Below are positions 1 to 37,107 of a stretch of 37,107 nucleotides of DNA, piece after piece. Below the pieces are notes generated by a model that saw only the letters and a list, made by a program, of their open reading frames with translations, was not told where the DNA came from and did no database searches. Positions within the stretch are counted from its first letter, which is position 1. Each line of letters begins with the position of its first letter. Both the position numbers and the translations under genes were made by a program. The DNA is taken from the NCBI GenBank assembly GCA_903862505.1, contig CAIOYQ010000004.1:1-37107 (forward strand), given 5' to 3'. This DNA comes from an uncultured Bacteroidota bacterium. GTDB lineage: Bacteria > Bacteroidota > Bacteroidia > Chitinophagales > Chitinophagaceae.

Positions 1-1
1 C

Positions 2-625
2 AAAGCAAATGCATATAGTCCAAGTTTACAATTATTGCTTTCTAAAAAGTATGCATTAGATGCCTCTATGGGATATGGACCTCAAATTCAAAAAGCAGTA
101 AACTATTTTCCTTCGGCTTTACATTTACATCAATGGCTAGGAAATGATGACGCTGAAGAACTAATTGCCCCAAATGAGGAAAAATTAATCAGCGTCATTT
201 CAGAACAATTGGCTCAATTTCAAGAACCCTTGGTATCCGAAACACTTGAATTTGAGAAGGAGACTCCTCAAATGGTAAAGGACTATTTTGAGGCGCAGGG
301 CATAGAAATTGACTTAGCTAGCCTTCCCCAGGACAAATTTACCAAGCAATTAAGGAGCTTTACCGCTTGGCTGAAAGTATTAAAGCATCAAGAGGGAAAC
401 ACCCAGCATTTGGCTGAAATGGGCGAAGAACAGGAGAAAATGATCGCAATTATAGCTGAAAAGGCTAATAATGCTACCGAAGTGATTACCGAAGCGATGG
501 CTGAAATATGGATCAAACAGGGCAATAAACGCAAAGCAATTGACATCTATTCTAAATTAAGTTTTATTTTTCCTGAAAAATCCGTTTATTTTGCGTCTCA
601 AATAGAACTTTTAAAACAACAATAA
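2..625 (+). CDS. Conserved hypothetical protein with TPR-like C-terminus, 5'-truncated by the window edge
   Basis: The frame is open upstream of the listed TTG at 35 (…KANAYSPSLQLLLSKKYALDA…), so the gene starts before the window. C-terminal helical repeat 'EAMAEIWIKQGNKRKAIDIYSKLSFIFPEKSVYFASQIELLKQQ' is TPR-like. Lies directly upstream of secG. Confidence 0.75.
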   Translation, partial: KANAYSPSLQLLLSKKYALDASMGYGPQIQKAVNYFPSALHLHQWLGNDDAEELIAPNEEKLISVISEQLAQFQEPLVSETLEFEKETPQMVKDYFEAQGIEIDLASLPQDKFTKQLRSFTAWLKVLKHQEGNTQHLAEMGEEQEKMIAIIAEKANNATEVITEAMAEIWIKQGNKRKAIDIYSKLSFIFPEKSVYFASQIELLKQQ

Positions 626-628
626 GAT

Positions 629-985
629 ATGGTTACTTTATTTATAATCTTGATGATTACTGCTTGTGTAGGTTTAGGCTTTATTGTATTAATCCAAAAT
701 CCAAAGGGCGGCGGATTAAATGCAAATGTAAGTGGATTGTCTAATAATTTTATGGGCGTAAAGCAAACTACCGATGTACTTGAAAAAGGTACTTGGATTT
801 TTGCTAGCGTGATTGCTATTTTAGCAATTACTTCCACCTTATTTTTAACAAAAGGAAATAGCGGAAGTGGTAAAAATGTATTTGAAAAATTAAATACCAC
901 TCCTGGAGCAGTTGCAACACCTCCACCTCCTCCAGCAACTCAGCAAAATACAACACCTCCTCCTCCTCCTACGCAAAAAAATTAA
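629..985 (+). CDS. secG: Preprotein translocase subunit SecG with proline-rich C-terminal tail
   Basis: Two TM segments with the SecG signature 'VLIQNPKGGGLNANVSG…NNFMGVKQTTDVLEKGTWIFA'. Tail contains two PPPPP runs. Confidence 0.93.
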   Translation: MVTLFIILMITACVGLGFIVLIQNPKGGGLNANVSGLSNNFMGVKQTTDVLEKGTWIFASVIAILAITSTLFLTKGNSGSGKNVFEKLNTTPGAVATPPPPPATQQNTTPPPPPTQKN

Positions 986-1020
986 TTGCGCGCGCAATCA
1001 CATTTTATAATATAATATTT

Positions 1021-1049
1021 ATCCCCATCTCAAAAAGATGGGGATTTTT
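1021..1049 (+). terminator. Rho-independent terminator after secG
   Basis: atccccatct-caaaa-agatggggat followed by a T-run. Confidence 0.85.
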
Positions 1050-1064
1050 ATTGTATTTTGAATT

Positions 1065-2078
1065 ATGAAAAAATTAGTAATGATTTTAATTAGTGGCCTC
1101 CTTTTTTATGAGGCAATTAATGTTTTCATTATCACTACCCATTTTGGGAAGGATACAACTAGTTTTGAATATCATCAACAGGGCTTGTCTGAACTAGCAG
1201 ACACACTGATTGCTAAAAAAATTATATTAGATAAGCCTAGTTTTCTTTTATTAGCCAAAATATTTAATGTGGAAGACCGCATTAAACCTGGTAAATTCTT
1301 GGTGAAAAAAAATACAAGTTTATTGAGCCTTATCCGTATGATGAGAAATAATCAACAAGCTACGGTGAACTTAGTGATTAATAAAATCAGAACCCGCGCC
1401 GAGCTTTCAAAGTTCATTGGAAAAAATTTATCTGTGGATAGCTTAACGGCTTCCACCTTTTTTAATAGCAATGATTCACTGGCACCATTTGGTGTGGATA
1501 CGACAACGCTGCTTACTTTGTTTATTCCCAATACCTATACTATGTATTGGACAACTTCATTGCCTGGTTTGATGCAAAAAATGAAAATCCAAAAAACACA
1601 GTTTTGGAATTCAAAAAATAGATTAGAAAAAGCAAAACAGAAAGGCTTAACTCCCAATGAAGTGTATACCCTAGCTTCCATTGTGGACGAAGAAACCAAC
1701 TATGATTCAGACAAATCCCTCATAGCAAGCGTATATCAAAATAGACTTAAACAAAGTATGCTATTGCAGGCATGTCCCACTATCAAGTTTGCCATGCAGG
1801 ATTTTACGCTTACCCGGATTTATGATAAATATTTAACCAACCCATCTCCTTACAATACCTATAAAAACAAGGGACTACCACCTGGTCCAATTTGTACCCC
1901 TAGCCCCAAAACCATTGACCTAGTGCTTAATGCCCCTACAACCAATTATTTATACTTTGTAGCGAAGGCCGACTTTAGTGGTTACCATCATTTTAGTGCT
2001 GATTACAAAGAACATAGTAAATTTGCAAAGGAATACCAGCAAAAATTAGATGAATACCAACAAAAGAAAAAAAAGTAG
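1065..2078 (+). CDS. mltG: Endolytic murein transglycosylase MltG (YceG-like)
   Basis: N-terminal TM plus YceG motifs: 'LASIVDEETNYDSDKSLIASVYQNRL', 'YNTYKNKGLPPGPICTPS', 'LYFVAKADFSGYHHFSADYKEH'. Confidence 0.92.
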   Translation: MKKLVMILISGLLFYEAINVFIITTHFGKDTTSFEYHQQGLSELADTLIAKKIILDKPSFLLLAKIFNVEDRIKPGKFLVKKNTSLLSLIRMMRNNQQATVNLVINKIRTRAELSKFIGKNLSVDSLTASTFFNSNDSLAPFGVDTTTLLTLFIPNTYTMYWTTSLPGLMQKMKIQKTQFWNSKNRLEKAKQKGLTPNEVYTLASIVDEETNYDSDKSLIASVYQNRLKQSMLLQACPTIKFAMQDFTLTRIYDKYLTNPSPYNTYKNKGLPPGPICTPSPKTIDLVLNAPTTNYLYFVAKADFSGYHHFSADYKEHSKFAKEYQQKLDEYQQKKKK

Positions 2079-3039
2079 TTTATTTAAAACAATACTCAAT
2101 GTTATACGGGCACTCTTCATCACCGTATTTGGCCCTTCTATACAGTTTTTAAAACAAAAAGCAAAGGTCATATATATACCAGGCTTTCAGGGTATTAATT
2201 TGTATCAGGTAATTAGGTTTTTATCAAAGCAACTAAATACCATTGGAGTTTACGATCGCGCCTCTGCCATTTCATTTAATTTATTAATGGCTTTGCCCGC
2301 TGGATTTTTATTTCTTTTTTCAATTATACCCTATTTCCCAGAAGCATTTAAAGTAAAAAAGCAGATACTTACCTTATTTAAGGACATTGCCCCCAATTCT
2401 AGTACGTATAAATTTATAGTAGATATTATCAATGACTTATTAAGCCAACATGTTGGTATATTCTCCTTTGGTTTTTTATTGCTTCTGTTTTATGCATCCA
2501 ATGCCATGACGGGTATTATTAGAAGCTTTGATAAATCCATTATGCAGAATAGACCTTTTTTCTTACATCAAAGAATGAGGGCCATTCGTTTAACCATCAT
2601 ATTAATTTTATTGGTATTCGCAAGTTTATTTGTACTTATTGGCCAGGAGCAATTGGCCTCTTTATTAAGAAGCGGTTTTGATATAGAACAAAGTACGATA
2701 CTACCTTATTGGAACTCCTTAAGATGGGTAATTATTATATTACTGCTATTTTATGGAAATGCATTTATTTATAAATATGCACCGCATATTAAAGAAAAGT
2801 GGCCTTTGATTTCTCCTGGCGCGCTCCTATCAACTGGATTAATGTTATTGACTACATTTGGATTCTCCTACTGGGTAAATAATTTTAGCAGTTATAATAA
2901 AATATACGGCTCTATCGGTACCGTATTAGTTGTAATGACAATAATATACATGAATGCATTGATCCTCTTAATTGGATTTGAATTGAATGTAAGTATCGAA
3001 GTACTAAAAAACGAAGTAGACGAAGTTGAAAAAAAATAA
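2050..3039 (+). CDS. YihY/virulence factor BrkB family membrane protein
   Basis: Multi-TM protein with YihY/BrkB-like 'YDRASAISFNLLMALPAGFLFLFSIIPYF' and 'GSIGTVLVVMTIIYMNALILLIGFELN'. Overlaps the mltG 3' end by 29 bp in another frame. Confidence 0.88.
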   Translation: MNTNKRKKSSLFKTILNVIRALFITVFGPSIQFLKQKAKVIYIPGFQGINLYQVIRFLSKQLNTIGVYDRASAISFNLLMALPAGFLFLFSIIPYFPEAFKVKKQILTLFKDIAPNSSTYKFIVDIINDLLSQHVGIFSFGFLLLLFYASNAMTGIIRSFDKSIMQNRPFFLHQRMRAIRLTIILILLVFASLFVLIGQEQLASLLRSGFDIEQSTILPYWNSLRWVIIILLLFYGNAFIYKYAPHIKEKWPLISPGALLSTGLMLLTTFGFSYWVNNFSSYNKIYGSIGTVLVVMTIIYMNALILLIGFELNVSIEVLKNEVDEVEKK

Positions 3040-3042
3040 TAT

Positions 3043-4299
3043 TTACTTATTCGCCATATCCGGGATTTCAGAAGCTTTATATGCCCCCGCATCTAACTTC
3101 GCCTTGGTTTCACTAAATGCTTTTAAGGTTAAGTCAATCTCTTCCTGGGTGTGCACCGCCGTTGGAATTAATCTGTAAATAATATGTCCTTTTGGAATTA
3201 CAGGATACACTACTATAGAACAAAATATTTTATAATTTTCTCTAATGTCCATAACCATGGCAGTGGCTTCTTCTACTCCACCTTTCATATAAACTGGGGT
3301 TACCACTGAATCGGTTTTACCAATATCAAAGCCACGTTCTTTTAACCCATTTTGTAAAGCCAATGCATTTTTCCACAAAGTATCTTTTAAAATAGGCTGC
3401 GTTCGTAAAAGTTCCAAGCGTTTTAAATTTCCTACTACAAATGGCATTGGTAAACTCTTGGCAAATATTTGAGACCGAATATTGTAACGGATATAGTCAA
3501 TAATAGTTCTTGGCCCTGCCATAAAAGCACCAATGGAAGCCATACTTTTTGCAAAAGTAGAAAAGTATAAATCAATATCATCCTGACAACCTTGTTCTTC
3601 ACCCGCACCTGCTCCAGTTTTACCTAATGTTCCAAAACCATGTGCATCGTCCACTAGTAATCTAAACGGCACTTTCGCTTTTAAAGCAGCTATCTCTTTC
3701 AGCTTGCCTTGGTCACCCGCCATTCCAAATACACCTTCTGTAATCACCAATATCCCACCTGTCTGTTGCTTGTCCAGCAATGCTTGCGCGCGGTGTAACT
3801 GCTTTTCACAATCTTCTATATCATTGTGCTTAAATACAAAACGATGCCCGGGCAACATTCTTAACCCGTCAATAATACAAGCATGACACTCTGCGTCATA
3901 TACCACTACATCATGTCTTCCACATATTGCATCAATGGCACTCATAATTCCTTGGTAGCCATAGTTCATTAAAATTGAATCTTCTTTAAATACAAATTCG
4001 GCCAACTCCTTTTCTAATTGCTCATGCAAATCACTATTTCCGCTCATCATTCTCGCACCCATCGGCAGGGCTAAACCATATTGAGCAGATGCATCTGCAT
4101 CTGCCTTACGTACTTCAGGATGATTCGCTAACCCTAAATAGTTATTCAAGCTCCAAACGATCATTTCCTGGCCTCTAAATTTCATCTTAGAGCTTATTTC
4201 ACCTTCTAACTTAGGAAATGCAAAATAACCATGCGCTCTTTCACGATGTTGACCAATGGGTCCGTAGTTTTTAATGAGTCTCTCAAAAATGTCTGCCAT
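3043..4299 (-). CDS. Alpha-oxoamine synthase family PLP enzyme (serine palmitoyltransferase / KBL-like)
   Basis: 'NNYLGLANHPEVRKAD', 'DAECHACIIDGLRM', 'VDDAHGFGTLGKTGAG', PLP-Lys region 'STFAKSMASIGAF'. Exact substrate is not resolvable by eye. Confidence 0.85.
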   Translation of the reverse strand: MADIFERLIKNYGPIGQHRERAHGYFAFPKLEGEISSKMKFRGQEMIVWSLNNYLGLANHPEVRKADADASAQYGLALPMGARMMSGNSDLHEQLEKELAEFVFKEDSILMNYGYQGIMSAIDAICGRHDVVVYDAECHACIIDGLRMLPGHRFVFKHNDIEDCEKQLHRAQALLDKQQTGGILVITEGVFGMAGDQGKLKEIAALKAKVPFRLLVDDAHGFGTLGKTGAGAGEEQGCQDDIDLYFSTFAKSMASIGAFMAGPRTIIDYIRYNIRSQIFAKSLPMPFVVGNLKRLELLRTQPILKDTLWKNALALQNGLKERGFDIGKTDSVVTPVYMKGGVEEATAMVMDIRENYKIFCSIVVYPVIPKGHIIYRLIPTAVHTQEEIDLTLKAFSETKAKLDAGAYKASEIPDMANK

Positions 4300-4318
4300 A
4301 TAGTATTAATTAGTAATG

Positions 4319-4326
4319 CAAATTTA
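4319..4326 (-). promoter_or_regulatory. Candidate Bacteroidota -7 box (TAAATTTG, followed by C) for the alpha-oxoamine synthase gene
   Basis: Minus-strand TAAATTTG matches TAnnTTTG; proximal end is 20 nt upstream of the ATG. Confidence 0.5.
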
Positions 4327-4390
4327 ATCATTTTTTGTCTTTTAAAGCACTAATAATTCAGTAAATTGCAGCCTAATAAAACCAACCCTT

Positions 4391-6037
4391 ATGAGACTTT
4401 TCATATTGTCAATGATTTTTTTGTTTACGCTTACAGCTTCTGCTCAAAAACAACAAAATAACAACAGCAATGCTAAACCCAAATTGGTCATTGGGATAGT
4501 TATTGATCAAATGCGATGGGACAATGTGAATAGATATAGTGCGTTTTTTAAATCTAAAAATGGATTTTTAAAATTAGCGAACGAAGGGGCTTCTTGTAAT
4601 TACACCCTAATCCCCTATGTTCATACTGTAACGGCCCCCGGTCATGCTGCAATCTTTACAGGTTCGGTTCCTGCTATTCACGGAATTGTAGGCAATAGTT
4701 GGTTTAATAATCTTACAGGTAAAACGGAATATTGTGTAGAAGATAAATCTGTTTCTAGTATTGGAAGTAATAACCAGACTTCAGGTAAGATGAGTCCAAA
4801 AAACTTATGGACTTCTACCATTGGAGATGAATTGAAATTATCTAATAATTTTCAGAGTAAAGTATTTGGTATATCCCTTAAGGACAGAGGTTCTATTATC
4901 CCTGCAGGTCATGCTGCGAATGCTGCCTATTGGTATGATGGCGAATCAGGCAATATGATTTCCTCTACTTATTATCAAGAAAGTTTACCTCAATGGGCTA
5001 CCAATTTTAATAATTTACATAAAGTAGACGAATATTATAAGCAAGGTTGGAATTTAAGTTTGCCAAAAGAAGTGTATGAAAAAAATTGTGATGATGATGT
5101 GAACGCCTATGAGACGGGGTTTTACGACGAGAAAGTGAAAATTAATTTCCCATTTGATTTAACCAAATTAATTGGGAAGGATTATAAAAGATTATTCTCC
5201 ATTCCACAAGGAAATAATTTAATTACTGAATTTGCAAAAGAAACCATTCAAAATGAGCATTTAGGTGCAGACTCCATCACTGATTTACTTACCTTAAGTT
5301 TCTCTACCCCTGATTATATCGGACATAATTTTGGCCCTTATTCATGGGAGTCACTTGATGGATATATTAAATTAGACGAGGTGTTGGCCGATTTTTTTGC
5401 TTATTTAGACAAGCAAATTGGTAAAGACAACTACACCCTATTTTTAACTGCCGACCATGCCATAGCGCCGATTCCAGGATTTGCAATAAAGAATAAACTT
5501 CCTGCCGATTATTACGTTTCTGCCGATTTAGCAAAGGATTTAAATAGTCTTTTAACGACCAATAATTTAAAAAAAGAACTCATTAGCAGTGTTTATGAAT
5601 CTACTATTTACTTTAACCATAAGTTAATGGATAGCTTACAAATAACCGATGCTCAACTTACCAATTTAATTTCTAAATTTTTGGAGCGCAAGCCTAATGT
5701 ACTTCAAGTGGTAAATAACAGAAACGCAGCTTTAGCACCATTGCCTCAATTAATTAGGGAAATGTTACTAAATGGATACACCCCACAAAGAAGTGGTGAT
5801 TTAACCGTATTGTTAAAATCTGGCGTTATTGATGGCTATCCAACGGGTGCGAGTCATGGCGTGTTCTATAACTATGACTCTCATATCCCTTTGTATTTTT
5901 ACGGTAAAGGGATCAAAAAAGGGAATGTAAATAGAATGAGTTATATGACGGACATTGCCCCTACTATTTCAACCCTTTTAGGTATTCAAATGCCTAGTGG
6001 AAGCATTGGAAATCCAATTTTAGAAGTGTTAAAATGA
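4391..6037 (+). CDS. PafA-type alkaline phosphatase family protein (secreted)
   Basis: Signal peptide; nucleophile motif 'HTVTAPGHAAIFTGSVPAIHGIVGNSW'; metal-site motifs 'FSTPDYIGHNFGP' and 'LTADHAIAPIPGF'; 'GASHGVFYNYDSHIPLYFYGKGIKKG'. Confidence 0.9.
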   Translation: MRLFILSMIFLFTLTASAQKQQNNNSNAKPKLVIGIVIDQMRWDNVNRYSAFFKSKNGFLKLANEGASCNYTLIPYVHTVTAPGHAAIFTGSVPAIHGIVGNSWFNNLTGKTEYCVEDKSVSSIGSNNQTSGKMSPKNLWTSTIGDELKLSNNFQSKVFGISLKDRGSIIPAGHAANAAYWYDGESGNMISSTYYQESLPQWATNFNNLHKVDEYYKQGWNLSLPKEVYEKNCDDDVNAYETGFYDEKVKINFPFDLTKLIGKDYKRLFSIPQGNNLITEFAKETIQNEHLGADSITDLLTLSFSTPDYIGHNFGPYSWESLDGYIKLDEVLADFFAYLDKQIGKDNYTLFLTADHAIAPIPGFAIKNKLPADYYVSADLAKDLNSLLTTNNLKKELISSVYESTIYFNHKLMDSLQITDAQLTNLISKFLERKPNVLQVVNNRNAALAPLPQLIREMLLNGYTPQRSGDLTVLLKSGVIDGYPTGASHGVFYNYDSHIPLYFYGKGIKKGNVNRMSYMTDIAPTISTLLGIQMPSGSIGNPILEVLK

Positions 6038-6095
6038 TAAAAATCATAAAACCTTAACCGTTTTTTCTTTAATTTTACCCTCTAAAATAACAACT

Positions 6096-6278
6096 ATGAA
6101 AAAAATATCAATCTTGTTCTTGGGTCTTGCATTAAGTTTATCTGCAATGGCTAATTGCGATGGCAAGTGTAAAGACAAATCTAAATGTACTGAATGCAAA
6201 AAAGAAACGAAAGCAAAACATAAGTGCACAAAGGAATGTATGAAGGACGGCAAGTGTGCTGAAATGAAAAAGAAGTAA
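6096..6278 (+). CDS. Small secreted Cys/Lys-rich protein (60 aa) with duplicated C-x3-C-x5-C module
   Basis: Signal peptide 'MKKISILFLGLALSLSAMA' then 7 Cys in about 41 residues. Followed by a terminator. Confidence 0.75.
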   Translation: MKKISILFLGLALSLSAMANCDGKCKDKSKCTECKKETKAKHKCTKECMKDGKCAEMKKK

Positions 6279-6321
6279 TTGAAGGATTATCTATAATTTA
6301 TTTAGATATTCATACCAGTAT

Positions 6322-6356
6322 AAAAAACCCGATAGTGATGAGCTATCGGGTTTTTT
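6322..6356. terminator. Bidirectional terminator between the small Cys-rich gene (+) and icd (-)
   Basis: aaaaaacccgatag-tgatgag-ctatcgggtttttt, with A/T tracts on both sides. Confidence 0.85.
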
Positions 6357-6382
6357 ATATACCAAGTAAAACTGCGGATTTA

Positions 6383-6441
6383 TTACGCTAGTTTCTGATT
6401 CTTTTACGCTAGTTTCTGATTCTTTTACGCTAGTTTCTTTT
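6383..6441 (-). repeat. 21-bp tandem repeat spanning the icd 3' end (2 full copies plus the C-terminal codons of the gene)
   Basis: ttacgctagtttctgattctt x2 (6383-6403, 6404-6424), then ttacgctagtttct… which is the icd C-terminus. Confidence 0.9.
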
Positions 6442-7654
6442 GAAGGTTTGCATCCAATGCATCCAAAAACTCCTCTGTATACACATAGTGTTCGCCATGG
6501 CTCACTTTATTTCCGTGAACACATACTGCTAAATCCTTGGTCATGATACCAGACTCAACAGTTTCCACACATACATCTTCCAATGCTTTAGAGAAACGTA
6601 TTAATTCTTGGTTATTGTCTAATTGACCTCTAAACTCTAACCCTCTTGTCCATGCAAAGATGGAAGCAATTGGGTTGGTAGAAGTTCTGTTTCCTTTTTG
6701 GTGCTCACGGAAGTGACGTGTTACCGTTCCGTGTGCCGCTTCTGCTTCCATTACTTTACCGTCTGGTGTAATTAAAGTAGAAGTCATTAAACCTAGAGAA
6801 CCAAACCCTTGTGCTACGGTATCAGATTGTACGTCACCATCATAGTTTTTACAAGCCCATACAAAATTACCATTCCATTTTAATGCACTTGCAACCATAT
6901 CATCAATTAAACGGTGCTCGTAAGTAATCCCTGCTTCCGCATATTTCGCCTTAAATTCTCCTTGATACACTTCTTCAAAAATATCTTTAAAACGACCATC
7001 ATACTTTTTCAAAATGGTATTTTTAGTAGATAAGTATAAAGGCCATTTTTTTGCCAAGGCTTGGTTAAAACAAGCACGTGCAAAACCATAAATACTTTCG
7101 TCTGTATTGTACATGGTTAATGCAACCCCATCTCCTTTAAAGTTAAATACTTCAAACTCTTGTACGGATCCATCCTCACCTTCAAATTTCACCGTTAATT
7201 TTCCTTTTCCTTTAGTAACAAAATCGGTAGCACGATACTGATCCCCAAAAGCATGACGACCAATACAAATTGGTGCTGTCCAGTTAGGCACTAAACGAGG
7301 CACATTATTACAAACAATGGGCTCTCTAAAAACGGTGCCATCTAATATATTACGAATGGTTCCGTTTGGACTCTTCCACATTTGCTTTAACTTAAACTCC
7401 TCTACTCTTTGTTCGTCGGGTGTAATGGTAGCACATTTAATACCTACACCATATTGCTTAATTGCGTTAGCTGCATCAATCGTCACTTGGTCGTTGGTCT
7501 CATCACGATACTCCATGCCTAAGTCATAGTATTTAATATCAATGTCTAAATAAGGTAAGATTAATTTGTCCTTAATAAACTTCCAAATAATTCTGGTCAT
7601 TTCATCACCATCCAATTCAACCACTGGATTGGCTACTTTAATTTTTTGTCCCAT
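6425..7654 (-). CDS. icd: NADP-dependent isocitrate dehydrogenase (eukaryote-like type)
   Basis: '[32 protein letters not shown]', '[29 protein letters not shown]', '[17 protein letters not shown]'. Confidence 0.95.
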
Positions 7655-7664
7655 AGCTTTTAAA

Positions 7665-7688
7665 ATTTTGTACGCAAATGTACAAAAT
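7665..7688. promoter_or_regulatory. icd promoter: -7 box TACATTTG (minus, 7675-7682) inside a perfect 9-bp dyad ATTTTGTAC-N6-GTACAAAAT
   Basis: Direct reading. The -7 proximal end is 21 nt upstream of the icd ATG. Confidence 0.55.
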
Positions 7689-7733
7689 GTAGCAAGAAAA
7701 TGAATGATAATCCTTAGTAAAAAAGGGAATAAA

Positions 7734-9626
7734 TTAGTCGTTTACTATTAAAACAGGGATAGACACACTATGCCTTACTGCCTCGATGGTTTCACCAAAG
7801 AAATAGTCCTTCCAGCCCTTATGTTTATGTGCGCCCATGACCAACAATTGTGCGTCTTTTTCCTTTACAATTCTTACTATTTCTTTAACTCTATTTTGAT
7901 ATCCAATGGCCGAAGTAGCCTTGTACCCTTTATCTCTTAATGCATTCGTATAATTGTCTAGTCTTTCTTGGTCTTTTCTGGATTCTTCGTCATCGCTTGC
8001 TTCTAATAAATAATTAGCAGCAACACTTTCTACCACATGAATAAATATAAATTCAGTTTCATTGGCTTTATCGCCAGTTACTTGTTGCATTGCATGCGCA
8101 ATGGCCGTTTTAATTAACTTTTGATCACTTGATGAAAAATCTACAGCAATGGCAATACGCTTTACTGGCTCGGTATGTGTCCAATCTAACTCAATATCTT
8201 CGCCATGCAGATCGGTAATTTTTTTCTTACTACTTGAACTTAATAATGGATAAATTACAATGTATAATAACAAACTAATAAAAAATACCACCAGTAGAAC
8301 AAGTAATAATTTTAGCGCTATATGGCCTGATTGATGAAAGAAATCAACAACAAAATTGAATACTAAATTTCCATTTAAATAAACCAACACCGCAGCTACG
8401 ATCCAAGCCAAAGTTTTAGTTTTCCATCCTATGGCAAATTCACCCATCGTAGTTTTATCACTCACAAAGTGTATCAATGGAATAACCGCATATCCTAATT
8501 GCAAACTCAAAATCACTTGACTAAAAATAAGCAAGGCGTCCACATGATCTTCTCCCATAAAACCGATGACTAAAATGGCTGGTACAATCGCAACCAAACG
8601 TGTTATCAAACGTCTAATCCAAGGGTTTAATCTAATTTTTAAATACCCTTCCATTACAATTTGACCTGCTAAAGTGCCTGTCACAGTTGAACTTTGACCT
8701 GCTGCAATTAAGGCCACTGCAAATAAAATGGGTGCTAATTTAGAACCTAACAATGGAGCCAATAAGGAGTGTGCTTCTTCAATTTTAGCAACCTCCTTAT
8801 GACCCGTTGCATAAAAAGCAGTTGCTGCTAAAATTAAAATGGCGGCATTTACAAAAAAGGCTGCATTCAAAGCTACCACCGTATCAATGAAATTATAAAA
8901 TATAGATTTTTTAATTCCGGGGACATTTCTATCAATTTTTCGAGTCTGTACCAATGCAGAGTGTAAATACAAATTATGTGGCATCACCGTAGCACCAATA
9001 ATACCCACTGCTATATATAAAGCCTCAGGAGATAAATTGGAAGGAACAAACCCTTTAATCGCATATGATAAATCGGGCTTGGCAATAAATAATTGTATAA
9101 AAAAACTAAACCCAATGGTCGCCACTAATAAAATAATGAAGGCCTCCATTTTTCGAATTCCATAGCGTTGTAAAAATAAAAACAAGAAAGTATCTGTTAC
9201 CGTAATAATGGTACCATACATTAAAGGCATACCGGTTAGTAATTTAATTCCAATAGCCATTCCCAAAACTTCGGCTAAATCGGTAGCGGCAATGGCTAGT
9301 TCCGCCAACACATACAATGAAAAATTAACTACGGGCGGATAGGTTTCCCTATTTACCTGGGCTAAATCTAAGCGCCTAACAATGCCTAACCTAGCACTTA
9401 AACTTTGTAACAATACTGCCATTAAATTACTAAGTAATAAAACCCAAATCAATTGATACCCAAAAGCGGCCCCTCCTGCTAAATCGGTGGCCCAATTTCC
9501 TGGGTCCATATATCCCACACTTACGAGATAAGCAGGGCCAATAAATGCAAAAAATTTTCGCCAACCCGTTTTTTGACTAGTTGGAACGGATTCATGTAAG
9601 GTATCTAATGATTTATCGGAATTCAT
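7734..9626 (-). CDS. Nramp family divalent metal transporter fused to a C-terminal universal stress protein (UspA-like) domain
   Basis: Nramp TM1 '[12 protein letters not shown]' and TM6 '[13 protein letters not shown]'. C-terminal about 140 aa '[25 protein letters not shown]…[35 protein letters not shown]' is Usp-like. Confidence 0.92.
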
Positions 9627-9695
9627 TCTATGTAAAATTAATCATAAAGGCTTGTATAACTCAATTTGATAGTCTATTTTTATAAAAACAATCCC

Positions 9696-10634
9696 ATGCG
9701 TAAACTGTTGTTTATTGGATTTGCCTGTTTTCTCTTTGCTTGCGGGGATAAACCCACCGACTTATCGGGGGACGGACCTATCAAAATAAATGATCTTGTA
9801 AAAGTTTTTAATCCTGCCAAACTACCCATAAATCTATCTGACACTAGCTTAAAACAATTTAGTGATAGTATCCAAATTAGCCGCAATGCCTTAAGTCAAA
9901 TCGTACCCGCTGATGTGCTTGAAAAAATACTAGCAGCAAAAAATAAAAAAGCTACCCTACATCCCCTTTTTAAAATAGAAAAGGAGAATGAATATTATTT
10001 ATTATTAAAAATTAAGCATCCCAAAAAAACAGAAATTGGCATATTGGTATTTAACAAGGAGAATAAATTTTTGGATTATAAATCTATAATCGAATTTATT
10101 AAAAGCAATAGCCGAGAAAACGATAAGTCATTGTATATTAATAATGAGCCCTCGTTTTTATTGGAAGAAGACAATTATAATAAAGACAATGTACTTTATA
10201 ATGAGAAAAAGGCTTGGGCCTTTTCGGATGGCGCTTTTAAAACTATATACTTTGATAATAATATTAAGCTGGCAAATAAAAACATTATAAACCCTATTGA
10301 CACTTTACCTAGCAAAAATGAATTTAGCGGTAATTATGGTCAGGATGCAAAAAATTTTATTACCCTTCGAGATAATGGTGCAACAGATAAATATCAGTTT
10401 TTCCTACACACTGAAAAGGGAGAAGCATGTATAGGGGAACTAAAAGGCATTTTACTATTTAAAAAGAACATGGCCACTTATTCTCAAAAAGGAGACGCCT
10501 GTCATATTCAATTTACTATTCAGGGTGCAAATATTACCATTAAAGAAGACGGCAACTGCGGTAATCACAGAGGTATCAAGTGCAGTTTTGACGAAAGTTT
10601 TAACCGTAAAAAGAAGCTTAAAAAGAAGAAATAA
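9696..10634 (+). CDS. Hypothetical lipoprotein with Cys-containing C-terminus and Lys-rich tail
   Basis: The ORF track starts at a TTG (9666). The ATG at 9696 gives a lipoprotein signal 'MRKLLFIGFACFLFACGDKP'. C-terminus 'CHIQFTIQGANITIKEDGNCGNHRGIKCSFDESFNRKKKLKKKK'. Confidence 0.75.
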   Translation: MRKLLFIGFACFLFACGDKPTDLSGDGPIKINDLVKVFNPAKLPINLSDTSLKQFSDSIQISRNALSQIVPADVLEKILAAKNKKATLHPLFKIEKENEYYLLLKIKHPKKTEIGILVFNKENKFLDYKSIIEFIKSNSRENDKSLYINNEPSFLLEEDNYNKDNVLYNEKKAWAFSDGAFKTIYFDNNIKLANKNIINPIDTLPSKNEFSGNYGQDAKNFITLRDNGATDKYQFFLHTEKGEACIGELKGILLFKKNMATYSQKGDACHIQFTIQGANITIKEDGNCGNHRGIKCSFDESFNRKKKLKKKK

Positions 10635-10742
10635 TCCACAAAAAGGGTGTAAAAATAGTATGTTATGCACAGTTAATGTGTATAAAGTACATTTTAGGCA
10701 AATACCATTATATTGCAGTCAAATTAACAAACGTCCTATCCT

Positions 10743-12401
10743 ATGAGTTTTAGAAATTACCAGGTGCCTTATAAAATAAACGAACAGTTTAAGAAAAAGG
10801 CAGCCTACTTTTCTATGGAATTTGCGATTCACCAACCCTTGAAAATTTACAGTGGTGGTTTAGGCTTTTTAGCGGGTTCCCATTTAAGAAGCGCATATGA
10901 ATTAAATCAAAACATGATTGGCGTAGGGATCCTTTGGAAATATGGTTATTATGATCAAGCTAGAAATCAGGATCAAACCTTACAGGTGACTTTCATGGAG
11001 AAAATATATAGCTTTTTGGAAGATACGGGTATTAAGTACCAAATAATGATTCATGATCATCCAGTTTGGGTAAAAGCATTCTATTTAGCACCCAACACAT
11101 TTTGTAGTGCGCCCTTGTTTTTATTAAGTACGGACTTACCTGAGAACGATTACGTTTCTCAAACCATTACACACCGTTTATACGATGCAAACGTAGCTAC
11201 CAAAGTGGCGCAGTTTATATTATTGGGTGTGGGTGGAGCCAAATTAATAGATGAATTAAATTTTGAACCAGAAGTATACCATTTAAACGAAGCACACGGT
11301 TTTTCGAGTGCATTTTACTTATTAAATAAATACAAGTCCTTAGACGAGGTTAAAAAGCGTTTGGTATTTACAACACATACCCCTGAAGAAGCGGGTAATG
11401 AAAAGCATGATATTTATTTATGTCATAAAATGGGATATTTCTGTGGTTTAACCATTGACGAAGTAAGGAAATTAACGGGCATACATGACGACCAATTCAA
11501 TCACTCTTTAGCAGCATTGCGTTTTGCAAGAAAGGCCAATGGAGTATCTGAATTACATGGACATGTAAGCCGTGAAATGTGGGGAAAATATGAAGGCATC
11601 TGTCCAATTGATCATATCACCAATGCGCAAAACTGGCGTTATTGGGCCGACAAGCAATTGTATAAATTTTCCGAAGCCAATGACGATGCTGGTTTTGATG
11701 ATCGCAAAATGTATTTGAAAAAGCGTGCTTTTGAAATTGTTGCCGATCAAACTGGAAAAGTATTTGACCCCAATGTCTTAACCATTGTATGGGCCAGAAG
11801 ATTTGCTGGATACAAACGTGCCGATTTCCTTTCTTGGGATTTAGAACGTTTTGAAAAATTATTAGCCAATTTAAAGCATCCAGTACAAATTATTTTTGCA
11901 GGAAAGCCCTACCCTGTTGATTATCCTGCGATCTCTCAATTTAATAACTTAGTACACTTAAGTAAGAATTATAAAAATGTTGCGGTATTAATTGGATATG
12001 AATTGGGATTAAGTAAGCGTTTAAAACAAGCCTCTGACGTGTGGTTAAACAATCCAAGAGTTCCAAGAGAAGCCTCAGGAACTTCTGGTATGACTGCAGC
12101 GATGAATGGAGCGGTTAACTTTTCGACGGACGACGGATGGATCCCAGAATTTGTAAGCCACGGTCACAATGGTTTCGTAGTGCCTAAAGCAGATTACGGA
12201 AACATGAGCACACAGGAACAAGACGATTACGATTTAGAAGAGTTATATAAAATATTAGAAAACGAGATTGTCCCCATGTATTACGAAAAGCGGGATACCT
12301 GGCGCTCAATTACCAAAAATGGAATGAATGATGTTCGTTTCCAATTTGATAGTAATAGAATGGCCGAGGAGTATTACGAAAAAATGTACAAAACCACATA
12401 A
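10743..12401 (+). CDS. Alpha-glucan phosphorylase-like (GT35-type) protein lacking the canonical PLP lysine
   Basis: 'YFSMEFAIHQPLKIYSGGLGFLAGSHLRSA', 'TTHTPEEAGNEKHD', 'WARRFAGYKRADFLSWD', 'EASGTSGMTAAMNGAVNFSTDDGW'. Confidence 0.85.
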   Translation: MSFRNYQVPYKINEQFKKKAAYFSMEFAIHQPLKIYSGGLGFLAGSHLRSAYELNQNMIGVGILWKYGYYDQARNQDQTLQVTFMEKIYSFLEDTGIKYQIMIHDHPVWVKAFYLAPNTFCSAPLFLLSTDLPENDYVSQTITHRLYDANVATKVAQFILLGVGGAKLIDELNFEPEVYHLNEAHGFSSAFYLLNKYKSLDEVKKRLVFTTHTPEEAGNEKHDIYLCHKMGYFCGLTIDEVRKLTGIHDDQFNHSLAALRFARKANGVSELHGHVSREMWGKYEGICPIDHITNAQNWRYWADKQLYKFSEANDDAGFDDRKMYLKKRAFEIVADQTGKVFDPNVLTIVWARRFAGYKRADFLSWDLERFEKLLANLKHPVQIIFAGKPYPVDYPAISQFNNLVHLSKNYKNVAVLIGYELGLSKRLKQASDVWLNNPRVPREASGTSGMTAAMNGAVNFSTDDGWIPEFVSHGHNGFVVPKADYGNMSTQEQDDYDLEELYKILENEIVPMYYEKRDTWRSITKNGMNDVRFQFDSNRMAEEYYEKMYKTT

Positions 12402-12410
12402 AAAAAAGAT

Positions 12411-12434
12411 AGCCCTTAAATTTTATTAAGGGCT
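12411..12434 (+). terminator. Hairpin terminator after the phosphorylase-like gene
   Basis: agcccttaa-attтta loop region-ttaagggct with a downstream T-rich stretch (gttttatt); stem arms 12411-12419 and 12426-12434. Confidence 0.7.
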
Positions 12435-12456
12435 GTTTTATTAAAGTAAACTAACT

Positions 12457-12483
12457 CATAGCACTCCTTTATGGGGTGCTATG
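12457..12483. other. Inverted repeat / hairpin catagcac…gtgctatg
   Basis: 8-bp perfect arms, 12457-12464 and 12476-12483; no T-run after it. Confidence 0.6.
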
Positions 12484-12500
12484 AAAAAATCTTAAGATGA

Positions 12501-12542
12501 AAAAACGAATGCCCTTAAATTCTATTAAGGGCATTCGTTTTT
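12501..12542. terminator. Strong bidirectional terminator sharing its core with the 12411-12434 hairpin
   Basis: aaaacgaatgcccttaa-attcta-ttaagggcattcgtttt, then T's. Confidence 0.85.
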
Positions 12543-12617
12543 AATACTTGAAAGGCTTGCCGTCTACCATTACTTCCTGATGTACAGAATCAAAAGTTAC
12601 TTTTATTAATTTAAAAA
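12541..12617 (-). pseudogene. Possible 3' remnant of a minus-strand gene (…IKVTFDSVHQEVMVDGKPFKY*)
   Basis: Open, coding-like minus frame ending at TAA (12541-12543) directly before the 12501-12542 terminator. Upstream the frame meets an 8-T homopolymer and then a TAG. Confidence 0.3.
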
Positions 12618-12789
12618 AAATGCTTTTGGTCTAGGACAAGTTATAGATATATGGCTAATCTATATGTATTGCCATTTATACCAAAAGGTGGGGCTTATTA
12701 TACTGAAAATAGCAGTATAAAATATAATTTTAAAGTATTTGGCTATACGCCAGAAATAACTACCTGGCAATAATTCAACAATTCCTTCC

Positions 12790-12797
12790 TAATTTTG
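12790..12797 (+). promoter_or_regulatory. Candidate -7 box TAATTTTG for ubiX
   Basis: TAnnTTTG match only 11 nt before the ATG, which would give a nearly leaderless transcript. No clear TTG at -33. Confidence 0.35.
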
Positions 12798-12807
12798 TTA
12801 CCTATAT

Positions 12808-13368
12808 ATGAACAAGATTATCGTTTCCATTACCGGTGCTAGTGGCGCCATTTATGCCAAATGTTTATTGGACTGCCTTGTGCAAATGAAGGACCAGTAT
12901 GAGGCCGTGGGGGTTATTATGAGTGATAATGCCAAAATAGTATGGGAAACCGAACTAGGCAATACCGATTATAGCAACTACCCTTTTGATTTTTACGCTA
13001 AAAACGATTTTAACGCCCCTTTTGCCTCGGGTTCGGCGCAATATAATATTATGATTGCCGTGCCTTGTAGCATGGGCATGTTGGGCAGAATTGCCAGCGG
13101 AGTAAGTGACGATTTATGTACCCGCGCTGCGGATGTAATATTAAAAGAGCGTAGGAAATTAATACTGGTAGCGCGCGAAACGCCTTATAACTTAATTCAT
13201 ATTAAAAATATGGAAACCGTGACTTTAGCGGGTGGTATTATTTGTCCGGCTACTCCAAGTTTTTATAGCAAACCTCAAACCATTGAGGAAGTAGCTTACA
13301 CGGTAGTGCATAGAATATTAGACCTTGCAGGCTTAGATGCCAAAGGCTATCGCTGGGGAACAAAATAA
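12808..13368 (+). CDS. ubiX: UbiX family flavin prenyltransferase
   Basis: 'MNKIIVSITGASGAIYAKCLLDCL', 'PCSMGMLGRIASGVSDDLCTRAADVILKERRKLILVARETPYN', 'GGIICPATPSFYSKP'. Confidence 0.93.
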   Translation: MNKIIVSITGASGAIYAKCLLDCLVQMKDQYEAVGVIMSDNAKIVWETELGNTDYSNYPFDFYAKNDFNAPFASGSAQYNIMIAVPCSMGMLGRIASGVSDDLCTRAADVILKERRKLILVARETPYNLIHIKNMETVTLAGGIICPATPSFYSKPQTIEEVAYTVVHRILDLAGLDAKGYRWGTK

Positions 13369-13421
13369 TTGCAAGTAACTTATTACTGCTATGTACGTAA
13401 AAAGTCTTCAATAAGAAATAT

Positions 13422-13459
13422 AAAAAAGCCTCGCATCATTTATTGAGCGAGGCTTTTTA
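13422..13459. terminator. Bidirectional terminator between convergent ubiX and clpC
   Basis: aaaaaagcctcgc-…-gcgaggctttttа-type stem (agcctcgc/gcgaggct) flanked by A and T tracts. Confidence 0.85.
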
Positions 13460-13475
13460 TTTAGAACGATTAGTC

Positions 13476-16121
13476 TTATTCTGCTTTTGGTTCCTTAGGC
13501 GTTTTGGGTTCTTTTGGCTCCTTCACTACTTTTTCTGCCTTTTCAGCTTTCTCCTTTTTTTGTAAAGTAAAAGTCAAACCAGTTTTATCGGTATTTAAAT
13601 CACCAATTAACACGTCCCCTTCTTTCACATTTGCATTTAATATTTCCTCCGCCAATGGATCCTCAATATATTTTTGAATGGCTCTGTGTAAAGGTCTTGC
13701 TCCAAATTGTACATCATACCCTTTGTCGGCAATAAATTCTTTGGCTGCTTCACTTATTGATAAGGTTAATCCTAAGTTTACCAATCTAGCTAATACATTT
13801 TTCATAATAATATCTATGATTAAATAGATATCCTCTTTGGTTAATGAATTGAACACCACCACATCGTCAATTCTATTTAAGAACTCTGGAGAGAAGGTAC
13901 GCTTTAATGCTTTTTCAATAACAGAACGATTGTTCTCATCGGTTTGCTGTACTCGAGTAGCGGTTGCAAAACCAACACCATCACCAAACTCTTTTAATTG
14001 ACGCGCGCCAATATTAGAAGTCATAATAATCATGGTGTTTTTAAAATCTATCTTACGACCCAAACCATCTGTTAAAATACCATCATCTAATACTTGTAAT
14101 AAAATATTATAAATATCTGGATGTGCTTTTTCAATTTCATCTAATAAGATTACACAGTAAGGCTTACGACGCACTTTTTCAGTTAGCTGACCACCCTCTT
14201 CATATCCTACATATCCTGGAGGTGCACCAATTAAACGACTTACAGAAAATTTCTCCATGTATTCACTCATGTCAATACGAATTAACGCTTCCTCTGAGTC
14301 AAACATATTCCTTGCTAATGCACGAGCCAATTCAGTTTTACCCACACCCGTTGGACCTAAGAAAATAAAAGTACCAATTGGTTTTTTAGGATCTTTCAAA
14401 CCTACTCTATTGCGTTGTATGGCTTTAACCACTTTACTAATAGCATCGTCTTGTCCAATGACCATTCCTTTCATATCCTCGGCCATCTTGCGCAGTTTTG
14501 TAGTCTCCGCTTCCACCATTCGCTTCACAGGAATACCAGTCATCATACTAATTACTTCGGCGATATTTTCTTCATTAATTGGGAAACGTGCTGTTTTACT
14601 TTCCTCCTCCCAACCTAACTTCGCTTTTTCTAAAGCTTCCCCTAATTTCTTTTCGGTATCTCTTAAACTAGCTGCTTCTTCAAAGCGTTGGCTTTTCACC
14701 ACTCTATTTTTTTCTTCCTTAATTTCCTCAATTTTCTTTTCTAAATCAACAATATCCTGAGGTACACTAATGTTTTTTAAATGCACTCTTGCGCCCACTT
14801 CATCCAATACATCAATAGCTTTGTCCGGCAATAACCTGTCGGTCATATAACGGTCACTCAATTTCACACAAGCTTCAATTGCTTCTTGATCATACACTAC
14901 GCTATGATAATCCTCGTATTTAGATTTAATATTGTTTAAAATAGTAATGGTATCCTCTACACTTGGTGGTTCAATAAGCACTTTTTGGAAACGACGATCC
15001 AATGCACCATCTTTTTCAATATGCATTCTGTATTCATCCAAAGTAGAAGCACCAATACATTGCAACTCTCCTCTTGCCAATGCAGGTTTAAATATATTAG
15101 AAGCGTCTAGTGAACCACTCGCTCCTCCAGCACCCACAATGGTATGTATCTCGTCTATAAATAAAATAACATCTCTATTTTTTTCCAGCTCATTCATAAT
15201 GGCCTTCATTCTTTCTTCAAATTGACCACGATATTTTGTACCAGCAACAAGTGCCGCTAAATCCAAAGAAATAACGCGTTTGTCAAATAGTACACGGCTT
15301 ACTTTTCTTTGAACAATTCTCAAAGCCAATCCTTCCACTATCGCCGTTTTACCCACCCCTGGTTCACCAATTAAAATAGGATTGTTCTTTTTACGACGAC
15401 TTAAAATTTGACTTACTCTTTCAATTTCTGCTTCACGTCCTACAATTGGATCCAATGCATCCATCTCTGCAAGCTTTGTAATGTCTCTTCCAAAATTATC
15501 TAGAACAGGTGTTTTTGATTTATTGGGCGCTCCAGATTTTGATTTTGTGCTTTGTCCAAAGGGGCCTCCTTTTTTCTCGTCATCAAAGTCATCATCCGAA
15601 TCATCCGGAAATTCAGATCTTGGAGTTTCTGATGAACGGCCGGACCTGCTAGGTCTATCGGTATCATCCATTCCAGAAGGTGAAGATCCCACCATCCCTA
15701 ACTCATTGCGGAACAAGTCGTAGTCTACATCAAATTGATTTAAAATTTGAGTAGCAATGTTTTCTTTATTCTTTAAGATACTTAATAATAAATGTTCTGT
15801 TTCCACCATAGGACTTTTGAGCGCCTTCGCTTCTAAAACGGTCACTCTAATTACTTTCTCGGCCTGCTTGGTTAATGGCAAGCTATTAATATTGGCTACA
15901 TTCTTTCCAGACTTATCCTTTACGGCCAATTCAATTTCTTTTCTTAGGTCCGTTAAATTTACATTTAACTGTCTTAGTACTTTAATGGCCGTATTTTCCT
16001 GATCTCTTATTAAACCTAGCATTAAATGCTCGGCCCCAATAAAATCATTGCCCAATCTTAGTGCTTCCTCTCGGCTATAAGAAATGATTTCCTTAACTTG
16101 TGTTGAAAAATTATTATCCAT
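13476..16121 (-). CDS. clpC: ClpC-type ATP-dependent Clp protease ATP-binding subunit
   Basis: N-terminal Clp_N repeats, two AAA+ modules ('[15 protein letters not shown]', '[15 protein letters not shown]'), central UVR-like '[21 protein letters not shown]', C-terminal D2-small domain. Confidence 0.96.
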
Positions 16122-16206
16122 AAATTTATATTGGAACTATTACAAGAATAACGAATATTTTTGACCTAAAGTATGTGTTCCTTCACTTGTTTATTAACCT
16201 TTTATT

Positions 16207-16620
16207 ATGACCCAAATTCAATATCAAACCGACACCAAGGAAAAATTCACCGTTATTACTATTCTCAATACTGACCTTAGTTCAAATCTCGTGCCAGAAT
16301 TGGCAAATTTGACGTCGAAATGGGGAAATACTGAACCTAAAAACCTGGTTTTAAACCTGAAGAACGTAAAAACCTGGGACGAAGCGGTTATTGAACAAAT
16401 TGCTAGTGACCAGGGACGATTTTATGAGAAAAATACCTCATTTGTGGTTTGTGCGATATCTGACGCACTTTTTGACATTTTAGACAAGACCGACTATGCC
16501 GAATTACTTAATATGACACCTACCGAATCCGAAGCCTGGGATATTGTTCAAATGGAAGAAATTGAGCGTGAACTGCTAGACAGCGACGATATGGAATTTG
16601 AGGTGCCTAAAGCGGAATAA
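16207..16620 (+). CDS. STAS-like domain protein (anti-sigma antagonist-like fold), function unknown
   Basis: About 137 aa with STAS-like layout 'VITILNTDLSSNLVPELANLTSKW…KNLVLNLKNVKTWDEAVIEQIAS…VVCAISDALFDILDKTDYAELLNMTPTESEAWDIV'. Confidence 0.65.
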   Translation: MTQIQYQTDTKEKFTVITILNTDLSSNLVPELANLTSKWGNTEPKNLVLNLKNVKTWDEAVIEQIASDQGRFYEKNTSFVVCAISDALFDILDKTDYAELLNMTPTESEAWDIVQMEEIERELLDSDDMEFEVPKAE

Positions 16621-16647
16621 CCCCCAATATTAGCTATTTTCGCTCCC

Positions 16648-18576
16648 ATGATTACCTCGCAAACCATTCAACAAATTACCAGCCGCATTGACATTATTGA
16701 TGTGGTAGGAGAATTTGTGAAGTTAAAAAAACGAGGTACTAATTATATTGGCAACTGCCCTTTTCACAACGAAAAATCGCCCTCTTTTACTGTTTCCCCT
16801 GCCAAAGAAATTTATAAATGTTTTGGTTGTGGCAAAAGTGGAAATACCATCACATTTTTGATGGAGCACGAAAAGTATAGTTATGTAGAAGCCCTCAGAT
16901 GGTTAGCGGCAAGATATAATATAGAAATAGAAGAAACCGAAACCAGCCCAGCCCAAAAAATAGCGCAGCAAGTGGCCGATAGCATTTATGCCATTAATCA
17001 TTTTGCTATGGAATGGTTTGCCAAGCAATATTGGGAAACCGAATTGGGTGAAGGTATTGCCCAAAGTTATATGCAACATCGTGGTTTTTTAAAACCCATT
17101 GTAGAGAAGTTTAAAATTGGATATAACCCTGCTGATAGAGACGGTTTAGCAAAAGCCCTAATTCAAAATCAATTCAATCCTGAACTGTTTGCAAGAACAG
17201 GTTTAGTAGTAGAAAGAAACGGAGAATGGCAGGACAATTATAGAGACCGTATTATTTTTCCCATACATAATACAACTGGAAAAATTATTGGATTTGGTGC
17301 AAGACAAATTGCTAAAAACGATAAGTCTCCAAAATATATAAATACACCAGAGAATGAAATTTATGTAAAGAGTAGAATCTTATATGGCTCCTACTTTGCA
17401 CGTAATTCCATTAATAGTAACGATGAGTGCTTACTGGTGGAAGGTTATACGGACGTGGTGAGTTTACACCAAGCAGGTATTGAAAATGTAGTGGCGAGTG
17501 GAGGTACTTCCTTAACCATGGACCAATTAAGACTGATTAAAAAGTATACACAGAACTTAACCATTATTTATGATGGTGATAGCGCAGGTGTAAAAGCGGC
17601 ATTGCGTGGATTGGATATGGCATTGGAAGAAGGACTCAATGTGCAATTAGTGTTGATCCCCGATAAGGAGGATCCGGATAGTTATGTAAACAAAGTGGGA
17701 CCCGATGCCTTTAGGGAATTTGTTCAAAGTAATAAAAAGGATTTTGTACTTTTTCAATTAGAAGTGCAATTACAAGATGTAGGGACCGATTTAAATAAGA
17801 AAAATATTTTAGTGAATCAGATTGCGGAGACACTAAGTAAAATTAATAAAGCAGAGGACTTTACTAAACTACAAGAATATGTAAGAAAGTGTAGTTCCCT
17901 ATTACGCATTGACGAAACAGGACTTACGCAGTTGGTGAATAAGTTTAAGCGAGATAAAATAGTTAAGGAAGAGAAGAAAATGTCTTATGACGAGGCTGCC
18001 ATACTCATGCCTAGCTTCCCTACTTCCGAAACAGAGGATACGAACCTTGGTTTAATTACCGATCATGATTTAGCACACGAAAAGCATTTAATAAAACTGC
18101 TTATTGAAAATGGCATTGAAAAAAACGAGGAAAGTAAGTTTATAGCCCAATATATATTTGATGCAATAGAAGGGTTCCCCTTGGAGCAACCAGATATGAT
18201 ATATTTAATGGAGGCCTATAAAAAATGGTTCTATGAAGGTAAAATGCCCAATGGAAAAACCTTACAATACCACCAGGATGAGCGTGTTCAAAAGTGGGTG
18301 GTAACCTTATTTGAACCTGAGCAAGAGTTAAGTTCAAGATGGAATGAAAAACTAGGCATAAAAGTAAAGGAGATAGAAAAAGACATCATGCTAGAAATTG
18401 ACAAGAGTCTCTTGTATTTTAAACTTAGAAAAATAAAAAAGATGATTCACTTGAATCAAGCGGACTTGGAAAATGCCAAGGATGCGGATCAGTTACAGCT
18501 TTTGCAAATACACAAGCATTTAAAAGACATTGAAAAGGAATTAACTGCCACTTTGGGTACGGTGATTTATAAATAA
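16648..18576 (+). CDS. dnaG: DNA primase DnaG
   Basis: CHC2 zinc finger 'CPFHNEKSPSFTVSPAKEIYKCFGCGKSGN', 'GFGARQI', Toprim 'LLVEGYTDVVSLHQAG' and 'IYDGDSAGVKAALRG'. Confidence 0.96.
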   Translation: MITSQTIQQITSRIDIIDVVGEFVKLKKRGTNYIGNCPFHNEKSPSFTVSPAKEIYKCFGCGKSGNTITFLMEHEKYSYVEALRWLAARYNIEIEETETSPAQKIAQQVADSIYAINHFAMEWFAKQYWETELGEGIAQSYMQHRGFLKPIVEKFKIGYNPADRDGLAKALIQNQFNPELFARTGLVVERNGEWQDNYRDRIIFPIHNTTGKIIGFGARQIAKNDKSPKYINTPENEIYVKSRILYGSYFARNSINSNDECLLVEGYTDVVSLHQAGIENVVASGGTSLTMDQLRLIKKYTQNLTIIYDGDSAGVKAALRGLDMALEEGLNVQLVLIPDKEDPDSYVNKVGPDAFREFVQSNKKDFVLFQLEVQLQDVGTDLNKKNILVNQIAETLSKINKAEDFTKLQEYVRKCSSLLRIDETGLTQLVNKFKRDKIVKEEKKMSYDEAAILMPSFPTSETEDTNLGLITDHDLAHEKHLIKLLIENGIEKNEESKFIAQYIFDAIEGFPLEQPDMIYLMEAYKKWFYEGKMPNGKTLQYHQDERVQKWVVTLFEPEQELSSRWNEKLGIKVKEIEKDIMLEIDKSLLYFKLRKIKKMIHLNQADLENAKDADQLQLLQIHKHLKDIEKELTATLGTVIYK

Positions 18577-18604
18577 AAAAGCCACTACTTTCATAGCGGC
18601 TTTA
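18576..18604. terminator. Terminator between convergent dnaG and the OmdA-domain gene
   Basis: aaaaagccacta-ctttca-tagcggcttt (one G.T wobble). Confidence 0.65.
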
Positions 18605-18640
18605 GTTATACTTACTAACTAATCAATTTTATTGTTGGTC

Positions 18641-19309
18641 CTACTTTTCAGAAGGATTGTTTTTACCTGCTAATAATTTTTGCAAGGTTGCTTCCAAACG
18701 CTTTAGTTTGGTCTCCTCTTTCTTGGCCCCTTGAATCCAACTTAAGTATTCTTTTTGGTTGATTACAGAAAGGGTGCTAAAAAAATCTCTCGCTTCGTCG
18801 TGCGCAGCTAAAATTTTATCAAGCTCTATTGGAAGTGCAATAATTCTTTTTGCAAAATCATCCACTTTAATATCTGCTGACTTAAATTCAACAAAGGCTC
18901 TATTCTTATTTGGTAACTGGTCTACTTTCTTAAAACGCATTGCGGTCCAAACATGATCCAAAGTAACCTGACGAATGGCTTCATATTCATTTTTAGAGAG
19001 GATCTCCCAGCTTGCATCCCTATTTAAATCAGAAACAATCTTAGAGCTGGTTTTAGGATAGGCAATCCACAATTTACATTCTGGATGTAAAGCGGAGAAT
19101 ACTTCTTTTAAGATATTGTTTAACTGAAGCTGGTTAATGGCAAAAATTAACGCATAATCTACCTTCCTTGTTTTTAATAAAGGCGTGATATTTTTATTGT
19201 AATTTAATTTTGCGAATTGTTTCTCTATTGAGGAAGGCAACCCTTGAATCAGTAAATTTTTCTCATCTTTCAACTGCAACTTCTCTAAAATATGCTGAGG
19301 ACCTGTCAT
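18641..19309 (-). CDS. YdeI/OmpD-associated (OmdA-type C-terminal) domain protein
   Basis: C-terminal 'ALPIELDKILAAHDEARDFFSTLSVINQKEYLSWIQGAKKEETKLKRLEATLQKL' resembles the YdeI/OmdA domain. Confidence 0.7.
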   Translation of the reverse strand: MTGPQHILEKLQLKDEKNLLIQGLPSSIEKQFAKLNYNKNITPLLKTRKVDYALIFAINQLQLNNILKEVFSALHPECKLWIAYPKTSSKIVSDLNRDASWEILSKNEYEAIRQVTLDHVWTAMRFKKVDQLPNKNRAFVEFKSADIKVDDFAKRIIALPIELDKILAAHDEARDFFSTLSVINQKEYLSWIQGAKKEETKLKRLEATLQKLLAGKNNPSEK

Positions 19310-19403
19310 AATAAAAATATTAAGGGAGGACGAAGTTACTAAATTCTAAGTTAGTATAGATAATAAACCAATAAAAAGATACAAATAATTGAAAATCAGC
19401 TAA

Positions 19404-20045
19404 TTAAACTCCTTGTGATTTGCTCCTATTTTTGAATAAAGGCACTTTATTCTCTGTGCCTTTTAATAGACGGCCAATGTTCTTTTGGTGGGTAATAATC
19501 ACCATTAAGGCTACGATAATTGCAAATAAACGATACATGGTTTCCCTCTCATTAAAAATAAATAAGATTAAGACCATAAAGGCAACCCCAGCCAACATAG
19601 AGCTTAAGGAAACAAAACGAGTAATAATTAACGTAAAAGCAAACACCATTAAACACAATAAAGCAACCATGGGTTGAATTGCAATGGTCATACCCAATAA
19701 GGTAGCAACGCCCTTTCCTCCTTTAAACTCCGCCCAAATAGGGAAAATATGTCCAACCACAGCAGTCAATCCAAGAATGATCATGAAGTTGGTCCTGGCT
19801 AATTCATGCGATAAATAGAAAGGTATTAAAATGTACAAGGAAGTTGCTAATATGCCTTTGGAAACATCAACGAGCATCACGAAGCTTCCCCATTTTGAAC
19901 CCAATACTCTAAAAGTATTCGTGGCACCCGCGTTCCCGCTACCGTAGTTTCTAATATCAATGTTAAAAACATACTTACTAATCCAAACCGAAGTGGGTAT
20001 GGAGCCAATTAAATATGCAAATATTACTAGTATTGATTCGTTCAT
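19404..20045 (-). CDS. plsY: Acyl-phosphate glycerol-3-phosphate acyltransferase PlsY
   Basis: 'YLIGSIPTSVWISK', 'RNYGSGNAGATNTFRVLGSKWG', 'VGHIFPIWAEFKGGKGVATLLGM'. Confidence 0.95.
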   Translation of the reverse strand: MNESILVIFAYLIGSIPTSVWISKYVFNIDIRNYGSGNAGATNTFRVLGSKWGSFVMLVDVSKGILATSLYILIPFYLSHELARTNFMIILGLTAVVGHIFPIWAEFKGGKGVATLLGMTIAIQPMVALLCLMVFAFTLIITRFVSLSSMLAGVAFMVLILFIFNERETMYRLFAIIVALMVIITHQKNIGRLLKGTENKVPLFKNRSKSQGV

Positions 20046-20064
20046 AGATCCTGTTTAGGAAATA

Positions 20065-20072
20065 CAAATATA
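20065..20072 (-). promoter_or_regulatory. Candidate -7 box TATATTTG for plsY
   Basis: Minus-strand TAnnTTTG with proximal end 20 nt before the ATG. Confidence 0.45.
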
Positions 20073-20117
20073 CATCCAAAAAATTAATGATTTGTTAACA
20101 TTAGCATTTTATATAAC

Positions 20118-21029
20118 CTATGGTCTATTAAATAGGAGGCTAATCCAGCCATTCCTTTGCTTCTGGCTTAGGAAATTCCAGCCATTTTGAGCAGCCAAAT
20201 GAATCATATCTGATTGATCTTCAATAAGTAAGCCACTTAGTACCAATTGTCCCCCTGCTTTCCCGGCATGGGTAAGCTCAAGCATATTGGCCTCTATGAT
20301 ATGTCTATTTACATTGGCTAGAATAATATCGAAGTGATCGGTTTGAATAGCAGACTCCACTTTTTTAATAATAATAGACTTGCTACTATTATTATGGGTA
20401 TTTTCTAATGCATTTTCAATGCACCAATCGTCATTGTCAACCGCAAGCACCTTAGCAGCCCCTAATTTTTGGGCTAGAATAGCTAAAATCCCTGTACCGG
20501 TCCCAAAATCATACACGGTCTTACCCGCAAAATCCATTTCCGACATCATTTGTATTACGGTATAGGTGGTTCCATGATGCCCTGTTCCAAAACTCATTTT
20601 AGGGGTGATATTAATCTCATATTTTACCTGCGGCTCAAAATGAGGATGAAAATGAGCACGAATACCCACAAAATCATCTATCCTAACAGGTTCGAAATTA
20701 GATTCCCAAATAGCATTCCAATTTTCTTCCTTAACAATTGATTTAGAATAAGTTAAATTATACTGTTTAAATATTATATCCAACTCATTATTTAAATTTT
20801 GTGCCTCAAATTCGGTACTTAAGATAAAGGTTTTGCAGTGACCAGCTCCAGCACCTAAGCCAGCCGTTGAACCTAGTACACTACTCATGCCTACCCCATT
20901 ATTAATGCCAGTAGCAGCTTCCTCCTCATTAAAGCCATCAAAACCTATATTGGATAATTGGGCGACCAGAAGCTCAAACTGGTCCTGATTTTCAAAATTA
21001 AAGGCGATTTGAACGTATTCTTTAGACAT
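20118..21029 (-). CDS. prmA: Ribosomal protein L11 methyltransferase
   Basis: 'MSFGTGHHGTTYTVIQMM', SAM motif 'VYDFGTGTGILAILAQKLGA', 'IILANVNRHIIEANM'. Start moved to the internal ATG (MSKEYVQIAF). Confidence 0.92.
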   Translation of the reverse strand: MSKEYVQIAFNFENQDQFELLVAQLSNIGFDGFNEEEAATGINNGVGMSSVLGSTAGLGAGAGHCKTFILSTEFEAQNLNNELDIIFKQYNLTYSKSIVKEENWNAIWESNFEPVRIDDFVGIRAHFHPHFEPQVKYEINITPKMSFGTGHHGTTYTVIQMMSEMDFAGKTVYDFGTGTGILAILAQKLGAAKVLAVDNDDWCIENALENTHNNSSKSIIIKKVESAIQTDHFDIILANVNRHIIEANMLELTHAGKAGGQLVLSGLLIEDQSDMIHLAAQNGWNFLSQKQRNGWISLLFNRP

Positions 21030-21036
21030 GGGGGAA

Positions 21037-21744
21037 TTATAATGCATTGAGGAAGTTAACCATTTTGGCTATTTGATCCTCATTCTTGAAGCTCACTTTA
21101 TTTTCATTAACATATTTGGCATACGCTTCTGCTTTATCAGCAAATAAGCTTGTAAAGAACGCTTGGTCTTTTTTAACCCTTTTCATTACCCCATTTTGAT
21201 AAACATACCAATTTTCTCGGGACACAAACTCTTTAGATCTTTCGCCAGATAACTCGTTATTTCTTTCTTCCATGGACTTATTGATAGACTTTAGTAAGGT
21301 TACTTTTCCATTAGATAAAACTTGGTAAAAGTGAATTGTAGTTTGATTGTCTATGGCAGGAAATCCTGATTGAAAAGTGTATTTTTTAACTTCTTGACGT
21401 ACGGTATCATTAAAACTAATTAACGAAACCAATCCCTTTCCAATAAAACCCTCCCTAGAAGAAGCGGATATAAACTCAACCTCATGTTCCACTAAATTTA
21501 ACTTAGCCTTTATATCCATATACTTTTTCCCATCCCGCATTTCAATGGATGAAAATTTATAAATAGGGAAATAATAAGCACTGCCAGCAACATCAGCATA
21601 TTTATTTTCAAATGCCTTACCATTTGCATCACTTAAAAAAATTTGGGTCCCCCATTTACCTGTTGTACCAAGCGTATTTTGCTGTGCTTTAATATGATTC
21701 ATACCAATAAACAACATTATAAATATGCCAATCAACTTTTGCAT
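21037..21744 (-). CDS. Secreted hypothetical protein
   Basis: Signal peptide if started at the ATG at 21744 ('MQKLIGIFIMLFIGMNHIKAQ'). The upstream part of the ORF crosses a terminator and overlaps susD antisense, so it is not coding. Stop lies 7 nt before the prmA ATG. Confidence 0.75.
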   Translation of the reverse strand: MQKLIGIFIMLFIGMNHIKAQQNTLGTTGKWGTQIFLSDANGKAFENKYADVAGSAYYFPIYKFSSIEMRDGKKYMDIKAKLNLVEHEVEFISASSREGFIGKGLVSLISFNDTVRQEVKKYTFQSGFPAIDNQTTIHFYQVLSNGKVTLLKSINKSMEERNNELSGERSKEFVSRENWYVYQNGVMKRVKKDQAFFTSLFADKAEAYAKYVNENKVSFKNEDQIAKMVNFLNAL

Positions 21745-21785
21745 GTTAACTATTTTATTATTATAAAGATACGAAGGCCTAAAAT

Positions 21786-21814
21786 AAAACAAGACCCCGA
21801 GGGGTCTTGTTTTT
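21786..21814. terminator. Strong terminator downstream of susD
   Basis: aaaacaagacccc-ga-ggggtcttgtttt. Confidence 0.88.
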
Positions 21815-21847
21815 GTATAAATCCAAAGAAATAGATTTGCTAACCGA

Positions 21848-23491
21848 CTATTGTTTAGGATTCTTAGTTGGAGCCGATCCAGCAGCAGCCGGATTGTATG
21901 CCAACTCATTATCTGGAACATCCCAATAATCTAAGAAACCATAAACGATTGACGCGTTTGTATTTACTACACCTGTAGAAGATATCACTGTTACACCAGT
22001 ACGAGCCTTATCTGGAGCAATGATATCCCAACGACGCGCATCATAGAAAGATAAGCCTTTGAATGCTAATGCGATTCTGCGCTCTCTTCTTAATTGCTCA
22101 TAGGCAGCAGCTTGAGTTAAACCAGCACCTAATGCTGTTAATCCAGCACCTTGGTAGGTTCTAACTGCATCAATAGAAGCAGCACCCGCATCAATTTGTC
22201 CTGTCATAATCAAAGCTTCTGCTTTCATTAATTCATTTTCTTCGAAAGTACCAGCCATCGTAATTTCATTTGCACCAATTACGTTATTAGCGTAAGTATA
22301 AACACCCGCTAAACCAGCGCCTGCATATTTTAAACTATAACGTGTATTGAATGAATTACCACGGTCTGTATTGAACAAACCAACAGATGATAGAGTAATT
22401 ACGTTTTGATCTTTACGCTTATCTCCTGCAACGAAGTCCGATACCCAACGCTCACTTAATTTGTAAGTATTGGTTGAACCTGTTGTAGATGCTTGACCAA
22501 TCTTATCCGCTACAGTAGTCTCAATAAAGCTACCATTCGCGTCGGTACGTGCAGTAAATATTAAGTCAGTAGACTTAATACCATCATTTACTAAAGTTAA
22601 AATACTAGACCATTGAGCACTTGTCATGCTTGATCTTAGTGTATTCACAAGAATATTTCTTGCTTTCATAGTATTGATATTTCTTTTCCACATATCAATG
22701 GTTAAGATACCACCTTTACCCTTTTGTAAATAAGTTGGGATTAACTTTCCTAAAGTAGCAGTATAATCCGTTGTAGAAGTTGCTCCACCTAATGAAGTAA
22801 CTGCTTTATCAAAATTTGAAGATGCTTCAGCAATAATTGCTTCTTTAGTTACATAGTTTCCGTTTGTAGCCGCATCTGCAGTTGTTGCATTTTGAATTAA
22901 ACCTGCATAATAAGTAGAACCGATTCTGCTATAAGCATACCCTTTCCACCAATAAGCCCAAGCTTTAATGGTTGCTTTTTTAGTTGCTGCACCCGCACCT
23001 GTGAAAGTGGTTTTGTCAGCAAGCTCTAAAATAGAGTTTGATGCAGTAATCAAATTGTACATGTAAGCCCACTCATAAAAAGTAGTATTGCTTCCACCCT
23101 GTGCATTTTGATTTGCGTAACGTACTAATTCATACTGTGTTTTAGGATTACTTGGATTAGTAACAACTGTTCCATTATCCAAAGTTACCTTATTAGGACA
23201 CCCAATTTGGTTCATGAAAGCATTCGCAGCTTCTGCACCAATTACGTCTCCCATGATTTCAGAAAATCCAATTGCACCGGCCCAAAAACGACCGTATACA
23301 CCATCGGAATATTTCAAGTTGTAAAAACCATTTAAGTAAACGGTTCCCTGCGCCAAAGCAATTGCACCGTTTTCAGTTTGTGCACTATTTGGAGTAGGTG
23401 AGTTTACGTTGGTAATATCAAGATCCTTCTTACAAGCTGTTAAGCTTAAAGTAACCCCTAATATTCCAACCAAAATTTTATTATTCTTCAT
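21848..23491 (-). CDS. SusD/RagB family outer-membrane lipoprotein
   Basis: Lipobox 'GVTLSLTACKKD', 'ELMKAEALIMTGQIDAGAASIDAVR', C-terminal 'RRERRIALAFKGLSFYDARRW…YWDVPDNELAYNPA'. Confidence 0.9.
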   Translation of the reverse strand: MKNNKILVGILGVTLSLTACKKDLDITNVNSPTPNSAQTENGAIALAQGTVYLNGFYNLKYSDGVYGRFWAGAIGFSEIMGDVIGAEAANAFMNQIGCPNKVTLDNGTVVTNPSNPKTQYELVRYANQNAQGGSNTTFYEWAYMYNLITASNSILELADKTTFTGAGAATKKATIKAWAYWWKGYAYSRIGSTYYAGLIQNATTADAATNGNYVTKEAIIAEASSNFDKAVTSLGGATSTTDYTATLGKLIPTYLQKGKGGILTIDMWKRNINTMKARNILVNTLRSSMTSAQWSSILTLVNDGIKSTDLIFTARTDANGSFIETTVADKIGQASTTGSTNTYKLSERWVSDFVAGDKRKDQNVITLSSVGLFNTDRGNSFNTRYSLKYAGAGLAGVYTYANNVIGANEITMAGTFEENELMKAEALIMTGQIDAGAASIDAVRTYQGAGLTALGAGLTQAAAYEQLRRERRIALAFKGLSFYDARRWDIIAPDKARTGVTVISSTGVVNTNASIVYGFLDYWDVPDNELAYNPAAAGSAPTKNPKQ

Positions 23492-23516
23492 TGCTAATAA
23501 TTTAAAAGATTAAGGT

Positions 23517-26500
23517 TTAAAATCCTACGTTCAAACCTACAGTGTAAGATTTTGTGTTAGGAATAGTATTGTGGTCAAGACCGCGATCAAATGCTGAGTT
23601 CGTAGAATAGTTAACCTCAGGATCCATACCAGAGTAAGGAGTAAAAGTTAACAAGTTACGACCTGATAATACTAATTGTAAGCGATTTGCAAATTTGATT
23701 TTAGTCAATTTAGCGATATCAACGCCTACAGAAAGATTTCTTAAACGCCAGAAAGAAGCGTCTTCGTAGAAATAGTTCTTAGTACCATTTGCAGCACCAC
23801 CAGCATACATACTACGATAGAACGAAGTAAATGCTTGCGTCTCTCCATTGATTGTAACAGGCTTGTCATAATCAGAGTGGATACCATCACGATACATCCA
23901 TTGCTTAGTTTGGTTGTACAAGTGTGCACCTGCAATCCAATCCCACTGCATGCTAAATGTTAAGGTATTTTTATATTGTAAATTGTTGATAAAGCTCATG
24001 TTAAACTTAGGGTTTGGATCACCAAGGCTAGATTGACCTGGTAAAGCCACCGCTTGTCTAGTTGCTTTATTAACAACCCATCCGTTACTAGCTACTTCAT
24101 ATAAAGATCTAGAAGCTTCTGGGATCATTGCAATACCGGTTACAGGATTGATTTCATCCAAAGACTTCATCATTTTGAAGCCAAAGAACTGACCAATCTT
24201 ATATCCTTGTTGTAATGTAATACCTACGCTACCTGCAGAAGATAATAAAATTACTGGAGGTCCTTTTACATAAGAGATTTCAGAATTTTGTTGAGAATAG
24301 TTTGTGATGAAATCCCAAGTTAAATCCTTACCAGAATAAACATTCAAGTTTAATGAAGCTTGTATACCATTAGATTTCAAACCAAACGCATTATCCAATT
24401 TGCCACCTACACCTGTAGAAGGTGCAGCGTCAACTCTGTAGATTGCGTTCGTAGTTTCTCTTTCCCATACAGTAGCAGAAACATTGGCTGTTTTAAACCA
24501 ATTTCCTTTTCCTAATGTAAAAGTCAAATCTGTACCATATTCAGTTTCTTTAGATAATTCCACTGATAAGTTTGGATTTGGGTTTGTGGTAGGGAAAGTA
24601 AATACGCTTGAACCCCCTAAGTTAGCAGCACCCAACACTGTAAAACGTTGGAACGCACCTGGTTGAATACCCGCTTCTCCGTAACCTGCTCTGAATTTAA
24701 CTTCTGATAATACATTTGAAATTTTCAAATCCTGCCAGAACTTTAAGTTAGATAAAGTAAAGAAGAAGTCACCTCTAGGGAATGTTTGTGCAGTTGCACC
24801 AGAACCGAATGCAGAAGAGAAGTCACTTCTAACACCCACAGAGACTCCTGTGAAGTTAGAATACTCAAATCTTTGATTCGCTAAAACACCATAAGTTACA
24901 AATGGCTCAATATAATCACTTAATACTCTATAAGTAGCTGCTTGAGACATATTCCATGGTGCATATCCTGGACCATCAAAACCTGCTGCAGCAAAAGATT
25001 TTCTTTGATTACGACGGTAATCAAATGCAGCGGTTGTGAAAGTTTTTAAAGGGATATTAATATTGAAATCTTTTTCAAAATCGGTACGGAAGTTCACTGT
25101 TCCAATAAAGTTTTGGAAAGTAGTTCTGTCTACGAAATTATTAATCTCACCAGTAGTGAACGCAGTAGGCGCTGGAGAATAGTTATACATATAACGATTC
25201 TGTAACACTCTATTTTTATTATTCCATTGCTCATCAAACTTATAAGTCGTATTGCTATTGTTATAGTTCAATGCATATTTAGCATCAAATTCTAAGAACT
25301 TAGGCAACTTATAGTTTAAGTTAAAGCTTTGGATTACATCTACCGTAGCAATCAAAGTGCTAGACTCTTGATTGGTAGAGAATGGATTTGAGTGGTTTAC
25401 ACCACCTGCAGCACCAAAGAAGGTTGCATATTTGCCATCCTCGTTCTTTTGATCAAACGGTAAAAATGGACGCGCATTGTTAATTGCAAATACAACTCCA
25501 CGACCAGTTTGGTCATTCAAAGTATTCTTTGTGTAAATCAATTGCGTTGTACTTGTGAATTTCAAACCTTTCGCTAATTCAAAACCTAATTTAGAAGTTA
25601 AGTTAGAACGAGAGAAATCACCATTATTGATGAAGTTTGAATTTTGTTGGTTGTTTGATACTGAAAATAAGAAGTCAAACTTATCTTTTGCACCAGACAT
25701 TGTAATTGAGTTATTCGTTGCATAACCTTGTTGTAAGAACATCTTGTAATGGTCAATGTACTTTAAGTTGGCATTGTATGGTTTGTTTTGGTAACTCGTT
25801 AAACCTAAAGAGTTGTATTGAACGTCACCATTGTATACCAATGTAGATGGATCTAATGTCATGATGGCACCAGAACCAGTTAATACATTGTTTGAACCAT
25901 CGGTTACGAACGCATGGTTTTTAGCTTTTGATAAACCACCAATATTTAATAATTCATTGGTTGTTGCACTAGAACTAAATTCAATATTTACTTTACCAGC
26001 TTTACCCTTTTTAGTAAATAATTGAATAACACCATTCGCACCTTGCGCACCATATAAAGATGCAGCAGCAGCACCTTGTACTACCTCTACTCTTTCAATG
26101 ATGTTTACGTCGATAGAGTTTAAACTTGTACCGCGTGCTTCAATACCATCAATTAAGATCATAGGTGAAGTTCCTGCTTGTACAGAGTTAATACCTCTTA
26201 ACAAAATTTGTAAAGGACGACCTGGATTACCATTCGTACTTTGAATTTGAGCACCAGCAATCTGACCAACTAATTGTTGACCAACATCACCAGTAGGTAC
26301 TTTAACTTGGTTAGATAGGTTTACAGATTCAACTGCAAAAGCTAATTTCTTTTTGCTAGTTGCTGCACCCACTCCCGTTACTACTACGTCTGCTAATGCT
26401 TTAACATCAGACGTTAATTTAATTGTTAAATTACTACCTGTAGCAAATGCTTCGGTTCCTTCAAAGCCTAAAGCTGAAACAACTAAAGTTGCTCCTTTTT

Positions 26501-26693
26501 TTACCGAGATCGTAAAACTACCATCATTGGCAGCGCTTGTTCCTTTCTTAGTGCTTTTGTCAAGGACACTCGCTCCAACAACAGGCGCATTTTTTTCGTC
26601 GATAACCTTTCCGGTTACTGTAATTGTTTGTGCATGTCCAACCATAATGGTTAGTATGAAAGCACAAACACTTACAAGGATTTTTTTACCCAT
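23517..26693 (-). CDS. SusC/RagA family TonB-linked outer-membrane protein
   Basis: Signal peptide, carboxypeptidase-regulatory-like domain 'VTGKVIDEKNAPVVGASVLDKSTKKGTSAANDGSF', plug 'GVGAATSKKKLAFAVESV…SLYGAQGANGVIQLFTKKGK', C-terminal 'TKSYTVGLNVGF'. Confidence 0.94.
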   Translation of the reverse strand: MGKKILVSVCAFILTIMVGHAQTITVTGKVIDEKNAPVVGASVLDKSTKKGTSAANDGSFTISVKKGATLVVSALGFEGTEAFATGSNLTIKLTSDVKALADVVVTGVGAATSKKKLAFAVESVNLSNQVKVPTGDVGQQLVGQIAGAQIQSTNGNPGRPLQILLRGINSVQAGTSPMILIDGIEARGTSLNSIDVNIIERVEVVQGAAAASLYGAQGANGVIQLFTKKGKAGKVNIEFSSSATTNELLNIGGLSKAKNHAFVTDGSNNVLTGSGAIMTLDPSTLVYNGDVQYNSLGLTSYQNKPYNANLKYIDHYKMFLQQGYATNNSITMSGAKDKFDFLFSVSNNQQNSNFINNGDFSRSNLTSKLGFELAKGLKFTSTTQLIYTKNTLNDQTGRGVVFAINNARPFLPFDQKNEDGKYATFFGAAGGVNHSNPFSTNQESSTLIATVDVIQSFNLNYKLPKFLEFDAKYALNYNNSNTTYKFDEQWNNKNRVLQNRYMYNYSPAPTAFTTGEINNFVDRTTFQNFIGTVNFRTDFEKDFNINIPLKTFTTAAFDYRRNQRKSFAAAGFDGPGYAPWNMSQAATYRVLSDYIEPFVTYGVLANQRFEYSNFTGVSVGVRSDFSSAFGSGATAQTFPRGDFFFTLSNLKFWQDLKISNVLSEVKFRAGYGEAGIQPGAFQRFTVLGAANLGGSSVFTFPTTNPNPNLSVELSKETEYGTDLTFTLGKGNWFKTANVSATVWERETTNAIYRVDAAPSTGVGGKLDNAFGLKSNGIQASLNLNVYSGKDLTWDFITNYSQQNSEISYVKGPPVILLSSAGSVGITLQQGYKIGQFFGFKMMKSLDEINPVTGIAMIPEASRSLYEVASNGWVVNKATRQAVALPGQSSLGDPNPKFNMSFINNLQYKNTLTFSMQWDWIAGAHLYNQTKQWMYRDGIHSDYDKPVTINGETQAFTSFYRSMYAGGAANGTKNYFYEDASFWRLRNLSVGVDIAKLTKIKFANRLQLVLSGRNLLTFTPYSGMDPEVNYSTNSAFDRGLDHNTIPNTKSYTVGLNVGF

Positions 26694-26910
26694 GTTTTAT
26701 GTTTTGTTTTAAAAATATTGTCCCAAATAAATAAGCCTGTAAACGATGTATTAATACACCTCTCACAAGCTTTCAAACACGAATATAAAAAATAAATTGC
26801 AATTGTTATCTAATTGTTAACTTATTTTAACGGTTTTTTTAAGAAATTTATATAGATAAATCAATTTTTACGTTAAGCCTTTTATTAAAAAAAATTAAAC
26901 AAAGCTAAAC

Positions 26911-26942
26911 AAAAAATCCCCCCAATTGCTTGAGAGGATTTT
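26911..26942 (-). terminator. Terminator downstream of pnp
   Basis: Minus strand aaaatcctctcaa-gcaa-…ttggggggatttttt; 13-bp stem with two G.U pairs and a T-run. Confidence 0.65.
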
Positions 26943-26966
26943 GATATCTAATATCTTGAATGTAAA

Positions 26967-29123
26967 TTATCCTTGTTGAGGACCGCGGTCTTCACGAGGC
27001 GCTTGTTCAGGGCGAGGCAATAATGCCTTGTGGCTTAATTTGAACTTACCTGTTTTAGGGTCCAAACCAACCAACTTCACCTTCACTACATCACCTTCGT
27101 TGTAAATACCTTCCATTGTCTCCAAACGCTTCCAGCTTATTTCACTAATATGTAATAAACCTTGTTTGCCTGGCATGAATTCAACAAAGGCACCAAATTC
27201 CTTCACTCCTTTGACAACACCTTCGTATTCATCTCCGATTTCTGGAACGGCAACAATACCATTGATCCATTTAACTGCTGCATCCAAGCTATCCTTATTT
27301 GCAGAGAAGATACTTACTTCACCATGGTTACCCACTTCTTCAATATTAATAGTAGCGCCTGTCGTTCTTTGCATTTCTTGAATAATCTTACCACCTGGTC
27401 CGATTACTGCGCCAATATACTCCTTATCAATAATCAACTTAACCATTCTAGGTGCATGTGGTTTCACATCAGCACGTGCAGCTGGCATACACTCATACAT
27501 GGCATCTAAAATATGTAAACGGCCTTTTTTAGCTTGAGACAAAGCCTCACGCATAATATCCATACTTAAGCCATCTACTTTAATATCCATTTGAACGCCA
27601 CAAATACCATCACGGGTACCTGTAACTTTAAAATCCATATCTCCTAAATGATCCTCATCTCCTAAAATATCCGTTAAGATGGCATATTTACCATCTTCTC
27701 TTGAAATTAATCCCATGGCCACGCCACTCACGTGCTTAGGCACTGGAACACCTGCATCCATTAATGCTAATGAACCCGCACAAACAGTTGCCATTGATGA
27801 GGAACCATTACTTTCCAATACATCCGAAACCACTCTCAATGTGTATGGGAACACGGTGGAATCTGGTAACATTTGTTTTAAAGAACGCATTGCTAAATTA
27901 CCATGCCCCACTTCACGACGACCTACACCACGCATCATTTTCACTTCACCTGTTGAGAATGGAGGGAAATTATAGTGTAAGAAAAATTTAGTGTATTCAG
28001 CACTTGCTGCTGTTTCTTGCATTAGCTCATCCAACTTAGTACCTAATGTTACCGTAGTTAATGATTGCGTTTCTCCTCTTGTAAATAAAGAAGAACCGTG
28101 TGGTGTTGGTAATGGATCTACTTCCATTGCCAATGGACGCACTTGGTCTAACTGACGACCATCTAAACGAATGCGCTTATCCACCATCATATCTCTAACT
28201 ACTTCCCATTTCAAATCCTCATAATATTTACCTGCTAATTTCTTTTGCAAGTCTGTGATCTCTGTTCCTAAATGTTCAATGATTTCTTTTTTCAATGCAG
28301 TAAATGCATCGCTTCTTTCATGTTTTGCAGAACCTAATTCAGCAATCGCATTTACTTTTGCTTTTGCAAAAGCGTATACTTTATTTTTTATTTCTTCATC
28401 TTGCTCTGGTTTCTTATAATCGCGCACTTCTGTAATGCCTACTACTTTTCTTAATTCCGCTTGTGCTTTAATTTGTTTGCGAATGGCTTCATGTGCAATT
28501 TCTAAACACTGTACTAATTCTTCTTCAGAACATTCTTTCGCCTCCCCTTCTACCATCATTAAATTCTTGTCTGTTGCAGCAATTAAAAATTCAAAATCAG
28601 AAATTGCTAATTGTGCTTTAGAAGGGTTGATAATAAATTCACCCTTGATGCGTCCAATACGCACTTCAGAAATGATTTCCTTAATGGGGATATTAGATAC
28701 TGCTAATGCAGCAGATGCAGCTAAACATGCTAATGAATCCGGCATTACATTTTCATCGGATGATACCAATGAAATTAATACTTGCACATCGCATAAATAA
28801 TCTTCTGGGAATAAAGGTCTTAACGCACGGTCAATTAAACGACTCGTTAAAATTTCGTAGTCATTTAAACGCGCTTCTCTTTTAAAGAAAGAACCAGGGA
28901 TACGGCCTGCAGAAGCAAACTTCTCTTGATAGTCCACGCTTAATGGGAAAAAGTCTTGACCCTCTCTAGGGTCTTTGTTGGCAACAACGGTTGCTAACAA
29001 AATACAATTTCCTTGTCTAACAGTGACTGCTCCGTCTGCTTGACGCGCTAGTTTACCTGTTTCGATAAATATTTCTTGTCCAGGATTAACCTCGAACTTT
29101 ACTGATTTGGGTTGTGATAACAT
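26967..29123 (-). CDS. pnp: Polyribonucleotide nucleotidyltransferase
   Basis: RNase PH cores, KH 'IGAVIGPGGKIIQEMQRTTGATINIEEVG', S1 'GDEYEGVVKGVKEFGAFVEFMPGKQGLLHISEI'. Confidence 0.97.
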   Translation of the reverse strand: MLSQPKSVKFEVNPGQEIFIETGKLARQADGAVTVRQGNCILLATVVANKDPREGQDFFPLSVDYQEKFASAGRIPGSFFKREARLNDYEILTSRLIDRALRPLFPEDYLCDVQVLISLVSSDENVMPDSLACLAASAALAVSNIPIKEIISEVRIGRIKGEFIINPSKAQLAISDFEFLIAATDKNLMMVEGEAKECSEEELVQCLEIAHEAIRKQIKAQAELRKVVGITEVRDYKKPEQDEEIKNKVYAFAKAKVNAIAELGSAKHERSDAFTALKKEIIEHLGTEITDLQKKLAGKYYEDLKWEVVRDMMVDKRIRLDGRQLDQVRPLAMEVDPLPTPHGSSLFTRGETQSLTTVTLGTKLDELMQETAASAEYTKFFLHYNFPPFSTGEVKMMRGVGRREVGHGNLAMRSLKQMLPDSTVFPYTLRVVSDVLESNGSSSMATVCAGSLALMDAGVPVPKHVSGVAMGLISREDGKYAILTDILGDEDHLGDMDFKVTGTRDGICGVQMDIKVDGLSMDIMREALSQAKKGRLHILDAMYECMPAARADVKPHAPRMVKLIIDKEYIGAVIGPGGKIIQEMQRTTGATINIEEVGNHGEVSIFSANKDSLDAAVKWINGIVAVPEIGDEYEGVVKGVKEFGAFVEFMPGKQGLLHISEISWKRLETMEGIYNEGDVVKVKLVGLDPKTGKFKLSHKALLPRPEQAPREDRGPQQG

Positions 29124-29225
29124 TTTTAATTTTTTTGGTGTGAAGCAATCGACGATTCATCAATTTTGTAAACTGAATTTATCTCAAAAACAAGCTAAAA
29201 ATAATAGTCCTATATAAACAACTAA

Positions 29226-29250
29226 TCCCAACCGTGTTTGACAGTTGGGA
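29226..29250. other. Hairpin in the rpsO-pnp intergenic region
   Basis: tcccaac-N11-gttggga, perfect 7-bp arms. Confidence 0.5.
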
Positions 29251-29273
29251 CAGCTATTATAAGTAGTTCTTGA

Positions 29274-29546
29274 TTATTTTCTTAATCCTAATTTTTCAAT
29301 TAGTGCACGGTAACCTGTAAGGTTATGTTTTTGTAAATAAACCAATAAACGCTTACGCTGACCCACTAATTGCATTAACCCTCTTTGAGTTGAATGGTCT
29401 TTGTGGTTTGCTTTCAAGTGACCTGAAATGTGCGCAATACGTTGAGTTAACATAGCAATTTGTCCTTCGATAGAACCTGTGTTTGTTGCTTTGCCACCAA
29501 ATTCAGCAAAAATGCTTGCTTTCTTTTCTTTTGTTAGTATAGACAT
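29274..29546 (-). CDS. rpsO: 30S ribosomal protein S15
   Basis: From the internal ATG at 29546: 'MSILTKEKKASIFAEFGGKATNTGSIEGQIAMLTQRIAHISGHLKANHKDHSTQRGLMQLVGQRKRLLVYL'. Followed by pnp. Confidence 0.96.
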   Translation of the reverse strand: MSILTKEKKASIFAEFGGKATNTGSIEGQIAMLTQRIAHISGHLKANHKDHSTQRGLMQLVGQRKRLLVYLQKHNLTGYRALIEKLGLRK

Positions 29547-29563
29547 TGTAAATCTTCTTTTTT

Positions 29564-29582
29564 GTGACCAACAATTGGCCAC
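29564..29582 (-). promoter_or_regulatory. Hairpin in the rpsO 5' leader, candidate S15 autoregulatory element
   Basis: Minus strand GUGGCCAA-UUG-UUGGUCAC: 8-bp stem with an internal G.U, 17 nt upstream of the ATG. Confidence 0.4.
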
Positions 29583-29606
29583 GGTTTTTTTCTTTTATTT
29601 CGGCTG

Positions 29607-29614
29607 CAAAGATA
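29607..29614 (-). promoter_or_regulatory. Candidate -7 box TATCTTTG (followed by C) for rpsO
   Basis: Matches TAnnTTTG; would give an rpsO leader of roughly 55 nt. Confidence 0.5.
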
Positions 29615-29631
29615 AGGGAAATGCGGTTATC

Positions 29632-30255
29632 CTAATCAATTATTTCTACGTTTTTAGGATATTTACCCTTGTTGAACTTGAAAACCCCATCGTCAACCGA
29701 GGCTCCATAATTGATAGATAGCACTTTAACGTCGGTTATATTGTTGCTTTTATCCAAGATGGTAGCGCTTGAAAGGGCCGATTTTGTCTTGTCCACCACC
29801 AGGGTCACTTTTTGAAAGTTTTTACGCTTGTCTTTGGGTGATAATTCGATCGTAGCCGATGAAGTAGTTTGGCTTAATAGCTTGAAAGTGAAGTCTTTAT
29901 CATAGTTACCTGCTAATAATTTTTGTGGGCTCAGGGTTTGGTCCGCATCTGCTACACTAGACTTTGTAATGGTATTTGCACCATCAAAATTGTAGATAGT
30001 CGTTCCATCACAAACAATTTCCACGGCCCCCTGCTGCAACTGGTACTTGTCTCCCTTCATCTTTAAATTAATACTCTTGGTCCCCATAGCCTTTCCTTTG
30101 CTGTTTTTGGACACCAATTGCAGTTTAACAAGGATTCCTTTGGCTTGCTTTACCTTACTGCCAATTTGGTCTAAAACGGTCTTGGCAGCTGGGTCATTTT
30201 GAGCCTGGACGCTCATAATAATAAAAAGAGAGGCTATAAACAGTAAATATCTCAT
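29632..30255 (-). CDS. LolA-like outer membrane lipoprotein carrier protein
   Basis: From ATG at 30255: signal peptide 'MRYLLFIASLFIIMSVQAQ' and LolA-like 'GDKYQLQQGAVEIVCDGTTIYNFDGANTITKSSV'. Confidence 0.82.
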   Translation of the reverse strand: MRYLLFIASLFIIMSVQAQNDPAAKTVLDQIGSKVKQAKGILVKLQLVSKNSKGKAMGTKSINLKMKGDKYQLQQGAVEIVCDGTTIYNFDGANTITKSSVADADQTLSPQKLLAGNYDKDFTFKLLSQTTSSATIELSPKDKRKNFQKVTLVVDKTKSALSSATILDKSNNITDVKVLSINYGASVDDGVFKFNKGKYPKNVEIID

Positions 30256-30352
30256 TGTTAATGAATATGGGATGTTTTTAAAAAATTTTGGCAAAAATAA
30301 GCAATCCAAGTTTAACAGACTCAATTTTAAGCAACACTTAACATTTAAATGC

Positions 30353-32923
30353 CTAGAGGTTTTGTAAAAAATCATAGAGCTCCGCGTCGGTTTTATACAA
30401 TACCTCCCTTGGTTTACTTCCCTGTCCTGGACCCACAATCCCTGCCGATTCCAATTGATCCATTAAACGACCGGCTCGATTATATCCCAATTTCATTCTT
30501 CTTTGAATTAAGGAGGTAGAACCTTGCTGTGCACTTACAATTAATTTTGCAGCGTCTTCAAACAAAGGATCTCTTTCATTGGGATCAAAACCACTACCCG
30601 AATCCATATCCTTCTCGTCCATATATTCAGGTAATAAAAAAGCTTGAGGATAGCCTTTTTGTTCAGAGATGAAAGAACAAACACGGTCCACTTCTGGCGT
30701 GTCCACAAAAGCGCACTGTAAACGCGTAATCTCTCCATTATAAGAAACCAACATATCTCCTTTACCAATTAACTGTTCGGCACCACCGGCATCTAAAATG
30801 GTACGGCTGTCAATTTTACTAGAAACTTTAAACGCAATACGCGCTGGGAAATTGGCTTTAATCGTACCCGTAATAATATTGACAGAAGGTCTTTGCGTAG
30901 CGATGATTAAGTGAATACCTACCGCACGTGCTAACTGTGCTAAACGCGCAATGGGCATTTCCACTTCCTTACCCGCAGTCATAATTAAATCCGCAAATTC
31001 ATCCACAACTAATACAATGAATGGTAAATATTGATGGCCTTTTTCAGGATTTAATTTTCTGGAAGTAAATTTCTCATTGTACTCTTTAATATTTCTACAA
31101 CCTGCTTCTTTTAATAAATCGTAACGGTTGTCCATTTCAATACACAATGCATTTAAAGTATTGATTACTTTTTTAGTATCCGTAATAATCGCATCTTCTT
31201 CACCAGGTAATTTTGCTAAGAAATGTTTTTCAATCACACGGTATAAACTTAATTCCACTTTCTTAGGATCCACCAACACAAACTTTAATTGAGAGGGGTG
31301 TTTCTTATATAATAGAGAAACCAATATTGCATTTAATCCCACCGACTTTCCTTGTCCTGTTGCACCCGCCATTAATAAGTGTGGCATGGCTGCCAAGTCT
31401 ACAATAAAGTTTTCGTTGTCAATTTTTTTACCAATCGCAATAGGTAAAGAAAAAGTGCTGGTTTGAAATTTCTCACTTGCTAGTAATGTTTTCATACTCA
31501 CTACCGACTTGCGAATATTAGGTACTTCAATACCAATGGTGCCCTTTCCAGGAATAGGTGCTATAATACGTATACCTAATGCAGCTAAGCTTAAGGCAAT
31601 GTCATCTTCTAAGTTTTTAATACGACTAATCCGCACACCCGGTGCTGGTACAATCTCATATAATGTTACGGTAGGCCCTACTGTTGCAGCAATTCTTTGA
31701 ATCGCAATATCGTAATTTTTTAAAGTCGCAATAATTTGATTTTTATGCGTCTCTAACTCCTCAGGGTCTTGTACAATTTTTTCAGAACCATGTGTCTCTA
31801 ATAAATTAATAGATGGGTACTTGTAATTTTTTAAATCTAAAGTAGCATCAAATTTTGTTGCTAAACTACCAATGGCAGCTGCGGTAACTATTTCTTCTTT
31901 CACCCCTTCATTTACTTCTAAATCCAAGTCCTCGAGTAGTTCGTCGTCAAGGTCGGTGAAGTCGTCTCCCGCATCACTATGGGTAATTGAATCGTCCTCA
32001 AGGTCCTCCACAACTAAGGTGGGTGCTAACTCGTCAATAAATAATTTACCACCGTCATTATGTGATCCTACTTCATCAGTTGCTTCTAGCGAGTCCTCTT
32101 CCGGCATAATTACCGAAATTCCATTTTCAGCAGTTGCATTATTTTTTAATCTATTCCCGGAAGGAAATTCTTCTGCCTGCGCTTCCAATGGTTGCGGATT
32201 GTTTAAATCCCATTCTTTTCTAATCGCCTCCGCATCAGGTGCATATATGCCTTCTTCCTCTGACATAAAAGGGACTTCTTTTTGCTTAGGCATTAAGAAA
32301 TTAAAATTGGGAACATTAAACTTAGGGTTCACTCTCCACACAAAATAACTAAAGCAGCCCACTACTAATAAAGCCCCAGTGCCAAAGGATCCAATAAATT
32401 TAACCATCCAACTACTTGTGTATTCTCCCATTGCACCGCCCCAAGAAAAGCTTGCCCCTTTTGTAACAAATGCCAAACTGGTGCTTAATACCAATAGTCC
32501 AATTAAAACGTATTTTATATTTCTCCAAATATTAAAAATTGGCTTGGTGAAAAATAAATTGATACCCAATACAAATGTAAATGCACAAAATAAATAAGCA
32601 GCTAATCCAAAACCATTGTATACCATTTGATAAGCAATGAATGCACCAAAATAACCAACCTGATTGTTCATCTTCACTTCCGTGCTTGAAAATAAAAGCT
32701 TACGCCAAATTTGTAATTTATCCTGATCATCCTGCCAGGTGAAAAAGTAGGAAGTGAATGCAATAAATAAAAAGATGGTTAATAATAAAATAGCGATGCC
32801 CGCAATTTTTGAAGTACGCTCATCCTTTACGACGTCGGTAACATTTAAGGAAGCTTCCGAATCCGGATTTAATGATTCCTCACTTACCTTAGGTTCTTTT
32901 TTGCTTTTAAGCTTATTTGCCAT
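30353..32923 (-). CDS. ftsK: FtsK/SpoIIIE family DNA translocase
   Basis: N-terminal TM segments, acidic linker, 'LLMAGATGQGKSVGLNAILVSLLYKKHPSQLKFVLVDPKKVEL', 'HLIIATQRPSVNIITGTIKANFPARIAFKVSS', C-terminal gamma winged helix 'STSLIQRRMKLGYNRAGRLMDQLESAGIVGP'. Start moved to the internal ATG. Confidence 0.95.
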   Translation of the reverse strand: MANKLKSKKEPKVSEESLNPDSEASLNVTDVVKDERTSKIAGIAILLLTIFLFIAFTSYFFTWQDDQDKLQIWRKLLFSSTEVKMNNQVGYFGAFIAYQMVYNGFGLAAYLFCAFTFVLGINLFFTKPIFNIWRNIKYVLIGLLVLSTSLAFVTKGASFSWGGAMGEYTSSWMVKFIGSFGTGALLVVGCFSYFVWRVNPKFNVPNFNFLMPKQKEVPFMSEEEGIYAPDAEAIRKEWDLNNPQPLEAQAEEFPSGNRLKNNATAENGISVIMPEEDSLEATDEVGSHNDGGKLFIDELAPTLVVEDLEDDSITHSDAGDDFTDLDDELLEDLDLEVNEGVKEEIVTAAAIGSLATKFDATLDLKNYKYPSINLLETHGSEKIVQDPEELETHKNQIIATLKNYDIAIQRIAATVGPTVTLYEIVPAPGVRISRIKNLEDDIALSLAALGIRIIAPIPGKGTIGIEVPNIRKSVVSMKTLLASEKFQTSTFSLPIAIGKKIDNENFIVDLAAMPHLLMAGATGQGKSVGLNAILVSLLYKKHPSQLKFVLVDPKKVELSLYRVIEKHFLAKLPGEEDAIITDTKKVINTLNALCIEMDNRYDLLKEAGCRNIKEYNEKFTSRKLNPEKGHQYLPFIVLVVDEFADLIMTAGKEVEMPIARLAQLARAVGIHLIIATQRPSVNIITGTIKANFPARIAFKVSSKIDSRTILDAGGAEQLIGKGDMLVSYNGEITRLQCAFVDTPEVDRVCSFISEQKGYPQAFLLPEYMDEKDMDSGSGFDPNERDPLFEDAAKLIVSAQQGSTSLIQRRMKLGYNRAGRLMDQLESAGIVGPGQGSKPREVLYKTDAELYDFLQNL

Positions 32924-32998
32924 AGAAACAAATATAAGCCTTCCCAATAGTAAGAAAAAGGTTTTTTGGCCAATGTGTAAAATTGAAATGAACGGCTA

Positions 32999-33391
32999 CT
33001 ACTTATCCACTTTATGGAGCCAAACCACCCGTACCCAATTGGCCCATCCTAGCATAAAAAAGAGTCCTCCAAGGGGTGTAATGGGTCCCACTAACTTTGC
33101 ATATGGATAACTGCAAATAGATTGTAATGAAAGCAGGTAGAGTGAACCACTAAAACACATAATACCCAACAAAAAAAAGCGCGCTGTCCATTTTATCCAT
33201 TTAGGCTGGTTGGAGATGGACAAGTCGTGTTGCAAATAAAATGAAAATAAAATTAAAGCGAAGGCATGCATAAATTGATAGCGCACACCAGTCTCAAAAA
33301 TAATCACTTTGTCGGCAGGTACTAAACTTTTAAGTGCGTGGGCACCAAAAGCGCCCAGCATAACAGCGATACCGGCTAATATCAAGCCCAC
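32999..33391 (-). CDS. DUF423 family small membrane protein
   Basis: 'GLILAGIAVMLGAFGAHALKSLV…FETGVRYQFMHAFALIL…LGIMCFSGSLYLLSL…GPITPLGGLFFMLGWANW'. GTG start. Confidence 0.85.
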   Translation of the reverse strand: MGLILAGIAVMLGAFGAHALKSLVPADKVIIFETGVRYQFMHAFALILFSFYLQHDLSISNQPKWIKWTARFFLLGIMCFSGSLYLLSLQSICSYPYAKLVGPITPLGGLFFMLGWANWVRVVWLHKVDK

Positions 33392-33400
33392 AATAAAACT

Positions 33401-33916
33401 TTACGATGCATCTTTAATAATTTTTTTAAAAGCTGCTTCTGTTATTTTGTCGCCTGTTAATTTATAATCTGCTTGTTGGTAAAAAGGCTGGCGTTCAACT
33501 AATTTGGTTTGTAAAAAACTTTCTAATTGACCATTGGTCAAATTAGCAATTAAAGGGCGGTGTTCTTTTTCTGCGGAAAGACGTGTAACCAACACTTCAA
33601 TAGGTTCATCTAACCAAATAATAACCCCTTCCTTTTTCATGAAATCAATATTCTCCTGATTACTGGGGGTGCCCCCTCCAGTTGCCAACACAAACTTTTT
33701 CTTTTCTTTAAACCACTTTAATATTTTAGTCTCTGTTTTTCTAAAGTATGCTTCGCCGTCTTCACTAAAAATCTCGGTAATGGTTTTTTCTTCATTCATC
33801 TCAATTAAACTATCCAAATCATAGCCTGCTGCTTTAATCCACTTTGCTATTTTTTTAGTCCAGAAAGATTTTCCCGATCCCATCATCCCAATTAAAAATA
33901 TTTTCTCTGCTGCCAT
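33401..33916 (-). CDS. aroK: Shikimate kinase
   Basis: 'IGMMGSGKSFWTKKIA', 'YDLDSLIE', 'YFRKTE', 'VLATGGGTP', lid 'EKEHRPLI'. Confidence 0.9.
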   Translation of the reverse strand: MAAEKIFLIGMMGSGKSFWTKKIAKWIKAAGYDLDSLIEMNEEKTITEIFSEDGEAYFRKTETKILKWFKEKKKFVLATGGGTPSNQENIDFMKKEGVIIWLDEPIEVLVTRLSAEKEHRPLIANLTNGQLESFLQTKLVERQPFYQQADYKLTGDKITEAAFKKIIKDAS

Positions 33917-33957
33917 ATTCCTTCAATAAACTTCAATGAATAATCCTCGATGGGGTT

Positions 33958-35142
33958 CTATTTGAATGCATTCAATCCTGTAATATCCATACCCGTAATC
34001 AACAAATGAATATCATGTGTGCCCTCGTAAGTAATTACACTTTCTAAGTTCATCATGTGTCGCATAACAGAATACTCTCCTGTAATTCCCATACCTCCAA
34101 GCATTTGACGTGCATCACGGGCAACTTGTGTAGCAATTTCACAACTATTTCTTTTAGCCATACTTACTTGCCCTGGTGTTGCTCTGCCCTCGTTCATTAA
34201 AACCCCTAAACGCCAAACCATTAATTGCCCCTTAGTAATTTCGGTTACCATTTCGGCTAATTTTTTTTGTTGCAACTGAAAACCAGCAATTGGCTTCCCA
34301 AATTGAACACGCTCTTTACTATATCTTAACGCAGTATCATAACAGTCCATGGCAGCACCTAATGCACCCCATGCAATACCATATCTCGCTTTACTTAAAC
34401 AACCCAACGGCCCTTTTAAACCCATGATATTTGGTAAAATATTTTCCTTAGGTACTTTTACATTGTCAAAAACCAATTCACCCGTGGCGCTTGCCCTAAG
34501 GCTCCATTTATTATGCGTTGTAGGGGTACTAAAACCCTCCATCCCTCTTTCAACAATAAGCCCTACAATTTTACCTTCCTCATTCTTTGCCCAAACCACG
34601 GCTACTTGTGCAAAAGGTGAATTACTAATCCACATCTTGGCTCCATTTAAAATAACATGATCACCAGCGTCTTTAATATTGGTTAACATGCCTCCAGGAT
34701 CTGAACCATGATCAGGTTCCGTTAATCCAAAACAACCCAACCATTCACCACTTGCTAGCTTAGGTAAATATTTTTTCTTTTGTTCCTCACTACCGTATGC
34801 ATGAATAGGAAACATGACTAAAGAACCTTGAACACTTGCTGTACTGCGCACGCCACTATCTCCTCTTTCTAATTCCTGCATCATAATTCCATAGCTAATG
34901 TAATCCAAACCCCCACCACCATACTCCACTGGAACAGTTGGGCCAAAACATCCTAAGTCTCCTAATTGCTTTACAATTTGCTGAGGAAATTCTGCTTTTT
35001 GCGCATAGTCTTCTATAATTGGAGAAATTTCTTTTTTTACATAATCACGCACTGCTGTTCTTACCATTAAATGCTCCTCACTTAGCAATTCATCTAATTG
35101 ATAATAATCGGGTGATTCAAACAAATCCATTCTTACTGCCAT
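33958..35142 (-). CDS. Acyl-CoA dehydrogenase, glutaryl-CoA dehydrogenase-like
   Basis: 'GCFGLTEPDHGSDPGGM', 'KMWISNSPFAQVAVVWAK', C-terminal 'MNLESVITYEGTHDIHLLITGMDITGLNAF'. Confidence 0.88.
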   Translation of the reverse strand: MAVRMDLFESPDYYQLDELLSEEHLMVRTAVRDYVKKEISPIIEDYAQKAEFPQQIVKQLGDLGCFGPTVPVEYGGGGLDYISYGIMMQELERGDSGVRSTASVQGSLVMFPIHAYGSEEQKKKYLPKLASGEWLGCFGLTEPDHGSDPGGMLTNIKDAGDHVILNGAKMWISNSPFAQVAVVWAKNEEGKIVGLIVERGMEGFSTPTTHNKWSLRASATGELVFDNVKVPKENILPNIMGLKGPLGCLSKARYGIAWGALGAAMDCYDTALRYSKERVQFGKPIAGFQLQQKKLAEMVTEITKGQLMVWRLGVLMNEGRATPGQVSMAKRNSCEIATQVARDARQMLGGMGITGEYSVMRHMMNLESVITYEGTHDIHLLITGMDITGLNAFK

Positions 35143-35171
35143 AACATTAGTTTTAAGTAAATAATCCGTCT

Positions 35172-35229
35172 CAAAGATAACTATAAGAACCTGAATAAAG
35201 TATATTCAGGGATACAATACAAGTATTGT
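35172..35229. promoter_or_regulatory. Candidate gcdH-like promoter: -7 box TATCTTTG (minus, 35172-35179) with two upstream dyads (35190-35210; 35214-35229)
   Basis: CCTGAATA-AAGTA-TATTCAGG and ACAATAC-AA-GTATTGT, both with perfect arms. Confidence 0.45.
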
Positions 35230-35252
35230 TCAATTTTACAAGTCAATTTCTA

Positions 35253-36059
35253 CTAAATTAATAAACCTTTCATTTCATTGGCATAATCGCTTGCAGCAAC
35301 AGCCGCTTTTTCCGCAAAATCGGTTCCGCTACTCGCAAAAATAACAGCCCTACTTGCGTTCACAAGCAGTCCCAGTTCCTTGTTTTTCCCATACTTGGTT
35401 ACTTCACTTAAACTACCCCCTTGTGCACCAACACCCGGAACTAATAAAAAGTGATGGGGAATAATTTTTCGGATGCCCACAAAATCCTCCGCCTTGGTCG
35501 CACCCACAACAAACATTAATTGATCCGTTGTTCCCCAACTAGCTACCTGTTCTAAAACCGACTCGTATACATACTGGCCATTCGCTAATTTTTGTTGTTC
35601 AAAGTTTTTGCTTCCTTCATTGGAAGTTAACCCTAACACAATGGTGCATTTATTTTGATACGCTAAAAATGGATCAATACTGTCCTTGCCCATATAAGGT
35701 GCTACGGTAATGGCATCAAAAGGCAACACTTCAAAAAATGTTTTTGCATATTGAGCCGATGTATTACCAATATCGCCCCGTTTCGCATCGGCAATGGTAA
35801 AATGGGTATTGGGTATATGTGCAAGTGTTGCTTCCATGGCCTCCCAACCTTTTACGCCCTGTGATTCGTAGAATGCAGTGTTGATTTTATAACTCACACA
35901 AAATGGAGCGGTGGCTTCAATAATGGCTTTGTTAAAAGCAATAACGCCCTCTTTTGTTTTGGGTAAATGTGCCGGCAATTTTTCAATGTCGGTATCTAAC
36001 CCTACACATAAATAAGATTGTTTTGCTAGAATTTGTTCAACCAATTTGTTTTTTGTCAT
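35253..36059 (-). CDS. pyrF: Orotidine-5'-phosphate decarboxylase (type 2-like)
   Basis: 'LCVGLDTDIEKLPAHL', 'TIADAKRGDIGNTSAQYAKTFFE', 'PGVGAQGGSLSEV', 'LLVNASRAVIFAS'. Confidence 0.93.
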   Translation of the reverse strand: MTKNKLVEQILAKQSYLCVGLDTDIEKLPAHLPKTKEGVIAFNKAIIEATAPFCVSYKINTAFYESQGVKGWEAMEATLAHIPNTHFTIADAKRGDIGNTSAQYAKTFFEVLPFDAITVAPYMGKDSIDPFLAYQNKCTIVLGLTSNEGSKNFEQQKLANGQYVYESVLEQVASWGTTDQLMFVVGATKAEDFVGIRKIIPHHFLLVPGVGAQGGSLSEVTKYGKNKELGLLVNASRAVIFASSGTDFAEKAAVAASDYANEMKGLLI

Positions 36060-36080
36060 ACTATTAATTTGAACCTATGT

Positions 36081-37107
36081 TTATTTGGTGCCGTAAACAA
36101 AAACTTTATACCCCCAAGCTGGCAGGGATATATTGTGAATGTCTTTTAATTCCTGATGTGTAAATGCTTCAAAATAAGACTTACCGCTAGGAAGCGTTGC
36201 ATCCAATTTTACCTCATTTGCATTTTCCGATAAATTCAACACCACCACTACCAATGCATCTCCATTTTTTCTGGAATACGCCATTATTTGATTAGGGAGG
36301 TTTACTTTTATTCTTTCAAATACTGCATTGTCTTTAAAAGCTGCATTTGCAGTTCTTAAATTTAATAAGGTTTTATAAAAAGGAGCACGCTCATATTTAT
36401 TAAATCCCATTGAATCTTTTTCAAAGAAAGCAATCGGTCTTAAAACAGGCTCCTCTTGCCCACTATAAATAAGGGGTAAGGTTCTATTATAGGTTTGGGT
36501 AAAAACGGCAAAAGGCGCATGCTTTGTTCCTGGCATGGTGGCATAGTCCGCTTTGTTCCAAGAATTTTCATCGTGATTGCTGGTGAAATACAATCTCAAC
36601 GCCCCTTTCATAAAATCATTGTCAATTTTATTCAACACCGTGTCTAAGGATAATACATTCTTTTTGCCTGCTGCAATATCATTCATCACATGAAACTCGT
36701 TCCAAGTGTAGGTTGCATCAAAACCTGTTTCATGCAACTTGGCATCATCGGCTTCTGCCAAGAAAAATAATGGTCTTTCTTTATTTAAAGCGGGAATACA
36801 TTTATTCCAAAAGCTATAGGGAACCCCCCAAGCAACGTCCACTCTAAAACCATCGATCGCAGTATTTTTAACCCAATATTTCATGGCGTTAATCATACTG
36901 TCTTGCATTACTAAATTATCAAAATTTAGTTCCCTGGTATCTGACCAGTCCGCGGTAAAAATGGCCTTTCCCGTACTATCTCTTTCATAAAAATCGGGAT
37001 GTGTTTTTAACCAATAATGATCCGCTCCACTGTGATTAGGTACCCAGTCAATTAATACTTTCATGCCAAGTTGATGTGCACTCGTAACAATTTTATTAAA
37101 ATCATTC
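36081..37107 (-). CDS. GH13 alpha-amylase family protein, truncated at the window edge (5' end missing)
   Basis: 'KVLIDWVPNHSG', 'DGFRVDVAWGVP', 'FFLAEADD', 'YFTSNHDENSW'. The frame remains open to 37107. Confidence 0.9.
   Translation of the reverse strand, partial: NDFNKIVTSAHQLGMKVLIDWVPNHSGADHYWLKTHPDFYERDSTGKAIFTADWSDTRELNFDNLVMQDSMINAMKYWVKNTAIDGFRVDVAWGVPYSFWNKCIPALNKERPLFFLAEADDAKLHETGFDATYTWNEFHVMNDIAAGKKNVLSLDTVLNKIDNDFMKGALRLYFTSNHDENSWNKADYATMPGTKHAPFAVFTQTYNRTLPLIYSGQEEPVLRPIAFFEKDSMGFNKYERAPFYKTLLNLRTANAAFKDNAVFERIKVNLPNQIMAYSRKNGDALVVVVLNLSENANEVKLDATLPSGKSYFEAFTHQELKDIHNISLPAWGYKVFVYGTK

Follow-up and report, generated by a model that had tools for sequence, protein, structure and literature searches.

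The window, that is, the whole stretch of 37,107 nucleotides analysed, contains an unbroken forward-strand open reading frame for a GT35-like protein in which threonine stands at the place of the PLP-binding lysine (Table 1). Directly upstream and on the same strand lies the gene of a probable lipoprotein; among the loci compared, 79 contain a homologue of it, almost all of these in Chitinophagaceae. A gene for a transporter fused to a stress protein domain is also kept near the GT35-like gene in Chitinophagaceae, and an iron-dependent-repressor-type (DtxR) regulator was found in 36 of the loci compared. The alpha-amylase family gene at the end of the window is too distant for a link to the phosphorylase-like gene.

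Table 1. Positions of the GT35-like gene, its sequence features and the other genes discussed in the window
Position	Strand	Feature	Remarks
7734-9626	-	Nramp (MntH-type) transporter fused to a C-terminal universal stress protein (USP) domain	PF01566 and PF00582
9666-10634	+	Probable lipoprotein	322 aa; no Pfam match
10743-12401	+	Lys-less GT35-like protein, TIGR02094 'alpha-glucan family phosphorylase'	552 aa; stop codon included
10851-10880	+	Loop SGGLGFLAGS, residues 37-46	Last residue Ser in Thr clade, Asp in 50/50 Lys forms
11619-11645	+	TNAQNWRYW, residues 293-301	N294 and W301 kept; Q296 clade-specific
11796-11816	+	Phosphate-site motif R352-R353-F-A-G-Y-K358 (RX4K), equivalent of GP K568/R569/K574	Same in Thr and Lys clades
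11901-11912	+	G387-K388-P389-Y390	GKAH in Lys-type relatives (A389 and H390 in 50/50)
11997-12026	+	Helix Y419-E420...S424...K428	E420, S424 and K428 clade-specific (i, i+4, i+8); Y419 also in Lys forms
12024-12026	+	Lys428 (AAA), candidate replacement lysine	Invariant in clade; absent from Lys451 relatives
12069-12116	+	Motif EASGTSGMTAAMNGAV, residues 443-458, equivalent of GP E672-K680 motif	Sequence alignment
12093-12095	+	Thr451 (ACT), position of PLP lysine (rabbit K680, E. coli MalP K646)	Alignments; codon check
36081-37064	-	Alpha-amylase family (GH13) gene, cut by window end	PF00128 and PF16657

The protein was recognised by the family models TIGR02094 (437.9 bits, cut-off 191.7, E 7e-131) and PF00343 (55.4 bits, cut-off 27), and it scored far under the cut-off of TIGR02093 for classical GlgP/MalP (46 bits, cut-off 553). 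Its scores were also under the cut-offs of TIGR02095 for GT5 GlgA (42.1 bits, cut-off 328) and of PF00534 (22.3 bits, cut-off 26.4), the latter applied as a family model for GT4 that is not specific for trehalose phosphorylases. Members of the clade are annotated as 'alpha-glucan family phosphorylase', and a Pontibacter homologue is labelled 'glgP: alpha-glucan family phosphorylase'. On sequence grounds the window protein is a GT35/TIGR02094 homologue, but EC 2.4.1.1 is not assignable to it, since the lysine that holds PLP and defines this class was looked for and is absent.

The best match in both sequence and fold is the Lys-type TIGR02094/GT35 glycogen phosphorylase of Segatella copri (PDB 9l6i, 20yr; E 8e-73), which ranked first when an AlphaFold2 model based on 60 sequences was compared by Foldseek with known structures (TM 0.83, E 2e-35) and which identifies the fold as GT-B; E. 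coli GlgP/MalP came next, and the best-ranked starch synthase reached a TM of 0.65. The model as a whole had a pLDDT of 79 and a pTM of 0.78, and was weak around the pocket (low pLDDT at 354-356, 392-394 and 441-444). The S. copri enzyme resembles the window protein in the RX4K, Glu and GGL motifs but carries Lys in EASGTSGEKAEMNG, has 852 aa with extra segments and lacks the residues specific to the Thr clade. Classical GlgP, MalP and rabbit glycogen phosphorylase (TIGR02093) have the GT-B fold and homologous catalytic and phosphate residues in common with it, and differ in their PLP aldimine lysine and a length of about 800 aa. The sequence-only reading had drawn attention to this difference in length, which is real but not diagnostic, since Lys-bearing TIGR02094 proteins of similar length exist (L184, 545 aa, and L186, 569 aa, both with Lys at 451); short length is thus ruled out as a cause or marker of the lysine change.

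The replacement of the Schiff-base lysine proposed in that reading was confirmed by independent alignments. In phmmer alignments to the phosphorylases of S. copri (9l6i; EASGTSGMTAAMNG / EASGTSGEKAEMNG) and S. mutans (4l22; EASGTGNMKFMLNG), T451 falls on the PLP lysine, and a MAFFT family alignment places it in the same column. The remainder of the motif is indeed intact, with E443-ASGT conserved in both the Thr and the Lys clades. The aldimine lysine, which PLP phosphorylases have at E672+8, is absent not only here but throughout the clade: Thr was found at 451 in 81/81 close homologues (80 best matches in species genomes and the window copy, 79-98% identity; a homologue from Sediminibacterium goheungense is 87% identical to the window protein), and 138 distinct Bacteroidota members, collected by extending a survey of 296 genomes of the class with further genomes, carry Thr (135) or Ser (3). 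All four threonine codons are used at this position (ACT 52, ACG 34, ACA 27, ACC 22), and dN within the clade is 0.014-0.13 with synonymous sites near saturation. Considering that all 138 members have Thr or Ser, that every Thr codon occurs and that dN is low, a hydroxyl residue at 451 is under selection. Chance or sequencing error at this position is ruled out by the 81/81 Thr, the 138 distinct T/S sequences and the use of all four codons. The three serine forms are found at L131 (genome G106), L254 (G566) and L259 (G527); G106 encodes a Thr copy too, the Ser form there being the second paralogue.

The question raised earlier of whether homologues share the threonine can be answered: in the genomes sampled they do so in nine families of class Bacteroidia (by the labels of the classification tool). 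In the class survey, 33 of 296 genomes have a form of 550-660 aa, always with Thr except for one Ser paralogue, and Lys is found without exception in the longer forms, which measure about 850-1400 aa and are in some cases fused to GT3. A maximum likelihood tree with a classical GlgP as root unites the Thr/Ser sequences in a single group (SH-aLRT 100). The short Lys form L184 branches as its sister (support 98), and Lys is also present in every other TIGR02094 member of the tree. The unity of the Thr/Ser group is more certain than its sister relationship, because long branches were flagged for L184 and the outgroup. A single ancestral loss of the lysine would most simply account for this distribution.

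We set 45 Thr/Ser forms against 50 Lys forms to see what has changed in the pocket and what has stayed. G38-G39, N294, W301, R352, R353, Y357, K358, G387-K388, Y419, N436 and E443-A-S-G-T-S-G (including S445, G446 and T447) are common to both sets; in the phosphate-site-like ARRFAGYKR pointed out earlier, R352, R353 and K358 are conserved in both clades and the RX4K pattern is present. Together with K451T, three positions have switched that are invariant in each set (D46S, A389P, H390Y), and V296Q, D420E, A424S, V428K and W478F are further clade-specific switches. L184 keeps the Lys-type residue at 46 (Asp), 296, 389-390 (Ala-His), 420 and 451, and has Thr at 428. We take the unchanged residues to be those of the sugar and phosphate sites of phosphorylase structures, and several of the switched ones presumably lie toward the PLP ring. 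As the sugar- and phosphate-site residues are unchanged, the protein looks like an active enzyme rather than a relic, and the exchange of the lysine with the remaining catalytic machinery kept would imply either a different cofactor or mode of attachment, or another reaction, compared with the phosphorylases studied so far.

The genomes that contain the Thr form generally also contain a glycogen synthase (30/33; 17 GT5 GlgA and 13 GT3), compared with 23 of 231 genomes without any GT35 (Fisher p 8e-22, with genomes counted as independent); for genomes with a Lys-type or classical phosphorylase the figure is 28/32 (GT5/GT3). In the window's genome, which is 92% complete, GlgA and GlgB are encoded at other places and no second GT35-like protein was found. 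No Lys-type or classical phosphorylase was detected in any of the 33 Thr genomes of the class survey, and the Thr form, never occurring together with the Lys type in this survey, therefore occupies the place expected of the phosphorylase. However, a GH133 debranching domain (only GH133 was counted) is present in 21/24 Lys or classical genomes and in 7-8 of the 33 Thr genomes, which speaks against a simple replacement of the Lys-type phosphorylase. Three genomes of one genus (G089, G118 and G233; loci L129, L133 and L142) combine the Thr form with GH133 and have neither GT5 nor GT3 synthase. Within the tree, their Thr proteins cluster with those of Chitinophagaceae, pointing to horizontal transfer. 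Most Bacteroidia genomes of the survey also encode a stand-alone protein of ~275 aa that matches only the N-terminal half of GlgA; a conserved GlgA fragment in Bacteroidetes has been mentioned before (PMC11046441).

We tentatively favour the reading that the Thr clade consists of alpha-glucan phosphorylases without a canonical PLP aldimine at 451 (probability roughly 0.45). The protein would then be an active alpha-glucan enzyme with a GT-B fold that takes part in glycogen/maltodextrin metabolism, belonging to a GT35-derived clade that would have lost the PLP-binding lysine once and rebuilt the cofactor half of the pocket. As a retaining enzyme it would still transfer glucose between phosphate and the ends of alpha-1,4-glucans, running toward glucose-1-phosphate in the cell, and catalysis would rely on E443 and on the phosphate site R353-X4-K358. 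The role of the PLP phosphate would be filled by a phosphate that needs no aldimine at residue 451, candidates being PLP bound non-covalently, some other phosphorylated ligand or a further inorganic phosphate. The data establish the missing lysine, the Thr/Ser conserved in its place, the kept sugar and phosphate residues, the coordinated substitutions and the joint occurrence with glycogen synthase; what we infer for the clade is its cofactor, substrate, reaction and direction. The favoured reading draws on these findings, and also on the single Thr/Ser group, the catabolic neighbours common to Thr and Lys forms, the fold match to the S. copri phosphorylase and the existence of retaining phosphorolysis outside GT35.

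The PLP phosphate acts as acid/base in phosphorolysis (PMC11046441; PMC4336185), and GT35, described as containing phosphorylases only, is according to PMC4336185 the sole phosphorylase family needing PLP; that it is described as requiring PLP as acid/base counts against the favoured reading. On the other side, the GT4 trehalose phosphorylase is a retaining enzyme with an RX4K motif (PMC12018205; PMC4336185) and stands outside the PLP family. The resemblance of R353-FAGY-K358 in the window protein to this motif is a functional analogy only, as family and substrate differ, but considering that GT4 achieves retaining phosphorolysis without PLP and that PLP is unique to GT35, phosphorolysis by a GT35-derived enzyme with an untethered phosphate would by analogy be chemically plausible. 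Pyridoxal-reconstituted phosphorylase has been studied with phosphate analogues, according to the citation of that work as reference 2 in PMC12018205. The three Thr genomes without either type of glycogen synthase, all from one genus, also count against the favoured reading, as do the scarcity of the GH133 domain among Thr genomes and the small number of loci behind the neighbourhood evidence, and PLP could be held by Lys428, which would go against its cofactor part. Moreover, the retained residues do not single out phosphorolysis, because several of them align with residues of NDP-glucose synthases.

A rather unlikely alternative is that the clade is a nucleotide-sugar-dependent alpha-glucan glucosyltransferase with an NDP in the position of PLP. 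Retention of the phosphate/sugar half of the pocket while other positions were rebuilt would agree with it, as would the three genomes lacking GT5 and GT3 synthases, and a profile alignment to GT5 GlgA superposes E443, Y419 and T451 on the GlgA motif. Thr451 follows the catalytic Glu by eight residues, which is where the second Glu of the EX7E motif stands in many GT-B enzymes. GT5 GlgA is of the same fold class as the window protein, with Glu and Tyr aligned, but it is an ADP-glucose enzyme, and a separate GlgA is encoded in the window's genome. More generally, a GT5 or GT3 synthase already exists in 30 of the 33 Thr genomes, so that replacement of a missing synthase is ruled out for most of them. 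GlgA model scores are higher for T forms than for K forms (median 8.9 vs 0.5 bits), but the window protein scores much like the short Lys form L184 (9.7 vs 8.4 bits), which indicates no specific drift; the excess of the T forms is probably a matter of length, and evolution toward GlgA was rejected on this basis. In favour of a nucleotide sugar, there is a published proposal in which PLP took over from a nucleoside monophosphate in a proto-GT35 (PMC11046441).

It is also possible, although we consider it unlikely, that the cofactor lysine has moved, with PLP covalently bound to Lys428 and the other substitutions re-orienting its ring. Lys428 is present in 138/138 clade members and in 0/50 Lys451 relatives, where Val, Ile or Thr stands instead, and it may substitute for the lost lysine. 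Its helix is the one that follows Y419, and it comes two turns after E420 and one turn after S424, both clade-specific. The sequence-only reading had named a lysine reaching the pocket from elsewhere as a refutation, and a candidate is thereby found, but its placement derives from topology. In a Rossmann fold this helix and the next one, bearing residue 451, presumably lie against one and the same side of the sheet, and a relocated lysine is possible for this reason; the proximity of 428 and 451 is nevertheless deduced from GT-B/Rossmann topology with a model of low confidence at the pocket, and a buried Lys could have other roles. A pseudoenzyme serving as glucan sensor or scaffold, an idea likewise raised beforehand, might be suspected from the loss of a residue essential in all characterised relatives. 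We regard it as very improbable, since every catalytic and phosphate-site residue compared, including E443, R353, K358 and all those of the sugar site, is strictly conserved in 138 sequences under strong purifying selection. A normal PLP phosphorylase whose lysine had been missed through an alignment or sequencing error would suit the glgP label of the Pontibacter homologue, but the motif alignment is gap-free with T or S in 138 distinct sequences, and the sequence data exclude it for practical purposes.

A search of the open-licence literature (subscription papers were outside it) found no description of Lys-less GT35 proteins. With its wide distribution and strict conservation, a clade that lacks the PLP lysine breaks the rule that GT35 consists of phosphorylases needing PLP, and many Bacteroidota proteins labelled glgP may carry a wrong description. 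We see an even chance that the clade is the first GT35 lineage without PLP at all, either as a PLP-free alpha-glucan phosphorylase or as a nucleotide-sugar GT35 enzyme. If so, it would allow a direct test of the proposal that PLP replaced a nucleotide (PMC11046441), and the Thr clade offers a natural system for testing how PLP entered a nucleotide-sugar fold. The pair Thr451/Lys428 is a simple target for mutagenesis.

With regard to neighbouring genes, the Thr form is clustered with acetate kinase, phosphoketolase and USP genes at L139, and phosphoketolase also lies near it at L127, L144 and L253. GlgB and TreS/maltokinase genes stand beside it at L146, cyclomaltodextrinases lie nearby at L126 and L136, and a type II GAPDH gene adjoins it at L180. 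The Lys form of Leptolyngbya (L181) has phosphoketolase and USP neighbours, and that at L194 (G411) has a GAPDH-family gene and a PfkB-family kinase. Thr and Lys forms thus have similar catabolic/stress neighbourhoods at the few loci concerned. Two Lys-type proteins (L181:3839-5698, on a Leptolyngbya plasmid, and L193:9237-11069, in G411) additionally have a short cysteine-containing N-terminal segment (DPVCGM / DLICGM ... FCS), which resembles YHS-type metal-binding domains.
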